Virus record (IMG/VR): IMGVR_UViG_3300042527_000802
Coordinates: 1 to 64,000 of that record
DNA length: 64,000 bases
Strand: one strand, 5' to 3'
From: a virus
The position numbers and the translations under genes are program-made. Positions 1 through 64,000 of the stretch are shown one piece after another; positions within the stretch are counted from its first letter, which is position 1, and each line of letters opens with the position of its first letter. The notes beneath the pieces are model-generated. The model searched no databases. It saw only the letters and a program-made list of their open reading frames with translations, and was not told the origin of the DNA.

Positions 1-99
1 GTTGTCCACGCGTCAACGCTGGCCTGCCTTTTGCGGCGATGGCTATGCAAGAGATGCTGAACGACGCAAAAGGCAGGCCAGCGTTGACGCGTGGACAAC
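1..99. repeat. 34-bp perfect inverted repeat at the left edge
   Basis: Bases 1-34 are the exact reverse complement of bases 66-99, with a 31-base loop (35-65). The stretch is clearly more GC-rich than the rest of the window. It lies in the open reading frame of the tape-measure-like gene. It could be a real cruciform-forming element, an in-frame palindromic insertion, or a fold-back chimera made during amplification or assembly at a contig end. The sequence alone does not decide. Confidence 0.9.
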
Positions 100-3000
100 A
101 GCCCAGCCAGACCCGATATTTGGATCGCCAACGCCAAAACCACCAAGTCGCGGCGATGGCTATGCAAGAGATGCTGAACGACGCAAAAGGCAGGAACCAT
201 CACCAGAACAACCAAAAAGAGGACAAGCATCTGTTAATATACCTCCAGAAGCCAGAAAACCAATAAGTGTTCAAACAAACAAATCTCCTATAAGTCCTCC
301 AAAGCCAAGCGAATCTGCACAGGCAGAACCTATTAAACCAGTAGGATCAATAATAGTTACTGGAAGATCTTCGATACCATCGCAATCACCAACAGTAACA
401 TTAACACCAGCAGATACAGCAAAAACACAGGCGTCTGTAACAGCTTTTGAAAATAAAACCAGAACATGGTATGGTGGTAGAAGGTGGGATCTTAATAATG
501 ATGGTAAAGAAAGTGAAATTATTACTGGAAATATAAATAAGATTTTAGACACTCAGAGAGTAATGATTAATACAAGTGATGTTCCTGGAAAGCTATTGAT
601 CCTAAGAAAAGAGTACATGAATACAGAAGATTTATCTGCTATTAAAGCATTTGAAAATGAATTGACAAAGAAAAAAACACAACCAGCAGCTAAATCTGGA
701 ACAGTTACTTCGTCTATAAAACCATCTGATCCTATAGTGCAACAAATTGGCCTTAATGGAAAATTAATTGTGTCCGGTAAAACATCTAATCCATCGATTC
801 TTGGTGATGATCAAACATTCTCATTAAGTCAAAATGATCTACAAAACCAAACTAACATAATAGAAAACGTATTAAATAAATCAAGAACATGGTATAATGG
901 TAAATTATGGGATAATAATAACGATGGTATAGCTAGCGAATTAACAATTGGATCAATACGAGATGTTAAAAATAATAAAGTAAGAATAAATCCACGCAAA
1001 ACTTGGAATGGAGAACCATCAATACAAGAAGGCTTAATTCTATCTAATGAATCATTAACTAAAGAAGATATTAACTTTATTAAATTATGGTTAGCACAAA
1101 GCGCTGAATCAAATAAGGCTGCTCAAACTCAAACAATTGATCCAAAAGATGGCAGATTATGGTTTGGTGGTAAAAAATTATGGGATTTTAATAAAGATGG
1201 TAAACTAGATCCAAGTGAAATTATTGTAGGAAATTTAGATAGTGTTGGAAATGATAGATACGTAAAAATAATGAGTAAACAAGGCAAGATACTAGGAGTT
1301 GATCCTGCTACAGTATCTAAGTTTAGCACAGCAGAGGATAAGACACTAATTAATGATTGGATAGATAAAAATAGATCGCCCATTCAAAAATTTAAAAATG
1401 GTGGAATAGTATATGCACAATATGGTTATGATCCATATGGCGGAAGAACATTATCTTTGGGAAGACAAGGATTTGAACAAAGACCAAGAACTAATACTGC
1501 TCCTAATAGACCAGGTATATTTGGCGATGGAAGAATGCCAACTGCAGCTGGTACTACTCCTATAGTTAGTGGTACAAAACCTAGAATGTCAACAGTAAAA
1601 CCAGAAAGAACCCCTCCAGGCATGTTTGGAACAGGAAAAACGCCCCCAGGACTTATAACTACTAGTGGTACCAAACCGATCATACTTAGTAGAGATGAAA
1701 CAGGTAGAGTATATCGTCAAAATGAAATTCCTGCACCAAAAACTCTATCATTAAATCCTAAAGCTGAAAGAGTATGGTATGGTGGCAAGCTTTGGGATCA
1801 AAATCGAGATGGAAGAGAAACTCCAGACGAGAGATTAATAGGATCATTAGATGATGTTGCTATGGATGGAGATGTTAGAATCATAAGAGATAAAGATTGG
1901 GGATATGGTAAGGTATTGCGCTTAGATCCACGTAACTTTGCTAAGTATTCAACGCCAGAAGATAAAGCAATTGTTCAAGCATGGCTAAATCTTGGTAAGA
2001 AAAAGTCGCCTGCGGCTATAGAACCTACCAGAAGATTTGCAAATGGTGGAATGGTATATGCTAGTAATGGCAAGATGATTGATTTTAAGCCACAAGGAAC
2101 AGATACTATACCAGCTATGCTTACTCCTGGTGAATTTGTGGTTAATAGAGAAGCTACACAGAAAAATCTTTCATTATTACAAACTATTAATGGTAAAAAT
2201 TATTTAGCTGATGGTGGTATGAGTTTTATATCAAACGGGATGCAATTAACAACGAGTGGTGGTAATCAAACAATTAATAGTGAAGGAAAATTATATAGAA
2301 AAGATAAAACGCTACAAGATATGTTACATGAAGCATATATTTTTGGATCAGAGGCTCTAAGCGCTTTAGATGAGGCAATACCAAAGAGTCAGGATGAGTT
2401 GGAAGTTGCTATAATGGGCTTAGCCTCAAAAGTTATACCCGGTATATTTAGTGTATTAGGTGGAGCATTAGGACTTACTATTGGAGGCGCCGCAACAGCA
2501 CCACTTGGTGGAATTGGTGGAGTGCCAGTAGGAATAGGTTTTGCCTTGGGTGGTGAATTAATAGGACAAAAAATAAATAAATTTTTATGGAGTCTTTTTG
2601 AGGGGACTCCTATGTACAATAGAGTAGAAGAAAATATAAAAAAATATCCTAATGACTATGCTGCTGGACAATTTATAGGATGGGGAACCGAATTATTTTC
2701 CGGTGTCGCATTTGGCCATGCTATACAGCATGGAATACAAAAGGTAGGAAAAAATGCATTAGATAGTTCTATTGCAAAACTTGGCATGTCAAAAAATGCA
2801 ATGAATTTACCAATGCCATCTCCAGCTGGAGGAGCTATTGATGATGCTATTGCACATGGAATCGAGAAAAATTTTAGTAGAGAAGTAATAAAAGAATATA
2901 CGACAGATAGGGCCAAACAAGCAGTGCATGACACTCTATTACATAATCATAATGACCATGAAGCGAAGCCCCATAGATATGGTGGTTTAATTTATGCTGC

Positions 3001-3646
3001 TAATGGTCAACTGGTCAATTTCCAACCAAAAGGAACGGATACTGTTCCTGCTATGTTGACTCCGGGCGAATTCGTAATAAATAGAAAAGCTACTCAAAAT
3101 AATCTATCTCTACTAAAAGCTATAAATAATGGATCATATAGCCATGGAGATATTGTTAAGAAATTTAATAGAGGAGGAGTTGTTAACCCTGGATACTATC
3201 AATTAGGTGGCAATGTTGATAGATCAAATAATTTTGATTTTGGATCATTTATGCAGCGTTTAATGGGTCAATTGTCATCAGTAATTGGAACATCACTCAG
3301 AGAAGGACTACAAGCCAGAAATAATGCACAAAATGTACAGCAAACATCAAACGGTGTATCAATTGATAGTAAAACTCTTAATAGTATTGGTGAATTAACT
3401 AATAGATTAAAGAGTATTGCTGATACATTAGCCGGTTTAAATGGTATACCATCAGAAATTAAAGTAACAGGACGTCACGATGTTAATGTTATTATTAATG
3501 GAGATTCAGTACTTAACAAGCTAAGTCCAGAAATACAAGATATTGTTATGAATGAAATTAAGAATAGTTTCAACAAGTTGGTTAATGCTAACAAACCTAT
3601 GCCATCAGATAAATTAATCAATCCATTTGATCTACCTCAATCATAA
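2..3646 (+). CDS. Tail tape-measure-like protein, C-terminal part (5' end open)
   Basis: The frame is open from the window edge, so the true start probably lies to the left. Two copies of a motif typical of tape-measure protein C-termini, GTDT(I/V)PAMLTPGEFV followed by N-R-x-A-T, sit near residues 700 and 1011. A Gly/Ala-rich hydrophobic stretch (about 812-857) could be the membrane-inserting segment used in DNA ejection. Four repeats of the form WYGGxxWDxNxDG near residues 155, 296, 384 and 590 resemble EF-hand or dockerin calcium loops. The C-terminus (about 1100-1214) is predicted alpha-helical. The gene leads the tail module and stops 12 bases before the next start. Family membership is well supported; length determination of the tail and calcium binding are inferences. 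Confidence 0.75.
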   Translation: MSTRQRWPAFCGDGYARDAERRKRQASVDAWTTAQPDPIFGSPTPKPPSRGDGYARDAERRKRQEPSPEQPKRGQASVNIPPEARKPISVQTNKSPISPPKPSESAQAEPIKPVGSIIVTGRSSIPSQSPTVTLTPADTAKTQASVTAFENKTRTWYGGRRWDLNNDGKESEIITGNINKILDTQRVMINTSDVPGKLLILRKEYMNTEDLSAIKAFENELTKKKTQPAAKSGTVTSSIKPSDPIVQQIGLNGKLIVSGKTSNPSILGDDQTFSLSQNDLQNQTNIIENVLNKSRTWYNGKLWDNNNDGIASELTIGSIRDVKNNKVRINPRKTWNGEPSIQEGLILSNESLTKEDINFIKLWLAQSAESNKAAQTQTIDPKDGRLWFGGKKLWDFNKDGKLDPSEIIVGNLDSVGNDRYVKIMSKQGKILGVDPATVSKFSTAEDKTLINDWIDKNRSPIQKFKNGGIVYAQYGYDPYGGRTLSLGRQGFEQRPRTNTAPNRPGIFGDGRMPTAAGTTPIVSGTKPRMSTVKPERTPPGMFGTGKTPPGLITTSGTKPIILSRDETGRVYRQNEIPAPKTLSLNPKAERVWYGGKLWDQNRDGRETPDERLIGSLDDVAMDGDVRIIRDKDWGYGKVLRLDPRNFAKYSTPEDKAIVQAWLNLGKKKSPAAIEPTRRFANGGMVYASNGKMIDFKPQGTDTIPAMLTPGEFVVNREATQKNLSLLQTINGKNYLADGGMSFISNGMQLTTSGGNQTINSEGKLYRKDKTLQDMLHEAYIFGSEALSALDEAIPKSQDELEVAIMGLASKVIPGIFSVLGGALGLTIGGAATAPLGGIGGVPVGIGFALGGELIGQKINKFLWSLFEGTPMYNRVEENIKKYPNDYAAGQFIGWGTELFSGVAFGHAIQHGIQKVGKNALDSSIAKLGMSKNAMNLPMPSPAGGAIDDAIAHGIEKNFSREVIKEYTTDRAKQAVHDTLLHNHNDHEAKPHRYGGLIYAANGQLVNFQPKGTDTVPAMLTPGEFVINRKATQNNLSLLKAINNGSYSHGDIVKKFNRGGVVNPGYYQLGGNVDRSNNFDFGSFMQRLMGQLSSVIGTSLREGLQARNNAQNVQQTSNGVSIDSKTLNSIGELTNRLKSIADTLAGLNGIPSEIKVTGRHDVNVIINGDSVLNKLSPEIQDIVMNEIKNSFNKLVNANKPMPSDKLINPFDLPQS
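33..194. repeat. 45-bp direct repeat, two copies (33-77 and 150-194)
   Basis: The 45 bases at 33-77 recur exactly at 150-194. Both copies are read in the same frame and encode GDGYARDAERRKRQ. Copy 1 overlaps the right arm of the inverted repeat (66-99). The exact identity at DNA level, in a gene whose other protein repeats have diverged, means the duplication is recent or artefactual. Confidence 0.9.
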
Positions 3647-3658
3647 CCAGGAATCACT

Positions 3659-6600
3659 ATGAATATAATTGATAATATCGGAACTTATTTTATCCCAAAC
3701 AATAATGGGGATTTAGTTATATTAGGATCCATACCTGGATATGCTACTCTTAATCAAGATCATATAAATAGTAAAATTCCATATTTTATCAGAGTAAGTC
3801 AAGATAATAGCGTAAGTCATGAAATAGGAACAGCTACAATATCATCAGTAGGATCTCAAATAATAGTTACTGATAGACATGTAATATCTTCATCTAATGG
3901 AAACAAATCTATAGATGTAAATGGCAACGGCCAAAAAGAGTTTTACGTATTTGTGAATACGGCTAATTTTAATACAGCCTTTAATAATATTAGTATTAAA
4001 GATTCTAATTTTATTGTTGATAAAAAGAAAACAGTATACATAGTTAATGTTTCAAGCGGCTATATAGTTGCACAACTTCCTAAAGCAGATGACTGTGAGG
4101 CTGTTGAATTATCATTTAAGACAATAGGAGATGGATCATTAAGTATAGATGATGGAAATAATTTTAAATTAGTATTATCTGGAAAAGATAGATTTAGCAC
4201 TATAGTTTCTACTGGTAAGAATTGGATAGAACTCAAAGATAAAGATGAGACATATCTACCTTTTTCAATACAATCAGAAAATACATTTAGCACATTAAGC
4301 GATCCTACCGGAGACGATAGATCAGTACAATATAAAAATAGTACTAATTTTGCTGGTAGTAAATTATATATTGGAAATAACGAAAAACTATTATTTGGTT
4401 CATCAACAGAGTCTCAGGCCAAGCACATTATTGCACCAACCGGTAATTATGCTACGGTCTTTAATCAAACAAAAGACTCATCAGATTTTATAGTTTATGC
4501 TAGTGGAACATCAGCAGCTTATCCAAAGAATTTGTATTTCAGTAGCGATGGTAGATTAGGCATAAATATGCCGTCTGGAGTTTCGTCAAATGGACTTATA
4601 AAACCAGCAACTATCTTTCATATTATAAATACAATTTGTCAAGAAGGTATTCGATTAGAAAATAAAACAGCCTGTCATCCAGCAGACATAACTCTGTATC
4701 AGAACCCATCGTCCGTACCAACCAGTGCAAATGATGGATCTACTGTTGGTCAAATTTCATTCAAAGGCAAGAATACATCAAATAATCCCAAAACATACGC
4801 CCAAATACAAGCAGTCAGTAATTCTGTATCATCATCAAAAGGACAGATAAACTTAGTAGTAAATAATAATTCAACCACATCAACCGTATATTCTGCATCA
4901 CCAGACAATACATTAATTAAAAATAGCTCATCTTATATAGCACTATCTGGAAGCAATACCAACATTTCTGCTAATGGAACAGTCTCTATATCAGGAGCAA
5001 ATCTATCCTTAGTAGCTGGCACGGGAAATCCATTATCTAGCACAGTAAATGTAGTTGGTGCATTAGTTGCCAATAATGAGTTAAGAATACCATATGCTAA
5101 TCAAAGTAATGTGCTGTTGAGTGTTGATGCTAATAAAAGAATAGTTCCAGCAACAGGTTTTCAAATTCCTGGATTGGTGTCTGACGGTAAACAAAAGTTA
5201 TTATCAACTCAGTCAGATGGTACAGTAGCCGCGTCATTAAATGTTGAGACATTCTGGCCATATGAATTAGGAGAAAAGATCGGCGGAAAAGATGTAATTT
5301 GGTCAAGATATCCTTATCGTTCAGGAGAGGTATGTTTTGGTAAAGCTACTAAAGAATTACAATTATTAGGTAGTGTTCCATCTTCAGAATTTAGTGCTGG
5401 TGATCAAATAGCTATTGAAATTTATAATTCTAATAATGTATATACTGGATTAATTTATAGAAACATATCAGAAATTATAGAATCAAATGGATCAATTACA
5501 GCATTTCTATTAGACCAAGAAGTTTTATTAACACAGCAATCTATACTCAAACTTTATTCAGTAACAAAGGGTGGACTGCTAACTAATACTCTTTATACTA
5601 GTGGAGTATTATCTGATGCTACAGCTATAATTCTTAGCACAAGACCAGGATCAGATACTATATTTAATACATTAAAGAAAGATATTAATTTTACAGTATA
5701 TGGTTCTGAAGATAATCCAGCATTAAATATTATAGCAAATGCAGCATTAGTTAATAGAAATTCTGGAACATACTTTGAATATGCTACACAATTTACAGAT
5801 AGTAGCATGAACTCTATCCCTCCAATGGAAACATTTGTTGGATCTAATGGTGCTGGAGTTGGTAACAGCAATAGTAATAATAGTGCAAATTTTTCTGAAG
5901 CAGCAAATACCGGAATATGGTCTCGCAGAGTAACAATGGTGGGAACAAATGGCAAACCAAGTTACTATGGCACGTTCGACCAAAACGGCAATGCTTTTGA
6001 ATGGGTAGAAGACGAGAATCATACATCATCCATAACTAATGAGCAATATATTTGCGGTGGATCTTGGAGATCATCTATAGATAGTTTAAGATCATATATA
6101 CCAACACCAAGACTATCTGGATTAGATGATATAGGCTTCAGAATCTGCTCAAAAGCAGGATATAGTAATGATACTATCAATAGTTTTTTAACTTTAAATT
6201 TTGTTAGAGTAGACGATCCAGAAAATCCTGCCGATACATCAGAACTATATACTGAATCATATGATAATAGATTTTCATTAAGAGCTACTCCAGAACCAAT
6301 ATCTGTTAATAATTTAGGAGTAGTTAATCATTCTTATAATATAAGTAAGTATGAAATTACTAATGATCAATATATTAAGTTCTTGAATATAGCAGCCACA
6401 GGTTCGTATCCTAATGGTTTATATGATACAAGAATGTCCTCTAGCGAAGTAGGAGGAATAGCAAGAAGCGGTAGTGGAACATCGCCAGCGCCATACTCCT
6501 ATTATGCAAAAACTGGCATGAATAATGCTCCTGTAGTTTTTGTTAATTATCTAAGCGCTATAAGATTTATCAATTGGCTAAATAATGGTATTCCTAGTGG

Positions 6601-9400
6601 AGATGGTATAGATTTAGAGAATGGAGCATACTCGATATATAGTAATGCTCTAGCAATTAATAAAAATCCAGATCAGAATTATTGGCTACCATCAGTACAT
6701 GAGTGGCATAAAGCTGCTTACTACAAACCAATGGGAAGGTTGGAACTACAATCCGTACCATCAGTAACAATAAGAAGAGATCAACCATTTGAATATGCTA
6801 GCGGACTATTGTCATCTTTAAGCGTATTTGGACATGTTTATGTCGATCAATTACAGGCAGGAGCTAATAATGCTGTTGGAGGAGCATATAAAAACATATT
6901 ATCAATTACTGGCGCTCAGATTTCTAATAGTGGTATAACAACATTAGTTAATGCAAATTCTATAACTCTCAATAAAATACAAATTTCTCCTACTGGCACA
7001 ATATTTACTAAGGACATTTTTGTTGCATCAGGAATTAATAGCGATGGCTCTGCTGCTGGTGGCGTAAAGATTAGTGCAGATAAAGGACTAGAGTTTGTTG
7101 ATGCTAATGGAAATCCTATAGAGGGTGGTGCTGTAAGTGGAGTAGATGGTGGATTTATATTTAAATCACTAGATGGTAATAGTAAATTAATTTCTTCCAG
7201 TCTTTTAGGCATTAATAGTGTCACAGGACTTTACTATCCAGCACTCAAGAATACAAATGCTAATGAAATTATTCATAACGACGAAAATGGAAATCTTAAA
7301 GCTTCAAGCTGGTTCACTGTGGGTACAATACCAGACAATGTATCAAGCGTAACATCCAAAATAGTTAGTATAACATCTCCAGCAGACACCGGAGTTAATT
7401 CTCCAGTATTATTTACAGATAGAATAATTATTGGACCAGCATTGGAAAGTTATTCTGGTAGTATATTAACACATAATGGAAAGTCTCCAGCTGTATGGGC
7501 ACAAAATGATTTTCTAAAAGCCCCAGGAGCAAATTGGAATAGACATAAGAGACGTGCTGTAAAAATTATTAGTAATAAATCTATACAGTTTGTTAATATA
7601 AATGAGAGCGACGGAGGAACTGGTAGTATTTCATTAGAAGAAATACAAAATGAATTTGCATATAATGAAACTATTGCAATAGTAAATCAAAATAGAGATG
7701 TATTCTATGTTAAAGTAGCTAATATTAGCTTAACGGACAAAGACCTAGACGATAACACAGAGAAAGATCTATTTATTCCTGGACCAGATAAAGAGAACTT
7801 AATTTTAACAGTTTGTCCACCTATTCCTAGTGCCTTTATTGCTGGATCAGTATTAACATTAAAATCTAATAATGAAGTAATAAATTTGGGTTATGCATTC
7901 TCTGTACAAAAGGGTGCCTACCTAGATATGGTTATAGAGCCAACCGCAACTAATGGCTTTACTTGCTTAACTGCAGATGATGAAGAAAGTATATATAGAT
8001 TTAAACCAAGTACATCGAATACTATCAGTATTAGACCAAAAGTTTACACATCATTTAATAAAACAGCTGAAGACATAGACTTTGTAGTTTATGGTCATAG
8101 AAAGACACTATATACTAGATATGAATCTAGCTTATTTTCATTAAATGAAAATGGTATTCCTACTGGATTAAATCCAGCATTTAGAGTACATGCTCATGTT
8201 GAGAATAGCGTTGAAGGCTCAATAGAGTCCGGGGTCATCAGAACAACTATTGTAAATAATACAACAGCGCTTGGTATTTATCCTGACTTAAAAGCTAAAA
8301 TAACTGTTAATACTAATACTCCATATAAAATAGCATCTTTAACTGGTATTAAGACTGGAGTTATATTGCCAGGAGCTAGTAATGATGAAACATCAGCTCT
8401 TGAGCAATTATATGGATTAACAATTAGTCAAGGTACTGGGGTTGCTATAACAGGATCGCTAGATCTAGCAAAATATGCAGATTTAACTATTAATGGTACA
8501 ACATATACTAGCGGATTAATAGCAGAAGATATTGTACTTGGTCCAGTTTGGGCTGGCCCACTACCAGTAGACTTTCAACTTGCACAAACACAGAAGGTAT
8601 ATGCTGTTAATTATCCATTAACAATTAATAATAAAGGACAAATCGTATCACTGATACCTCCTCCACAACCAGAAATTCCAGGACCGGTTACTGGTATTAC
8701 TGCCGAACCAAGAAATAAATCAGTACTATTAGATTGGGATCCACCAGAAAATGATGGCGGTTCATCTATTATTAATTATATTGTAGAATACTCTACAGAT
8801 AATGGTACTAATTGGATAGAGGTTGATAACTTAGATGATAGTGGTAATATAGTTTTAGATACAAATTCTACTAAAAATATAACGTCTCTTACTAATGGAG
8901 TTAGTTATATATTTAGAATTTATGCGATAAATACTGTTGGTAAAGGCATAGTATCTTCAGAAACACAGCCAATAACACCAATTAGTAATAGTCCAACTGT
9001 ACCAAGACAATTATCAATTAATGGCCAATCCGATGGATCTCCAAGACCAAGTGTAAATCCAACATTGCAGTGGATAGCTCCAGAATCTGCTGGTAATTCT
9101 CCGCTAGATCACTATGAAGTATCCTATTGGATAGATGATGGAGTAACATCAACTAGTAGAGCTAGTTTTATTGGAACAGATCAGACTTCTAATTTATCTT
9201 ATACTTTTCAAAATATAGCTGTAACTGGATATGTATATTTCAAAGTTATAGCTTATAATACAAATAATATAGCAAGTAATCCTGCTTTATACAGAAGTAT
9301 AGGTACAGATGTAGATCCAAGAGCCACAGACTCCTCATTGCCTAATGCAACAAATCCTTATGATTTTGGATTGATAGAATGTTCAGGAACATGCTTATAA
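3659..9400 (+). CDS. Giant modular virion adhesin with permuted FGE-like and FN3 domains
   Basis: This 1913-residue protein is almost certainly a tail or fibre component. Residues about 740-1025 carry a sulfatase-modifying-factor (FGE/C-type-lectin-like) domain whose two halves are swapped: the FDQNGNAFEW...GGSW...GFRI half precedes the YNISKYEITNDQY...WLPSVHEWHKAAYY half. The C-terminal third has two fibronectin type III-like domains (about 1675-1775 and 1780-1880), the first with a clear LLDWDPPENDGG strand. Middle regions are Asn/Ser/Thr-rich, as in beta-rich fibres. No signal peptide is present, as expected for a virion protein assembled in the cytoplasm. A ribosome site (CAGGAA) precedes the ATG. 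It follows the tape measure gene. The exact virion position is unknown. Confidence 0.7.
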   Translation: MNIIDNIGTYFIPNNNGDLVILGSIPGYATLNQDHINSKIPYFIRVSQDNSVSHEIGTATISSVGSQIIVTDRHVISSSNGNKSIDVNGNGQKEFYVFVNTANFNTAFNNISIKDSNFIVDKKKTVYIVNVSSGYIVAQLPKADDCEAVELSFKTIGDGSLSIDDGNNFKLVLSGKDRFSTIVSTGKNWIELKDKDETYLPFSIQSENTFSTLSDPTGDDRSVQYKNSTNFAGSKLYIGNNEKLLFGSSTESQAKHIIAPTGNYATVFNQTKDSSDFIVYASGTSAAYPKNLYFSSDGRLGINMPSGVSSNGLIKPATIFHIINTICQEGIRLENKTACHPADITLYQNPSSVPTSANDGSTVGQISFKGKNTSNNPKTYAQIQAVSNSVSSSKGQINLVVNNNSTTSTVYSASPDNTLIKNSSSYIALSGSNTNISANGTVSISGANLSLVAGTGNPLSSTVNVVGALVANNELRIPYANQSNVLLSVDANKRIVPATGFQIPGLVSDGKQKLLSTQSDGTVAASLNVETFWPYELGEKIGGKDVIWSRYPYRSGEVCFGKATKELQLLGSVPSSEFSAGDQIAIEIYNSNNVYTGLIYRNISEIIESNGSITAFLLDQEVLLTQQSILKLYSVTKGGLLTNTLYTSGVLSDATAIILSTRPGSDTIFNTLKKDINFTVYGSEDNPALNIIANAALVNRNSGTYFEYATQFTDSSMNSIPPMETFVGSNGAGVGNSNSNNSANFSEAANTGIWSRRVTMVGTNGKPSYYGTFDQNGNAFEWVEDENHTSSITNEQYICGGSWRSSIDSLRSYIPTPRLSGLDDIGFRICSKAGYSNDTINSFLTLNFVRVDDPENPADTSELYTESYDNRFSLRATPEPISVNNLGVVNHSYNISKYEITNDQYIKFLNIAATGSYPNGLYDTRMSSSEVGGIARSGSGTSPAPYSYYAKTGMNNAPVVFVNYLSAIRFINWLNNGIPSGDGIDLENGAYSIYSNALAINKNPDQNYWLPSVHEWHKAAYYKPMGRLELQSVPSVTIRRDQPFEYASGLLSSLSVFGHVYVDQLQAGANNAVGGAYKNILSITGAQISNSGITTLVNANSITLNKIQISPTGTIFTKDIFVASGINSDGSAAGGVKISADKGLEFVDANGNPIEGGAVSGVDGGFIFKSLDGNSKLISSSLLGINSVTGLYYPALKNTNANEIIHNDENGNLKASSWFTVGTIPDNVSSVTSKIVSITSPADTGVNSPVLFTDRIIIGPALESYSGSILTHNGKSPAVWAQNDFLKAPGANWNRHKRRAVKIISNKSIQFVNINESDGGTGSISLEEIQNEFAYNETIAIVNQNRDVFYVKVANISLTDKDLDDNTEKDLFIPGPDKENLILTVCPPIPSAFIAGSVLTLKSNNEVINLGYAFSVQKGAYLDMVIEPTATNGFTCLTADDEESIYRFKPSTSNTISIRPKVYTSFNKTAEDIDFVVYGHRKTLYTRYESSLFSLNENGIPTGLNPAFRVHAHVENSVEGSIESGVIRTTIVNNTTALGIYPDLKAKITVNTNTPYKIASLTGIKTGVILPGASNDETSALEQLYGLTISQGTGVAITGSLDLAKYADLTINGTTYTSGLIAEDIVLGPVWAGPLPVDFQLAQTQKVYAVNYPLTINNKGQIVSLIPPPQPEIPGPVTGITAEPRNKSVLLDWDPPENDGGSSIINYIVEYSTDNGTNWIEVDNLDDSGNIVLDTNSTKNITSLTNGVSYIFRIYAINTVGKGIVSSETQPITPISNSPTVPRQLSINGQSDGSPRPSVNPTLQWIAPESAGNSPLDHYEVSYWIDDGVTSTSRASFIGTDQTSNLSYTFQNIAVTGYVYFKVIAYNTNNIASNPALYRSIGTDVDPRATDSSLPNATNPYDFGLIECSGTCL
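5880..6740 (+). other. Circularly permuted FGE/C-type-lectin-like domain, copy A
   Basis: In the usual FGE-sulfatase order the K-Y-E-I-T-N half comes first and the GNxxEW...GGSW...GFR half last. Here the GNAFEW/GGSW/GFRI block (5880-6150) comes first and the SKYEITNDQY/EWHKAAYY block (6320-6740) second. The copper-binding cysteine pair of true FGE is absent, which indicates a binding scaffold and not an enzyme. Confidence 0.75.
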
Positions 9401-9419
9401 CAAGGAGATATAATTTAGT

Positions 9420-9926
9420 ATGTCAAATCCATTAATTTTAAGACACGATATTACAACCACAAATGCGCCGGCGCCAAGTCAGTTGTCTGTTGGCGAACTA
9501 ATTATTAACTCTATAACTGGAAAGATGTATACTAAATTAGTTAGTGGTACTGTTATTGAATTTGTAGGACAACAAGTATGTTTTGCTAAATTACCATCTA
9601 TATCATTTGATTCTGTAGAGAATTTCTGCTGTGCTGGAGATATATTAAAAGTAAAAGTTACAGATTTATTACAGCAAAACTCTTATAATTTTGAAATAAC
9701 AGATATTAGTGGTAATAATGTTGATACTTATATTAATACTCCAATTTATAGCGAATATTCATCTACCCAAACCGATGGAAGCGAAGTACAATATAAAGAA
9801 GCTATTATACCATGCTCAATTGCTATTTTAGGCGATAAAAATATATCAATATTAAAGTTTACAGTTATTCAAGATAATAAAGAGTTAACAAGTAGAATTA
9901 TTACCATATCTTGCCAAAAATGCTAA
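9420..9926 (+). CDS. Small fibre/baseplate-type protein with Mtd-like N-terminal motif
   Basis: The first 45 residues (LILRHDITTTNAPAPSQL, then VGELIINSITGKMYTK) match the short motif common at the N-terminus of phage fibre and baseplate proteins, where a polar strand is followed by P-S-x-x-L-x-x-G-E-L-x-x-N. The rest, up to residue 168, is beta-rich with four or five cysteines and is not recognised. An AAGGAG site lies upstream, and the gene is packed between two giant virion genes. It is likely a connector, an attachment cap or a short fibre. The motif is seen; the role is inferred. Confidence 0.6.
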   Translation: MSNPLILRHDITTTNAPAPSQLSVGELIINSITGKMYTKLVSGTVIEFVGQQVCFAKLPSISFDSVENFCCAGDILKVKVTDLLQQNSYNFEITDISGNNVDTYINTPIYSEYSSTQTDGSEVQYKEAIIPCSIAILGDKNISILKFTVIQDNKELTSRIITISCQKC

Positions 9927-9937
9927 AGGATTGATTG

Positions 9938-12415
9938 ATGTTTATAAAATCAGAAAAATATAGCATATTACAATCTGCCTGCGGCATAGAATTGAAATTT
10001 ACAGAGCTAAGACCTGTAGAAGAAAAACTTGCAGATATAGTATCTATATCAAGATCAAATAGGATAAGTACAGCTCAAATTGTACAATTATCTAAGCCAT
10101 TAAGTTCTGGAGAATCTGTAAATATCAGATCTATTGCATCTGGGATCAACTTAACTAATCCAATAGATAATTCATTTACTGGCGATTATACGATTACAAA
10201 TGTAACATATCCTAGTAATGCTTCATCGACAGCCACTATATCATATTATCAAAATTTATCTGATTTTTTTAGCATTAATATTGCTGGTGATTTATATTCA
10301 ATTCCAAATATAGATCCAGCAGAAAATTATCTTATAGATTTTAATATAGAGTCTATAGTACCAAGTAGTGCTGAAGCAACATTAAGACCAAATAGATATA
10401 TTGTTAGTGGAAGAGAAATATTCACCCCTATAACAATACTAGAAATTAAATCAAGATTCTCTACATCTGCTAAAGTTTTAGTAAGAATGGTATTAAGAGA
10501 TCTTAAAACAAATAAAATTTTAAAGAATGAATATATTGAAGTTGTGATGACAGATGCTGATACTAAACCGTGTGAAATTATTACTCAGCAACCAATAGAT
10601 AATGAGTATTACTATTTAGATATATCTAATAATTGGACATATACTCATGATGGGTACACGTTAGCACAACTAATACCAAATAATAGAAATAATACATCTT
10701 TAAGATTAAACAAAAAAAATAATCAGTTATTACCAAGCCGAGGAAACTCAAATAAAATTAGAGTTATTGTTGATCCTATTAAGTTATCGGAAAAAAAGGT
10801 AACCATAGATCAAATCAGGACAGCTATGGTAAATCAATTCAATACTATAGAAAATTATTATGCTGTAGCTAATTTAGGAAATAAATCTTATGATATTATT
10901 GTTAAAGATATATTTCTACAGCCAGCAGATTTGAATAATATTGTGGTAGCCGTTGTTCCTCCCACTACAGGAATACCCGTTAAGTTTAACGAGGTGGCCA
11001 CCGCAATAAACTATACATCAGATTCTAGTGATATTCCTGGAATAAGTTTATTAAGATGGATAAATAATAATGAAACAGTATATATTGGAGAATTGCATTT
11101 TGATAAAAATGTTTATTTGGATGATACAATTAAAGTACAATATGGTCAATATGGATTATTTGGAAGTATAAAAGATTTTTACTCTGGATTAAGTTATTTA
11201 GAAGCGACTCCAACTCCAACTCCTACTCAAACCCCTACTCAGAGCGTAACTCCTAATCCAACAAGGACTATTACTCCAACTATAAGCATTACTCCTACTA
11301 CAACTCCAACGATTAGTATAACACCAAGCATAACGACAAGCGTTACTCCAAGTGTTACTCTAACAAAAACTCCGACAACAACACCAACTATTAGTGTTAC
11401 TCCAAGCATAACAGCCACTGTAACACAAACTCCTAGCACAACACCAACCATTAGTATTAGTCCAACGATAAATGTTAGCTCAACACCGACAGTTACTCCT
11501 ACTATTAGTATTACTCCAAGTGTAACAATTACTACAACTCCAACAGTAACACCAACTATCAGTATTACTCCAAGCATAACGCCTACTACAACTCAAACAG
11601 TGACCCCAACTATTAGTTTAACCTCTACTATAACTCCAACTGTTACTGTTACACCAAGTATTACTACTAGTATAACGCCAACAATAACTACTAGCATAAC
11701 TCCAACACCAACATCAGAGCCAATAACAATACAAAGAATTGACGATACAGATGCTGTATACTCCTGTTCGACGGAAAATTCTGTAAATGTAACTATACCA
11801 TCCACTGTTCAGTCTGGTGATTTAATATTAGCAATAGTTATGAGACGATCATCATTAACTAATACTGCAAGTTTTTCACTAGTATCAGAAATTCAAAATC
11901 CAAGTACTGTAAATACAGATCAATGGACATCTATATATAGAAAAACAGCAACAAGCGGTGATGCATCATCCACAATAACATTCCAACAAAGTTCAAACGG
12001 TAGACTAGGAGTCTCATTGATAGTTTTAAGAAGTAGTAATGGCATATATAATGTTGAGTCATCGGCTACCAATTCAGACACTCAAATAAATAATTTGCCA
12101 ACAGTAACTAGTGGTGGAAGCAATAGAGTGGCAATAGCAGCAATATCTAATATTTATAGCTATACAGTTACCAGTGGCTCTGCATGTGATATTATTAATT
12201 ACATTAATGCTCCAGCAGGATATACTCCAACTACAATAGAGTCAATGTGTGCATATGAAGATTCTGGAACTACTCCAAACTGCCAGATATTACGAATAGG
12301 AGCAGCATATAAGTATATAAATAATGCTGGTTCAGTAAATACTGGTGAAACATTTACATCAAATATTGGAACATATAATATTGGTCAAATAGCACTAATA
12401 ATATCACCGTATTGA
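9938..12415 (+). CDS. Fibre protein with mucin-like Thr/Pro linker
   Basis: Residues 1 to about 420 form a non-repetitive beta-rich region that I do not recognise. Residues about 423-595 are a Thr/Pro/Ile/Val/Ser linker made of T-P-T-I-S-I-T-P-S type repeats. Residues about 600-825 form a C-terminal domain (SGDLILAIVMRRSS, then IGAAYKYI) resembling a jelly-roll-like module seen in many phage and bacterial surface proteins. An ATG at 9938 follows an AAAGGA site, which is preferred over the TTG at 9935. It is probably a fibre with a stalk and a terminal binding domain. The linker is a candidate substrate for the phage's own glycosyltransferases. Confidence 0.65.
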   Translation: MFIKSEKYSILQSACGIELKFTELRPVEEKLADIVSISRSNRISTAQIVQLSKPLSSGESVNIRSIASGINLTNPIDNSFTGDYTITNVTYPSNASSTATISYYQNLSDFFSINIAGDLYSIPNIDPAENYLIDFNIESIVPSSAEATLRPNRYIVSGREIFTPITILEIKSRFSTSAKVLVRMVLRDLKTNKILKNEYIEVVMTDADTKPCEIITQQPIDNEYYYLDISNNWTYTHDGYTLAQLIPNNRNNTSLRLNKKNNQLLPSRGNSNKIRVIVDPIKLSEKKVTIDQIRTAMVNQFNTIENYYAVANLGNKSYDIIVKDIFLQPADLNNIVVAVVPPTTGIPVKFNEVATAINYTSDSSDIPGISLLRWINNNETVYIGELHFDKNVYLDDTIKVQYGQYGLFGSIKDFYSGLSYLEATPTPTPTQTPTQSVTPNPTRTITPTISITPTTTPTISITPSITTSVTPSVTLTKTPTTTPTISVTPSITATVTQTPSTTPTISISPTINVSSTPTVTPTISITPSVTITTTPTVTPTISITPSITPTTTQTVTPTISLTSTITPTVTVTPSITTSITPTITTSITPTPTSEPITIQRIDDTDAVYSCSTENSVNVTIPSTVQSGDLILAIVMRRSSLTNTASFSLVSEIQNPSTVNTDQWTSIYRKTATSGDASSTITFQQSSNGRLGVSLIVLRSSNGIYNVESSATNSDTQINNLPTVTSGGSNRVAIAAISNIYSYTVTSGSACDIINYINAPAGYTPTTIESMCAYEDSGTTPNCQILRIGAAYKYINNAGSVNTGETFTSNIGTYNIGQIALIISPY
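11204..11719 (+). repeat. Thr/Pro-rich linker tract, copy 1
   Basis: This coding low-complexity tract is built from short units translated as T-P-T, I-S-I-T-P-S and T-V-T-P-T. At DNA level it is a degenerate repeat of act-cca-act-ата-like codons in one frame only; on the opposite strand it yields a spurious Val/Gly-rich frame. Similar tracts occur at 50040-50695, 52855-53255, 55950-56185 and 57027-57320. Confidence 0.9.
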
Positions 12416-12453
12416 TTGAGGTAGCTGTGTAGCATATCACGAAGGAGATAGAT

Positions 12454-13215
12454 ATGATTAATTTTCATTCTTATATATATTCATTAATCATACTATTTCT
12501 ACTATCTTGCTCTTGTATATCAGGAACTATTGATCCAGTAAGATCAGACTCTGAATATATAGAATATGGTAAAAAATTCAGTTCAGTAATACCGATAACT
12601 GGTGAATATGGTGGAGTAATTTTTCAAGCATCGTCAGTTGCTATAAAAAAAAGATATGTATTAACCGCAGCCCATGTTGTAAAGAAAGCATCAAATTGCT
12701 ATATAATACATAAAAATAAACGAATAAAAATTAAAAATATTATATGTCATAAAGATTTTCAAGAAGAAAAATTTGGAATAGCGGATATAGCATTATGTGA
12801 ATCTGATGAAGACATAGAAATATTGGAGTATCCTAAATTATATAGTGAAAGAGATGAGCTAGATAAAATAGCTTCTATATGTGGTTATGGAATATCAGGT
12901 AGATTTGATAATAATATTAAAATTAGCGATAGTACTAAACGAGCTGGATTAAATTTAATAGAATATATACAAGATGAACTTTTAGTATGCACAGCATCAA
13001 GACAATCTGATAAAACTAAAACAACATTAGAATTTATAATCGCTCATGGAGATAGTGGTGGAGGATTATTTATTCAAGATCAACTTGCCGGAATAAACTC
13101 ATGTGTTATGGCTGCTGATAAAAAAACAGATTCTTCATATGGAGATGAGAGTTGTCATACTAGAATTAGTACATATATACCATGGATAGAAGAGAATACA
13201 AATTATGAGAAATAA
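12454..13215 (+). CDS. Trypsin-like serine protease, predicted lipoprotein
   Basis: The N-terminus has an export signal ending in a lipobox-like LLSC, so the mature protein may be lipid-anchored at Cys19 or a neighbour. The chymotrypsin-fold triad is visible: His74 in LTAAHVV, Asp111 in ADIAL and Ser201 in HGDSGGG. Length (253 residues) fits a single protease domain. A strong AAGGAGAT site precedes the ATG, and the gene overlaps the next, also a protease, by 11 bases. An exported protease in a phage could modify the host surface during infection or process virion proteins. Nothing here names the target. Confidence 0.85.
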   Translation: MINFHSYIYSLIILFLLSCSCISGTIDPVRSDSEYIEYGKKFSSVIPITGEYGGVIFQASSVAIKKRYVLTAAHVVKKASNCYIIHKNKRIKIKNIICHKDFQEEKFGIADIALCESDEDIEILEYPKLYSERDELDKIASICGYGISGRFDNNIKISDSTKRAGLNLIEYIQDELLVCTASRQSDKTKTTLEFIIAHGDSGGGLFIQDQLAGINSCVMAADKKTDSSYGDESCHTRISTYIPWIEENTNYEK

Positions 13216-14116
13216 AATAGGCTTATTACCATATATTAGAGAAGATTTAGATGGTCTTAGTACAACCATGCCAGCAATGATGGGCTGGGAGATTACTGAA
13301 TTTGATATACCAAAATTTTGGAGACAATCTAGAGGCGAAAATGTAAAAGTAGCAGTTATAGATACTGGCGTTGATTTTAATCATGAAGACATAAAAAATA
13401 ATATATTATCTGGTAAAAATTTTGTTGATCCAGGCAAAGACCCTATGGATGTTGCTGGTCATGGTACTCATGTTAGCAGTACAATAGCAGCAGAAGATAA
13501 TGGATGCGGAATAGTTGGAGTTGCTAATAGAGCTAAAATAATGCCAATAAAAGCTCTTGGCGATGATGGTAGCGGTAATATGCAAAATGTTGTCTCTGCA
13601 ATAAAATATGCTGCTGATGCTGGAGTGGATTTTATAACAATGAGTTTAGGATCACCAGCGCCATCTAGATATATAGAAGATGCTATTAATTATGCCGCAA
13701 GTAAAGGATGTATTATATTTTGTGCAGCTGGCAATAGTGGTCCGGACGTGGATATAATGTATCCTGCAAAATATAATAATACTATTAGTATTGGAGCAAT
13801 AGACAAAAGATTAAATAGAACTAGTTTTACTTGTAGTGGAGATTCTTTAGATTTTTTAGCACCAGGACATGAAATAGTAGGTTGCGTTCCTGGAAATAAT
13901 TATGCAATGATGAGTGGCACAAGTATGAGTAATCCGTATGCTGTGGGATTGGCCTGTTTATTATTGTCTTACAACAAGTCCGAAAAACGCTATCATTTAA
14001 AAACATGCGAAGACTATATAGAGGTTTTTAAAACTGCCGTTACAGATCTTGCTGATAGTCGCTATAAGGGAATTAAGAGATATCAGGGATACGGGATCAT
14101 GCATCCTGTCTTATAG
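13205..14116 (+). CDS. Subtilisin-family serine protease, intracellular-subtilisin-like
   Basis: This S8 peptidase has all catalytic residues: Asp53 in VIDTGVDF, His86 in GHGTH, Asn177 in AAGNSGPD and Ser240 in SGTSMSNP. There is no signal peptide. Residues 7-10 read LLPY, matching the LIPY-type motif in the short N-terminal extension that keeps intracellular subtilisins inactive until it is cleaved. At 303 residues it has that family's length. It overlaps the upstream trypsin-like gene by 11 bases, so the two are made together. It may mature virion proteins or degrade host proteins. Its stop overlaps the stop of the convergent gene within TTATAG. Confidence 0.9.
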   Translation: MRNKIGLLPYIREDLDGLSTTMPAMMGWEITEFDIPKFWRQSRGENVKVAVIDTGVDFNHEDIKNNILSGKNFVDPGKDPMDVAGHGTHVSSTIAAEDNGCGIVGVANRAKIMPIKALGDDGSGNMQNVVSAIKYAADAGVDFITMSLGSPAPSRYIEDAINYAASKGCIIFCAAGNSGPDVDIMYPAKYNNTISIGAIDKRLNRTSFTCSGDSLDFLAPGHEIVGCVPGNNYAMMSGTSMSNPYAVGLACLLLSYNKSEKRYHLKTCEDYIEVFKTAVTDLADSRYKGIKRYQGYGIMHPVL

Positions 14117-14746
14117 TTTGACCAACACTCCTAATTGATCATATATTTTGAATAGTAAATAATTATCTTCAATATTTTTAAGATATTCATCAACTGCTGC
14201 TTTTACACCTGGAAGATCTTGTCTTTCGTAGTCATGAAATATAATACATCCACCTTTAGATAGCTTTGGATAGACTAAGGACAAACTATCAAATATACTA
14301 TCATAAAAATCCCCATCTAAAAATCCAAAACTAATATTTTCTGGTAATTGATCAGATTTAATATCTTTGAACCATCCTTGAGTTATTATTGGTAACTTTA
14401 AACCATTATTAGTAAAATTAGATTTTAAAATATCTATTGAGGTTTTAAGGGTTCCAGATTTCCATCCACTATTTTCTTCATATTTGCTTAATTCTGGAAG
14501 ACCATCAAAAGAGTCATAAACATATAATTTTTTATCTGAACAATAGTGATCTAATATCATTCTTAAATATTTTGAAGATTCCCCAACATAACATCCAAAT
14601 TCAACAATATCACCAATAATATTTTGTTTTAAAATACTATCTAAAACACATAATATAGCATTAATTTGACCACGAGATATAATACTTGCATCTATAGTAT
14701 TATTAGGTCTGCTTAATAATAATTCTGGAATCTGATTATTTAACAT
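14111..14746 (-). CDS. TylF/MycF-type O-methyltransferase
   Basis: The protein has the layout of the macrocin O-methyltransferase (TylF) family: VEFGCYVGESS for SAM binding, YDSFDGLPE, then FLDGDFYDS and IIFHDY with the acidic residues that bind metal in this family. These SAM- and metal-dependent enzymes methylate sugar hydroxyls. At 211 residues it is a little short. It is the last gene of the minus-strand glycan operon, two bases after the previous stop, and runs into the convergent protease gene with a 6-base overlap. Likely role: capping or tailoring sugars on a phage-made glycan. Confidence 0.8.
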   Translation of the reverse strand: MLNNQIPELLLSRPNNTIDASIISRGQINAILCVLDSILKQNIIGDIVEFGCYVGESSKYLRMILDHYCSDKKLYVYDSFDGLPELSKYEENSGWKSGTLKTSIDILKSNFTNNGLKLPIITQGWFKDIKSDQLPENISFGFLDGDFYDSIFDSLSLVYPKLSKGGCIIFHDYERQDLPGVKAAVDEYLKNIEDNYLLFKIYDQLGVLVKL

Positions 14747-14748
14747 AA

Positions 14749-15387
14749 TTATTGTTTCTTAAAACATCCCCAGGCAACATCTACAAATTTATCATACCAT
14801 TCATGTTCTATTAAATTATATGATTCTATAGATTCTATAATATCTAAATCTTGTATTTCATGCCAGTTCCATATTTTTTGATTCATGTTTTCTTTGAAAT
14901 ATGTTTCATTTGGAGCATAATCATGTGTCATGATAATATCATTAGTTTTTAGATATTTAGATAATATATTAAATTCACATTTTTTACATCCGCCGTCACA
15001 TAAAACAAGAGTAAGTCCTTCAGAACTAATAAAATCTGATACGGTATTATCCGCAAGTTCAGAGTATTGATCATTAAATATATTGGAAACTTTTGAATCT
15101 ACTCCGTAGTTTATTAATTGATCATACCATGGATATGATACAATATCATAGGTAATAATATCTATATTTTGATTCAAATCTTGCTTGCAAATACCCAAAA
15201 AGGCGCTAAAGCCTCCCATAGCAGTTCCTATTTCTATGATCCTAGATGGTTTAATATTTTCTATAAAATCATAAAATGTTTTGAATGCATTATGATGTTG
15301 TTGAGCGCTATGTCCATTGAATATAGACAAACCATCATTATTTAATAAGTCTATATTTTTATTAATTGAATTATCAAAATTAATCAT
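14749..15387 (-). CDS. Class I SAM methyltransferase, CmcI-like
   Basis: A Rossmann SAM-binding motif is visible (IIEIGTAMGGFSA), followed by ITYDIVSYPWYDQ and LVLCDGGCKK, with IIMTHDYAPN near the end of the fold. The arrangement resembles cephalosporin-hydroxylase/CmcI-like and TylF-related methyltransferases found in glycan clusters. Length is 212 residues. It is tightly packed between two other methyltransferase genes on the minus strand, which points to successive methylation of one glycan. The acceptor is unknown. Confidence 0.65.
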   Translation of the reverse strand: MINFDNSINKNIDLLNNDGLSIFNGHSAQQHHNAFKTFYDFIENIKPSRIIEIGTAMGGFSAFLGICKQDLNQNIDIITYDIVSYPWYDQLINYGVDSKVSNIFNDQYSELADNTVSDFISSEGLTLVLCDGGCKKCEFNILSKYLKTNDIIMTHDYAPNETYFKENMNQKIWNWHEIQDLDIIESIESYNLIEHEWYDKFVDVAWGCFKKQ

Positions 15388-15398
15388 ATTAAATCCTA

Positions 15399-15914
15399 TT
15401 ATAATTTGTTACAAAATAATACGCCCATATAATCTGGTGCGGTTGCGAATTTGCCATGAGTATGGATATTAAAGCCCCATTCTGGTATCTTGCTCATGAA
15501 TTGTTGTTTTAGTTCTTCTGTATGGTATTCTAATGCAAATTCTGTAATATTATTTAGATCTTGTTTTTTTAGATCTAGAAGAATATTTTCATGTCCTTCA
15601 ATATCACATTTAATTGCTGTAATATTGTATTTTATAATTAAGTTTAGACATTGAGTACTATGATTTAGTACTAAATATTCAAATATATATTTATTATTAT
15701 TTTGTGTTATATTTTTATAATATTCAATATCTCCGATATTAGCATCTATGCCAACAACAAGATTAGCATTGTTAGCAAAATATATTGGACTCAATTCATT
15801 AACATCTTCTGTATACCATTTGCCACAACCAAGATCTAACACATTATGTTTGTTAGTATTAAAATATTTCCAATGATCACTAGAATTTTCGCTATATATG
15901 GTATGAGTATTCAT
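15399..15914 (-). CDS. FkbM-like methyltransferase (short)
   Basis: The SAM motif VLDLGCGKWYTED and a later IKCDIEGHE match the FkbM family, in which the second motif (I-K-x-D-x-E-G-x-E) is diagnostic. FkbM enzymes O-methylate sugars and polyketides. At 171 residues it is shorter than usual (about 200-250) but contains both motifs. One base separates it from the upstream gene's stop, so the operon is likely read as one message. Confidence 0.75.
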   Translation of the reverse strand: MNTHTIYSENSSDHWKYFNTNKHNVLDLGCGKWYTEDVNELSPIYFANNANLVVGIDANIGDIEYYKNITQNNNKYIFEYLVLNHSTQCLNLIIKYNITAIKCDIEGHENILLDLKKQDLNNITEFALEYHTEELKQQFMSKIPEWGFNIHTHGKFATAPDYMGVLFCNKL

Positions 15915-15915
15915 T

Positions 15916-16827
15916 TTAAATTTCTAATAAATTAAGTATGTGTTTTAGTCTGTTGTGCGGACTACAGTATTTATTATAATAATCGAAAGCATTTTTGCTA
16001 ATAAAATTTAAAAAATCTATATTATTTTTAATTTCATAAAATTTATTTTTATATGCTTCAATATATGCATCCCCACCTACTAGAGCGCTATAGTTATCTG
16101 TTGATAAACTATTTCTATTAATAGATATATAATGATAATTAGGTAATAGTTTTGGATAATAATTACCTATTAATTCTAGTCTCATTAAAGGTAATCCTAT
16201 AGACATATAATCAAAATCTCTATGACATAGTTCATATGTAGATGTTGGTATTGATAATCCTACTTTATAGCAAATAGCTTTTTCTAAATATTCTTCAAAT
16301 GGTAATCCTGGAAAAAGTTCATTTATTAATCCAATTGAACTAAGTTTATATTCATCCCCACGACCAGTTGTGGTTCTTAGAAACATTTTATCAATTAAAT
16401 CATTTTCTTTTTTTAGTTTTCTTGTGTTATAAAAAAAATGATAGTTTATTTTTGGACTAAAAGGATAAAAGGTTGTTGGTTTTAATTTAAACTTATAATT
16501 ATCTAGATCAGTTAGATGATTGCCCCAACTCAAATTATGTAAAACTATTAATATATCATTAGGATTATTTCTAGTTTTTAGAATATCAATAACATCGGTT
16601 TTTATCTCTGAAAAAGATATAATTTTTAAGCTATCATTTTCATCATTATATATTATTATTTCACAATCACCAACATTATAATTAAATAATTCTACATAAA
16701 CATGTCCACCAAATTGTGTGTTTATTGTTGCATTGTAAGAGTTTTGTAAATATAAAGATAATTCATTAAATAAATCGTGTAGTGTCCATAGAGAATTTTC
16801 TTTTCTAGTATAAAAAACACTATACAT
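15916..16827 (-). CDS. Putative glycosyltransferase-like protein, unassigned family
   Basis: I do not recognise a firm family. The segment CHRDFDYMSIGLPLMRLEL around residue 205 resembles the donor-site loop of GT-B enzymes, where a short motif is followed by a conserved Gly-x-Pro, and the C-terminal helix region (YYNKYCSPHNRLKHIL) also fits that fold. It lies between glycosyltransferase and methyltransferase genes. An ATG at 16827, just after the previous stop, is preferred over 16848, which would overlap it by 20 bases; neither has a clear ribosome site. Confidence 0.45.
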   Translation of the reverse strand: MYSVFYTRKENSLWTLHDLFNELSLYLQNSYNATINTQFGGHVYVELFNYNVGDCEIIIYNDENDSLKIISFSEIKTDVIDILKTRNNPNDILIVLHNLSWGNHLTDLDNYKFKLKPTTFYPFSPKINYHFFYNTRKLKKENDLIDKMFLRTTTGRGDEYKLSSIGLINELFPGLPFEEYLEKAICYKVGLSIPTSTYELCHRDFDYMSIGLPLMRLELIGNYYPKLLPNYHYISINRNSLSTDNYSALVGGDAYIEAYKNKFYEIKNNIDFLNFISKNAFDYYNKYCSPHNRLKHILNLLEI

Positions 16828-16828
16828 A

Positions 16829-17539
16829 CTAACAGTACCATTTATCATGATATTGAGTTAAAATATTTACAGCATGCTCTGAATTATTATTTAATTTAAT
16901 ATTATTATACAGTGCAGAAAAAGTTATTTCGTCTATATTTCCAGCGGGTATATTTGGTAGATTATTTGTATATTTAATCTTTATGCATTCTTCCCATGTG
17001 TCTAAAAATTTATTAAAAGATTCTTTTGATATATCAAAATATTGAACGCAGTCCTCTGAAACAAGCATATTGGTTTTATCAAATGAAACCCCAAATTGAT
17101 TTTCGTAATACTTTAGTCTTTGTCCTAGCATACTATTATTAGCCATTTCTTTTTCAAGAATAAAATTTACTGGCCCAGAAATAGTATTTTCAGAAAAACA
17201 CTTATCAATATTATTTTGATTAAATCTAGAACTATCTGCTACTGAGTCGGCATCGGAAAGGATAATTCTTGTATATCCATTATCTAAAGCAAGTTTTAAA
17301 GAAAATCTTTTAACAGAAAAATCAAAATCGTAATAATTTGTATTATATTTTGTATATTTTTGATTATAACTATTTATATGATCTGTGAATACAAAATTAT
17401 ATTTTAAAATAGAATTAGGATTATCTGTTACAACAAAGACATTGGGTTTTTCATCTAAAATTAAGAAGGATTCTATCATTCTATTAACTTGACTATAATA
17501 TCTATCCCCATAACAGAACGTTGAAACTGCAAAATTCAT
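16829..17539 (-). CDS. Putative GT-A glycosyltransferase
   Basis: The N-terminus (FAVSTFCYGDRYYSQV) and a later ILSDADS provide the nucleotide-sugar fold opening and a DxD metal motif of a GT-A transferase; the sizes resemble GT8 or GT6-like enzymes. Residues 70-100 (NGYTRIILSDADSVAD) are the core. The C-terminal EITFSALYNN fits acceptor-site acidic residues. Length is 236 residues. The gene is directly downstream of the GT60 homologue, 2 bases apart. Substrates are unknown. Confidence 0.55.
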   Translation of the reverse strand: MNFAVSTFCYGDRYYSQVNRMIESFLILDEKPNVFVVTDNPNSILKYNFVFTDHINSYNQKYTKYNTNYYDFDFSVKRFSLKLALDNGYTRIILSDADSVADSSRFNQNNIDKCFSENTISGPVNFILEKEMANNSMLGQRLKYYENQFGVSFDKTNMLVSEDCVQYFDISKESFNKFLDTWEECIKIKYTNNLPNIPAGNIDEITFSALYNNIKLNNNSEHAVNILTQYHDKWYC

Positions 17540-17541
17540 AC

Positions 17542-18819
17542 TTATAAAGTTCCTGTTATTCTTTCACACCAATCTTTACTTCTACTATGTGGCCACACAA
17601 CCCAGTATTTAGGTTTAATATCAGTTTCAAATTCTCTCCATACCTTACAATATCCATCAGGATCATTCATCATATTTGCTATCTCATTAGGATCTGCATC
17701 TTTTCTAAATATGGTATTATCTTGATCATCGTGAAATGCTACAACCCAAAAATCATAATCTTGTTCTGGCACTTGATCATATCTAACATCTATACAATGT
17801 TTAAAAATTTTCATTAATTGATTATCAAAATTAGTATCATCTAAATGACTAGTTTCTGGATCTGGTGGAGCTTTATGATCCTGAACTCTTTTTTGTATTG
17901 CTCTTTTTCCAAAGCTTAATCCAGAATATTTTTCATAATCTCTTAAGCTTCTAACGGTACCAAATCCATATGGACCAAAATCTATATCTCTTTTTTCACC
18001 ATCCATTTCAAATAGCTTGCGATTTCTTAAGTGGCAAGTATCATTTCTTTTAGCCCATACTGGATCATCATCCCATTGTTTGGTTCGCCCTTTTCTAGTA
18101 TATTCGTGCCAACAAACAACTTTATGAGGATGGAATATGTCATATCCATGTGTAAAGGCTCTTACTGCTATACTAATTTCTTCGCCATGAAAATAATAGT
18201 TAGGATCATGCTGTACTTCTGTGCAAAATTCTCCAACACTAAAAGCAAAATGAGCACTATAAAATCTACCTGGTAATGGTTTAGTATTATCATCCCAGCT
18301 ATCGAATGATGCAGGAAGGAAGAAAACGGCACCTTCTGGAATAAATCTATCAAAATTCATCTTCCAAGGCTCTTGAACTCTTGCTCCAGGATCATTTTCA
18401 GGATCGAAACTAGGTATATAAGATGTAATTAGCGGCTTTGGATGGCCATCTTTCTGCAAATCAACGAGCATATTTATAAGTTCTTCATCCCAATTTTGTG
18501 CAAATCTATGATGACTATCTAATTGTAAAGTATATTTTTCTCCATCATATAATGATTGAACTTTATTTCTAGCCCAACATACTCCTTGACTATCTTTATA
18601 ATTAATGTCTAATATTCTAAATCTTGGATCATTTTTGTATTCATCTAAAATATCCCAAGAATCTTGTTCTGCATGTTGCCATGATATTCCTATTCTTAAA
18701 TTTTCTGGATATTTAGCTTTAGCTATCATATCCTTTAAAGTAGGCAATAGCTGAGGATCTCTGTAAGATGCTATTTGAATAAAAATAGTATTAATTTTCT
18801 CTTCGTTGTTTTCCATCAT
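17542..18819 (-). CDS. GT60-type polypeptide GlcNAc-transferase homologue (Skp1/mucin family)
   Basis: The sequence follows the GlcNAc (GT60) family from end to end: IFIQIASYRDPQL at the start, the LQLDSHHRF metal-binding motif (Asp101), the ITSYIP segment, FYSAHFAFS, then YYFHGEEIS and CWHEYTR. Known members include the Skp1 hydroxyproline GlcNAc-transferase and protist enzymes that add GlcNAc to Thr in mucin-like repeats. At 425 residues it is complete. It overlaps the upstream glycosyltransferase gene by 29 bases. Because four virion proteins here carry long Thr/Pro repeats, a role in virion glycosylation is the most attractive inference; a glycan-linked acceptor is the alternative. Confidence 0.85.
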   Translation of the reverse strand: MMENNEEKINTIFIQIASYRDPQLLPTLKDMIAKAKYPENLRIGISWQHAEQDSWDILDEYKNDPRFRILDINYKDSQGVCWARNKVQSLYDGEKYTLQLDSHHRFAQNWDEELINMLVDLQKDGHPKPLITSYIPSFDPENDPGARVQEPWKMNFDRFIPEGAVFFLPASFDSWDDNTKPLPGRFYSAHFAFSVGEFCTEVQHDPNYYFHGEEISIAVRAFTHGYDIFHPHKVVCWHEYTRKGRTKQWDDDPVWAKRNDTCHLRNRKLFEMDGEKRDIDFGPYGFGTVRSLRDYEKYSGLSFGKRAIQKRVQDHKAPPDPETSHLDDTNFDNQLMKIFKHCIDVRYDQVPEQDYDFWVVAFHDDQDNTIFRKDADPNEIANMMNDPDGYCKVWREFETDIKPKYWVVWPHSRSKDWCERITGTL

Positions 18820-20455
18820 AAAAATGTACTCTATTATGGGTTATAGGGCTGGCTAATAATATTCCTGGTCTAACTTTATTTTCAACTGTTAATGTATAAA
18901 TATGGCTCATCCAAGTTTGTTCAAACGGATGATCCCACTTAGTATCTAAGAATAATTTTTGATTTCCTTCTTGATCTATAATATGAGGCCAATTAGAATA
19001 GTAAATCTCGCCTTCGGCGTAAGGAGTACCATTTATAGTTTTAATATGGGTAAATCTAGTATTAGGTCTTTTATTTGTTTGTTTAAAGTACTCTACTCGT
19101 TTATTTGATGGTAGATTATGCCAACTCCACTGCTCGCCGTTGTGGCCGTAAAATTCACTAAAGCTAAATTTTAAAAAGTCATATTGTTCAATAGTCATTA
19201 ATCTTAATAAAGTATTATATAAATTATTAATATTTTTATTAAAACCAAAAGAGCATCTAGTATCTGATAAGTCTAATAACATATCATCCTCAAAAAACAT
19301 CATATATTTAGAGCCAAGACGATCAAAATGTTCTGCACAAAATTGTCTTGCTCCACAAACACCCATATTTCCTTGTTTAATTTGTTCAGAAAATGAGTAT
19401 TTTTTACATATATTATCATATTTTTCAGATGTTGATTCATCTGTAGAGTTATTTATAAGTACTTTTTTAGTTTTGGTTAAAAAATTAGTATCATATTTTT
19501 CAAAACTATCAAGAACCATCTCTAGTTGTTCTGGTGAATTAAATGTATTAAGATATAATATAACATCGTTATTATTATGTTGTTTTCTAGGATTAGACGA
19601 TATTGATTCTTTTATAAAATCAATTTTTTGGTTTTTTACTTTTTCAAAAAAGGTGCTAATTAGTCCATCATTATTAATCATTTCAAAAATATAACTATCT
19701 GGTTCCAAGTAAGTCATAAGAGTAAAAATACTCTCTTCTGTGCCCATATATCCATCTTCCAAGGTATCTCTTAATAATCCATAATAAAGTTCATTTGCCT
19801 TTGTTATATAGTCTATATGACCACCAAAAAATCCACCACGTGCCACTCTGTTTACAGTATCAGATTTAGCATATTTTTTCATTCCATTTATATCAAATCC
19901 ATGTATTTCGCTATTTGTCTCATAAGGAAAACATATGAATAAAAATTTATTAACAATTGACTCTATTTTATCTATTACTTTATCATGACTAAAATATCCA
20001 GGATGTACAGTATTTGTTATTCCTCCATCTAACCAAAACATATATTCAGTGTTAAATGGATTAAATACTTTTGCATTATGCAATAGGAACATTTTACTCA
20101 TTACCATAGGATTATAAAATTCCATTCTGGCTTGAGTACTATCCTTTAGCCACCCAGTAGAGTTTTTCCACTGGTCATTATTTCTTATTTGTTGTACTTT
20201 ATCAAAAAATGGAAAAAATCCACCACCAAAATCTTCTTTTTTATGATGGTAAACTCTAGTATTAGATTCACTTCTATATTTCCACACCAAATCCTCATAT
20301 TGTGGATCTATAAATACTATAAGATTAGTATCATTAAGATTTTGCAGAAGTGTGGTAAAATTATCTATATAGTGCTGGAATTTCCTAGCCCAGCCTTCAT
20401 CTAGAGCGCCCCTATTGAGATCCCATATGCCAGTGACTATAGTAGTATTTTTCAT
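18791..20455 (-). CDS. Two-domain glycosyltransferase (HtrL/YibB-like plus GT-A)
   Basis: The N-terminal half (TTIVTGIWDLNRG, then MFWLDGGI) resembles the HtrL/YibB family of putative glycosyltransferases. The C-terminal half (VILYLNTFNSPEQLEMVL, then FFEDDML) is a GT2-like GT-A domain with its acidic metal motif. Total length from the chosen start is 554 residues. The start at 20455 (MKNTTIV) is preferred over 20587, because the longer form would begin upstream of the minus-strand promoter at 20496-20524. It is the first gene of the minus-strand glycan operon. Two active sites in one chain suggest two successive transfers. Confidence 0.7.
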   Translation of the reverse strand: MKNTTIVTGIWDLNRGALDEGWARKFQHYIDNFTTLLQNLNDTNLIVFIDPQYEDLVWKYRSESNTRVYHHKKEDFGGGFFPFFDKVQQIRNNDQWKNSTGWLKDSTQARMEFYNPMVMSKMFLLHNAKVFNPFNTEYMFWLDGGITNTVHPGYFSHDKVIDKIESIVNKFLFICFPYETNSEIHGFDINGMKKYAKSDTVNRVARGGFFGGHIDYITKANELYYGLLRDTLEDGYMGTEESIFTLMTYLEPDSYIFEMINNDGLISTFFEKVKNQKIDFIKESISSNPRKQHNNNDVILYLNTFNSPEQLEMVLDSFEKYDTNFLTKTKKVLINNSTDESTSEKYDNICKKYSFSEQIKQGNMGVCGARQFCAEHFDRLGSKYMMFFEDDMLLDLSDTRCSFGFNKNINNLYNTLLRLMTIEQYDFLKFSFSEFYGHNGEQWSWHNLPSNKRVEYFKQTNKRPNTRFTHIKTINGTPYAEGEIYYSNWPHIIDQEGNQKLFLDTKWDHPFEQTWMSHIYTLTVENKVRPGILLASPITHNRVHFYDGKQRREN

Positions 20456-20495
20456 AGATATGGATAGTAGTATATAACTCTCGGCGCCTGCATAA

Positions 20496-20524
20496 TATAT
20501 AATCACTTTTCCTTGTACTGTCAA
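20496..20524 (-). promoter_or_regulatory. Sigma70-type promoter of the minus-strand glycan operon
   Basis: On the minus strand TTGACA (524-519) is followed after 17 bases by TATATA (501-496). The predicted transcript start is near 20489, some 34 bases ahead of the ATG at 20455. It lies back to back with the plus-strand promoter. Confidence 0.65.
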
Positions 20525-20547
20525 GGCCACAAATTTTTGGAAGGTGG

Positions 20548-20575
20548 TTGACAAAAGATTTGGCCGTTCTATAAT
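20548..20575 (+). promoter_or_regulatory. Consensus sigma70-type promoter of the plus-strand sugar operon
   Basis: A perfect TTGACA (548-553) and a perfect TATAAT (570-575) are 16 bases apart. The expected start is near 20582, before the ATG at 20610. This is the best promoter match in the window and implies transcription by host RNA polymerase, so the operon may be expressed early. Confidence 0.8.
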
Positions 20576-20577
20576 AC

Positions 20578-20612
20578 CATGTAACATTTAGAGAGTTATT
20601 GGAAGTTACATG
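20578..20612. promoter_or_regulatory. Inverted repeat over transcript start and first start codon
   Basis: CATGTAAC (578-585) and GTTACATG (605-612) form an 8-bp dyad with a 19-base centre. It spans the predicted transcript start and includes the ribosome site (GGAAG) and the ATG at 20610. It could be an operator or a translation-controlling hairpin. Confidence 0.45.
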
Positions 20613-20810
20613 AAAGAAAAAGAAGAACCGTCAGAACGCAAAGACGATAGAAGAAAAAAGATCAAGTTAAAAAGCAATAAAAGAAAAATCAAGGAGTTTG
20701 AAGATGACTCTTTGAATAGAGAAAATATTGCTAAAAAAGAGGTCAAAAAACTTAAGGAAAGTTTCCAGGACGAAGAATGGGAAGACTGGGATCGTTACTA
20801 TAATCACTAG
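20610..20810 (+). CDS. Small highly charged protein, unknown
   Basis: The 66-residue product is made mostly of Lys, Arg, Glu and Asp (MKEKEEPSERKDDRRKK, ending EEWEDWDRYYNH), with a basic first half and an acidic aromatic tail. Such proteins are common first genes of phage operons and may bind nucleic acid or host proteins. A GGAAG site precedes it and it is the first gene downstream of the consensus promoter. No family is recognised. Confidence 0.6.
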   Translation: MKEKEEPSERKDDRRKKIKLKSNKRKIKEFEDDSLNRENIAKKEVKKLKESFQDEEWEDWDRYYNH

Positions 20811-20816
20811 CATAAA

Positions 20817-21071
20817 ATGAAATATATTGAAGAATTAAGTGCTGGTGATTGCTTTGAACAATCTGGGCAATATTATATATTGTCATCTGATTTTAGAGCT
20901 AATGGAAAAAGAATGTGTCTTTCTCTTTTCAATGGCTTTTCCCATTGGATGGATGGCGATTGTATAGTTAATCAAACAGACTTATTTACTATGGATAAAG
21001 AAAGCAACATAATCGCCATTAAAGAGAGACAAAAAGATGATATTTCTAATAAGACTAAGGACATTTCTTAA
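20817..21071 (+). CDS. Small conserved-type phage protein, unknown
   Basis: This 84-residue protein has a compact predicted beta fold (AGDCFEQSGQYYILSSDF, then KRMCLSLFNGFSHWM). The layout, a residue pair G-D followed by two aromatic strands and a Gly-x-x-x-W turn, resembles small proteins I associate with phage genomes, but no function is known to me. It starts 6 bases after the upstream stop and overlaps the next gene by 35 bases. Confidence 0.55.
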   Translation: MKYIEELSAGDCFEQSGQYYILSSDFRANGKRMCLSLFNGFSHWMDGDCIVNQTDLFTMDKESNIIAIKERQKDDISNKTKDIS

Positions 21072-21291
21072 ATCTTTATTTTTCCATGTTTATAGTGGAT
21101 TTCCTAAGACCACACAATCAGAGATTTTAGATAGATATTCTATTTGTATGGATTGTGATAAATTTAATCATTCAGACTCTATATGTAATATATGCGGATG
21201 CTCTATTAGTAAAAAGAGCAAATTCTTGAATAAGTTAGCATGGGCTGATCAGGAATGTCCAGAAGGTAAATGGGGACAAATTAAAAGGTAA
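21037..21291 (+). CDS. Small zinc-ribbon protein
   Basis: The product has a cysteine pattern typical of a zinc ribbon: C-x-x-C (CMDC), then C-x-x-C-x-C (CNICGC) and a last cysteine in CPEGKW. About 30 hydrophobic and basic residues precede it. Small proteins with R-Y-x-x-C-x-x-C...CGC...CPxGKW are common in phages and some bacteria; their role is unknown, although metal binding is likely. The start at 21037 overlaps the previous gene by 35 bases. Confidence 0.65.
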   Translation: MIFLIRLRTFLKSLFFHVYSGFPKTTQSEILDRYSICMDCDKFNHSDSICNICGCSISKKSKFLNKLAWADQECPEGKWGQIKR

Positions 21292-21295
21292 AAAT

Positions 21296-21871
21296 ATGAA
21301 TACAAAATTTTCAAATAAAAAGAAAACTCCATTTATTTATTATAGCAATAATGATATTTTTGACATTGCTAGAGAAAGAGTAACTGGAGGCAATAATGGA
21401 TGCACGGTTTTTATTCCTCATGTGTGCAATAACATAGATTTATTTGGAGCCGGATTTGCAGCCCAGGTGGCTGATAAATATCCATCCGTTAAGGCAGATT
21501 ATCATATGTTAGGCAAAACGTTCTTAAAAAATAATTTAGGATATGCACAAGTTATAAAAGTATTTGAAGATCCAAAACATAGACATAAATTATGTTTTGT
21601 TAATATGATAGCTCAAAATGGAGTAAAAGGATTTAATAACCCTAGACCACTAAACTATCTAGCACTTGTAAAATCAATGAATAATATGTCAAACTATATT
21701 CAAAATCATACAGGTTTTGGTAATGGTTCAGAAAAAGTGGAAATACATTGTCCCAAGTTTGGTAGTGGCCTTGCTGGTGGTAATTGGAACTTTATAGAGC
21801 AACTTATAGAAGATGTTTGGTCAAAATATTTCGTAACAGCATATCACTACAATCCAAGGCCAAAAACATGA
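21296..21871 (+). CDS. Macro-domain protein (ADP-ribose-1''-phosphate type)
   Basis: The order of motifs fits a macro domain of the Appr-1''-p processing type: IPHVCNNIDLFGAGFAAQV forms the ligand loop, LGYAQVI and CFVNMIAQNG follow, and HCPKFGSGLAGGNW is the second phosphate loop. Such proteins bind or hydrolyse ADP-ribose derivatives. In a phage this could reverse ADP-ribosylation or remove signalling nucleotides used by host defence, or help RNA repair. It begins 5 bases after the upstream stop and shares ATGA with the next gene. Confidence 0.8.
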   Translation: MNTKFSNKKKTPFIYYSNNDIFDIARERVTGGNNGCTVFIPHVCNNIDLFGAGFAAQVADKYPSVKADYHMLGKTFLKNNLGYAQVIKVFEDPKHRHKLCFVNMIAQNGVKGFNNPRPLNYLALVKSMNNMSNYIQNHTGFGNGSEKVEIHCPKFGSGLAGGNWNFIEQLIEDVWSKYFVTAYHYNPRPKT

Positions 21872-22236
21872 ATACTATTGTCAATAAACTGTGGGGATAT
21901 GAAATCTGGATAGAGAATAATTCAGAATATTGTGGTAAACATTTACATGTAATACCAAATCGTAAATGCTCTGTTCATTATCATAAAAACAAAAAAGAAA
22001 CATTCTATATTATTAACGGTGAATTGATATTAGAATATTCAACACATCTTGATGAACAGTCATGGATAAATATGAGTGGTATAAAAACTATTCTACTCGA
22101 AAAAGGAGATAGTTTTACAATAGAAAGAAATATTGCTCATAGATTTTATACTAGTCTATCATATCCCTGTGATTTTATAGAAGTTTCTACGTATCATGAT
22201 GATAATGATTCATATAGAATCATAGTTAGCTCATGA
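21868..22236 (+). CDS. Cupin-fold sugar-phosphate isomerase-like protein
   Basis: The start at 21868 (MNTIVNKLWGYEIW) is chosen because the longer frame overlaps the macro gene deeply; ATGA overlap with the previous stop gives coupling. The sequence resembles the cupin part of mannose-6-phosphate isomerase type II: W-G-x-E-x-W, HYHKNKKETFYIINGEL with metal-binding His/Glu, and a second block ERNIAHRFY. It may isomerise or bind a sugar phosphate feeding the heptose genes that follow. Length is 122 residues. Confidence 0.7.
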   Translation: MNTIVNKLWGYEIWIENNSEYCGKHLHVIPNRKCSVHYHKNKKETFYIINGELILEYSTHLDEQSWINMSGIKTILLEKGDSFTIERNIAHRFYTSLSYPCDFIEVSTYHDDNDSYRIIVSS

Positions 22237-22529
22237 AATATATAGTTGATATAGACAACACTATCTGTGAAACAATAGAATCAGATTATAAAAATAGTAA
22301 ACCAATAAATTCACACATTGATAAAATTAATAGATTATATCAACAAGGAAATTACATCACGTACTGGACTGCTAGAGGTTCAAACAGCGGTATAGATTGG
22401 TCATCTTTTACTGTGGATCAACTCGCCAAATGGGGATGTTTATATCATGAAATTAAGTTTAATAAACCATCATACGATTTATGGATTGATGACAAATCAA
22501 TTAATATAGGATTTTTTACTAATGAGTAA
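22233..22529 (+). CDS. Small HAD-type phosphatase
   Basis: The first residues contain the HAD motif D-x-D-x-T (VDIDNTI) and later motif T (YWTARG, for phosphate binding), Lys in EIKFNKPSYD and acidic DLWIDDK. At 98 residues it is a minimal, cap-less HAD. Its place between a cupin isomerase and a heptose-type kinase suggests a phosphatase in nucleotide-sugar synthesis, possibly the GmhB-like step of the ADP-heptose pathway. Substrate is inferred from context only. Confidence 0.7.
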   Translation: MKYIVDIDNTICETIESDYKNSKPINSHIDKINRLYQQGNYITYWTARGSNSGIDWSSFTVDQLAKWGCLYHEIKFNKPSYDLWIDDKSINIGFFTNE

Positions 22530-23289
22530 TATAGTTGTCATTGGAGAATCATGTATAGATGAATATGTGTATGGAACGTGTGATAGGGTTTGTCCTGAAG
22601 CAGCGGCCTTGTGTTTTCGTCATTCTAATTACAAAACCGTTAACTCTGGAATGGCCGGGAATACTTATGAGAATCTCAAAGCTTTAAATGACAATGATCA
22701 GCATAAAATTGACCTAATAACTTGTAGATCTACTATTATTAAAAGACGTTTCATTGATAAAAAATACAATTCTATTATTTTTCGCGAAGATATAAATGAT
22801 AAATCAGATAAAATTAATCTAACAAACTATAACTCTCTAATAGACTACGATTATATAGTAATATCAGATTATAATAAAGGTTTTTTATCTATAGATGATA
22901 TCAAAAAAATATCTCACATAAAAAGAAAAGACTGTTTGATATTTATTGATACTAAAAAATCTTTAAAAGATTTAGCACAGTATGTTGATTTTATTAAGAT
23001 TAACTCTCCTGAATTTGAACAAAATGCTCAATATATTGATAAAATTATTAAATATTCAAATTTAATTGTAACTAAAGGGGAAAAGGGCGCCACTTTTTAT
23101 TCTAAGAATGAAATAAAAGATTTCGCTACAGAAAAGGTTATCTTAAGAGATGTTTGCGGTGCCGGAGATACATTTCTTGCTGGTTTAGTAATAAAATATT
23201 CAGAAACTAAAGATATTAATGAATCTATCAAATATGCTAATGCTTGCGCATGTAAAGTGGTAGCAAAATTTGGAGTGGTCACAGTATGA
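22522..23289 (+). CDS. PfkB-family kinase, HldE N-domain-like (heptose-7-phosphate kinase)
   Basis: The opening VVIGESCIDEYVYGTCDRVCPEAA corresponds in layout to the start of the heptose kinase domain of HldE, where D-x-Y-x-Y-G...R...P-E-A is typical. The ATP/catalytic block reads VCGAGDTFLAGL with catalytic Asp216. At 255 residues it is shorter than the usual domain (about 310), mainly in the N-terminal half, and the G-G-A-A-N loop is replaced by SGMAGN. It overlaps the next gene, the matching nucleotidyltransferase, by 4 bases. Confidence 0.8.
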   Translation: MSNIVVIGESCIDEYVYGTCDRVCPEAAALCFRHSNYKTVNSGMAGNTYENLKALNDNDQHKIDLITCRSTIIKRRFIDKKYNSIIFREDINDKSDKINLTNYNSLIDYDYIVISDYNKGFLSIDDIKKISHIKRKDCLIFIDTKKSLKDLAQYVDFIKINSPEFEQNAQYIDKIIKYSNLIVTKGEKGATFYSKNEIKDFATEKVILRDVCGAGDTFLAGLVIKYSETKDINESIKYANACACKVVAKFGVVTV

Positions 23290-23672
23290 AAATCATTTGG
23301 ACTAATGGATGCTTTGATATTCTTCATGTTGGACATATAGAGCTATTTAAATATGCTAAATCTCTTGGAGACCAACTGATTGTTGGTATTGACAGCGATG
23401 CTAGAGTAAAAGAACTAAAGGGCGAAAGTAGACCAATCAATAATCAATTTCGCAGGAAAATTTTACTAGAAAGCATCAAATATATAGATAAAGTAGTAAT
23501 ATTCAACAGTGAAGATGATCTTAGATCCAATATTAAAAACTTATCAGTTGATCTCATTGTGGTTGGAGATGACTATAAGAACAAGAGGGTCATCGGTATC
23601 GAGCATGCCAAAGTGATGTTTTTCCCAAAAATTCCAAATCTATCTTCATCTGCTATTATAAATGGCAAATAA
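23286..23672 (+). CDS. Cytidylyltransferase-fold enzyme, HldE C-domain-like
   Basis: The nucleotide-transfer motif is complete: TNGCFDILHVGH carries HxGH at residues 14-17, and GIDSDARVKELKG and RPINNQFRR follow as in heptose-1-phosphate adenylyltransferases (HldC or HldE C-domain). The C-terminal part has VVGDDYKNKRVIG and a phosphate-binding SSS. At 128 residues it has the normal size of the stand-alone enzyme. It would make ADP- (or CDP-) heptose from heptose-1-phosphate. It shares 11 bases with the following epimerase gene. Confidence 0.85.
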   Translation: MKIIWTNGCFDILHVGHIELFKYAKSLGDQLIVGIDSDARVKELKGESRPINNQFRRKILLESIKYIDKVVIFNSEDDLRSNIKNLSVDLIVVGDDYKNKRVIGIEHAKVMFFPKIPNLSSSAIINGK

Positions 23673-24543
23673 TATTTTAATTACCGGATCATCAGGATTC
23701 ATAGGCTCTTGTCTTACTAGAAGTCTTAGATCATCTAATAGTATTTATACTTGCGATACTTCAAACACAAATTTTGATCATAAGTTTTTAAATATCGAAG
23801 ATATAGATAAATATACCTTGAGTATGTTTGATACTATTGTTCATCTGGGAGCTATATCGGAAACTAATTCATCAAATTTACAAGATATATTAAAACAAAA
23901 TATAACTTTTACTCTTAATTTAATATCAAACTCACCACCATCCTGCAAGATTATTTATGCATCGTCTGCATCTGTGTATGGTAAATGCGAATCTTCTGTT
24001 TCTGAGGGCGATGCCACAAATGGAGATAGTGCATATTCAAAATCCAAAATTGCTATAGATAATATTATAAAAACATTTTGCCAAGACAGACCAATCATTG
24101 GGCTACGATTTTTTAATGTTAGCTCATTCAATAGTGAAAAGCATAAAAAGCAACCCAGTCCCACTTTCAGATTCCTACAACAGCTTAAAGAGAATCAAGA
24201 AATAAAACTATTCCACGGATCTGATCAAATTTTTAGAGATTTTATCTATATTGATGATGTAATTGATATTATTAAATTTTTTATTAAATATGATATTAAT
24301 CAATCAGAAATCTTCAATGTTGGTTCTGGTCAATCAGCATCTTTTGAGAATATTGCTGATGCGTTGATTAGTAAATTAGGATTTGGATCTAAAACCTTCA
24401 TAGACAGACCCAATAACTTAACAAATAATTATCAAACCTTTACTTTAGCAAATATAGATAAACTTAAATCTTTTGGATATCATACATATATACCATCAAT
24501 ACTAGAGCATATAGAAAATTATGAGCCAGAAATCAGAAACTGA
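23662..24543 (+). CDS. HldD-like ADP-heptose 6-epimerase (SDR)
   Basis: This is an extended short-chain dehydrogenase: GSSGFIGS binds NAD(P) at residues 9-16 and Y-S-K-S-K supplies the YxxxK catalytic pair. Beyond general epimerases, several segments follow HldD: VHLGAISETN, LRFFNVSSFNSEKH, KLFHGSDQIFRDFIYIDDV and a YQTFTLANIDKLKSFGY tail. Length is 293 residues, near the HldD norm of about 310. Together with the adjacent kinase and adenylyltransferase this gives the last three steps to ADP-L-glycero-D-manno-heptose. A general sugar 4-epimerase is the alternative. Confidence 0.8.
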   Translation: MANNILITGSSGFIGSCLTRSLRSSNSIYTCDTSNTNFDHKFLNIEDIDKYTLSMFDTIVHLGAISETNSSNLQDILKQNITFTLNLISNSPPSCKIIYASSASVYGKCESSVSEGDATNGDSAYSKSKIAIDNIIKTFCQDRPIIGLRFFNVSSFNSEKHKKQPSPTFRFLQQLKENQEIKLFHGSDQIFRDFIYIDDVIDIIKFFIKYDINQSEIFNVGSGQSASFENIADALISKLGFGSKTFIDRPNNLTNNYQTFTLANIDKLKSFGYHTYIPSILEHIENYEPEIRN

Positions 24544-24928
24544 TCTACAGTTTGACACTCTAAAGAGTATCTTAGAAAACGATAATAATCCTAAACTATT
24601 ATTTTCGGTGCCAGAGAGCGCTGGAGATATATTTTTATCAACAAGTCTTTTACATTCGCTTAAAAATGCATATCCAGACTATCATATATATTTTGCATGT
24701 AATAAACAATTTTTTCCTATTCTAAAAAAGAATCCACTAATTCATAGAGTTATAGAATTTATGCCAATTATGGAAAATCAAGTTATTATGGAAGGAACAG
24801 CGAGCTGGAAAGGTTTTTTTGATATTAGTATTATGGCTACTGTTTTAACTCAAAGATATATTAATTATTTAAACAATGGAAAAACTAAAATTATGTTTGA
24901 CTTAAAGGATAATATATGCATATCTTAG
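24521..24928 (+). CDS. GT9-like glycosyltransferase, N-terminal half (split gene)
   Basis: The product has the N-terminal Rossmann half of an ADP-heptose transferase (GT-B): FSVPESAGDIFLSTSLLHSLKNAYP and a KNPLIHRVIEF segment typical of the family. It stops at 24928, after only 135 residues. The C-terminal half continues in another frame from 24916. The two may form one heterodimeric enzyme, or the gene may be frameshifted. It follows the heptose synthesis genes and overlaps the epimerase gene by 23 bases. Confidence 0.7.
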   Translation: MSQKSETDLQFDTLKSILENDNNPKLLFSVPESAGDIFLSTSLLHSLKNAYPDYHIYFACNKQFFPILKKNPLIHRVIEFMPIMENQVIMEGTASWKGFFDISIMATVLTQRYINYLNNGKTKIMFDLKDNICIS

Positions 24929-25479
24929 AAACCTATGCTCTAGTGTCAGGAGCTAAAATAAGTAAATGTTTTATACATGAAGATCCTATAGATATTCCAT
25001 CATCAAAATATATAACTTTTCATCCATATAGTCCAAAAGGAAATAGTAAACAATATGATCACTGGACCACGATATTAGACCTGTTAAAGAATACTAAATC
25101 TTTTGATTATGAGATAATACAGATAGGTGAAGAAAATGATACTAAATATAATGTTAATAATGAATATTTAGGACAAACTACATTTAATTCCTTAGCAACC
25201 TTAATCAAAAAATCATCATTACATTTAGGATTTGATAGCTTTCCAGTACATTTAGCGTCGTACTATAATATAAAAATTGTTGCTTTGTATTCATATTATG
25301 CTTCTACATGTGGGCCATACTTTTCAGACCAAAATAAAGTTAGATTACTAGAGCCTAGTTTTGATAAGATAAAACCAACATTTAATCATAATGATCCTTA
25401 TCGACTCATCAATAACATAGATCCTATTTTAGTATATCACTCAGCGTTAGATTTATTAGAAATAAAATATGAAAATTAA
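24916..25479 (+). CDS. GT9-like glycosyltransferase, C-terminal half (split gene)
   Basis: This 187-residue product matches the C-terminal, donor-binding half of a GT9 enzyme: ITFHPYSPKGNSKQYDHW, EIIQIGEENDT, then LGFDSFPVHLASYYN with the conserved D-S-x-x-x-H-L-A. It has its own start with a well-placed AAAGGA site 6 bases upstream, and overlaps the N-terminal half by 13 bases in a -1 frame. The proper ribosome site argues for a naturally split, co-translated enzyme over a simple sequencing error. Confidence 0.75.
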   Translation: MHILETYALVSGAKISKCFIHEDPIDIPSSKYITFHPYSPKGNSKQYDHWTTILDLLKNTKSFDYEIIQIGEENDTKYNVNNEYLGQTTFNSLATLIKKSSLHLGFDSFPVHLASYYNIKIVALYSYYASTCGPYFSDQNKVRLLEPSFDKIKPTFNHNDPYRLINNIDPILVYHSALDLLEIKYEN

Positions 25480-26395
25480 TATTAGAATGGAGGGTGGTTT
25501 AGGAGATCACCTACTAGCAAATAGATTTGTTCCAGCCATTCTTGACAAATATCCAGAAGCACAGATAAAGATATTTTCGGACACAGAGAACAATCCAAGA
25601 AGCCTAGACCTTTTGCTAAATACATTTCCGTCTTTTTATAATAGAGGTGGAGAAGTTATTAAAAGTAGAAAAAATAAAGAATTTACTATAACATCACAAT
25701 TTGGTCCAGAAAATTATCCAGCTAGTATTGATAATCATACTGACGAAACTAAGCAAATAATGATAAATGAATGTGATAAATTTTATGATTTACACATAGA
25801 TAGTTTGAAGTGGCTAGATCATGACTATGATTGGTTCAGATACTATTATTTTTTTCCTAAACCACAACAAAAATATAATAAAATATATGAATCTTCTTAT
25901 GTAATGACGCATTTATATTCTAGACCTAATTCTCCCTATAATTTAGATAAACAATATTCTATTAATTTATTAAAACAATTATCGCAAGTCCTTAAAGTAG
26001 TTGTTGTTATTGAAGAACAATATAAAGATTATTATCAAGAACTGTTTGATAACAATAATATTATTATTAACACAGCATCCAGTATTGATGAAATTTTTTC
26101 AATAGCATCACATTGTTCATGCTTTTTTGGCATAGATAGTGGTATTAGATACATACCTTATCATTTTGGAAAACCTACTTTTGTTTTTTCAAAATATTGT
26201 TCATCATATGGAAATGTTGCATACTCTCATCTTGTCAGATGGCTCATTTATAAACAGTATGTACTGCCAATGCATATAGATATTGACATTATATCTAAAA
26301 TAGTTTACAATATAAATAGTAATCAGGCTTACTCACTATTTCCTGAAATACCAGATAGTATAGATCAGTATATAGTTAGGAGAAAATATGAATAA
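25469..26395 (+). CDS. GT9-like (GT-B) glycosyltransferase
   Basis: The N-terminus RMEGGLGDHLLANRFVPAIL matches the Gly-rich acceptor-side loop of GT9 enzymes, and GIDSGIRYIPYHFGKPTFVF gives the C-terminal donor site. Central segments (VVVVIEEQYKDYYQEL) are the second Rossmann domain. Length is 308 residues. It overlaps both neighbours by 8-11 bases, which fits a continuous operon. A heptose or other nucleotide-sugar donor made upstream is likely. Confidence 0.65.
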   Translation: MKINIRMEGGLGDHLLANRFVPAILDKYPEAQIKIFSDTENNPRSLDLLLNTFPSFYNRGGEVIKSRKNKEFTITSQFGPENYPASIDNHTDETKQIMINECDKFYDLHIDSLKWLDHDYDWFRYYYFFPKPQQKYNKIYESSYVMTHLYSRPNSPYNLDKQYSINLLKQLSQVLKVVVVIEEQYKDYYQELFDNNNIIINTASSIDEIFSIASHCSCFFGIDSGIRYIPYHFGKPTFVFSKYCSSYGNVAYSHLVRWLIYKQYVLPMHIDIDIISKIVYNINSNQAYSLFPEIPDSIDQYIVRRKYE

Positions 26396-26948
26396 TTATT
26401 TTAAATATTGGAAAGAAACACTGAATACTCAAAAATCTAGAGATCCTATATTTTTGGATGTACTAAGTAGATTTAATAATAAACCAATTAATATATTAGA
26501 AATAGGATGCGCTAGAGATCTCAATTTACAAGCTAGATTTGGAGATGGGTGGAGTTCATTATTTTGGGCTGACTATATATTAGAATATGGTGGATCGCTA
26601 ACTAGTTACGATATAGATCAGTCTGCCATAGATAGAGTAAATGCTTTATTAGAGAATATAGATATCCAATTTTCTAGTGTTGTAGCAGATGGTACAGAAA
26701 TTTTGAAAGTAAATAATAAATACGATCTAATATACTTAGATGGATCTGATAGCCCATACGAGATGTTAGAACAAATGAAATTATGTGATCTAGTTAATAG
26801 TTATGTATTTTGTGACGATTTTAATCAAAAAGGTATTTTGGTAGCACAAGCATATCCAAATCATATTTTATATAAATTAGATAATCATAATCATCAAATG
26901 GCATTATTCAGTGATTCTATAAAAACCTTAGAAATAATAACTCTATGA
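26388..26948 (+). CDS. Class I SAM-dependent methyltransferase
   Basis: A SAM motif (INILEIGCARDLNLQARFGDGW), an acidic strand (SYDIDQSAIDR) and a YDLIYLDGSDSPYEM block give a Rossmann methyltransferase of the kind found in glycan clusters. At 186 residues it has no extra domain. It overlaps both neighbours (8 and 4 bases). The acceptor is unknown; sugar O-methylation is the likely class. Confidence 0.65.
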   Translation: MNNYFKYWKETLNTQKSRDPIFLDVLSRFNNKPINILEIGCARDLNLQARFGDGWSSLFWADYILEYGGSLTSYDIDQSAIDRVNALLENIDIQFSSVVADGTEILKVNNKYDLIYLDGSDSPYEMLEQMKLCDLVNSYVFCDDFNQKGILVAQAYPNHILYKLDNHNHQMALFSDSIKTLEIITL

Positions 26949-27748
26949 TTATAGATACTTTTACATTCTGGAAAGAGCTTGATATATTAGAAATTAGACT
27001 AAATGAATTGTATGATACTGTAGATAAATTTGTTTTAGTTGAAGCAGCACATACTCAATCCTTGCAGCCAAAACCCTATTATTTTGAAGAAAATAAATCA
27101 CGGTTTTCGCAGTTTCTAGATAAAATAGTACATATAAAAGTAGATGAAAAAATTGATATTTCTCAAAATCCTTGGGCATTTGAAAATTTTCAAAGACAAT
27201 GTATAGCAAAAGGATTAAATCAATTATCTGTAACTGCTGACGATTATATCTTAGTATCTGATGTTGATGAAGTTCCTAGAGCAGAATGCTTAAAAAGATT
27301 ATTGCCGAATATGGGAGAAATACTTTGTTTTGGTATGACATATAATGTATATTTTCTTAATCTTGTAATGAGACATAAACTTTGGCCCGGAACTGTGGCT
27401 ATGAGAGCAAAAGACATACAGTGCGATATGCACACCCTTATTAAGTTGAGAGACAGACTCCCACACCATCTTATACCATGCGACACAGGATGGCATCTAG
27501 GTTATCAGGGTGGTGAACAAGTAGTATTTGATAAATATTTTTCATGTATTGAACCATTTAATAAAAATGATATACCTGCTAGAGAAAAATTTAGTAATGT
27601 ATTTAAAGAACGAGCAAAAGATCAAGGCAGTTTTATTTTTTGTGATAATCTAGATAAACAAGATTTGATACTAGATCAAATACCAATAGAAAAATTGCCT
27701 AAATACGTACAAAACAATCAAAATAAATTTAAATCTTTTTTACTATAA
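26945..27748 (+). CDS. GT17-type N-acetylglucosaminyltransferase-like protein
   Basis: The sequence is a good GT17 (beta-1,4-mannosyl-glycoprotein GlcNAc-transferase type) match: IIDTFTFWKELDILEIRLNEL at the start, FVLVEAAHTQ, a YILVSDVDEVPR metal motif, and GWHLGYQGG near residue 183. Length (267 residues) is that of bacterial and viral members. It uses an UDP-sugar donor, probably GlcNAc, on a sugar acceptor. ATGA overlap with the previous gene couples translation. Confidence 0.8.
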   Translation: MIIDTFTFWKELDILEIRLNELYDTVDKFVLVEAAHTQSLQPKPYYFEENKSRFSQFLDKIVHIKVDEKIDISQNPWAFENFQRQCIAKGLNQLSVTADDYILVSDVDEVPRAECLKRLLPNMGEILCFGMTYNVYFLNLVMRHKLWPGTVAMRAKDIQCDMHTLIKLRDRLPHHLIPCDTGWHLGYQGGEQVVFDKYFSCIEPFNKNDIPAREKFSNVFKERAKDQGSFIFCDNLDKQDLILDQIPIEKLPKYVQNNQNKFKSFLL

Positions 27749-27759
27749 TATAATAAATT

Positions 27760-28725
27760 ATGAGAATTGGCTTAATAGGTTATGGATACTGGGGTCCAAA
27801 TATAGCAAAAAATCTACATAAGCTTAATGTTGATTTTACCGTAATAGTAGATAGCGACCATAGTAAACTATCTAAATTATCATATCCAAAAACTATATTA
27901 TTAAATAATATTAATGATGCATTAAATCATGCCGACGCATTTATTATTGCAACACCAATAGAAACACATTATAGTATAGCTAAATATTTATTAGAAAACA
28001 ATAAACATGTCCTGATACAAAAGCCTATGGCCGACTCTTCAGATAAATGCAAAGAATTAATTGATTTATCATATAAAAATAATCTTACATTAATGGTTGC
28101 CCACACCTTCTTGTTTTCTCCACCAATAAATAAGATAAAAGAAGATATAAATAATAATAATTATGGCGATTTAAATTATATTATATCAACTAGAATTAAT
28201 TTAGGGTTATTTCAACGTCATCATAATGTGATCTGGGATCTAGCTCCTCATGATTTTAGCATTATTAAATATCTATATAATGAAAAGCCGATAGCAATAT
28301 CTGCTGTTGGTAAAAAACACACAGAGTGCCAACACATAGACTGCGCCAGTATTTCTATTTTATATAATTCTAATTTTATGGCTACAATTAATGTTAATTG
28401 GCTATCACCAATAAAGGTCAGAAACATGATAATTGGTGGTCAAGATAAAACAGTATTATATGATGATTGCTCATTAGATAAAATAAAAATTTATGATTCT
28501 GGCGTAGAATTTAATAATGATGTCTTCACATATAGAAAAGGAGATATCAATATTCCAAGATTAGATGAAAAGGAACCAATCAATTATGAGTGTATAGAAT
28601 TCATTAAGTCTATAGAGAAAAACAAGCGCTCTGTTTCAGATGGTGAATTTGGCTTAGAAGTTGTTAAAATGATCGAAGCAGCAAATAAATCAATATTAAA
28701 TAATAGCGCAGTTATACCAATATGA
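27760..28725 (+). CDS. Gfo/Idh/MocA oxidoreductase, WbpB/WlbA-like
   Basis: The NAD-binding loop IGLIGYGYWGPNIAKNL opens the protein, and LIQKPMADSS carries the conserved E/Q-K-P motif with Lys for catalysis. IWDLAPHDFSI is a further family motif typical of UDP-sugar oxidases such as WbpB. Length is 321 residues. The next two genes are a hexapeptide acetyltransferase and a DegT aminotransferase, which is the WbpB-WbpD-WbpE set used for 3-oxo and then 3-acetamido sugars. The exact sugar is inferred. Confidence 0.8.
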   Translation: MRIGLIGYGYWGPNIAKNLHKLNVDFTVIVDSDHSKLSKLSYPKTILLNNINDALNHADAFIIATPIETHYSIAKYLLENNKHVLIQKPMADSSDKCKELIDLSYKNNLTLMVAHTFLFSPPINKIKEDINNNNYGDLNYIISTRINLGLFQRHHNVIWDLAPHDFSIIKYLYNEKPIAISAVGKKHTECQHIDCASISILYNSNFMATINVNWLSPIKVRNMIIGGQDKTVLYDDCSLDKIKIYDSGVEFNNDVFTYRKGDINIPRLDEKEPINYECIEFIKSIEKNKRSVSDGEFGLEVVKMIEAANKSILNNSAVIPI

Positions 28726-29174
28726 ATAATGTAAGACTTGGCCAAAATACAGTCATACATCCTATTACAAATATATACGGATGTATAATTTCTGATAATT
28801 GTAGAGTTGGTCCATTTGTTGAAATACAGAAAAATGTAATGATAGGTAAAAATTGCAAAATACAATCTCATTCATTTATTTGTGAGGGAGTTACAATAGA
28901 AGATAATGTTTTTATTGGTCATGGCGTTATTTTTTGTAATGATAGACTACCAAGGGCCACAAATATAGATGGTTCTCTTAAGAAAGAAAATGAATGGACA
29001 TTAGAGCCAGTGTTGATTAAAAAAGGAGCCTCAATAGGAAGTAATGCAACCATACTCTGTGGGATTACAATAGGATATAACAGTGTCATCGGCGCTGGTA
29101 GCGTAGTAACCAAAAATATTCCGGATAATCAAATATGGGCGGGCAATCCTGCTAAATATATTAAAAATATATGA
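28722..29174 (+). CDS. Hexapeptide-repeat N-acetyltransferase, WbpD/WlbB-like
   Basis: The protein is a left-handed beta-helix of isoleucine-patch hexapeptides (VIHPITNIYGCIISDNCRVG, then IGYNSVIGAGSVVTKNIPDN) ending with AGNPAKYI. The loop IFCNDRLPRATNIDG is characteristic of WbpD/WlbB, the acetyl-CoA-dependent enzymes that N-acetylate a UDP-3-amino sugar. Length is 150 residues. It overlaps both neighbours by 4 bases, between the oxidoreductase and aminotransferase that would act just before it. Confidence 0.85.
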   Translation: MNNVRLGQNTVIHPITNIYGCIISDNCRVGPFVEIQKNVMIGKNCKIQSHSFICEGVTIEDNVFIGHGVIFCNDRLPRATNIDGSLKKENEWTLEPVLIKKGASIGSNATILCGITIGYNSVIGAGSVVTKNIPDNQIWAGNPAKYIKNI

Positions 29175-30259
29175 AAGTTCCTTTTTTTAATTTATATAAT
29201 ATAAACAGCCTAATTAAAAAGGATGTTTTAGAAGCAGTATCCAAAATTATCGACGATAGTAGTTTTGTAGATGGTAACTTTGTTAAAAAATTTGAAGAAG
29301 AATTTGCAGAGTTTTGTGGTGCAAAATACTGTATTGCTGTTAATAATGGCACAAGTGCTCTTCATTTAGCTACAAAAGTTAGTTTCAGATCATCTATAAA
29401 AAATGCAGCAACTCCACCAAACTCATTTTTTGCCACATCTGAAAGTTTAGAGTATTCTGGTTTTAATCCGTTTTTTGTTGATGTTGATGAAAATTTTAAT
29501 ATTAATATCGCAGACCTATACTCTTTACAAAATTATTATGGAAATATATTACCAGTTAGTTTATATGGAAATCCATGTAATTTATCAGCAATAAAAGATA
29601 TATCAGATACTTACAATAAGGGTTTTGTTCATGATGCGTGTCAGGCCCACGGAGCATATCACAAGAATAATCCCATATGCGACTACGCTGAGTTGACATG
29701 CTTCAGCTTTTATCCATCAAAAAATTTAGGAACTTTTGGTGAAGGAGGAGCAATAGTAACAAATAATAAATATTATTATGAAACTATAATGCAACTTAAA
29801 AATCATGGACAACAAATTAGATATAAACATAATAATATAGGATATAACTATAGGTTAAATGAAATACAAGCTGCTGTACTTTCGATAAAACTTAAATATC
29901 TTGACGAATGGACTGATGAAAGAATTAATATAGCAAAAAGATATGATAATAATCTAAAATCATCTAAAGTTAAAGTCTTAAAAATTAATTCAGATGATAA
30001 ATGCGTATATCATTTATATCCTATATTTACAGAATATAAACAAAAATTATTAGATTTATTTGATAAAAATAATATTGGTTACGGATTTCACTATCCAATA
30101 CCAATATATGACCAATTACCATATTCATCATTAAATCTCGATCACGCTAAATTTAAATATACTGAAATAAGTAAAAATCAACAAATCAGTCTACCAATAT
30201 ATATAGGAATGTCTAATCAAGAAATAGACTATGTTTGCGAGATAATAAATCAATTATGA
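29171..30259 (+). CDS. DegT/DnrJ/EryC1 PLP aminotransferase, WbpE/WlbC-like
   Basis: The sugar aminotransferase motifs are complete: FEEEFAEFCGAKYCIAVNNGTSALHL, VHDACQAHGA, and the PLP-lysine in FYPSKNLGTFGEGGAIVTN, then LKNHGQ and the dimer loop GYNYRLNEIQAA. At 362 residues it is full length. With the two genes before it, it would convert a keto UDP-sugar to the 3-amino sugar and pass it to the acetyltransferase. The donor and stereochemistry cannot be read from sequence. Confidence 0.9.
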   Translation: MKVPFFNLYNINSLIKKDVLEAVSKIIDDSSFVDGNFVKKFEEEFAEFCGAKYCIAVNNGTSALHLATKVSFRSSIKNAATPPNSFFATSESLEYSGFNPFFVDVDENFNINIADLYSLQNYYGNILPVSLYGNPCNLSAIKDISDTYNKGFVHDACQAHGAYHKNNPICDYAELTCFSFYPSKNLGTFGEGGAIVTNNKYYYETIMQLKNHGQQIRYKHNNIGYNYRLNEIQAAVLSIKLKYLDEWTDERINIAKRYDNNLKSSKVKVLKINSDDKCVYHLYPIFTEYKQKLLDLFDKNNIGYGFHYPIPIYDQLPYSSLNLDHAKFKYTEISKNQQISLPIYIGMSNQEIDYVCEIINQL

Positions 30260-31101
30260 AAATATTTGGCGTTAGAATGAGTCAGGTTGGAGATATCATA
30301 GTCTCTTTACCTATATTACAAAAACTTTGCGATATTATCTTAGAGCCATACGTTTACTTCAGCGTTGCGCAAAAATCACAACAAATTATACCATTATTAA
30401 AAAATCATCCACTAATTAATCAAATAAAAATTACTGATGAATATGAGGAACTTGGTAGCACAGATTATGAGATTCTAAATCAGTGCGATCTAGTTTTACC
30501 AGTTAGGCCACCACCACCAAAACAATTTGATTGGTATAACCACAGAAGTATAATTGCAGAAACAACAAGGATGGCTGGCTTTAATGAAAAATTTACTGAA
30601 AATATATTACCTTTATTGTATATAAATAGAGATATACCAAAAGTTTTTATAGATAAAACTATCAGCATTTGGCCTTTTGCTGGTTATGGTCATGGTACAT
30701 CAAGAAGTCCTGATTTAAATTGGTGGCTCAAATTTACAGAGCTTTTGCTAAATGAAGGATTTAATATATTACAGTGTGGAACAGACAAAGAACCAAATAT
30801 AGTTAGTAATCAAAACAATAAATTTAAAAGAATAACAGATGCGTCTTTTGATGAACAGATCTATTATAGTCTTGGATGCAACGGTGTTATAGGAACAGAT
30901 TCAGGTTCTATGTGGACAATAGGTGCATATCAATCAATACCACAAATTAATCTTATCACTACCTGGATGCCAAACCACCACTCCAACCACATGGCATTTG
31001 CTCCATTAGGAACTAAAACATATAATTTATTATATAGCAATGGATGTGAAACAATAGAAATATCAAAATTAATAAACTATATTAGAAACACATTTATTTA
31101 A
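30256..31101 (+). CDS. GT9-like (heptosyltransferase-type) glycosyltransferase
   Basis: The start at 30256 (MKIFGVRMSQVGDIIVSLP) is preferred because it shares ATGA with the upstream stop and gives the usual GT9 opening. Other family landmarks are KNHPLINQIKI, ISIWPFAGYGHGTSRSPDLNWW and GTDSGSMWTIGAYQ. Length is 281 residues. It is a third GT9-type enzyme of this operon and may use ADP-heptose made by the genes at 22233-24543. Confidence 0.7.
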   Translation: MKIFGVRMSQVGDIIVSLPILQKLCDIILEPYVYFSVAQKSQQIIPLLKNHPLINQIKITDEYEELGSTDYEILNQCDLVLPVRPPPPKQFDWYNHRSIIAETTRMAGFNEKFTENILPLLYINRDIPKVFIDKTISIWPFAGYGHGTSRSPDLNWWLKFTELLLNEGFNILQCGTDKEPNIVSNQNNKFKRITDASFDEQIYYSLGCNGVIGTDSGSMWTIGAYQSIPQINLITTWMPNHHSNHMAFAPLGTKTYNLLYSNGCETIEISKLINYIRNTFI

Positions 31102-31109
31102 AAATTAAA

Positions 31110-32351
31110 ATGAATATTAAACATAGAAAAACTTGTAGAATTTGTGGCAATCCACATTTAACAGAAGTTATAGATTTAGGAGATCAATATTTTCAGGGAT
31201 CATTTATTAAGGATGGTGTTGTTGAACCTCCAAAAAGAAAAACTCCAAATTTTGTAGTAAGATGCGATACTTCTAAAATGGAAAATTCATGTGGACTAAT
31301 ACAAACAAAACATAGCATTCCACCCAGCATACTATATACAAATTATTGGTATCAGTCCGGTATTAGCAATACAATGAAGCAACATCTTAAAAAAATAGTT
31401 GATTATTGTTTATCTATTACAAAATTAAAATCTGGCAATATTTTAGATATAGCATCAAATGATAATACATTGTTACGTAATTATCCGGATTCTTTTTTGA
31501 AAACCGGCGTCGATCCATCTGATATAGCAGGTAAACAAAATGATCCAGACATCAGGGTTATTAATGATATATTTCCAACACCAGTAATAGAAAATGAAAA
31601 ATTTGATATTATAACATCTATAGCCTGTTTTTATGATATAGAAGACCCAGTACACTTCTCAACATGCATCAGGAATATGTTAACAGATGATGGAATATGG
31701 GTCTTTGAAGTCGCATATTGGCCTTCTATGTTAAGCAATTTAGCATACGATAGTATTGTTAATGAGCATATAATTCATTATCATTTAGCTCCACTTGAAT
31801 TTATGTTTGAAAAAGTTGGACTTAAAATTATAAATGCTGAAACCACATCTACCAATGGCGGCAGTGTTATGGTAACTGTCTGCAAAAAGGAAAACTATAA
31901 ATATGATTCTGATATCAATAAAAAAAATCTTGCTAAGTTAAGAATCTATGAATTTGATATGTGCTTGGATGAAGAATCTACCTATCAAGACTTTAGATCA
32001 AGAGTATATGCACAAAAAATCACCTTAATAAATTTAATAAAAGATATTAAATCAAAAAATCAAACTATCCATATATATGGAGCATCAACAAAACTTAATA
32101 CAATTCTTGGATATTGCAATATAGGACCAGATTTGATTGAGTATGCTTCTGAAAGAAGTCCAGAGAAGCATGGAGCAAAAACAATAAGTGGTATCAAATT
32201 AATCTCTGAAAAAGAAAGTTTAAATATGAAACCAGACTATTATTTAGTCGGTCCATATCATTTTAAAGAAGAAATTTTAGAAAGAGAAAAAAGCACTAGA
32301 GAATTAGGAATAAAATTTATTTTTCCTTTACCAATAATAGAAATATTATGA
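31110..32351 (+). CDS. Sugar C-methyltransferase (zinc-binding, NovU/TylCIII-type)
   Basis: Three parts fit the family: an N-terminal zinc site (TCRICGN and later cysteines), a SAM domain (ILDIASNDNTLL, then VDPSD, with AYWPSML), and a C-terminal Rossmann-like part (IYGASTKLNTILGYCNI, then YLVGPYHFKEEIL). These enzymes add a branch methyl group to deoxy-keto sugars. The usual G-S-N-D-G reads A-S-N-D-N. Length, 413 residues, is normal. It implies that a branched-chain sugar is made. Confidence 0.85.
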   Translation: MNIKHRKTCRICGNPHLTEVIDLGDQYFQGSFIKDGVVEPPKRKTPNFVVRCDTSKMENSCGLIQTKHSIPPSILYTNYWYQSGISNTMKQHLKKIVDYCLSITKLKSGNILDIASNDNTLLRNYPDSFLKTGVDPSDIAGKQNDPDIRVINDIFPTPVIENEKFDIITSIACFYDIEDPVHFSTCIRNMLTDDGIWVFEVAYWPSMLSNLAYDSIVNEHIIHYHLAPLEFMFEKVGLKIINAETTSTNGGSVMVTVCKKENYKYDSDINKKNLAKLRIYEFDMCLDEESTYQDFRSRVYAQKITLINLIKDIKSKNQTIHIYGASTKLNTILGYCNIGPDLIEYASERSPEKHGAKTISGIKLISEKESLNMKPDYYLVGPYHFKEEILEREKSTRELGIKFIFPLPIIEIL

Positions 32352-32947
32352 TAAAATCAAACTCACAAGCTGGCCAAGATATTTTTGCTTATTATATAAA
32401 TAATTATAACAATAATGGTTTTTTCTTAGATCTTGGTTGTAATGAGCCATTTGCAGGCAATAATACTGCACTTCTTGAATCTAAAGGCTGGTCTGGTATT
32501 TTGATCGATTATAATTTAAATCTTGTTAATATGTGTCGAAATCAAAGAAGAAATACAGTTTTATTAGCAGACTTAAAAAATGAAAACCTATCCTCAATCT
32601 TAGATAATAATCAAGCTCCTAATATTATAGATTATATTTCTATGGATTTAGATTTTGATATTGCTTTGGATTCAATAAAAACTTTTGACTTTACAAAAAG
32701 AAAAATAAAATGTATGACTTTTGAACATGATTTTTATTCTACAAAAAGCTCTATGAAAGATGAATCACGAAAATTTCTCCAATCTGTTGGCTTAACTATT
32801 GTTTGCAAAGATGTTCAAGTTTTCAGAGGCTCAAGTTTTGAAGATTGGTATATTGATAGTAATTTGGTAGACAAAAATATTTATGAGCATATTTTATCTG
32901 ATAATCTTTATTATTCTGAAATCATAGAAAAAATTAATCTAAAATGA
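32348..32947 (+). CDS. FkbM-family methyltransferase
   Basis: The opening SQAGQDIFAYYI and FFLDLGCNEPFAGNNT with LLESKGWSGILIDYN match FkbM methyltransferases, and YISMDLDFD replaces the usual D-x-E-G-x-E. Length is 199 residues. ATGA overlap precedes it. It probably O-methylates a sugar hydroxyl late in the pathway. It is one of five or more methyltransferases in the two glycan blocks. Confidence 0.75.
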   Translation: MIKSNSQAGQDIFAYYINNYNNNGFFLDLGCNEPFAGNNTALLESKGWSGILIDYNLNLVNMCRNQRRNTVLLADLKNENLSSILDNNQAPNIIDYISMDLDFDIALDSIKTFDFTKRKIKCMTFEHDFYSTKSSMKDESRKFLQSVGLTIVCKDVQVFRGSSFEDWYIDSNLVDKNIYEHILSDNLYYSEIIEKINLK

Positions 32948-33966
32948 AATTTTTTGCACATAATAATTGTCTAAATGATCCAAAAGAATTTGGCTCTTTT
33001 ACTGTGGTAGCTCGTAAACTTAATGATCAATTTAAAAGTTTAAATATATTGGGCGATCCAGACTCCAATGATACTTATGTAATATACCCAGAAGTATATG
33101 CTACCGAACGACGATGGCATAAACATATTCCATATTTAGCTTGCGAATACAGTCTTGCTCCACAAATTGTTATTGATAAATTAAATAGTTATAATCCACT
33201 AGTACTAGCTATTAGTAATTTTGCTAAAAAAAACTTAAACAATTCTGGATATAATAAAGTTGAAACTGTGCATTTAGGAACAGATCCGGATTTATGGAAA
33301 CCTGTTTCAGAAGATAAATTTTCTACTTTTACCTATTTAACGGTAAATACTAGCAATGAACGAAGTGGATACGAAAAACTCATTCCGGCTTTTTTAGAGT
33401 TTTCAAAAGATAAAAATGTTAATTTAATTATTAAAGACGGAAATAATCCTAATTTTAAATCATATATAGAATCATTAAATTATGATAAAATTATTTATAT
33501 TGGATCAATGTTGAGTCAAGAAGAACTCAGAAAACTTTATAATAAAAGTCATATATTTTTATATACTAATAATACAACATCTTTTGGTATGAACCCTATG
33601 GACTCTGTATTATGCGGCACTCCATGCATAGTCACCCTAGGATCTGCATTACAAGAATTTATACCAGAATGGACACAACCTATTAAAATTAAAACACAGA
33701 CAGAACAAATAACACCAGAACTAATAAGAGAATGGAATCACTCTGGAATTAACTGTTTTCCAGAAGGATTCTTACAAGTATTTCGTGGTCCTATTTATTG
33801 CGAAAGAGTGATCGAGAAAGATATTCTTAATGCCTTAGAACATTCTTTTGCTAATTATAATACATATCTTGATTTTGTTGAACCGCATAAAGAGTACATT
33901 TTACATAATTTTACATGGCAACAATGCGCGCTTAATTTATTAAAAAAGGTTAAAGATTATGATTAA
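32944..33966 (+). CDS. GT-B glycosyltransferase (GT4-like)
   Basis: The fold signature is that of a group 1 transferase: ISNFAKKNL, VHLGTDPDLWKP, then the donor domain (YLTVNTSNERSGYEKLIPAF), IYIGSMLSQEELRKLYNKSHIF and FGMNPMDSVLCGTPCIVT with the conserved E replaced by M-D. Length, 340 residues, is normal. ATGA overlap joins it to the previous gene; it overlaps the next by 8 bases. Donor unknown. Confidence 0.75.
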   Translation: MKFFAHNNCLNDPKEFGSFTVVARKLNDQFKSLNILGDPDSNDTYVIYPEVYATERRWHKHIPYLACEYSLAPQIVIDKLNSYNPLVLAISNFAKKNLNNSGYNKVETVHLGTDPDLWKPVSEDKFSTFTYLTVNTSNERSGYEKLIPAFLEFSKDKNVNLIIKDGNNPNFKSYIESLNYDKIIYIGSMLSQEELRKLYNKSHIFLYTNNTTSFGMNPMDSVLCGTPCIVTLGSALQEFIPEWTQPIKIKTQTEQITPELIREWNHSGINCFPEGFLQVFRGPIYCERVIEKDILNALEHSFANYNTYLDFVEPHKEYILHNFTWQQCALNLLKKVKDYD

Positions 33967-34306
33967 TTTATTGGTAGATGAGGCATATGCTTTTGATTAT
34001 CTCGCAATATTAGAAGTAAAAAAGAACCTATATTGTTCTGAACAAAAAGAAAACACACATAATGAATGCAAGCAATTTTTGTTAAATCAACTCAAAAACT
34101 TTAAAGAAATAATTATATCTAAAGAATATAAAGACTTATACGATATTAATTTATTCACATTCAATCTTATAGATAAACTTAGAGAAGGCAAAGAAATTAC
34201 AGCCCTTGAGATTGATAATGCTAATATGGAAAGATTTTACAAAAAAAAAGCATTACAAGATAAATTTTTTACTAATCCACTGACAGAAGAAAAAATTACA
34301 AAATAA
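33959..34306 (+). CDS. Small helical protein of a glycan-cluster type, unknown
   Basis: The 115-residue protein is helical and charged. Its start (LLVDEAYAFDYLAILEVKK) resembles small proteins found next to sugar genes, whose N-terminus reads like D-x-x-x-x-L-x-I-L-E-x-K (DUF6165-type), but I cannot confirm the family. It overlaps both neighbours (8 and 1 bases). Confidence 0.5.
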   Translation: MINLLVDEAYAFDYLAILEVKKNLYCSEQKENTHNECKQFLLNQLKNFKEIIISKEYKDLYDINLFTFNLIDKLREGKEITALEIDNANMERFYKKKALQDKFFTNPLTEEKITK

Positions 34307-35478
34307 TGAATAATTTTTGGCCACTAAATATTAATAATTTTACTGTTGATGATAGAAAATCTATTTCTAATTTTATTGAAGATACAAAAAATAGATGGAC
34401 TCAAGACATACAAGTAAAAATTTTTGAACAAAAGTTTTCAGAGTTTATTGGGTGTAAATATGCAATTTTTGTTTCTAGTGGATCAACGGCCAATACAATG
34501 CTCGCTCAGTATTTGAGAGATACCACAAAAAAAAATAGAAATAAAATTATATTACCATCAACAACTTGGCAAACATCTTGTTCCCCATGGATTAGAGAAG
34601 GCTTTCAACCGATATTTATTGATATTTCATTAGATGATTTTTGTATAGACATTGAAAAGTTAGAAAAAATGCTACAGCAAGATGCATCTGACATAGCATG
34701 TGTTTTTCCAACATCTTTAATAGGATTTTCTCCTAATATTGAACATATAAAAAATATTACAGACAAATATAATGTTAAATTAATGTTTGATAATTGTGAA
34801 AATACACTAGGGTCATATGATCAAAAAAACTTATCCTCATATGTGACAAGTACAACGTCTACATATTTTGGACATCAAATACAATCAGTAGAAGGAGGTT
34901 TTATATTTACTGATTCTGTAGACGAGTATGAGTATTTTTTGATGCTTCGTAATCATGGAATGACTAGAGGTTTAACAGCATACGGTTTAGATGCTACTAA
35001 ATATCAAAATAATGACGTTGATTCATTTTTTGACTTTTATTGTTTAGGAAATAACTATAGAAATACAGATATTAATGCATTCATAGGACAATTAGATTTA
35101 AATAGAGCTAACTATTATAAAACAAAAAGAATTGAATTATATAGTGTCTATTATGCAAATCTAGACAGAAACAGGTACTATCTGCCAAATATTAACCGTT
35201 CTCTTGCAGAAGATGTGCCATTTTGTTTGCCAATTATATCTTTAGACAGATCTAATAAAAATAAAGCTATAGAAATATGTAGAAACTTATCTATAGAATA
35301 TAGACCAATAATATCAGGTTTTCTGGGGCGTCAAACGTGCTATAGATCATTTTTTAATAATGATACGGAATATAAAAACTCCATATTCTTACACGATCAT
35401 GGATTTTATGTTGGTCTACATCCTCATATAGAACCAAATGATATACAATTATTGTGTGATAAGCTAAATTCTGCATGA
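34306..35478 (+). CDS. DegT-fold PLP enzyme lacking the catalytic lysine (ColD/RfbH-like)
   Basis: The sequence is a DegT/DnrJ-type enzyme (FEQKFSEFIGCKYAIFVSSGSTAN, LMFDNCENTLGS, LRNHGMTRG). At the place of the PLP-lysine it reads YFGHQIQSVEGG, whereas the paralogue at 29171 has S-K-N-L. In ColD and RfbH, which dehydrate nucleotide sugars at C3, a histidine takes that place. So a C3-dehydratase or 3-deoxy function is likely; I do not think it is a normal aminotransferase. Length is 390 residues. It is the last gene of the long sugar operon. Confidence 0.75.
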   Translation: MNNFWPLNINNFTVDDRKSISNFIEDTKNRWTQDIQVKIFEQKFSEFIGCKYAIFVSSGSTANTMLAQYLRDTTKKNRNKIILPSTTWQTSCSPWIREGFQPIFIDISLDDFCIDIEKLEKMLQQDASDIACVFPTSLIGFSPNIEHIKNITDKYNVKLMFDNCENTLGSYDQKNLSSYVTSTTSTYFGHQIQSVEGGFIFTDSVDEYEYFLMLRNHGMTRGLTAYGLDATKYQNNDVDSFFDFYCLGNNYRNTDINAFIGQLDLNRANYYKTKRIELYSVYYANLDRNRYYLPNINRSLAEDVPFCLPIISLDRSNKNKAIEICRNLSIEYRPIISGFLGRQTCYRSFFNNDTEYKNSIFLHDHGFYVGLHPHIEPNDIQLLCDKLNSA

Positions 35479-35499
35479 CGAGCATTTTACAAAAAAAAA

Positions 35500-35527
35500 T
35501 TGACCTTTCCATTCGATAACGTATGAT
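35500..35527 (+). promoter_or_regulatory. Sigma70-type promoter before the micro-gene
   Basis: TTGACC (500-505) and TATGAT (522-527) are 16 bases apart, the same spacing as the promoter at 20548. The intergenic region (35479-35559) is otherwise free. Expected start is near 35534, ahead of the ATG at 35560. Confidence 0.6.
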
Positions 35528-35559
35528 AGATCTGTATTTCACCTCGAAAGGACAATAAG

Positions 35560-35649
35560 ATGCTTGGTGGTTTTTTATTTATCATTATATGTTTTTCTGT
35601 ACTGGTTGGTTATTGTCAAGGAATGTCTGATATTAATTATAGAAAATAA
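35560..35649 (+). CDS. 29-residue membrane micro-protein
   Basis: After an AAAGGA site, an ATG opens a 29-residue frame that is mostly hydrophobic (LGGFLFIIICFSVLVGY), ending in a short polar tail (CQGMSDINYRK). It is a likely single membrane segment. It sits directly behind a good promoter and ends 2 bases before the next gene, so it is probably expressed. No family is recognised. Confidence 0.55.
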   Translation: MLGGFLFIIICFSVLVGYCQGMSDINYRK

Positions 35650-35651
35650 TT

Positions 35652-36182
35652 ATGAAAAGATTAGCTAATCAAAGGGTTTATCTGGCCGGGGCTATGGATC
35701 GAGTTGCTGACAGAGGAAATGGATGGAGAGATAATATTACTCCATTTTTAGATTCATTAGGAATTATAGTATTCAATCCAATAAAAAAGCCTTCAGTTAT
35801 AGGTATGGAAGATACTGCCACTCATGAATTAAAAGTAAAATTAAAAAATCAAGAGAGGTATGAAGGTCTATCTCAGTTAATGAAAGTTATACGTTCTGTT
35901 GATTTAAGATTAGTCGATATCAGTGATTTTTTGATAGTTAATCTAGATTTAGATATTCATCCTTGTGGAACATATGAAGAAATTTTTTGGGCTAATCGTC
36001 AAAAAAAACCCATAATAATTCATATGGTTCAAGGAAAACAAAAAGCACCAGACTGGTTATTTGGTACTATTCCTCACGAAATGATATTTTCTTCATGGGA
36101 TGATATTAAAGAGTATTTGGATCAAATTAATTCCAAAACAGAAATTAATCATCATAATAGATGGTATTTCTTTAATATATAA
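35652..36182 (+). CDS. Nucleoside 2-deoxyribosyltransferase-like protein
   Basis: The opening RVYLAGAMDRVADRGNGWRDNI and the later SDFLIVNLDLDIHPCGTYEEIFWANRQKKPII match the phage type of nucleoside 2-deoxyribosyltransferase-like proteins, where G-T-x-x-E-I supplies the catalytic Glu. These transfer deoxyribose between bases, or cleave nucleotides. Length is 176 residues. It is followed by a small protein and a GMP reductase, which suggests a purine nucleotide cassette. Confidence 0.75.
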   Translation: MKRLANQRVYLAGAMDRVADRGNGWRDNITPFLDSLGIIVFNPIKKPSVIGMEDTATHELKVKLKNQERYEGLSQLMKVIRSVDLRLVDISDFLIVNLDLDIHPCGTYEEIFWANRQKKPIIIHMVQGKQKAPDWLFGTIPHEMIFSSWDDIKEYLDQINSKTEINHHNRWYFFNI

Positions 36183-36189
36183 ATATCCT

Positions 36190-36393
36190 ATGCCAAAATA
36201 TTATGTGAAATCTGGACAGATAAAATTTGTTATTGACTGCACCGATCACAAATGCGCTATTTTTGCAGCATTAACTCATTATAAGGGGAAGGGTCTTGTA
36301 ACAGGTCCAAAAATTTGCGTTAGCGAACAAGGATTTGAAAGTTTCAAAAAATGGAAATGCTACGATACAGATAAGTTTTTAAAGGATATTTAA
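36190..36393 (+). CDS. Small conserved-type protein between nucleotide genes
   Basis: The start at 36190 (MPKYYVKSGQIKFVIDC) is preferred to 36100, which would overlap the upstream gene by 83 bases. The 67-residue protein has a tidy beta pattern (KFVIDCTDHKCAIFAAL, then KICVSEQGF). I have seen similar small proteins in phages but know of no function. Its stop and the next start overlap at A36393. Confidence 0.6.
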   Translation: MPKYYVKSGQIKFVIDCTDHKCAIFAALTHYKGKGLVTGPKICVSEQGFESFKKWKCYDTDKFLKDI

Positions 36394-37511
36394 TGCAAAA
36401 AATTATTAATGAAATAAAATTGGATTTTGATGATGTTCTTATTCGTCCAAAAAGATCAACACTAAATAGTCGTTCAGAAGTTTGTATTGAAAAAGAATTT
36501 AAATTTAAATATTCTCCAAGAAAATTATCTGTTGTTCCTATTATGGTGGCTAATATGGATACAGTAGGAACCCTTGCTATGGCCAAAACATTATGCCAAG
36601 CAGGGTCCATAGTTTGTTTACATAAACACTATATCACAACAGATATAATTAATTTCTATACTAATGAACCAAATTCAATTACAGAAAAAGCATTCTACTC
36701 TGTAGGAACATCTGAAAAAGATTTAGAGAAGCTCACTCATGTAACAGAAGCTCTGTATACTAAAGGTAAAAAATCACCAAATATTTGTCTTGATGTAGCA
36801 AATGGCTATACTGAATATTTTGTTAAAATAGCTCATAAAATACGTAAACTATTTCCAGAATCAATTTTAATGGCCGGAAATGTTGTCACTCCAGAAATGA
36901 CAGAAGAACTCATTATTCATGGAGAAGTTGATATAGTCAAAGTTGGTATAGGTTCTGGTAGTGTATGTACCACACGTTTAAAAACTGGCGTTGGATATCC
37001 TCAATTGAGTGCTGTGATGGAATGCTCTGACGCTGCTCATGGTCTTGGTGGACATATTTGTTCAGATGGTGGTTGTAAAGTAGTTGGAGACGTTTGTAAG
37101 GCATTTGGGGCAAATGCTGATTTTGTTATGTTAGGCAGTATGTTTGCTGGTACTGATGAGTGTGAAGGAGAATGGAAATATGAATACTTAACAAGTATGG
37201 GATTTTGGCAACCTTTAAATCCAGAACATCAATTTGAATGTCAAAAAAGAAAAGTGTCACTCCAATATTATGGGATGAGCAGTAAAAATGCTATGGATAA
37301 ACACCATAATGGAGTAGCAAAATACAGAACAGCAGAAGGCAAATGTGTTACAGTTCCATATAAGGGTAAAGCTGAAGAAATATTACAAGATATTTACGGC
37401 GGCATACGAAGTGCCTGTACATATATTGGAGCAAATAAAATAAAAGATTTCGGTAAAAAAACCACGTTTATACAGGTTAATAATACTCATAATAGATTGT
37501 ATGAAAAATGA
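36393..37511 (+). CDS. GMP reductase-like IMPDH/GMPR enzyme
   Basis: The opening LDFDDVLIRPKRST, ANMDTVG, and the active-site loop GIGSGSVCTTRLKTGVGYPQLS with Cys near residue 192 place it in the IMPDH/GMPR barrel family; the C-T-T-R-L-K-T-G-V-G-Y-P-Q-L form, with the GGIRSACTYIGA end, points to GMP reductase. No CBS domain is present. Length, 372 residues, fits GuaC. It would convert GMP to IMP with NADPH and ammonia release, redirecting purines. One conserved P of G-P-G-S is replaced by S. Confidence 0.85.
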   Translation: MQKIINEIKLDFDDVLIRPKRSTLNSRSEVCIEKEFKFKYSPRKLSVVPIMVANMDTVGTLAMAKTLCQAGSIVCLHKHYITTDIINFYTNEPNSITEKAFYSVGTSEKDLEKLTHVTEALYTKGKKSPNICLDVANGYTEYFVKIAHKIRKLFPESILMAGNVVTPEMTEELIIHGEVDIVKVGIGSGSVCTTRLKTGVGYPQLSAVMECSDAAHGLGGHICSDGGCKVVGDVCKAFGANADFVMLGSMFAGTDECEGEWKYEYLTSMGFWQPLNPEHQFECQKRKVSLQYYGMSSKNAMDKHHNGVAKYRTAEGKCVTVPYKGKAEEILQDIYGGIRSACTYIGANKIKDFGKKTTFIQVNNTHNRLYEK

Positions 37512-38566
37512 ATATAAATATATCTTGTCCAATAAATAGTACTGGCTATGGCGTAGCATCGTTGAACATTCTAAGAGAATTAGTTCAATCAAATAATATA
37601 TCATATCTCCCCATAGGTGGAATATCTGTTGATAATCGTGAAGATTATGATATGATGCAAAATCTAGTTCAATCAAAGAGCGAGCCAGACATACATTCGC
37701 CGTTCATCAAGATCTGGCATCAGTTTGATTTGGCCATGAGATTTGGTAGAGGAAAATATTTTGCTTTACCATTTTTTGAATTAGATACATTTAATAATAG
37801 AGAGAAACAACACCTATCAGTGCCCGATATGGTATTTGCAACTTCTGAATGGGCAAAAGGAGTTATTAAAAATAATATTCCTGGTGTTGAGTGCCAAGTT
37901 GTTCCTCTTGGAGTAGACAGCAGAATATTTAATCATAATAAGATTCAAAAACTTAGAAATGATGGTAAATATGTATTTCTTAATATAGGAAAATGGGAAA
38001 AAAGAAAAGGACACGATTTTATTATTGATTTATTTAATCAAGCTTTTTCAGATACAGACGATGTAGAACTATGGATTCTTGCATCAGAAACAACCAATAG
38101 TTACTCTTCTGCTGAAGAAATTGCCGAATGGAAGAAAAAGTATTCTCATCCTAAAGTTAAAATTTTTTCTGGTGTTAAATCTCATCAAGAGATAGCCTAT
38201 TTGATAGCAGAGTCAGATTGTGGTCTGTACCCATCACGAGCAGAAGGGTGGAATCTGGAATTATTAGAAACTATGAGTATGAATAAACCTGTTATAGCAA
38301 CTAATTTTTCAGCACATACAGAATATTGCACTAAAGAGAATTCATATCTGATAGATATAGACAGTACAGAATCTGCACATGATGGTAAAGCATTTCAAGG
38401 ACAAGGAAATTGGGCAAAAATAGGTCAATCTCAAAATGATCAAATCATAGAATATATGAAACATTTATATAAAAATAGAATAGATACTAATTTAGCCGGA
38501 TTAGAGACTGCTCAAAAATTTTCATGGAAAAACTCTGCAAATCAAATTATGGGGTATATATCCTAA
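37508..38566 (+). CDS. GT4-like glycosyltransferase
   Basis: This group 1 transferase has STGYGVASLNIL as acceptor-side loop, VPLGVDSRIFN, then FLNIGKWEKRKGHDFIIDLF and SRAEGWNLELLETMSMNKPVIA, with the E-x-x-x-x-E donor motif. Length, 352 residues, is full. ATGA overlap joins it to the GMP reductase gene, an odd metabolic partner, so the order here reflects operon packing, not a shared pathway. Confidence 0.85.
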   Translation: MNINISCPINSTGYGVASLNILRELVQSNNISYLPIGGISVDNREDYDMMQNLVQSKSEPDIHSPFIKIWHQFDLAMRFGRGKYFALPFFELDTFNNREKQHLSVPDMVFATSEWAKGVIKNNIPGVECQVVPLGVDSRIFNHNKIQKLRNDGKYVFLNIGKWEKRKGHDFIIDLFNQAFSDTDDVELWILASETTNSYSSAEEIAEWKKKYSHPKVKIFSGVKSHQEIAYLIAESDCGLYPSRAEGWNLELLETMSMNKPVIATNFSAHTEYCTKENSYLIDIDSTESAHDGKAFQGQGNWAKIGQSQNDQIIEYMKHLYKNRIDTNLAGLETAQKFSWKNSANQIMGYIS

Positions 38567-38582
38567 GAACAGGAGATACTCT

Positions 38583-39236
38583 ATGCCAATACCAAAACCA
38601 GAACAAGGCGAAAAAACCAAAGACTTTATTGCTCGTTGCATGGGCAATGATACAATGGTAAAAGATTATAAAGATAATGGCCAAAGATATGCTATATGCA
38701 TTTCTCAAACCAAAAGAGATAAAAAATCAACAAAATCTTCAGTTTTAGACGATGCATTAGAAGCGTTGTCTTATATTTTAGAATATGAAGAAGGATTTAC
38801 TGAAGAATTAACAGATGCAAATATTGTGGTTCCAAGCGAATCCGACTACGTTGATTTTGGTGAGACAGTGGAAGAGTTTGAAATCCAAGCTAAATATGAG
38901 TTTGAGGATCCAAAAACAAACGAAATCTACTACTACAATAGAATGGGCAATTGGAAAAAAGACGGTAGATCATTAATATTTAAAGGAAAAGCTTCAGAAT
39001 ATCAAGGTAGAAAAGTACAGCTAAACAAACCATTTAGAACTTCAGATGGTCCAAAAAAATTCAGTGTTTATGTTAAAAACGATAAAGGGAATGTTGTTAA
39101 GGTTAATTTTGGCGATCCAAATATGAAAATCAAAAAGAATATTCCTGAGCGACGTAGAAGTTTTAGAGCAAGACACAATTGCGATAATCCTGGTCCAAAA
39201 TGGAAAGCTCGTTACTGGTCATGTAAAGCCTGGTAA
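38583..39236 (+). CDS. Phage protein with conserved C-terminal basic motif
   Basis: The N-terminus (PKPEQGEKTKDFIARCMGND) resembles a short motif found in many phage head-associated proteins, while the C-terminus (VNFGDPNMKIKKNIPERR, then RARHNCDNPGPK...YWSCKAW) is a strongly conserved tail in proteins of T4-like and marine phages. The function of either part is unclear to me. The region between is acidic. An AGGAGA site precedes it. It may be a structural or assembly protein. Confidence 0.6.
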   Translation: MPIPKPEQGEKTKDFIARCMGNDTMVKDYKDNGQRYAICISQTKRDKKSTKSSVLDDALEALSYILEYEEGFTEELTDANIVVPSESDYVDFGETVEEFEIQAKYEFEDPKTNEIYYYNRMGNWKKDGRSLIFKGKASEYQGRKVQLNKPFRTSDGPKKFSVYVKNDKGNVVKVNFGDPNMKIKKNIPERRRSFRARHNCDNPGPKWKARYWSCKAW

Positions 39237-39260
39237 TTAATTATTTTAAAAGGAAACAAT

Positions 39261-39851
39261 ATGCAATCAATAGAAGACTTAATTAAAGCACAAGAAATAG
39301 TCATACAACCAACTGAGCAATCAGAACAACAAACACCACAAGAAGAGAATCTAGACAATCAAATACAAGCACAAGAAGTACCAGGATATTCATCAGATAC
39401 TGTCATTGAATTACTAAAACAATCATTAAATATTCACTGGCAACAGACCACGAGCCTTTCTGCACAAGCTATGCATTTAGAGCGTTGGGGATATACAAAA
39501 TTAGCTGATATAATTAGAAAAGACGCAGAAGAAGAACATCAACACGCTATTGTTAATATAAAAAGATTAGAATTTTTTGATGTTGATTATCAACCATTAG
39601 TCATAAGCCCCCCAGTTTGGAAAAGGCACGATATGTTAGGCATGATTCAATACAATCTAAATAGTGTTAGAGAAGCATCAGCAACAGAAAGAGCAACTAT
39701 TGTTGCTGCTAGAGCTATTGGGGATGAAATTACTGCAAATATTATGATACCACTACTACAAGGTAGTGAAAATGGTATTGAATTATATGAAGGATATTTA
39801 AAACTTATTGAACAAATGGGTATCGATAACTTCTTGAGTATACAGGTTTAA
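39261..39851 (+). CDS. Ferritin-like protein
   Basis: Residues about 45-190 form a four-helix bundle with iron-site residues (a first Glu in AMHLERWGY and DAEEEHQHA, then EITAN and GIELYEGYL), as in bacterioferritin or Dps-type proteins. A Gln-rich stretch of 40 residues at the N-terminus precedes it and is not part of the fold. Length is 196 residues. It may store iron or limit oxidative damage during infection. Its own AAAGGAAA site is present. Confidence 0.75.
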   Translation: MQSIEDLIKAQEIVIQPTEQSEQQTPQEENLDNQIQAQEVPGYSSDTVIELLKQSLNIHWQQTTSLSAQAMHLERWGYTKLADIIRKDAEEEHQHAIVNIKRLEFFDVDYQPLVISPPVWKRHDMLGMIQYNLNSVREASATERATIVAARAIGDEITANIMIPLLQGSENGIELYEGYLKLIEQMGIDNFLSIQV

Positions 39852-39857
39852 AGCCTG

Positions 39858-40517
39858 ATGAATATTTTATCACAAATTAAAAATAATAAAAGCTCTATAG
39901 ATATTGATAGTATACATTACTGCGATCATATCACAGAGTACCCAGTTGCAGACATTATTACAGCCAATTGGAAAACAGTACTTTCTCCTCCAAATATTAA
40001 CAGTAGTAAACAAACATATAATGAATTAATAGAGGTTTATAATAAAAGCACCAAAAGATCAACACAACAGATCGAAACTATTAGAGCGATAGACGCTAAT
40101 GCTAATTATTTTTTATACGAGCTATTAAATAAATTAAATATAACATTTGCTAAAGATATATTTAATGAAATGTATGGAGTCATGAAGCCAATTATTTTAA
40201 ATACAAAAAATTTGTTCAATAGAGCCAGACCATATCAATTAGGAAAATTTTATGATATGGAACCCGATGTTATTGTAACAAGCACACATCACACTCCATC
40301 TTATCCTTCTGGTCATACATTTTATACAAGATTAAGTTGTAATATAGTTGCTAGTCAATATCCTAATTTACAAGACGAATTAGATAAAATTACAAATATT
40401 ACAGCAGAGGCTCGCATCGCACAAGGTGTACATTATCGTTCAGATAATAATGCATCCATCATCTTAGCAGATTACTGGTATAAATACTTAAATCAACAAT
40501 TATATGGAAAGAAATGA
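39858..40517 (+). CDS. PAP2-family phosphatase
   Basis: The three family motifs are present: KNLFNRARP (K-x6-R-P, near residue 116), YPSGH (near 150), and ARIAQGVHYRSDN (near 188), in which His is kept and the usual Ser-Arg is shifted to Ala-Arg. There is little membrane character, which points to a soluble acid-phosphatase-like enzyme. Length is 219 residues. It starts 6 bases after the ferritin gene. The substrate may be a lipid-linked or sugar phosphate. Confidence 0.75.
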   Translation: MNILSQIKNNKSSIDIDSIHYCDHITEYPVADIITANWKTVLSPPNINSSKQTYNELIEVYNKSTKRSTQQIETIRAIDANANYFLYELLNKLNITFAKDIFNEMYGVMKPIILNTKNLFNRARPYQLGKFYDMEPDVIVTSTHHTPSYPSGHTFYTRLSCNIVASQYPNLQDELDKITNITAEARIAQGVHYRSDNNASIILADYWYKYLNQQLYGKK

Positions 40518-40527
40518 GGGTGGTAAC

Positions 40528-41160
40528 ATGGAACGTATTCATTCTTTATTAAATGATATTAATGATAGAATAAAAAACAGCACAAAAGCATACAATGAAG
40601 ATGTGCAAATTGACGACAATCGAAGAGACTATGATGATGAGATTGATGTTATTGACTTACAAACTGAAATGTTTGCAAATAAAATGCAGCTTGATGCGTT
40701 GAAAAAAGCTCTTAAAAAGATGCGCAAATCTAAAGGACAAGATTTTACAGATATAGAGGATATGGAAGAAGAAACTATTGAACAAGAAATGATGGAATAT
40801 AAAAGTGATTTTTATGAAATGAGTATCGGTTCTATTAGGGCCATAGCCACACATGCGAATGGTATTTTAAAAGCTATCGAAGAAAATAACAGTTCAGTTA
40901 AAGAAAACTTGACAGAGAGCTGGCTACAGGGTAAAATTGCCATCACAGAGGACTACATGCGTACAATTCATGATTTTGTAATGTTTGTGTCCGACGATGA
41001 CGATAACTCTGATGCTGTGTCAAAACTAGGACTTTGGGATAATATAAGAAAGAAAAAAGAAAAAATGGGCAAAAACTATAAGCCCGCAAAGCCTGGAGAT
41101 AAAGATAGACCAGATCCGAAACAATGGAAAAAATTAACAAAAAAAGAAAAAGATAAGTAA
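40528..41160 (+). CDS. Phage protein of unknown function with helical, lysine-rich tail
   Basis: The ATG at 40528 is chosen because GAGGGTGG lies at the right distance; an earlier ATG (40504) overlaps the PAP2 gene. The 210-residue protein is helical with an acidic middle and the C-terminal block LTESWLQGKIAITEDYMRTIHDF followed by a Lys/Pro tail (KKEKMGKNYKPAKPGD). I recall that C-terminal block as recurring in phage proteins, with no known role to me. Confidence 0.6.
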   Translation: MERIHSLLNDINDRIKNSTKAYNEDVQIDDNRRDYDDEIDVIDLQTEMFANKMQLDALKKALKKMRKSKGQDFTDIEDMEEETIEQEMMEYKSDFYEMSIGSIRAIATHANGILKAIEENNSSVKENLTESWLQGKIAITEDYMRTIHDFVMFVSDDDDNSDAVSKLGLWDNIRKKKEKMGKNYKPAKPGDKDRPDPKQWKKLTKKEKDK

Positions 41161-41216
41161 GATAACATAAGACCGTAAGACTAATATTTGGACCTATTAA
41201 AGAAAGAGGATTTAAA

Positions 41217-41846
41217 ATGGAAAAACAGTTTGAGCCTATGTCTACATATATATCTTTAGCTAAAAAAACCATCAATAAATTTGCCCCCAAATTTTATAAT
41301 GGCTTAAATAAAGAAATGCTTAGCAATGAAGAGGCTATATCAGATGTTGCAACAGCATTGATGTATGCCGATTGGAGATATGATCCAGAAAGAACAGGAA
41401 AAGAAGGAAACAAGAAAACACTATATTCATATAGAAATCAATGCGCTATTTGGGCAATTAAAACATATGTTACTCAAAAATATAAAAATAGTAATAAGCA
41501 ATATAAGGTTCATAGCCTAGATAATACATTCGACGATCAAGATAAATCCAATGGATATTGTATTACAATGAATAATAGTGAGCAAAATCCACTTGATATT
41601 CTGATAGAAAATGAAACAAACGACAATATCTCAGCAGATCTGCTAAAAACATTAAATAGTGGCGTCATATCTGACAAACAAAAACAGCAACTTATAATGT
41701 ACTATTATGACGATATGACATTATCTCAGATTGGCAAAAAATTTAATGTCTCAAGAGAAGCTATTCGTCAAAATATTAAGAGAGCTATTCAAGCTATTAA
41801 GAATTATGATAAAAGCACAGATAGTACTGTATGCTATTCTAATTGA
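41217..41846 (+). CDS. Phage-type sigma70-family sigma factor
   Basis: Regions 2 and 4 of the sigma70 family are visible. Residues about 39-82 (EEAISDVATALMYADWRYD, then YSYRNQCAIWAIKTYV) form region 2. Residues about 157-193 (KQKQQLIMYYYDDMTLSQIG, then NVSREAIRQNIKRAIQ) form a complete region 4 helix-turn-helix for the -35 element. Length, 209 residues, is that of small alternative sigma factors. A good ribosome site precedes it. It presumably directs the host polymerase to later phage promoters, possibly the GGTGTATAA-type sites listed here. Confidence 0.85.
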   Translation: MEKQFEPMSTYISLAKKTINKFAPKFYNGLNKEMLSNEEAISDVATALMYADWRYDPERTGKEGNKKTLYSYRNQCAIWAIKTYVTQKYKNSNKQYKVHSLDNTFDDQDKSNGYCITMNNSEQNPLDILIENETNDNISADLLKTLNSGVISDKQKQQLIMYYYDDMTLSQIGKKFNVSREAIRQNIKRAIQAIKNYDKSTDSTVCYSN

Positions 41847-42150
41847 TAATAGAATAGATAAATTAGAGATTTTATCTAATCATCCAGATAGATACGAACA
41901 ATGTTACGCATACGCAAGGACTGATTTAGATTTTCATTCTCAGATATGCAATATTTTTTCTAAATATTTTGATATAGATTATTCCTATGTCAATTTTATT
42001 TCATTAGAGCCATTTATCGAAAATGAAACTCTTATTCTGCCAGCTTATTGTTTAATACCATATAATGTTACTCTAAAGGAAGGATATTTTGTATCCCCCA
42101 CACATGCTTATAATTCACCAGCTATTAGAAAAATTCTTAATATTATTTAA
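41806..42150 (+). CDS. Hypothetical protein overlapping the sigma gene
   Basis: The nearest ATG to the sigma stop in this frame is 41806, which overlaps the sigma gene by 41 bases; an earlier ATG at 41731 would overlap it by 116. The 115-residue product (MIKAQIVLYAILIDN, later EGYFVSPTHAYNSPAI) shows no motif that I recognise. It is supported by its continuity to the next gene and by the absence of stops. Confidence 0.45.
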   Translation: MIKAQIVLYAILIDNRIDKLEILSNHPDRYEQCYAYARTDLDFHSQICNIFSKYFDIDYSYVNFISLEPFIENETLILPAYCLIPYNVTLKEGYFVSPTHAYNSPAIRKILNII

Positions 42151-42541
42151 ACTAAAAAAGGATCATTATAATACTTCTTTAATAAAAGATAAGTCTAAAA
42201 CCATTGGATCTATTGGATTTGATATACTTGATAGTGATGAGATAGATATATTATACGGCATCCCCTCTGATTTATCAGGTAAAACTCCAGAAGACATAGC
42301 AAATATGGCAGAGCAGTTTGCAGGGCTTTTGGTTTCATTAACTTCTGGAAATCTTAATGAAAGCATTTTCAAATCGTTACGCTATCAAATGTCAAAAACT
42401 TCTGACTCTAATCATATATTATTTATCGATAATATATTAATTTTTTGGTCTGTTTTATATAAGGATAAACTTAAGAAAAGACAAAAAAAATACGATCAAC
42501 ATCAGCCACTAGTAAGACCATCAGAAGTATTCAGGCCATAA
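42089..42541 (+). CDS. Hypothetical protein, start uncertain
   Basis: The frame is 150 codons long with an ATG at 42089, overlapping the previous gene by 62 bases. A ribosome-like AAAGG at about 42157 has no good start codon behind it, so a non-ATG start cannot be excluded. The middle (IGFDILDSDEIDILYGIPSD) and the basic C-terminus (KKRQKKYDQHQP) show a small acidic-then-helical protein. No family is recognised. Confidence 0.45.
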   Translation: MYPPHMLIIHQLLEKFLILFKLKKDHYNTSLIKDKSKTIGSIGFDILDSDEIDILYGIPSDLSGKTPEDIANMAEQFAGLLVSLTSGNLNESIFKSLRYQMSKTSDSNHILFIDNILIFWSVLYKDKLKKRQKKYDQHQPLVRPSEVFRP

Positions 42542-42597
42542 GATTGTATTAAATAATTATTGAATTAATATAATAATATCTCAAATAGGAAAAATTT

Positions 42598-43056
42598 ATG
42601 GCTAATTCACCAAAATTAATAATCTGGCAAAAATGGAGAGATCCATTTGGAGAAGAAGATGACGATATTGATATTGAAGAGAATGATGGTTTAGGCGATT
42701 TTTATAATGACGATATTCAAGAAGATCATGATATTGAAAAAAATATAGCAGATAATAAAAAGTTTTTTGCTAAACAGATCAAAGTTATAGCTACTCCTAT
42801 GGGAGTAATTCCAGTCAATGAAAATACTTCAAGCGTAAAAATTTTTAACTTTTGGCTGGGACATACTAATTTCAACCTTACAAAAGGGGTATGTACAGTA
42901 ATAGAGAACATTGATGGTGTGGAAACATTGGATATATTTACAAGGTATCGTTTCAGAATAGGAGTTGGAAAAGCGTTTAAAGATTCTGAAGTCATGCAAG
43001 ATATACAAGAATCTGTATACTCATATATAGAAGAAAATGAATATGAAAAAAGCTAA
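42598..43056 (+). CDS. Acidic phage hypothetical protein
   Basis: The product begins with a Trp/Asp-rich tract (WQKWRDPFGEEDDD) and has a compact C-terminal domain (VIATPMGVIPVN, then IFNFWLGHTNFNLT and FRIGVGKAF) that looks like a small beta-rich fold. The start follows an AGGAAA site. It overlaps the ClpP-like gene by 20 bases. I recognise no family. Confidence 0.55.
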   Translation: MANSPKLIIWQKWRDPFGEEDDDIDIEENDGLGDFYNDDIQEDHDIEKNIADNKKFFAKQIKVIATPMGVIPVNENTSSVKIFNFWLGHTNFNLTKGVCTVIENIDGVETLDIFTRYRFRIGVGKAFKDSEVMQDIQESVYSYIEENEYEKS

Positions 43057-43726
43057 AGAAATATCTGATCAAGATATAGTTACAATACATAATTATAATA
43101 TCGATATTTCTAATAGAGAAATTTATTTACATTCTTATTTGAGTGAGATGGAAGAAGAGCCAGGAGTAGACTATAGATGCGCTTCAATTTTTGAAAAAAA
43201 TCTTAGATATCTCAATCTACTATCTTCTGAGCCGATACTAATACATATGCATCTTCCTGGCGGAGAATGGCAAGACTGTCTAGGAATGTATGACGCTATC
43301 AAGTTTTCAAAATCAAAAGTTATCATACTTGCCTATGCAAAAGCCGAATCATCAAGCAGTGTTCTATTACAAGCTGCGGATTTAAGAATATTAATGCCAA
43401 ATACAAATGTTTTGATACATTATGGTTCTTTTAGTATTAATGAAGAACACAGTAAAGCAGCAGCAAGTTCTATACAATGGAATGAAGAAGAGTGCGATAA
43501 GATGATAGATATTTTTACCGATAGGTGTATGAATAGTAAGATTGCACAAGAAAAAAATTGGAAAAAAATGATGGCAAAAAAACACATTGTTTCACAGTTG
43601 GCTAATAAATGCGATTGGATACTAACAGCAATTGAAGCTGTGGATTATGGTTTCGCCGATGGTATACTTGGAACTAAAGATTTTCTAACAATAGAATCAA
43701 TCAAAGCATATGCTAAAAAATTATGA
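43037..43726 (+). CDS. ClpP-like serine protease (S14 fold)
   Basis: The fold order matches ClpP: LIHMHLPGGEWQDCLGMYDAI, then the nucleophile region YAKAESSSSVLLQAADLRILMP (Ser about 105-108) and IHYGSF with His128, and EAVDYGFADGI at the end of the barrel. Length, 229 residues, is slightly above cellular ClpP. A second ATG (43043) is a possible start. In phages this fold is used for head or tail processing; a general role in proteolysis is the alternative. Confidence 0.75.
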   Translation: MNMKKAKEISDQDIVTIHNYNIDISNREIYLHSYLSEMEEEPGVDYRCASIFEKNLRYLNLLSSEPILIHMHLPGGEWQDCLGMYDAIKFSKSKVIILAYAKAESSSSVLLQAADLRILMPNTNVLIHYGSFSINEEHSKAAASSIQWNEEECDKMIDIFTDRCMNSKIAQEKNWKKMMAKKHIVSQLANKCDWILTAIEAVDYGFADGILGTKDFLTIESIKAYAKKL

Positions 43727-44376
43727 AATATATAGAATATGCGTGTCATGATTATTCTCTAAATGAAACAGAAGTAGAAGCCAACATAACAGCTGCTGCA
43801 AAATATGGAATTAATTCAATATCTATACTTCCATATAGTTTGTCTTTAATAAAAAATCTTTCAATAATTAAAGATAAAAATATTAGCATATCATGTATTG
43901 CAGATTTTCCTGGTGGTAATTGTGATATTAAAACCAGAAACTTTTTAGTAACCCAATTATGCAAACAAAATGTTAATTATATAGATATAATGATACCTAC
44001 AAAAATTATTAGTAATAGAAAATATGATAAATTTAGAGATGATATCAAAACTAATTTAGAAATTTGCAATGAGCACAATGTACAGTTAAGGTATATTTTA
44101 GAATATAGAGTTTATAGCCATGAAATTTTAGCTAAAGTGTGTCAAATATTAGTTGATTTTGGGGTTAAAACTATTTTTCCATCTTCTGGTATGATGTTAG
44201 ACGATATTAGTGATAACCTAATAGCTTGTAATTTTTTAATGACAAAAAGTAAAATTAATACCATTTGTACTGGTAATGTCTATCAAAGTAAACATTGCAA
44301 TATGGTTAAAAATACGGACAACTTATATGGTATTAGATTTTCTAATTTATCAAGTTTAGCCATTTTTCAAAATTAA
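43723..44376 (+). CDS. DeoC-like TIM-barrel protein, catalytic lysine not seen
   Basis: The barrel signature of deoxyribose-phosphate aldolase is present (ACHDYSLNETEVEANI, then ISCIADFPGGNCDIKTRN and VNYIDIMIP). At the Schiff-base lysine position, where the family reads V-K-T-S-T-G, the sequence is IFPSSG, and the second conserved lysine is also not visible. Length is 217 residues. It may bind a pentose phosphate without aldolase activity or use another residue. It shares 4 bases with the ClpP-like gene. Confidence 0.65.
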   Translation: MKYIEYACHDYSLNETEVEANITAAAKYGINSISILPYSLSLIKNLSIIKDKNISISCIADFPGGNCDIKTRNFLVTQLCKQNVNYIDIMIPTKIISNRKYDKFRDDIKTNLEICNEHNVQLRYILEYRVYSHEILAKVCQILVDFGVKTIFPSSGMMLDDISDNLIACNFLMTKSKINTICTGNVYQSKHCNMVKNTDNLYGIRFSNLSSLAIFQN

Positions 44377-44386
44377 ATAGGCTTAA

Positions 44387-44407
44387 ACCAAAAGAATGAT
44401 TTTTGGT
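44387..44407 (+). terminator. Weak stem-loop after the DeoC-like gene
   Basis: ACCAAAA (387-393) can pair with TTTTGGT (401-407) over a 7-base loop and is followed by AATTTTT. The stem is short and AT-rich, so termination is only possible. Confidence 0.3.
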
Positions 44408-44410
44408 AAT

Positions 44411-44424
44411 TTTTGGGGTATAAG
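44411..44424 (+). promoter_or_regulatory. Candidate late promoter, GGGGTATAAG
   Basis: TTTTGGGGTATAAG lies about 40 bases before the ATG at 44460. Related sites with GGTGTA(T) occur ahead of 45101, 48364, 56811 and 59055. A -35 consensus for sigma70 is missing, as expected for a phage-sigma promoter. Confidence 0.35.
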
Positions 44425-44459
44425 ATATATGTCATCCTTTTAATATATGGAGAATAATA

Positions 44460-45017
44460 ATGGCAACCATACAACAGGGCGGTAGTAGTGTAACAGGTAA
44501 CGCTTGGAGTGGCACTTCCACCAAAAATGATAGTGGAGTCGCTCGTAGAATTAAAACAACAAGCCAATTAAGTTCAGTAGCTTCTGGCCTAAATACTCCA
44601 ACTGGTTCGGTTGTTGTTGATGGCACAGATACAAATAAATCTTTAGATGCTGGAACTTTTGCATACAATAACCAAAGACCTGTTGCTAAAAGATTAACAT
44701 CTTCATTAGCCACAGTTACTAGAACATTCCTAATAAGTGGTGCTGCTAGACCAGAATTAGTTGTTAGTGTTAATAAAATAGAATCAGTTGACACCAGAGC
44801 TATTGCCACAGCAATAAGAGCTGGATACTGGAATATCTATAGTGGCCTATTTACTACAAGTCCAACAGTCTCCACAGACGCTATGCACAAGTCTGTTTCT
44901 GGCACATCAGTTATCGACGTAGCAGCAAATGTAAGTCGCTCAAGCACAGGTAGACTCACATATATGCTCGGTGCTGGTAATGCGGTCAAACTCTCTTATG
45001 ATTCAAAGCGCGGTTAA
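44460..45017 (+). CDS. Likely virion protein, unknown family
   Basis: The 185-residue product is Ser/Thr/Gly/Val-rich (TGNAWSGTSTKNDSGVARRI, later GRLTYMLGAGNAVKLSYD) with no cysteine and no membrane segment, a composition usual for phage head or fibre proteins. It stands alone between a candidate promoter and a strong terminator, so it is a single-gene unit. That setting suggests an abundant protein, such as a decoration or tail-tube component. Confidence 0.5.
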   Translation: MATIQQGGSSVTGNAWSGTSTKNDSGVARRIKTTSQLSSVASGLNTPTGSVVVDGTDTNKSLDAGTFAYNNQRPVAKRLTSSLATVTRTFLISGAARPELVVSVNKIESVDTRAIATAIRAGYWNIYSGLFTTSPTVSTDAMHKSVSGTSVIDVAANVSRSSTGRLTYMLGAGNAVKLSYDSKRG

Positions 45018-45040
45018 TTCATTAATAATTTACATTAGCA

Positions 45041-45056
45041 ATTAGTGTATAATAAG
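45041..45056 (+). promoter_or_regulatory. Candidate promoter, GTGTATAAT overlapping terminator
   Basis: TAGTGTATAATAAG has a TATAAT (48-53) preceded by TG, as in an extended -10 element. No good -35 is present. It runs into the terminator stem that starts at 45052, so the terminator would fold in its transcript; the location is odd. Confidence 0.3.
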
Positions 45057-45086
45057 CCAGAAGACAACTTCTGGCTTATTTTTTTA
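45052..45086 (+). terminator. Rho-independent terminator
   Basis: ATAAGCCAGAAG (052-063) pairs perfectly with CTTCTGGCTTAT (068-079) over a 4-base loop (ACAA), followed by a run of T to 086. It ends the single-gene unit at 44460-45017. Confidence 0.9.
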
Positions 45087-45100
45087 TCTGGAGTCGTATT

Positions 45101-45418
45101 ATGTCAGAAACCATTATACATTTTTGGCAATCTTTAGCCACTGTTAGTCTAGGAGTTATTGTTACATTATTAGGTTTTTGGGTTGGAGTAGGTAGAAAAA
45201 TTGTATCTAGAGAAGAAATTGTCGAAATGATTAAAAATGATTCTCCCTACTTACAAGATAAACAATTTATTTTAGAAAGATTAGCAATGAATAAAGAAAC
45301 ACAAGCAGCATTTGCTAATGCTTTACAAAGAAATTCAGATGTAATGAATGAACTTAAAGTACAAATAGCTACACTTGGCAAAACCCTAGAAGCTCTAGAA
45401 GATAGAATAGAAAGATAA
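45101..45418 (+). CDS. Small membrane-anchored coiled-coil protein
   Basis: One membrane segment (ATVSLGVIVTLLGFWVGVG, about residues 13-31) is followed by a charged helical part with heptad spacing (VMNELKVQIATLGKTLEALE). The layout resembles phage spanin-like or holin-associated proteins, and the position ahead of giant fibre genes is also seen for chaperone-like tail genes. Length is 105 residues. Function unknown. Confidence 0.55.
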   Translation: MSETIIHFWQSLATVSLGVIVTLLGFWVGVGRKIVSREEIVEMIKNDSPYLQDKQFILERLAMNKETQAAFANALQRNSDVMNELKVQIATLGKTLEALEDRIER

Positions 45419-45421
45419 TAT

Positions 45422-45778
45422 ATGAGTTGTTCTGATCATGTAAATCCATCTACTGTTGAATTTGTTGCATATGGAATTAAAACTTCTGAAATTGGACAGT
45501 ATAAAACAATGATAGAGATATCCGTTCCATCTAATGCTAGTAAAAGCATACTAGAGATATCGTTATTTAATAAAACATTATCAAAATATGATTATAGCAG
45601 TATTCATATTCCAATAGATGGCGATTGTTCATGCGTCCCCAATTGCATTGTTCAAACTAAATTATATAATAGTAAATTATATTATGTATTTAATTTTAAT
45701 GCTTTAATAAAAGGACACGAATATACATTAAGTTATTGTTTAAAATATAATAAAGATCCTAGTATAACAACAGTGTGA
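45422..45778 (+). CDS. Small hypothetical beta-rich protein
   Basis: The 118-residue product is beta-rich with a short cysteine cluster (GDCSCVPNCIVQ) and no membrane segment. It lies 3 bases after the coiled-coil gene and about 80 bases before the first FGE-type fibre gene. The folds of nearby fibre modules (FSNWPA repeats) look similar in composition, but I see no clear match. Confidence 0.5.
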   Translation: MSCSDHVNPSTVEFVAYGIKTSEIGQYKTMIEISVPSNASKSILEISLFNKTLSKYDYSSIHIPIDGDCSCVPNCIVQTKLYNSKLYYVFNFNALIKGHEYTLSYCLKYNKDPSITTV

Positions 45779-45859
45779 TAAATTATAGAATATTTGCATA
45801 TTATTGGATTTGTTCTATTATAAGTATAAAATATCAAATTATAAAAAGGAAATATATCC

Positions 45860-48265
45860 ATGACTCTGATTATTAGTTCTATTGATTGTTTAGGAGTATC
45901 TGGTTCTAGTGCTAGCCTACTAATTAATACTCCTGAAATCTACCCTAATACCATCATTCAGGCTGCTCAATATGACTCTGGTAGTGGCATTATTGGCTCA
46001 TGGAGCGGAGTGGCATCCCTATCGTCTACTGCACAAACAATATCTATAAATACAAATGAATTAACTCGTTATTTAAAGTTCAGACTATATGATCAGTCTT
46101 GTAGTGGAATATTTAGTAATACTGTTAATTTTAATCAATATGCTAACTGGAATGGTAGTGAATCATTAAGTCCATCTGGAAATGTTACTACTGTAGGTAG
46201 TAATGGACCACCAAGTTTTTATAATACATACGATCAAAATGGACAAGTATATGAGTGGAACGACTTAGACGCTACTGAAAATATCTACAAAGGATTGCGA
46301 GGTGGTAGTTATGCAAGTATTAACATTGACTTACAAGCAGCCACCAGGCCAATGCTACCAGAAGCTTTATATGAAGGAGCAGAAGTAGGATTTAGAGTAG
46401 CATCAAACACTAATCCATCTGGATACAGTAACTTTGTATCTGTTGGAGATTCTAATAATACTGCAGACGATACTGGCTATGGTGCTGTATCTAGTGATTT
46501 TATGATTAGTGAACACTTAACAACAAATTGTGGATACGTTTATTTTTTAAATTGCGTTGCTCAAGATAACGATTCATATGGACTATATAACGAATCAATG
46601 AATACAGATTTAAGAGGAGGAATAAATAAAACTGAAACATATGTGCAGATAGCAGACGATCTGTATCAAACAGTTAGACAATATTCTTGTAAAACAAATA
46701 TGTGCGACAAACCTGTCAATTATGTAAGCTGGTTTGATGCTGCAAGATACTGCAATTGGCTTCATAATGGCAGACCATCTGGTTCATCTAATAACAGCAC
46801 TGAAAATGGAGCATATACATTAAATGGTACAACGACAGGTCCAGCACCAGCTAAAAATGTATCTGGAAATTACTATCTACCAACAGAAAATCAATGGTAT
46901 AAAGCCGCTTATTATAAAGGAGGAGGAACAGATGCCGGATATTGGACTTATGCTACACGAAGTAACTCAACTCCATTCTCTGTGCTTGCAGATGCAATAG
47001 GAAACGGACCATCTGGCACAGGAATGTACTCATGTTCTAGTGAAACAACTCCAGTATTAATTGGTTGTGGGCTAACGACATGGGAGCCTACAGGTTGTAT
47101 AGAATTACCAGAAGGTAATTACTGTATTTATGATGATGATAAATTACCAGATCCTCCACCATCAGCAACAGGAACATATTATGTAAGTAGTAAAATATTA
47201 TTAGATTTTGATGTCAATAAATCAATAAATCATGCACCAGAAGACTCAGTTCCATATTATTGGAGTGGAGTACATTTAGAGCTAGATTATTCTTCTGGAA
47301 ATGACTGGATCGTTTCATCTGCTACAGGTATTCCTACTGGAATTACTTTTAGTGGCAACTATACTCCATTTGCTTACAGTGGACTGCTTGGTTTAGTAAT
47401 GACACTAACAACATTTGAGTATGACGGTACTGTAAAACAAATATTTAATATAGATAATAATTTAGAAAGTCCTTATGGACTTGATCTATCTATAGAAATA
47501 CCTCTAAGATATCGATCTTTCTATAATGACTATACTATTTCTGAAGGATATACTCTTCCAGTATTTAGTGATACTGATAATGATCAATATCTTTTAGGTC
47601 TTACTTCTGGAGTTTGTTATTACGATCCATCTGTTACTTTTCCATCAGGTTCTTATCCTTATAATGTTGGCAGTATTAGTGTAACAATGGTAAATTCTTG
47701 TAGATCACCAGGTCAATCTCCTTGCGTTAGTCCTCCAGGTCCAGCATGCCCAACGTTTACAGTATTGCCTCCTGGATTAGATATAATAGATGTTAATAAT
47801 CAAGGAAGATATGGAAGACCAATTGATATAGACGTAAATTGTGATGGCACAATACGCCCAGTTGATTCTGATTTTACACATTTAAGTCCATCGTATTATA
47901 AATTTTATTTTTCATCAGCTGTAGGAGGCGCTGTTCCTGTTATTGATGATAAATTTCATGATACTACATGGTTAGATCAAAAAATAGTACCAATTCATTC
48001 AGAACCTACGCCAGCAGCTTTAAGAGATTGGGTGTGTGACCATTTACGCTTTGTCTCGCTTACAGACTATTCAGATTATGTTGCAGATAGTGGTAATGAG
48101 GCAAGTTATCATGGATTTATTTGTTTATCAAACAACCCAGGTGTTGCATTATCTGGATGTTTTGCTCTTAAAAATTCTTGGCCATATAACGACTTATATT
48201 GGGAGCAAGGTAGATGCTCAGGATTACCGCCTGGTGAAATTCCAGTTAATCTTGTTCCATGCTAA
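45860..48265 (+). CDS. Giant fibre protein with permuted FGE-like domain
   Basis: Residues about 91-383 are a circularly permuted FGE/C-type-lectin domain: NVTTVGSNGPPSFYNTYDQN, GQVYEW, RGGSY and GFRVAS come first, then FMISEHLTTNCGYVYFLN, NYVSWFDAARYCNWLHNG and ENQWYKAAYYKG. The rest (384-801) is a beta-rich region that shares a module (I-P-L-R-Y-R-S-F-Y-N-D-Y and A-L-R-D-W) with the protein at 61320. No linker is present here. An AAAAGGAAA site precedes the ATG. Confidence 0.7.
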   Translation: MTLIISSIDCLGVSGSSASLLINTPEIYPNTIIQAAQYDSGSGIIGSWSGVASLSSTAQTISINTNELTRYLKFRLYDQSCSGIFSNTVNFNQYANWNGSESLSPSGNVTTVGSNGPPSFYNTYDQNGQVYEWNDLDATENIYKGLRGGSYASINIDLQAATRPMLPEALYEGAEVGFRVASNTNPSGYSNFVSVGDSNNTADDTGYGAVSSDFMISEHLTTNCGYVYFLNCVAQDNDSYGLYNESMNTDLRGGINKTETYVQIADDLYQTVRQYSCKTNMCDKPVNYVSWFDAARYCNWLHNGRPSGSSNNSTENGAYTLNGTTTGPAPAKNVSGNYYLPTENQWYKAAYYKGGGTDAGYWTYATRSNSTPFSVLADAIGNGPSGTGMYSCSSETTPVLIGCGLTTWEPTGCIELPEGNYCIYDDDKLPDPPPSATGTYYVSSKILLDFDVNKSINHAPEDSVPYYWSGVHLELDYSSGNDWIVSSATGIPTGITFSGNYTPFAYSGLLGLVMTLTTFEYDGTVKQIFNIDNNLESPYGLDLSIEIPLRYRSFYNDYTISEGYTLPVFSDTDNDQYLLGLTSGVCYYDPSVTFPSGSYPYNVGSISVTMVNSCRSPGQSPCVSPPGPACPTFTVLPPGLDIIDVNNQGRYGRPIDIDVNCDGTIRPVDSDFTHLSPSYYKFYFSSAVGGAVPVIDDKFHDTTWLDQKIVPIHSEPTPAALRDWVCDHLRFVSLTDYSDYVADSGNEASYHGFICLSNNPGVALSGCFALKNSWPYNDLYWEQGRCSGLPPGEIPVNLVPC
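46131..47010 (+). other. Circularly permuted FGE/C-type-lectin-like domain, copy B
   Basis: The GNVTTVG...YEW...RGGSY...GFRVAS block (46131-46410) precedes the FVSVGDSNNTADDTGYG...KAAYYKG block (46430-46930). Cysteines for copper are absent from the catalytic positions. Confidence 0.75.
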
Positions 48266-48304
48266 TTTAAAGATACATATATTATTGTCCATACTAGCAA
48301 TAGC

Positions 48305-48319
48305 TATGGTGTACTTTTA
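48305..48319 (+). promoter_or_regulatory. Candidate late promoter, GGTGTACTTTTA
   Basis: TATGGTGTACTTTTA lies about 50 bases before the ATG at 48364 and belongs to the GGTGTA-type set described at 44411. It is a weaker match than the others. Confidence 0.25.
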
Positions 48320-48363
48320 GATAGGAATACTTTGGATTTCTATTATGGCCAATATATACAATT

Positions 48364-51300
48364 ATGATCATAAACTCCATAAAACTAGCTTTTACTTATG
48401 ATGGTGAAGAGCCATTACCTCTTATAGAAATACCAGATATTTCTAATTATGGTCTATATATAGACTATAACAACTTCATTAATGCTACATTAGCTATTTA
48501 TGGTACTCAAAGAGACGATGGAACTATACCAGTTTTTTGGACTAGGCTTAAAAATAATAATGATACTGCCAGAGAGGCCGATAGCAATAGCACATTAAAG
48601 GTTTTGATTCCAAACCATTCATATTATATTGTTTTAATAAATAACAATTTTTTACCATTAAAAATACCTAAAAATAATGGCGCAAAAGAATTTCTGGAAA
48701 TCATACCACCAGTAGCTAATTCGTTTGAAGCAGATTGCTTAGGGAATTTACAATTTACATCATCTTATAATAATAGATTTACATTGAATTATGCCAGTGG
48801 TAATCTTTTATTAATAGATCTTCCATTAACTGGATTATTATTTAATGAGCAATATACATATATTATTAATCCATTATTTTCTAATTGGCCCGCAAATCTA
48901 TCTAAAAAATCTGGAATACTAAAGCAGGATAATCCAAAAGATGCTCTAGGATTTGTATCAAGTAATATTAAAACCTTTTTTGAATATGAATCTTGTGACG
49001 ATATGTCAAAGTGTACTGGAAATATTCCATATGCTATGATAGAAACTAATAATGAATATTTTCAAAATAATATTTTTACATTATTAAATTTAGATATCTA
49101 TAAAAATACTACCAAAGTTTTATCAGATACTATAACTATTACATGTGATAACTGTTTTAATATTACTGATCAATCAATATTGCCAAAAGAATGTCCAGTA
49201 GTATCAGCGCCTTCAAAGATATATTTAAACAATAAAGAATATTATCAAAATTTTAGTATTAATTATGATAAGCTGGATCCAAACCAGACATACTCATATA
49301 AGTTTGCTTCCAAGGGCTCAAACTGGCCCCATAGAATAGATAAAGCTTCTGGCATTATATATCCTCAACAATTTTATATATCTACAGGACTATGTGAATG
49401 TAGTGGCCTTGATGTGAAATACGGGTCGGGACAGTTAGACTGTACAATAACTTTCTCTCCAGATCCAGATATAGATCCTAATTGGTCAAATCTAGCATAT
49501 AATTTAGATAACTATTATAATGAGTCTTTTGTTAAAAATAATATTTATTCTAATATAGAATTTGAATTAATAGGCTCTAATTGTAGTGGAAACAAAACAC
49601 AGATTGTAGCACTATGCGCCGACTGCCTACCGCTCACAAAAGACTGCATTAGTAATGCATATGTCAATATAAACAATACTAATACATCATATCCAGTAAA
49701 TTTTACTTATTTTAATAGACCTGGAGCAGAAATTAGTATAGATTATTCTTGCTCTAGTTTTGATCAACCTCTATATGTAGATATAAGTGGATTATGTTCT
49801 GGTGAATTATACGACTATATTTTTACTAGTTATCCTAATATAATTATAACACCAGCGACAGGATCTTTTGGATTCTATAATGGATTTGGTAGACTAGCCA
49901 TATTAGCTAATCTTGATTCGTACAAGACTTCATCTATTAATTTAAAGATTATACATAGAGAGTCTAATAAAAGTATTACTGATAGTATAATATTAAGAGC
50001 ATATGATTCATCATTACCTCCTCCACCAAATCCCTATTTATCGCCAACTCCAACTAAAACTAAAGCTCCAACACCTACACCTAGTATTAGCCAAACTCTG
50101 ACTCCTACTGTTACTCCTACAATAACCATAAGTCCCACAGTAAGTATTACACGCAGCGTTACTCCAACCCTAACTGTGAGTCAAACTATTAGTCCTACGG
50201 TGACTCCTACAATTAGTAGCAGTAGAACTCCAACTCCAACAGTTAGCGTCAGTCAAACAGTTACGCCTACGGTTAGTGTTAGTCAAACGGTTACGCCAAC
50301 AATTAGTAGCAGCAGAACTCCAACTCCAACAGTTAGTATTAGTCCAAGTATTAGTTTAACTCCAAGTAGCACTCCTACTATTACTCCTACTATAACAGTT
50401 ACTTGTAGCTTAACGCCAACAATAAGTATTACTCCGAGTATTACTACGACATCAACAGTTACTCCTACTGTAACTAAGACTTCAACAACTCCAACTCCAA
50501 CGCCAACAGTAACTCGTACTTCGCTAACTCCAACGCCAACAGTAACAGTAACAAAAACTAGTACTACTCCAACTCCAACAGTAACTAAAACATTAACAAT
50601 TACTCCAACAGCAACTAGCACACCAGCAGCTACTCCGACCGTTACGGTAACAAGAACATTAACTACAACTCCAACACCATCTCCGACAACAGAATTTACA
50701 GAATGTCCAGGATTCCCACCAAATGTTATACCAAATAATTGGTATTGTTGCCCAGACCAGCTTGGAGCAGCATTGACTTCTGAGTATTGCGGAGTTACAG
50801 GAGAAAACTATATACCTCTTTCCGGTATTAGATTATCTTCTGTTAATCTTTCTGCAGAATGTTTTACAACTAATGAGAGAAAATTTGATATAGTATTTTC
50901 TTATAATCCAACATGCAGTGATAGTTTTGAATATAGAACAAATGGGGCATACACTGGCTGGATGAATGTATTTTCTTCAGTTAAAACACATTGTAATAAT
51001 GTTAGCAAGACAATATTTGTGCCATCTGGTTCAACAGAAGCATGCTTCAGATTCTATACAGACCAATATAATTATTCAAATGAAATATGCGTACCCATAA
51101 CTCCATGTGAGCCTAGAACAACTGGAGTTTTACCAATAATATGTTCTACTGGCGATGTTAGACAAATTAGAGTAATGTACAGTGATATGGATGGCCCATG
51201 CCCAGGAGGACATTTCTGCGGCAGAGCAAACTTTGATTTATATATTAATGATAATAATATTGGAATTGTTAATCTTAACAACGACGGTGGATCCTGCGAC

Positions 51301-51954
51301 AATGGTGTTCCAAATTTTGTAGATTTCCCCAGCATGGTAAATACTGGACTAAATGATAGAGCAGTTACGTTCTCTATATCAGAAAATAGTATATATCCAG
51401 TGGCATTAGAAATTGGACAAACAGGATACAAGATTAATCTAGAATGCAGACCAAACTGTGGCGAAGAGTGCGGTCAATGGATGTGGTGTGGTGTTGGTGT
51501 TAGTGGATTAGATGGCCCAGAACCTTGTCAGACATTGACAGAAGGAACAATTGTTGGCAGTAATCCTCCACTCACTTGCTCTGATTTAGAAATTTTATGT
51601 CCAGAATTTTATCAGCCTGAATCATGTAGCGTTGTAGGAGATGGAACTTATTGCTATAGCGAATATAATTGTTGCGCCCAGCAAAATGCAGTATATCCAT
51701 ACGATGATGGCTATGTACCAGTTGGTTGTCATCTTGGTATAGCATGGATAGAATTATTAGACATAGATGATAATATACTATTCAGTAGTTGCGTACCAAA
51801 TGATCAAATTTCATACATTATCGCAGATGCCACAAGTGATCTATGCAATCCCTGCTATTCTAATGTCATAGAAATTGATATAAATTTATGCGATAATCTT
51901 TGCTATAGTAATATAGTGACACAAGATTTAAATGATTGTTCAGGAATAATTTAA
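48364..51954 (+). CDS. Giant fibre protein with long Thr/Pro linker and SNWPA-type domains
   Basis: The N-terminal half (1 to about 558) consists of beta-rich repeats, two of which contain the SNWPAN / SNWPHR signature followed by S-G-I. Residues about 560-778 are the longest Thr/Pro/Ser/Val linker in the window. The C-terminal region (780-1196) is cysteine-rich (more than 40 Cys, for example CPGGHFCGR, CGEECGQWMWCGV), so disulphides are likely once outside the cell. The start has no clear ribosome site; an upstream stop at 48322 limits alternatives. It is a likely stalk and head of a fibre. Confidence 0.65.
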   Translation: MIINSIKLAFTYDGEEPLPLIEIPDISNYGLYIDYNNFINATLAIYGTQRDDGTIPVFWTRLKNNNDTAREADSNSTLKVLIPNHSYYIVLINNNFLPLKIPKNNGAKEFLEIIPPVANSFEADCLGNLQFTSSYNNRFTLNYASGNLLLIDLPLTGLLFNEQYTYIINPLFSNWPANLSKKSGILKQDNPKDALGFVSSNIKTFFEYESCDDMSKCTGNIPYAMIETNNEYFQNNIFTLLNLDIYKNTTKVLSDTITITCDNCFNITDQSILPKECPVVSAPSKIYLNNKEYYQNFSINYDKLDPNQTYSYKFASKGSNWPHRIDKASGIIYPQQFYISTGLCECSGLDVKYGSGQLDCTITFSPDPDIDPNWSNLAYNLDNYYNESFVKNNIYSNIEFELIGSNCSGNKTQIVALCADCLPLTKDCISNAYVNINNTNTSYPVNFTYFNRPGAEISIDYSCSSFDQPLYVDISGLCSGELYDYIFTSYPNIIITPATGSFGFYNGFGRLAILANLDSYKTSSINLKIIHRESNKSITDSIILRAYDSSLPPPPNPYLSPTPTKTKAPTPTPSISQTLTPTVTPTITISPTVSITRSVTPTLTVSQTISPTVTPTISSSRTPTPTVSVSQTVTPTVSVSQTVTPTISSSRTPTPTVSISPSISLTPSSTPTITPTITVTCSLTPTISITPSITTTSTVTPTVTKTSTTPTPTPTVTRTSLTPTPTVTVTKTSTTPTPTVTKTLTITPTATSTPAATPTVTVTRTLTTTPTPSPTTEFTECPGFPPNVIPNNWYCCPDQLGAALTSEYCGVTGENYIPLSGIRLSSVNLSAECFTTNERKFDIVFSYNPTCSDSFEYRTNGAYTGWMNVFSSVKTHCNNVSKTIFVPSGSTEACFRFYTDQYNYSNEICVPITPCEPRTTGVLPIICSTGDVRQIRVMYSDMDGPCPGGHFCGRANFDLYINDNNIGIVNLNNDGGSCDNGVPNFVDFPSMVNTGLNDRAVTFSISENSIYPVALEIGQTGYKINLECRPNCGEECGQWMWCGVGVSGLDGPEPCQTLTEGTIVGSNPPLTCSDLEILCPEFYQPESCSVVGDGTYCYSEYNCCAQQNAVYPYDDGYVPVGCHLGIAWIELLDIDDNILFSSCVPNDQISYIIADATSDLCNPCYSNVIEIDINLCDNLCYSNIVTQDLNDCSGII
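50040..50695 (+). repeat. Thr/Pro-rich linker tract, copy 2
   Basis: This tract of about 218 residues is made of T-P-T-V-T-P-T, S-Q-T-V-T-P-T and T-K-T-S-T-T-P-T-like units in one reading frame. It joins the beta-rich half to the cysteine-rich half. Confidence 0.9.
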
Positions 51955-51968
51955 AAAGGTAGTTAACT

Positions 51969-54900
51969 ATGGTATTTATCTCTGGAAATAATAGTGTTAA
52001 TTATAAAGAAACTGCAAACTGGAATGGTATCACTATCGGTGGTAATTTAACTAGTGTTGGTACTAATGGTGGCGTTAGTGCTTACGGAACCAGAGATCAA
52101 GCAGGACAAGTGTGGGAATGGACAGAAGAAAATAGTTTGATGGGTGGATCTTTTAATAGCTTAAACGTTAATGATATATCAAAATATGGATATAGAACAT
52201 CAACAACAGGCACAGTTTCTTCTAATATTGGATTTAGATTAACAAATAAAAATAATAATAATTCTTTTAGTAATTTTGTTGGTATAGGAAATAGCGGTAA
52301 TCTTAGTGATACTGATGCTGTTGGAGGTAAATATCTTGGACAAATAAATTATAATTATCATATAATGATCAATCCTTTAACAAATGCAGAATATGTAAGA
52401 TTTTTAAATGTAGTTGATCCTAGCGGATTAAATAGTAATAAATTATATAATACAAATATGACCACAAATGCAAGAGGTGGCATAGGATATACTAGCACAA
52501 ATACTATTGGTAATAAATACTATAGTAAAATTTATTTTAATAATAAACCAGTAAATTTTGTAAATTGGAAAAATACTGCTATGATATGCAACTGGCTTCA
52601 CAATGGATCTGGTACAAATAGCAGTTTATATAGTGGAGTTTATGATCTTAATAGCAATCCAATAGTTAGAAATATAAATGCTACGTATGCCATAGCAAAT
52701 GAAAATGAGTGGTACAAAGCAGCTTACTACAATCCCGATTCTTTATCATATAATTTATATGCAACACAATATAACACTGAACCATGTGCTGTTAATGATA
52801 TAGGATGTGCTACTGTTAATGCTTATGGAGATGGGGGGATTGTTAATGATTTGCCACCAGCATCTCCAACGCCAACAGTAACTCCTACTCCAACTCAGAC
52901 ACCAACAATCACACCTACAGTCACTCCTACCCTGACTGTCAATATTTCATCAACACCAACAGTAACTCCAACACAAACTCCAACTATTACAATAACAAGT
53001 AGCATTACTCCTACTAGATCAATAACTCCCACGAATACCCCAACAATATCGATTACCTCTACAAAAACTAATACCCCGACACCTACTGTCACTAAAACTC
53101 AGACACCAACTCAAACAGTTACAAAAACTGCTACTCCAACAAGAACAGTCACCAGAACAGTAACTTCAACACCTACTGTCACTGCGACGAATACTCCAAC
53201 AATTTCTATAACACCTAGCATAACACCAAGCGTATCCTCAACGCCATCCGGAGAAATTCCAGAAAATCCATTATATATTCAAAAAAGATATTCTATCAAA
53301 AAATATCCAGATAATGCATTAGAGCCGCTAAATCTAATAAATGGTCCACAATCAGACTCTCAACTTGATCCATCGGTTCTTGACTGGAAAAACTTTATTC
53401 AAAATATTTCTACAATATTCAGTTTAGAAGACAATAATAATAGACTACAATTTTCAACAATATCTAGCGGCCTCGTTGCTTATCCAAATACTGATTCTTC
53501 TTTAAAGTTTTTAAATCCAGGAGAATCTTATTATTTTATTACAAAATCTGAAGCAAATTATCCTATAAAACTTCCAGTTATTGTTCATAGTAGATCAAAA
53601 TATATTTCTGATAATATCAAAAATGAATTAACTAAAATAGGTGTTGTTGGTTCCAATCTAGAGGCATTATTAAAAAATGCTCATATATCATATAGTGTTG
53701 CTATAGATGTATTACAAAAAGATATAGCTATATATGAAAAATCATCAGTTGATATTAAAACAATATTATTAGCTAAATCATTATTAGAACAATTAAAAGA
53801 AGAATATCTAAAATTTGGATCTGATTGTATATCTTTAGTACAAATGCAAAATGGATCATATGAATGGAATATAGATAATATTAGTATAAAGATTTTTGAT
53901 TCAGAATACACCGTATCTGTTTTAGACAATAAAAACAATATAGTATACATTAATGATGATAAAAAACTAGTTGTTCCATTGAACATACAAATTGGCAATC
54001 TTCCAACAAATAAAACATTTAGTTATGATTTTAAACTAGTTGGTGGCTCAGAGACATGTGATTCTATAGTGCCAAATAGCGGATACTTTACAACAATCAA
54101 AGATACTTATAATTTAAATACCATATTTCAATTTTGTAAAAATATTGACCACGATAACACAGATATTAGTTATGCCCAGATGGACCTTACTATTGCTCCA
54201 GTTAATAATGATATTATTGGAAATACTGCAAACTATAAGAATTTAGCAAAATGGGGCGATAGTGATAAAGGTGGTCTTACAACAGTAGGATCTAATGGCC
54301 GAGCAAATTATTATGGTTTATATGATATTAGTGGACAACTATATGAATGGCTAGAAAACAGCGACATAAATAATCCTAATCTAAGAATAGTTAGAGGTGG
54401 ATGCTACTTAGATACTAATTCTTATAGCCTAAGTAAAAATAATAGAAAAGCATTTTACTTTAATAGCACACTAAAAGAAGGTATTTTTGGTTTCAGAATT
54501 GCTAGTAAAAATAATTTATTAAATCTAAGCGGATTTAGTGAGATAGCGCTGTTAGTTAATCCAAACGACGATTGTTTGATTTCGAATTATGGTAGAGTTA
54601 TGTACAAATATTATATATCTACTAATCTAGTAACTAATCAAGAATATATTAATTATCTAAATATTGTTGATCCACAAGGTCACAATACACATAAGATATA
54701 TGATTCAAAAATGTCATCTAGTAGTATTGGAGGTATAGAACTCAAATTGTGCAATGATATTGGCAATAAATATGTGGTTAAAAATAATATGGGCAATAAA
54801 CCAGTAACCTTTATTACATGGTTAATGGTAGCAAAATATTGCAACTGGCTACATAATGATAGATATGCTAATGCTGATTTATATGATGGAGCATACAATC

Positions 54901-56756
54901 TATCCAATGCGCAAATATCAAGATCAAATGATGCCAAGTATTTTATACCAAATGAAAACGAATGGTACAAAGCCGCGTATTATGATCTTACAAAAGATAA
55001 TAATGTTGGCGGGTATTGGACATATGGAACCGCATCAGATGATGAGCCGAAAGCTATTTTAGCTAATGATACTGGAAATGCCATTAATGTTGAAGGATAT
55101 TTTGACAGTAGAAAAATAGTATCTATTATGTTACAAAGAGACAATACAAAATCATTTATCACAATACCCAAAGAATGTTGCGAAATTTCTAGCCTATATG
55201 CTACTAGAAGCACTAGCGAATTAAACAATACATATATAATCACAGCAGATTTAATCAATTTAATACCAAATCAAAAATATGAATATAATTTTAGTTCTAT
55301 GTTTTCTAATTGGCCCGCTAATATAGAACAAATATCCGGAATAATATACCCACAGTCTACAACACATCAAATTAACAATATTTTAAAGTTTTGCCCTAAA
55401 TATTTAAATAATAGTAATATTGATTGTGATTATAATTTATCTTTTAATGCATTAAATAATGCCCCATATTTAGATCATATTAATAATAATGCAAATATAA
55501 ATCTTGAATTAATAGTAAAGCATACAGGATGTCTAGACAGCAGAAAGAGTACCAGCATATCAACAACTGTATCAGACGAAGCTGGAATACCATCTATTAA
55601 ATATAATGATTTTATTATTCCAAAAATTTTAACATCAATAATAAGTCCAAATACTATATCTTTAGAAGGCCCATTATGTTCTGAACCAATACCTATTATT
55701 GTAGAAGTAACTAATGCCACACCAGGTTCTGAATATACTTTTACATTTAGCAACTCTAATAATAGCGTTATTGTTTATCCAAATATTATTACTAAATCTT
55801 TCGGAAGCAATATTGGGAAAGTTACAACACTAGTATATCTAAATAATGTATCATACAATATACTTTCTGTTGATGTTTCAAAAAATGGATTACCATATAC
55901 TGTTGGAGATAAAATCAGCATTAAATGTTTGCAAGAGTGCGTGACTGTATCACCAACTCCAACTCCTAGTATATCGCCCACTTCGGTTACTAGGACTCCA
56001 ACTAGAACCCCAACTCCTACTCCAACTATTACAACCAGTGTTACAGTAACTCCTACTGTTAGCTTGAGTGTAAGTTCAACGCTTACTCCAACGCCAAGCA
56101 TAACAACAAGTATAACCCCCACATGTTCTATAACACAATCTATAACACCAACAATTACAAGGACACCAACTGTTACTCCAACAATATGCCAGTTCTCCAA
56201 TTGCGATACTGGATATGTTGTTGATCCAGAATCATGTGCTTGCGTTCCAGAGCCTACTAGTACAATTGTTCCTAGTCCAACACCACCAAAAGTTCCGTGT
56301 GAACCTTCATCAGATCCAGTAGTATTAAATGGATATGCCTTTTATAAAGACGCTATGGGATCAGAAACAATTCCAGGAGTTGGTTCTGTTAGTTCGCCAT
56401 GTGCTGGAGGTCATATATGCAACCGCACAGACTTTATGCCTAAATTAGTGACTAGTGGAGGTACTATATTGTCTAGCAATGCTATTTCCATGAATAATGG
56501 ATCAACTGGTGGCGATGTATCTGATACATTCTCATTTACGATTAATGATCCAACAGTATTTAATAATCAAGTAGACATAACCTTAGAATGCTTAACCAGT
56601 GGCGGTTGTCACAATGGAGTAACATGGGTAATACTAACTTGGACTGATCCAGTAACAAGCTCATCCTATATAGTATTTAATGACTGCGTTGTACCTGGAT
56701 CATTAGATGGTATCTCTATAGAATGCAGTGACTATACTGATTATACCGAGGAATAA
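51969..56756 (+). CDS. Giant fibre protein with two permuted FGE domains and two Thr/Pro linkers
   Basis: The 1595-residue protein starts directly with permuted FGE domain C1 (about residues 10-290), followed by a Thr/Pro linker (296-430), a helix-containing region (about 580-625, with a coiled-coil-like stretch), a second permuted FGE domain C2 (752-1040), SNWPA-type domains (about 1095-1320), a second Thr/Pro linker (1328-1406) and a cysteine-rich end. The domain order is that of a fibre with several binding heads. It follows the previous gene by 14 bases. Binding targets are unknown. Confidence 0.7.
51999..52840 (+). other. Circularly permuted FGE/C-type-lectin-like domain, copy C1
   Basis: The NLTSVGTNG...GQVWEWTEE...GGSF...GFRL block runs first (51999-52250), followed by [22 protein letters not shown]...[10 protein letters not shown] (52340-52740). 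The protein start lies only 10 residues before it, at the permutation point. Confidence 0.75.
52855..53255 (+). repeat. Thr/Pro-rich linker tract, copy 3
   Basis: Units such as [13 protein letters not shown] and T-R-T-V-T connect domain C1 with the next part of the protein. Confidence 0.9.
54223..55085 (+). other. Circularly permuted FGE/C-type-lectin-like domain, copy C2
   Basis: The GLTTVGSNG...GQLYEW...RGGCY...GFRIAS block (54223-54520) precedes [20 protein letters not shown]...[11 protein letters not shown] (54600-54990). Copper-site cysteine pairs are not present. Confidence 0.7.
55950..56185 (+). repeat. Thr/Pro-rich linker tract, copy 4
   Basis: About 79 residues of T-P-T, T-R-T-P-T and S-I-T-P-S-type units precede the C-terminal cysteine-rich part. 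Confidence 0.9.
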
Positions 56757-56773
56757 ATAATCAATAAATCAAA

Positions 56774-56784
56774 TGGTGTATAAT
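56774..56784 (+). promoter_or_regulatory. Candidate late promoter, TGGTGTATAAT
   Basis: TGGTGTATAATTTTAT sits 27 bases before the ATG at 56811, in a short intergenic gap; no sigma70 -35 element is visible. It is the clearest member of the GGTGTA(TAAT) set. Confidence 0.4.
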
Positions 56785-56810
56785 TTTATATCTTTAACCA
56801 AGGGAATATT

Positions 56811-58187
56811 ATGGCTAATGAAATATTAACTATTGATTCATTAAAAGATATAAATACAATCAATATTATATGCTCTACACAACAAAATGGCCAATCTTCA
56901 ATTAGACTTGTAAGAGATAATTATCCTGGTAATTTAACTATAGAAGAGATACAATCAAAATTTATAGATAGATTTGACGAAATAAGATACTATACTGTTT
57001 GCAGTGGTTTTGCTCCGCCAAATATATTGATTACGCCAACTCCAACAAGAACCCCAACAAGAACACCCACTGGCACTCCAGTAGCGCCAACTCCTACTCC
57101 AACAATAAGTATTACTCCAACCATTAGTTTGACCCCAACTAGGACATCTACTATTACTCCAACTCCAACTGTTACTAGTACCAATACTCCAACTCCAAGT
57201 ATCACACCATCTACCAATGCTAGTACTTCAACACCAACACCATCAATAACTTCAACAGCCACGCCAACACCATCTATAACTCCAACAAAGACAATAACTC
57301 CAACGCCCACAACATCTTATGGAGCATTACAACCTTTAACCAGTAATACTGCTAATTTCAATAATTGTGCTGATTGGAATTCTTTAGATGGTAATGTAAC
57401 AACAGTTGGTACAAATGGAATAGCATCACCATACGGTATATATGATTTGAATGGTAATGTTTGGGAGTGGACAGAAGCGATAGTATCTAGCAATAGAGTA
57501 TTAAGAGGTGGAGCATACTCAACTCCAGATACCCTCTTCTTATCTTCTTCATATAGAGGAAATAATGATCCTAATACAACATTAGCTAGATATGGTTTTA
57601 GAGTTGCTAGTATTGACGATCCAAATAATTTAAATACATTTAGCGATATTGCAGATATTAATAATAATGCCGATCTTAACGGTTATGGCTCAGTGTCTTA
57701 CGAATATAAAATGTCTACTAATTTAATTACAAATAATGACTATGTTGAATTTTTAAATAGCATAGCATCAACAGATGCATATTCAGTATTTGCAAATGAA
57801 ATGGATAGCGACCCAAGATCGGGCATATCCAGAGCAGGATCTGGTAACTATACATATTCTATTAGATCCAATATGGGTAATAAGCCCGTTAATTTAGTTA
57901 ATTGGTATAATGCAGCCAGATATTGCAATTGGCTTCATAATGGCAAGCCATCAGGTGTACAAGATAATAATACTACAGAAAATGGCGCATATCAATTGAT
58001 CGGAAGTAGCGGATCTCCTACTAGAGATTTTGGGGCAAAATATTTCTTGCCAAGCGAAAACGAGTGGTACAAAGCGGCATTCTATAAGAGCATAGGCAGT
58101 TCAGCAGGATACTGGGCATACGCCACACGATCAGATTCTGCACCAAATTGTATTTCAGCAACCTCCACAGGAAATGGAACATTATAA
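56811..58187 (+). CDS. Fibre protein: short N-module, Thr/Pro linker, permuted FGE domain
   Basis: Residues 1-65 form a small module (ANEILTIDSLKDINTINIIC, then IQSKFIDRFDEIRYY) that is paralogous to the stand-alone protein at 58447. Residues about 73-170 are a Thr/Pro linker. Residues 179-458 are a permuted FGE/C-type-lectin domain whose last half ends a few residues from the C-terminus (NEWYKAAFYK, then STGNGTL). So both ends of the domain are visible, which makes this the clearest example of the permutation. The stop overlaps the next start (TAATG). Confidence 0.75.
   Translation: MANEILTIDSLKDINTINIICSTQQNGQSSIRLVRDNYPGNLTIEEIQSKFIDRFDEIRYYTVCSGFAPPNILITPTPTRTPTRTPTGTPVAPTPTPTISITPTISLTPTRTSTITPTPTVTSTNTPTPSITPSTNASTSTPTPSITSTATPTPSITPTKTITPTPTTSYGALQPLTSNTANFNNCADWNSLDGNVTTVGTNGIASPYGIYDLNGNVWEWTEAIVSSNRVLRGGAYSTPDTLFLSSSYRGNNDPNTTLARYGFRVASIDDPNNLNTFSDIADINNNADLNGYGSVSYEYKMSTNLITNNDYVEFLNSIASTDAYSVFANEMDSDPRSGISRAGSGNYTYSIRSNMGNKPVNLVNWYNAARYCNWLHNGKPSGVQDNNTTENGAYQLIGSSGSPTRDFGAKYFLPSENEWYKAAFYKSIGSSAGYWAYATRSDSAPNCISATSTGNGTL
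57027..57320 (+). repeat. Thr/Pro-rich linker tract, copy 5
   Basis: About 98 residues of [13 protein letters not shown] and S-T-A-T-P-T-type units between the N-module and the permuted domain. Confidence 0.9.
57346..58184 (+). other. Circularly permuted FGE/C-type-lectin-like domain, copy D
   Basis: The NVTTVGTNG...GNVWEW...RGGAY...GFRVAS block (57346-57620) is followed by DIADINNNADLNGYG...YEYKMSTNLITNNDYVEFLN...NEWYKAAFYK (57640-58090). The domain ends at the protein's C-terminus. Confidence 0.8.
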
Positions 58188-58435
58188 TGAGCGCAAATTT
58201 TACTTTAATTTCAGAAATAACACTAAATAATTATATTGCAAAAATTTATAGATTTGATACAACGGCTTCGTATGTTGACCAATCCACAATAGATGCTGCT
58301 ACCCCAAACCTCAATGCTCAACAATATCCAAGTGAAATAGTTGAATTATTGCAGGTTTTATTAGGAGTATCTAAAATAGAAATTTATAACAAATCAAATG
58401 GTTTGTTAATTAGTAGTGGCGTTCTTGTAGAATAA
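58187..58435 (+). CDS. Small virion-associated hypothetical protein
   Basis: The start at 58187 (MSANFTLISEITLNN) is chosen because it overlaps the previous stop as TAATG; a longer frame from 58148 would overlap further. The 82-residue product ends EIYNKSNGLLISSGVLVE and shows no motif I recognise. It is located between fibre and lysis-type genes. Confidence 0.55.
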   Translation: MSANFTLISEITLNNYIAKIYRFDTTASYVDQSTIDAATPNLNAQQYPSEIVELLQVLLGVSKIEIYNKSNGLLISSGVLVE

Positions 58436-58446
58436 AGGGCACAAAT

Positions 58447-58647
58447 ATGGCAACAGATATTATAGCAATAGACACAGATAAAGATACCAATACAATAAGT
58501 ATAACTTGTTCAACATCCCTCACAGGATACTCTGCTAAAAGAACCACACTAGCAGATGCTCCAGTTGACCAACAAATACAAAACATAGAATCTAAGTTTG
58601 ATGATAAATTTGATGATCCAGTATATTATTTTGACGATTGTCAATAA
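58447..58647 (+). CDS. Stand-alone paralogue of the fibre N-terminal module
   Basis: The 66-residue protein (ATDIIAIDTDKDTNTISITC, then ESKFDDKFDDPVYYFDDC) aligns along its length with residues 1-65 of the fibre at 56811: both have I-A/L-T-I/D, then N-T-I-(N/S)-I-x-C-S-T and x-S-K-F-D-D-x-F-D. It could be an assembly cap that shares a binding site with the fibre base. Function otherwise unknown. Confidence 0.6.
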   Translation: MATDIIAIDTDKDTNTISITCSTSLTGYSAKRTTLADAPVDQQIQNIESKFDDKFDDPVYYFDDCQ

Positions 58648-58659
58648 TAGGAATATAAT

Positions 58660-59016
58660 ATGATTAAGCCTGCGTATAGAACTAGTGAATTTTGGTTTAC
58701 ATTAGTTAGCTTTTTATTTAGTGGATTATATTTGATTGGATTATTTGGAGAGGACGCCCAACAAAAAGAAGATCTTATTAGAGATGTAAGCCATGGCGTT
58801 GAAAGTGTTATATTAATTAGTGGACAAATAGCAATATTATGGAAATATGTTAATAGTAGAAAAGAAATTAAAAAAACTTGGTGGAGTACGGCATCAGAAC
58901 AAGAAAGACTAGAAGCATCCAAAAGGTTTCACAAAACTAAACCGCCAAGCACAGAAACAACTCAGATCAAACCCAAAACAGCCAAGAAAAAAGCTAAGCC
59001 AAAACCAAAAAAGTAA
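58660..59016 (+). CDS. Holin-like membrane protein
   Basis: Two membrane segments are visible (SEFWFTLVSFLFSGLYLIGL and VESVILISGQIAILWKYV), with a short loop of acidic residues, followed by a strongly basic C-terminal tail (PKTAKKKAKPKPKK). T-S-E-F-W at the start and the tail are typical of phage holins. Length is 118 residues. It probably controls lysis timing. It begins a cluster of small membrane proteins. Confidence 0.65.
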   Translation: MIKPAYRTSEFWFTLVSFLFSGLYLIGLFGEDAQQKEDLIRDVSHGVESVILISGQIAILWKYVNSRKEIKKTWWSTASEQERLEASKRFHKTKPPSTETTQIKPKTAKKKAKPKPKK

Positions 59017-59021
59017 TCAAT

Positions 59022-59035
59022 TTTTGGTGTATTAC
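59022..59035 (+). promoter_or_regulatory. Candidate promoter, TTTTGGTGTATTACA
   Basis: TTTTGGTGTATTACA lies 20 bases before the ATG at 59055 and belongs to the GGTGTA-type set. It is not matched by a -35 element. Confidence 0.3.
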
Positions 59036-59054
59036 ATTAATGAAAGGACAGGAT

Positions 59055-59504
59055 ATGTCAGACAATATACAAATATTAAATGCTGTCAAATTAGAATTAG
59101 ATAAATTAGTGGATCAATCTAAACAGTCTTTAAATGAAGTTAAAGCAGTGGCTGTTGCACAAGCATGGAAGATTCTACAGCTCGCCGTAGCATTATCTGT
59201 ACAATTGTTAGAAAATATAGCAATTGATCTTAGTGGACCAGATAAAAAAATAATTGCTATGAATGCGATCTCAACATTCTATGATAAGATGTTTACTGTG
59301 ATAGATATTCCATTGGTTCCAAACATTCTAGAGCCAATCATGCACAAGTATATGAAAGCCTTTTTGATGGCTTTGGTTGGCGCTAGTATTGATGCTACAG
59401 TAACAACATTTAGACAAGTTGGTGTTTTCAAAAGCAAAGATGTTCAAGTTCAATCAGTTATTAAAAAAGTAAAAGCTAAAAAATCCACAAAGAAGAGGAA
59501 ATAA
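59055..59504 (+). CDS. Phage protein with helical core and basic tail
   Basis: The start at 59055 (MSDNIQILNAVKLELDK) follows AAAGGACAGG, which fits a ribosome site; 59040 is a possible alternative. The 149-residue protein has a long amphipathic helix (QAWKILQLAVALSVQLLENI), a hydrophobic segment (AFLMALVGASIDATVTTF) and a Lys-rich tail (KKVKAKKSTKKRK) as in the holin-like gene just upstream. It probably acts at the membrane, perhaps in lysis. Confidence 0.5.
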   Translation: MSDNIQILNAVKLELDKLVDQSKQSLNEVKAVAVAQAWKILQLAVALSVQLLENIAIDLSGPDKKIIAMNAISTFYDKMFTVIDIPLVPNILEPIMHKYMKAFLMALVGASIDATVTTFRQVGVFKSKDVQVQSVIKKVKAKKSTKKRK

Positions 59505-59505
59505 G

Positions 59506-59892
59506 ATGAATTATACAGAGTCATTTAATGAATTTGCTAGCAGAGTCACAACATTAGATTTAGCATTATATGCTGGCGTAGGATTAGTATTATGGGTTTT
59601 ATTCAAGGATAGAATGAGTCCAGTACAAAAATTTGTATCTGACTTAGTGTCAAAAATTAAGTCTCCACAAGGAGGCTCTCAACTACCAGCATTGCCAACA
59701 ATTAATGTTCCAGTTAAATCAGACAATAAGAATGAAGATGTGTTCTTCAAACTTATAGCTTCATGGAAACAAACTAGGGACTTGGCAGTACAGAGCAACT
59801 GCTCAGAGGCTATTAAGGTTATTGATCAGATATTCCCGTATCTAAGTCCCAATGCTTGTGTTCCACCATCAGTATCTGTAGATCAAAAATAA
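59506..59892 (+). CDS. Single-pass membrane protein of lysis cluster
   Basis: One hydrophobic segment (LDLALYAGVGLVLWVLF, about residues 18-34) is followed by a Pro/Val-rich spacer and a small soluble domain with two cysteines (SNCSEAIKVIDQIFPYL). It is 128 residues. A spanin-like or inhibitor role is possible from its place, but no family is recognised. Confidence 0.5.
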   Translation: MNYTESFNEFASRVTTLDLALYAGVGLVLWVLFKDRMSPVQKFVSDLVSKIKSPQGGSQLPALPTINVPVKSDNKNEDVFFKLIASWKQTRDLAVQSNCSEAIKVIDQIFPYLSPNACVPPSVSVDQK

Positions 59893-59904
59893 AAGGATAT
59901 ACTT

Positions 59905-60384
59905 ATGAATAAGATAGTATTATTAACTATAGCAGCACTATTAATTTTAATAGGATTAGTTCAACCAGATTTTTCATCATTATTTCCTCAAAAGTCAAAT
60001 AATGTTGTGGTATCTTTAGAAGCTCCTGATGATGAGGATGTTCTTAAAGAATGTAAAGATGTTGCAAAAATTCTAAGCTCTGGTGATAAAAAAGACGCTG
60101 CAAGATTAAGAGACTTATATATAGATATATCTGATCTTATAGCATTAGATGGTGATCAAACTGTAATTAAAAATACAGAAGATATTCGTCAAGCAAATAG
60201 TTTAGCTGGAGTAATGTTAAAATTAGATATTAAAGATAAATATGCAGATTTGGGTAAAGAGGCACAACAGGTTATCGTTTCTGTTATAGGTGACGATAGT
60301 GTTTTATTATCTCCAGAATTAAGAACACAAGCATCTCAATCATTTAGATATTTAGCTTGGGCATGCAATGAGGGGGCCAAATAA
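59905..60384 (+). CDS. Membrane-anchored or exported helical protein
   Basis: A signal anchor (KIVLLTIAALLILIGLVQ) starts the protein, followed by a helical soluble part (CKDVAKILSSGDKKDAARL, then LAWACNEGAK). It is 159 residues. It stands between the membrane proteins and the papain-like protease, and its stop overlaps the next start (TAATG). Confidence 0.5.
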   Translation: MNKIVLLTIAALLILIGLVQPDFSSLFPQKSNNVVVSLEAPDDEDVLKECKDVAKILSSGDKKDAARLRDLYIDISDLIALDGDQTVIKNTEDIRQANSLAGVMLKLDIKDKYADLGKEAQQVIVSVIGDDSVLLSPELRTQASQSFRYLAWACNEGAK

Positions 60385-61307
60385 TGCCACGATTTACACC
60401 AGACGAGTTATATAATAATTATAGAAAAGGATTTAGTGGCTGTTTATGGGAGCAGCATGTGTTTGATCATTTAATGGAAGTTAGTAAATACCCATTATTT
60501 GGCGATGCTAATAAAAAAATTAAAACTAGTGGCAAGGGCAAGTTATCAACTCCATACAAGAGCGTATTGAAGTTTGATAAGAATCCTTATAATGAAAGAC
60601 AAACTACCGGAGATTGTGTCAGTCATGCAACACGAAATGCTTGTGATGTTAGTCGAGCAGTAGAAATAGATGTACATAATGATAGAGAAGCTTGGATAGC
60701 AAGAGGAGCAACAGAAGCAATCTATGGAGCACGAGGTCATGGTGGACAAGGAATGAGTTGCTCACGAGCTGCTGAATTTGTTAGCAAGAATGGCGGTATA
60801 GTAATAAGAAAAAACTATAAGGGCGTAGTTGACTTTACTAAATATAATGGAAATCTAGGAGCTGGTTGGGGTGGACGAGGTTTACCTGATCCTGTTATTG
60901 ATTTAGCTAATGATCATCAAATTAAAACTGTTAGTTTAGTAAGAACCATAGAAGAAGCGAGAGACGCTCTTGCAAATGGTTATGGATTATCAGTATGTTC
61001 GAATTATGGATTTAGTAATAAAAGAGATAAAAAGGGTATTGCTAACGTTAGTGGTAATTGGGCCCACGCTATGGCCTGGATAGCCTGTGACGATACTGGA
61101 AATGAGCCATTATTCTTAGTTCAAAATAGTTGGGGCAAATGGAATGATGGTGGACATCCAGAATGGGGAAATATTCCAGACGGTTCATTTCTTATCAGAG
61201 CCGAAGTTGCTGCTGGAATGTTGGCGGCTAATGGTAGTTATGCTTTCAGTAATTTTGATGGGTTCCCTGTGCAAAAATTACCGGACTATGGTTTTACTTA
61301 CCTATAA
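60384..61307 (+). CDS. Papain-like (C1) cysteine protease
   Basis: Catalytic residues of the papain fold are visible: Gln73 and Cys78 in RQTTGDCVSHA, His228 in WAHAMAW, and Asn248 in QNSWG. The surrounding sequence (EWIxARGA-type helix AWIARGATEAIYGARGHGG) is that of a C1-like family used by phages. No signal peptide is seen. Length is 307 residues. Its position after the holin-like cluster suggests a role in lysis or in release from a proteinaceous envelope; virion maturation is the alternative. Confidence 0.75.
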   Translation: MPRFTPDELYNNYRKGFSGCLWEQHVFDHLMEVSKYPLFGDANKKIKTSGKGKLSTPYKSVLKFDKNPYNERQTTGDCVSHATRNACDVSRAVEIDVHNDREAWIARGATEAIYGARGHGGQGMSCSRAAEFVSKNGGIVIRKNYKGVVDFTKYNGNLGAGWGGRGLPDPVIDLANDHQIKTVSLVRTIEEARDALANGYGLSVCSNYGFSNKRDKKGIANVSGNWAHAMAWIACDDTGNEPLFLVQNSWGKWNDGGHPEWGNIPDGSFLIRAEVAAGMLAANGSYAFSNFDGFPVQKLPDYGFTYL

Positions 61308-61319
61308 GAGATTTTTTAA

Positions 61320-63632
61320 ATGAGTAATGATTCCCCGAATGTAAGATATTTTAATAATCAAGCATATATCAGATATAGTAATGGAAGTATATATTTATGT
61401 ACTCCTAATTCATTAGCAACAGATGAATGCATAGAATGCTGCCCAAATACATTTGCTACATTATGGGAGCATCCTAATATTGCATGTTCAAATCCTAGAA
61501 TAACACATCCTATAGATCTATCCAAACCGTATTGGCATTTTCCATCTGGAAATACAAACGGTCAAGTCAACCCTGTCCCAGTACAAGGATTTAACGCTTT
61601 GTGCGGCACTCCTCCACAGACTAATTTATCAAGTAGAATAGAAATTAAAATACCATACGATTCTATATTTAGTGGAACATATGTTTTTGATTGGAGACAA
61701 GGGAATTGGAATTATCAATCTTCATTAAGTAAAACGTCATTATCACCATATCCAGATGCTGGATCTTCTTATTATAATCAAATACTAGTTAGTTTAACAG
61801 AAACTAGTGGCGAACCAACATATAAGGGATACGTAGAGGCTGCAAGACAAACTACGCATACTTCTAATTTGAGCGGAGTATTTGCATATCCCGCTCAATT
61901 TGTATTTACGGCGATGCAAGCACCATCTGATGCTGCTAGTCAAAGTCCATTTCCAACAGGATCAGGACACAGAGCAGTTGTTGGATTTACGTTACCTATC
62001 AGATGGAGGCATGAATATAATGATTGGGTTGTCGTAGATTCGGTAGGACATAAAATTAGTGGCACCAAAACTTCTAATGCGGCCAATACTAACTGGCTAC
62101 CAAGCACAGACTGCTTCCCAAGCGGCTATGCAACATCAAGAAGTGGTCCATATACAGTTGGATTAAGTGGTATAACAAATAGTCCAGCCACGTATGATCT
62201 TTCTAATACTACAACTGCTATAACAGGATCGTGTACCGGATTAGCACATCTTGGTTTTTCTTATAGAACATCAGCAAGCGGATTACCATTTGATAGTACA
62301 ACATATGATACTAAACTTGTTAATTTTTCTGGTATACGACCAAAATTTGGTGGCGCAATCAGTCACGGAGGATCAAATATTAATGAATTAAGATTATTTG
62401 AACCTAAAACACCAATGGAATCATGGCTAACATTCACCTTCTCTTGTAGAACTAGCGGAACAACATGTAATGAATTTGATTATATAACTCCAGTATCAAC
62501 AGGATCAACAAGCATATCTGCTACATGCTTAGGATCTTATATTAATGCTGATTTTGTTTGTATAGATTCTAAAGCTCGTCCTAGCGGTGATTATTTTATT
62601 ACTGAAGGAGTATCAGGACTTAAAGTAGTTTACTCTGGATTACCAGAAAATATACATCCTCTTGTTAAAACAAATTCATCAACAGCAAAATTATTCAAAG
62701 CAGGTTCTGGACAAATGATTTTTGTAGACTATAGCGGAGCATCAACACCAGAAGCCTTACGAGACTGGATAAATAAAGAATTTAATTTTGTAAAAACAGA
62801 TATTAATAATAGTGTAACATATTCATATCCTGGCGTTGATTTATATTGGAATCTTAAAGAATCTGTTATTGTTTCGGGAATAGATGCTAGTAATCTAGGA
62901 TTAGACGGAGTATATTATTTAGCAAATAATCTTGATGCTGGTCTTCTTTATTATTCAAAAGATGCTGGAAATACTTATCCAAGAATATCAATGGATGGAG
63001 GTTGGTGGGTGCTTAATAACGGTACAACCTCTCCATTCGTTTTAGAAAACGTATCATATCCAACTATTCCTGTAGGAACTTGGGGAGATTATACCTCCAC
63101 AGTTGAGTCTCCACCATTAACAAGCGACAATAATAAAACAGCATTTGCTAGACTAATCCCGTGTGATTCTGCTGCTTTTGAATCGCCATTACCAGGAATA
63201 TATTTAATTTCTGTTGATGGCAAGTTTGGATCTGATCCCACAGCTTCTGATCTTATAGGAGCATATGGACACGATTCAACAACTGGTCGATATATTAATG
63301 TTAATAATGGTAATGGAAATTATCAGATGAGATTTATTACAGATAAATGGCATTTAGGAAAAATAGAAAATGGTAATTTTGTTACATACTATGTATTAGA
63401 ATATCTTACTGGTGGTATTCCATTAGATCTATTAAATAGTGCTTTTTTGGATTATAGCAATTATTTACCATCACCAGATTATACTTGGAATACACTACAA
63501 ATTCCTGCAACTTGTAAATCGGCTCCTATTGGAGAATGGACTAGTGCAGGGTACGCTGGAACTGGTGTTGCGGCTAGTCTTAAGGATCCTATTCCTACAG
63601 CATGGAACGCTGGCAATACATGTGGGGCTTAA
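61320..63632 (+). CDS. Large virion protein with shared beta module
   Basis: The 770-residue protein is Ser/Thr/Gly-rich and probably beta-structured. Residues about 110-260 (SIFSGTYVFDWRQGN, then LPIRWRHEYNDWV) and the later STPEALRDWINKEF match segments of the protein at 45860 (IPLRYRSFYNDY, TPAALRDWVCDHL). It has no FGE domain and no Thr/Pro linker. It follows the protease gene by 12 bases. The role is likely structural. Confidence 0.6.
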   Translation: MSNDSPNVRYFNNQAYIRYSNGSIYLCTPNSLATDECIECCPNTFATLWEHPNIACSNPRITHPIDLSKPYWHFPSGNTNGQVNPVPVQGFNALCGTPPQTNLSSRIEIKIPYDSIFSGTYVFDWRQGNWNYQSSLSKTSLSPYPDAGSSYYNQILVSLTETSGEPTYKGYVEAARQTTHTSNLSGVFAYPAQFVFTAMQAPSDAASQSPFPTGSGHRAVVGFTLPIRWRHEYNDWVVVDSVGHKISGTKTSNAANTNWLPSTDCFPSGYATSRSGPYTVGLSGITNSPATYDLSNTTTAITGSCTGLAHLGFSYRTSASGLPFDSTTYDTKLVNFSGIRPKFGGAISHGGSNINELRLFEPKTPMESWLTFTFSCRTSGTTCNEFDYITPVSTGSTSISATCLGSYINADFVCIDSKARPSGDYFITEGVSGLKVVYSGLPENIHPLVKTNSSTAKLFKAGSGQMIFVDYSGASTPEALRDWINKEFNFVKTDINNSVTYSYPGVDLYWNLKESVIVSGIDASNLGLDGVYYLANNLDAGLLYYSKDAGNTYPRISMDGGWWVLNNGTTSPFVLENVSYPTIPVGTWGDYTSTVESPPLTSDNNKTAFARLIPCDSAAFESPLPGIYLISVDGKFGSDPTASDLIGAYGHDSTTGRYINVNNGNGNYQMRFITDKWHLGKIENGNFVTYYVLEYLTGGIPLDLLNSAFLDYSNYLPSPDYTWNTLQIPATCKSAPIGEWTSAGYAGTGVAASLKDPIPTAWNAGNTCGA

Positions 63633-63634
63633 AA

Positions 63635-63796
63635 ATGAGACTCTTAGATAAAATAGCATTAAATCGTTTAATTAGTATAATTACTAATTTTATACTGGGA
63701 TTAATAAAAATATTTGCTCCAAAATCAGTTGAAGATATAGAAATTCCAAAACCCAAACGTAAAAAAATATTGCCATGGAGAAATAAAGATGAATAA
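63635..63796 (+). CDS. Small membrane protein, 53 residues
   Basis: The start at 63635 (MRLLDKIALNRLISIIT) is preferred to 63602, which would overlap the upstream gene. One hydrophobic segment (ISIITNFILGLIKIFA) is followed by a basic Pro/Lys tail (KPKRKKILPWRNKDE). It resembles other small holin-type proteins of the window. No family is recognised. Confidence 0.5.
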   Translation: MRLLDKIALNRLISIITNFILGLIKIFAPKSVEDIEIPKPKRKKILPWRNKDE

Positions 63797-64000
63797 ATTA
63801 ATAGGCATATTGCTAATAGGATCAATTTTTGCAACATTTGGTTCTCAGCAATATAATGGATCAACAACAGCTGCTGTTATTTTAGCTGGTGGAATTATTA
63901 AAGCTCAAAATGTAGTAATAGATAAAAAATATAAAAGAAAAGATTGCCCTATATGCAAAGGAAAAGGCTACTATATTAGTGGCGATGGTATAAGTAAAGT
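63789..64000 (+). CDS. Exported or membrane protein with DnaJ-type Cys motif (3' open)
   Basis: The frame begins at the ATG at 63789, overlaps the previous gene by 8 bases, and runs off the window. A signal-like segment (KLIGILLIGSIFATFG) and a second hydrophobic stretch (TTAAVILAGGIIKA) come first, followed by CPICKGKGYY, a C-x-x-C-x-G-x-G motif as in DnaJ zinc fingers. The rest is not in the window. Confidence 0.45.
   Translation, partial: MNKLIGILLIGSIFATFGSQQYNGSTTAAVILAGGIIKAQNVVIDKKYKRKDCPICKGKGYYISGDGISK

Follow-up and report, generated by a model that had tools for sequence, protein, structure and literature searches.

The bacterial ADP-heptose pathway runs through GmhA, HldE, GmhB and HldD, and the ADP (HldA/HldC) and GDP (HddA/HddC) heptose routes have only the isomerase and phosphatase steps in common. 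Heptose or LPS genes have been mentioned in phages (PMC7378029, PMC7029224), and a marker gene used for marine viruses bears the name "phosphoheptose isomerase [gmhA]" (PMC9238414). In cyanophages, the cassette T4-GC 304-308 (P-SSM2, S-SM2, S-CAM1 and others) comprises the same five protein families as the locus described here, at 29-54% identity to our proteins, but its gene order is different and its epimerase is often on the opposite strand. We found these five families together in Prochlorococcus phage P-SSM2, S-SM2, S-CAM1, S-SSM7 and P-TIM68, where PHROGs and RefSeq label the cupin "cysteine dioxygenase" and the HAD protein "phosphoheptose isomerase". A phage-borne heptose cassette is not new, being already visible, if poorly annotated, in cyanophages; the new part appears to be the cupin as the answer to the missing GmhA. 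We found no paper linking a cupin with phosphoheptose isomerase or GmhA in the literature searched, which was mostly without subscription papers, and novelty is thus unproven.

The window, a stretch of 64,000 nucleotides, is part of a virus record of 117,480 bases. Five genes occupy positions 21868-24543 in one direction on the plus strand: a cupin of 122 aa (21868-22236), a HAD phosphatase of 98 aa (22233-22529), a PfkB kinase resembling HldA (22522-23289), an HldC-like nucleotidyltransferase with a cytidylyltransferase fold (23286-23672) and an HldD-like SDR epimerase (23662-24543). The genes overlap slightly and look like one operon. A sequence-only reading of this DNA, which gave the same coordinates, had listed a HAD phosphatase, an HldE-type kinase, an HldE-type nucleotidyltransferase and an HldD-like epimerase as consecutive, and both the open reading frames and the profile matches agree; it had started the unit at 22233, however, and the cupin at 21868 belongs to the functional unit as its first gene. 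Such a row of genes is far beyond chance: Kyanoviridae phages and many IMG/VR contigs repeatedly bring these families together. It lies inside an island of glycan genes (roughly 14-38 kb) that is flanked on the left by a tape-measure-like tail protein and on the right by a head maturation protease. No GmhB, SIS protein or second cassette turned up in the remainder of the record, from 64 to 117 kb. Compared with the bacterial ADP-heptose pathway, the kinase, nucleotidyltransferase and epimerase are homologous and stand in one operon, whereas a cupin takes the place of the SIS-type GmhA, a small HAD protein that of GmhB, HldE is represented by two proteins, and the scores fall under the equivalog cut-offs.

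The best NCBIfam match of each of the three homologous enzymes was to a heptose family. The kinase, a predicted heptose-7-phosphate 1-kinase, scored 118.9 bits against the HldE kinase domain TIGR02198 (rfaE_dom_I, 2e-34), where the curated equivalog cut-off is 345; the putative heptose-1-phosphate nucleotidyltransferase scored 115.6 bits against TIGR02199 (rfaE_dom_II, 2e-33; cut-off 181.5); and the candidate C6 epimerase scored 194.1 bits against TIGR02197 (heptose_epim, 3e-57; cut-off 274.6). The nearest PDB structures were HldA (4e84) for the kinase and HldD (1eq2) for the epimerase. Those related to the nucleotidyltransferase profile were cytidylyltransferases, so the nucleotide attached by this HldC-like enzyme may be ADP or CDP. 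The epimerase alignment keeps the positions of E. coli HldD Ser116, Tyr140, Lys144 and Lys178, which have a catalytic role, Tyr140 and Lys178 being the two catalytic bases.

In the HAD protein, D6, D8, R48, K78 and D87 were invariant in 45 homologues. The protein has the DxD phosphatase motif and folds as HAD phosphatases do, unlike an SIS domain. Its nearest solved relative, at 36% identity, was AfhF (9iqw), the D-arabinose-1,5-bisphosphate phosphatase of phage HY126; our literature search found no paper on the HY126 enzymes. Orthology to GmhB was considered and rejected, as there was no match to GmhB profiles (TIGR00213 and related) and the GmhB fold came far behind AfhF. We propose that the protein is a sugar-1,n-bisphosphate phosphatase with a GmhB-like role but without GmhB descent. 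The relationship to AfhF supports a bisphosphate phosphatase role and is also the source of a different account of the whole cassette, in which the product would be an activated pentose such as NDP-arabinose, serving to decorate DNA or a glycan. The cupin would then convert ribulose-5-phosphate to D-arabinose-5-phosphate, the kinase would form the 1,5-bisphosphate, the HAD protein would act as AfhF does, and the transferase would yield NDP-arabinose. Phage arabinose modules (RB69, HY126 AfhF) have a HAD protein homologous to ours and likewise combine an isomerase with a C1 kinase, a distal phosphatase and a nucleotidyltransferase; modules in Mosigvirus carry a predicted isomerase, kinase and NTP-transferase (PMC13390438), and many of the 379 phage records with the HAD family are of this Mosigvirus-type arabinose-module kind. 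Those modules handle a pentose, however, the isomerase of the RB69 module is SIS-type (PMC6024577), and an HldD-type enzyme is not known there. The kinase and transferase in the window score much higher with the HldE domains than with ribokinase or other families, the epimerase resembles an enzyme acting on C6, an atom absent in a pentose, and the bacterial counterparts are operons with HldA, GmhB and HldD at curated level. We regard both the pentose product and this route to it as unlikely. Counting against heptose are the scores of the kinase, transferase and epimerase, which lie under curated cut-offs, and the action of the nearest HAD relative on a pentose bisphosphate.

Downstream of the epimerase, where two GT9-type transferases had been read from the sequence, we found a single GT9 spread over two open reading frames, followed by a third frame outside GT9, all on the plus strand. 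The N-terminal half (24521-24928) and the C-terminal half (24916-25479) matched the corresponding parts of NCBIfam heptosyltransferase profiles, weakly and under cut-off; PF01075 was above its cut-off for the C-terminal half (2e-6). An assembly frameshift as the origin of the split was ruled out, since GT9 is split identically in a relative (L012) at ~54% identity. The third frame (25469-26395, 308 aa) matched no Pfam or NCBIfam family, PF01075 and the heptosyltransferase profiles included; its homologue adjoins the split GT9 in L012, and it is possibly a glycosyltransferase.

Cupin-fold D-lyxose/D-mannose isomerases (7NZO, 2Y0O, 3KMH) have their fold, metal ligands and sugar contacts in common with the window cupin, and their products have the same C2 (manno) stereochemistry as the one proposed here; they act on free sugars, whereas the phage cupin is smaller and genetically tied to heptose-7-phosphate kinases. 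The Pfam families Lyx_isomer and Cupin_2 were both above cut-off, with 29.6 bits for PF07385 (D-lyxose isomerase) against a gathering cut-off of 20.8, while the NCBIfam equivalog NF051472 was not passed (19.5 against 350). Among solved structures, the cupin profile was most closely related to D-lyxose and D-lyxose/D-mannose isomerases, followed at a short distance by L-ribose isomerases, and in a larger profile D-lyxose/D-mannose isomerases remained near the top, among other cupins. Many cupins matched a structural model (pLDDT 97), D-lyxose isomerases and cupin phosphomannose isomerases among them, which means that the function cannot be read from the fold alone.

In the Thermofilum D-lyxose isomerase, eight residues contact sugar or metal, in the order K, H, H, K, E, H, E, D (PMC8378251). 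All eight have counterparts in the window cupin: K24, H37, H39, K42, E44, H91, E105 and D112. Seven of them were invariant in 64 cupin homologues and nine Patescibacteria domains, and the eighth was mostly D or E; in more remote cupins from these data, H37 is replaced by Gln or K24 by Trp. Some other fused cupins also retain the eight-residue signature, which therefore marks sugar isomerases and not heptose as such. The conversions of fructose to mannose and of sedoheptulose-7-phosphate to D-glycero-D-manno-heptose-7-phosphate set the same centre at C2, and the stereochemistry fits a cupin acting as sedoheptulose-7-phosphate isomerase. Cysteine dioxygenases hold iron on three His with no Glu, whereas the metal site of the cupin includes the invariant Glu44, accompanied by K24, K42 and E105; together with the DxD motif and the HAD phosphatase rather than SIS fold of its neighbour, this makes it scarcely credible that the database names are correct and that the two proteins are a cysteine dioxygenase and a phosphoheptose isomerase, a view for which only the PHROGs and RefSeq labels speak.

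We examined the company that the cupin keeps in phages. It was present in 35 of 50,697 phage records, and all 35, which come from related phages and are not independent, also had a heptose-7-phosphate kinase, HldA-type in 31 and HddA-type in 4; the four cupin records without HldA were precisely those with HddA. Bellamy has its cupin flanked by HddA (7e-83) and an HddC-like transferase. Presence with kinases of both the ADP and the GDP route points to the isomerase or the phosphatase step, the only ones that the two routes have in common. Among 80 cupin loci in IMG/VR, 64 had HldA or HddA; of the 16 without either, eight end at the cupin and eight lack a kinase despite room for one. Conversely, 39 of 80 viral loci seeded with the kinase had no cupin within reach, and 25 of those 39 had no cassette partner of any kind; some of these may be other sugar kinases.

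The SIS_2 family (GmhA, PF13580) was searched for in the record itself, 50 related phage records and 19 genomes. It was absent from the 117-kb record, in keeping with the earlier observation that GmhA could not be recognised, and from the 50 phage records. SynMITS9220M01 and L152 weigh against replacement of GmhA, as do the loci above with cupin or kinase alone: in both, the cupin occurs together with a weak SIS gene, which stands beside a second GHMP kinase. Where a phage record had GmhA along with HddA, namely in Cr30 and four unverified faecal contigs, no cupin was seen. The first step could also come from host enzymes, with a host GmhA supplying heptose-7-phosphate and the cupin, say, modifying a nucleotide sugar or supplying mannose-6-phosphate, as the fold matches to cupin phosphomannose isomerases would allow. 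Such a division of labour is at odds with a cupin that accompanies both the ADP and the GDP route, and cyanobacterial LPS has been reported to lack heptose (PMC4390846).

Patescibacteria, which have tiny genomes, provided a cellular comparison. In two samples of 287 and 384 genomes, 31 genomes had strong HldA, and these divided into 10 with strong cupin only, 17 with strong GmhA only, none with both and 4 with neither. The chance of zero overlap was 2.3e-5, or 2.8e-4 after dropping the three genomes that had prompted the comparison, values that are indicative only, as the genomes are related and possibly incomplete. One cupin genome (G702) also had a weak SIS match. In most of the GmhA genomes, GmhA and HldA are immediate neighbours; in G186 the two are fused. 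The cupin likewise adjoins HldA in G072 and G061, is on a separate contig in G054 and G410, and is fused to HldA in others, either after it (L183, L176, L180, L213, L223 and L224) or before it (L211 and L212). Operons in L183 and L189 contain HldA, an HldC-GmhB fusion and HldD, with curated cut-offs passed by HldD in both and by GmhB and HldA in L189, and no SIS_2 match was found in either genome. Weaker Patescibacteria cupins (L214-L219) were rejected as members of the family and left out of the counts; they have Gln in place of H37, and their genomes yielded no strong HldA. Genome records labelled Euryarchaeota, Planctomycetaceae and the like that hold the full cassette were not used as cellular evidence, as they probably represent phage contigs that ended up in MAG bins. 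That the cupin of Patescibacteria excludes GmhA and occupies its position makes it quite unlikely that the phages depend on a host GmhA while the cupin does something else.

Family, active site, kinase association, absence of GmhA, exclusion in Patescibacteria and position beside or fused to HldA together point to the cupin as a probable non-orthologous sedoheptulose-7-phosphate isomerase. The suggestion that the cupin might replace another step holds as to replacement; co-occurrence, exclusion and fusion indicate that the step is the GmhA reaction itself. We consider it probable that there is a second, cupin-fold and metal-dependent class of sedoheptulose-7-phosphate isomerase, serving both ADP and GDP routes. 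Marine phages would spread it, Patescibacteria would use it, frequently as a fusion with HldA, and databases would carry it under the wrong name, cysteine dioxygenase.

By its families, the locus is best explained as the nucleotide-heptose pathway that the sequence-only reading had proposed, although the cassette as such already exists in cyanophages, and we hold it to be likely that the cupin performs the first of five steps. The analysis shows the protein families, their active-site residues, the order of the genes, their distribution and their fusions; each reaction, and the acceptor, is inferred. The metal-dependent cupin would convert sedoheptulose-7-phosphate to D-glycero-D-manno-heptose-7-phosphate in place of the unrelated SIS enzyme GmhA, the HldA-like kinase would form the 1,7-bisphosphate, and the small HAD protein would strip the 7-phosphate. 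The HldC-like enzyme would then attach the nucleotide, ADP or CDP, and the HldD-like enzyme would epimerise C6, after which the split GT9 would move the heptose onto a surface glycan or a virion component.

Given that the glycan island lies between tail and head genes, decoration of a virion part and remodelling of the host surface are both plausible roles, which we infer for the phage. A cyanophage host whose LPS lacks heptose would account for carriage of the entire route. If our assignment is true, the first step of heptose synthesis would be filled in for dozens of sequenced phages and several Patescibacteria, and two misleading labels, cysteine dioxygenase and phosphoheptose isomerase, would be put right, the latter on a HAD family that spans several hundred phage records. 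Starting from a central-metabolic sugar phosphate, phages could then make heptose in hosts with heptose-free LPS, as reported for cyanobacteria, and the target of phage heptose decoration would become a testable question.

The small HAD protein encoded at window positions 22233-22529 (phrog_1238) carries the public label "phosphoheptose isomerase", and the cupin at 21868-22236 (phrog_7851) that of "cysteine dioxygenase". The former protein is a HAD phosphatase and the latter an isomerase-like cupin, and both labels look wrong. The HAD family labelled in this way is present on 379 phage records.

We also found the sugar-isomerase residue signature in cupins that lie within larger proteins of other families, each of about 520 residues, at three loci (L188, 15223-16800; L228, 1432-2991; and L229, 1390-2973), which come from Patescibacteria and a deltaproteobacterial MAG. 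Synechococcus phage SynMITS9220M01 is a single phage with two heptose-type modules, one comprising a cupin, HddA and HddC, and the other combining a second GHMP kinase with a HAD protein and a weakly matching SIS protein.

The GT9 glycosyltransferase occupies two ORFs in the window (24521-25479) and likewise in the phage relative L012 (9943-10939). Because the same split occurs in two phages that are ~54% identical in this region, the two-polypeptide form seems to be natural.

Elsewhere in the window, we observed an IMP dehydrogenase/GMP reductase domain in a phage-encoded protein (36393-37511; E 2e-67) and an FGE-sulfatase (formylglycine-generating-like) domain in an 801-aa protein (45860-48265).

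The window also harbors a second sugar cassette (27760-30259 and 34306-35478), and its content of a UDP-GlcNAc 3-dehydrogenase-like protein, a hexapeptide acyltransferase and two PseC/DegT-like aminotransferases suggests that its product is a 3-amino sugar.
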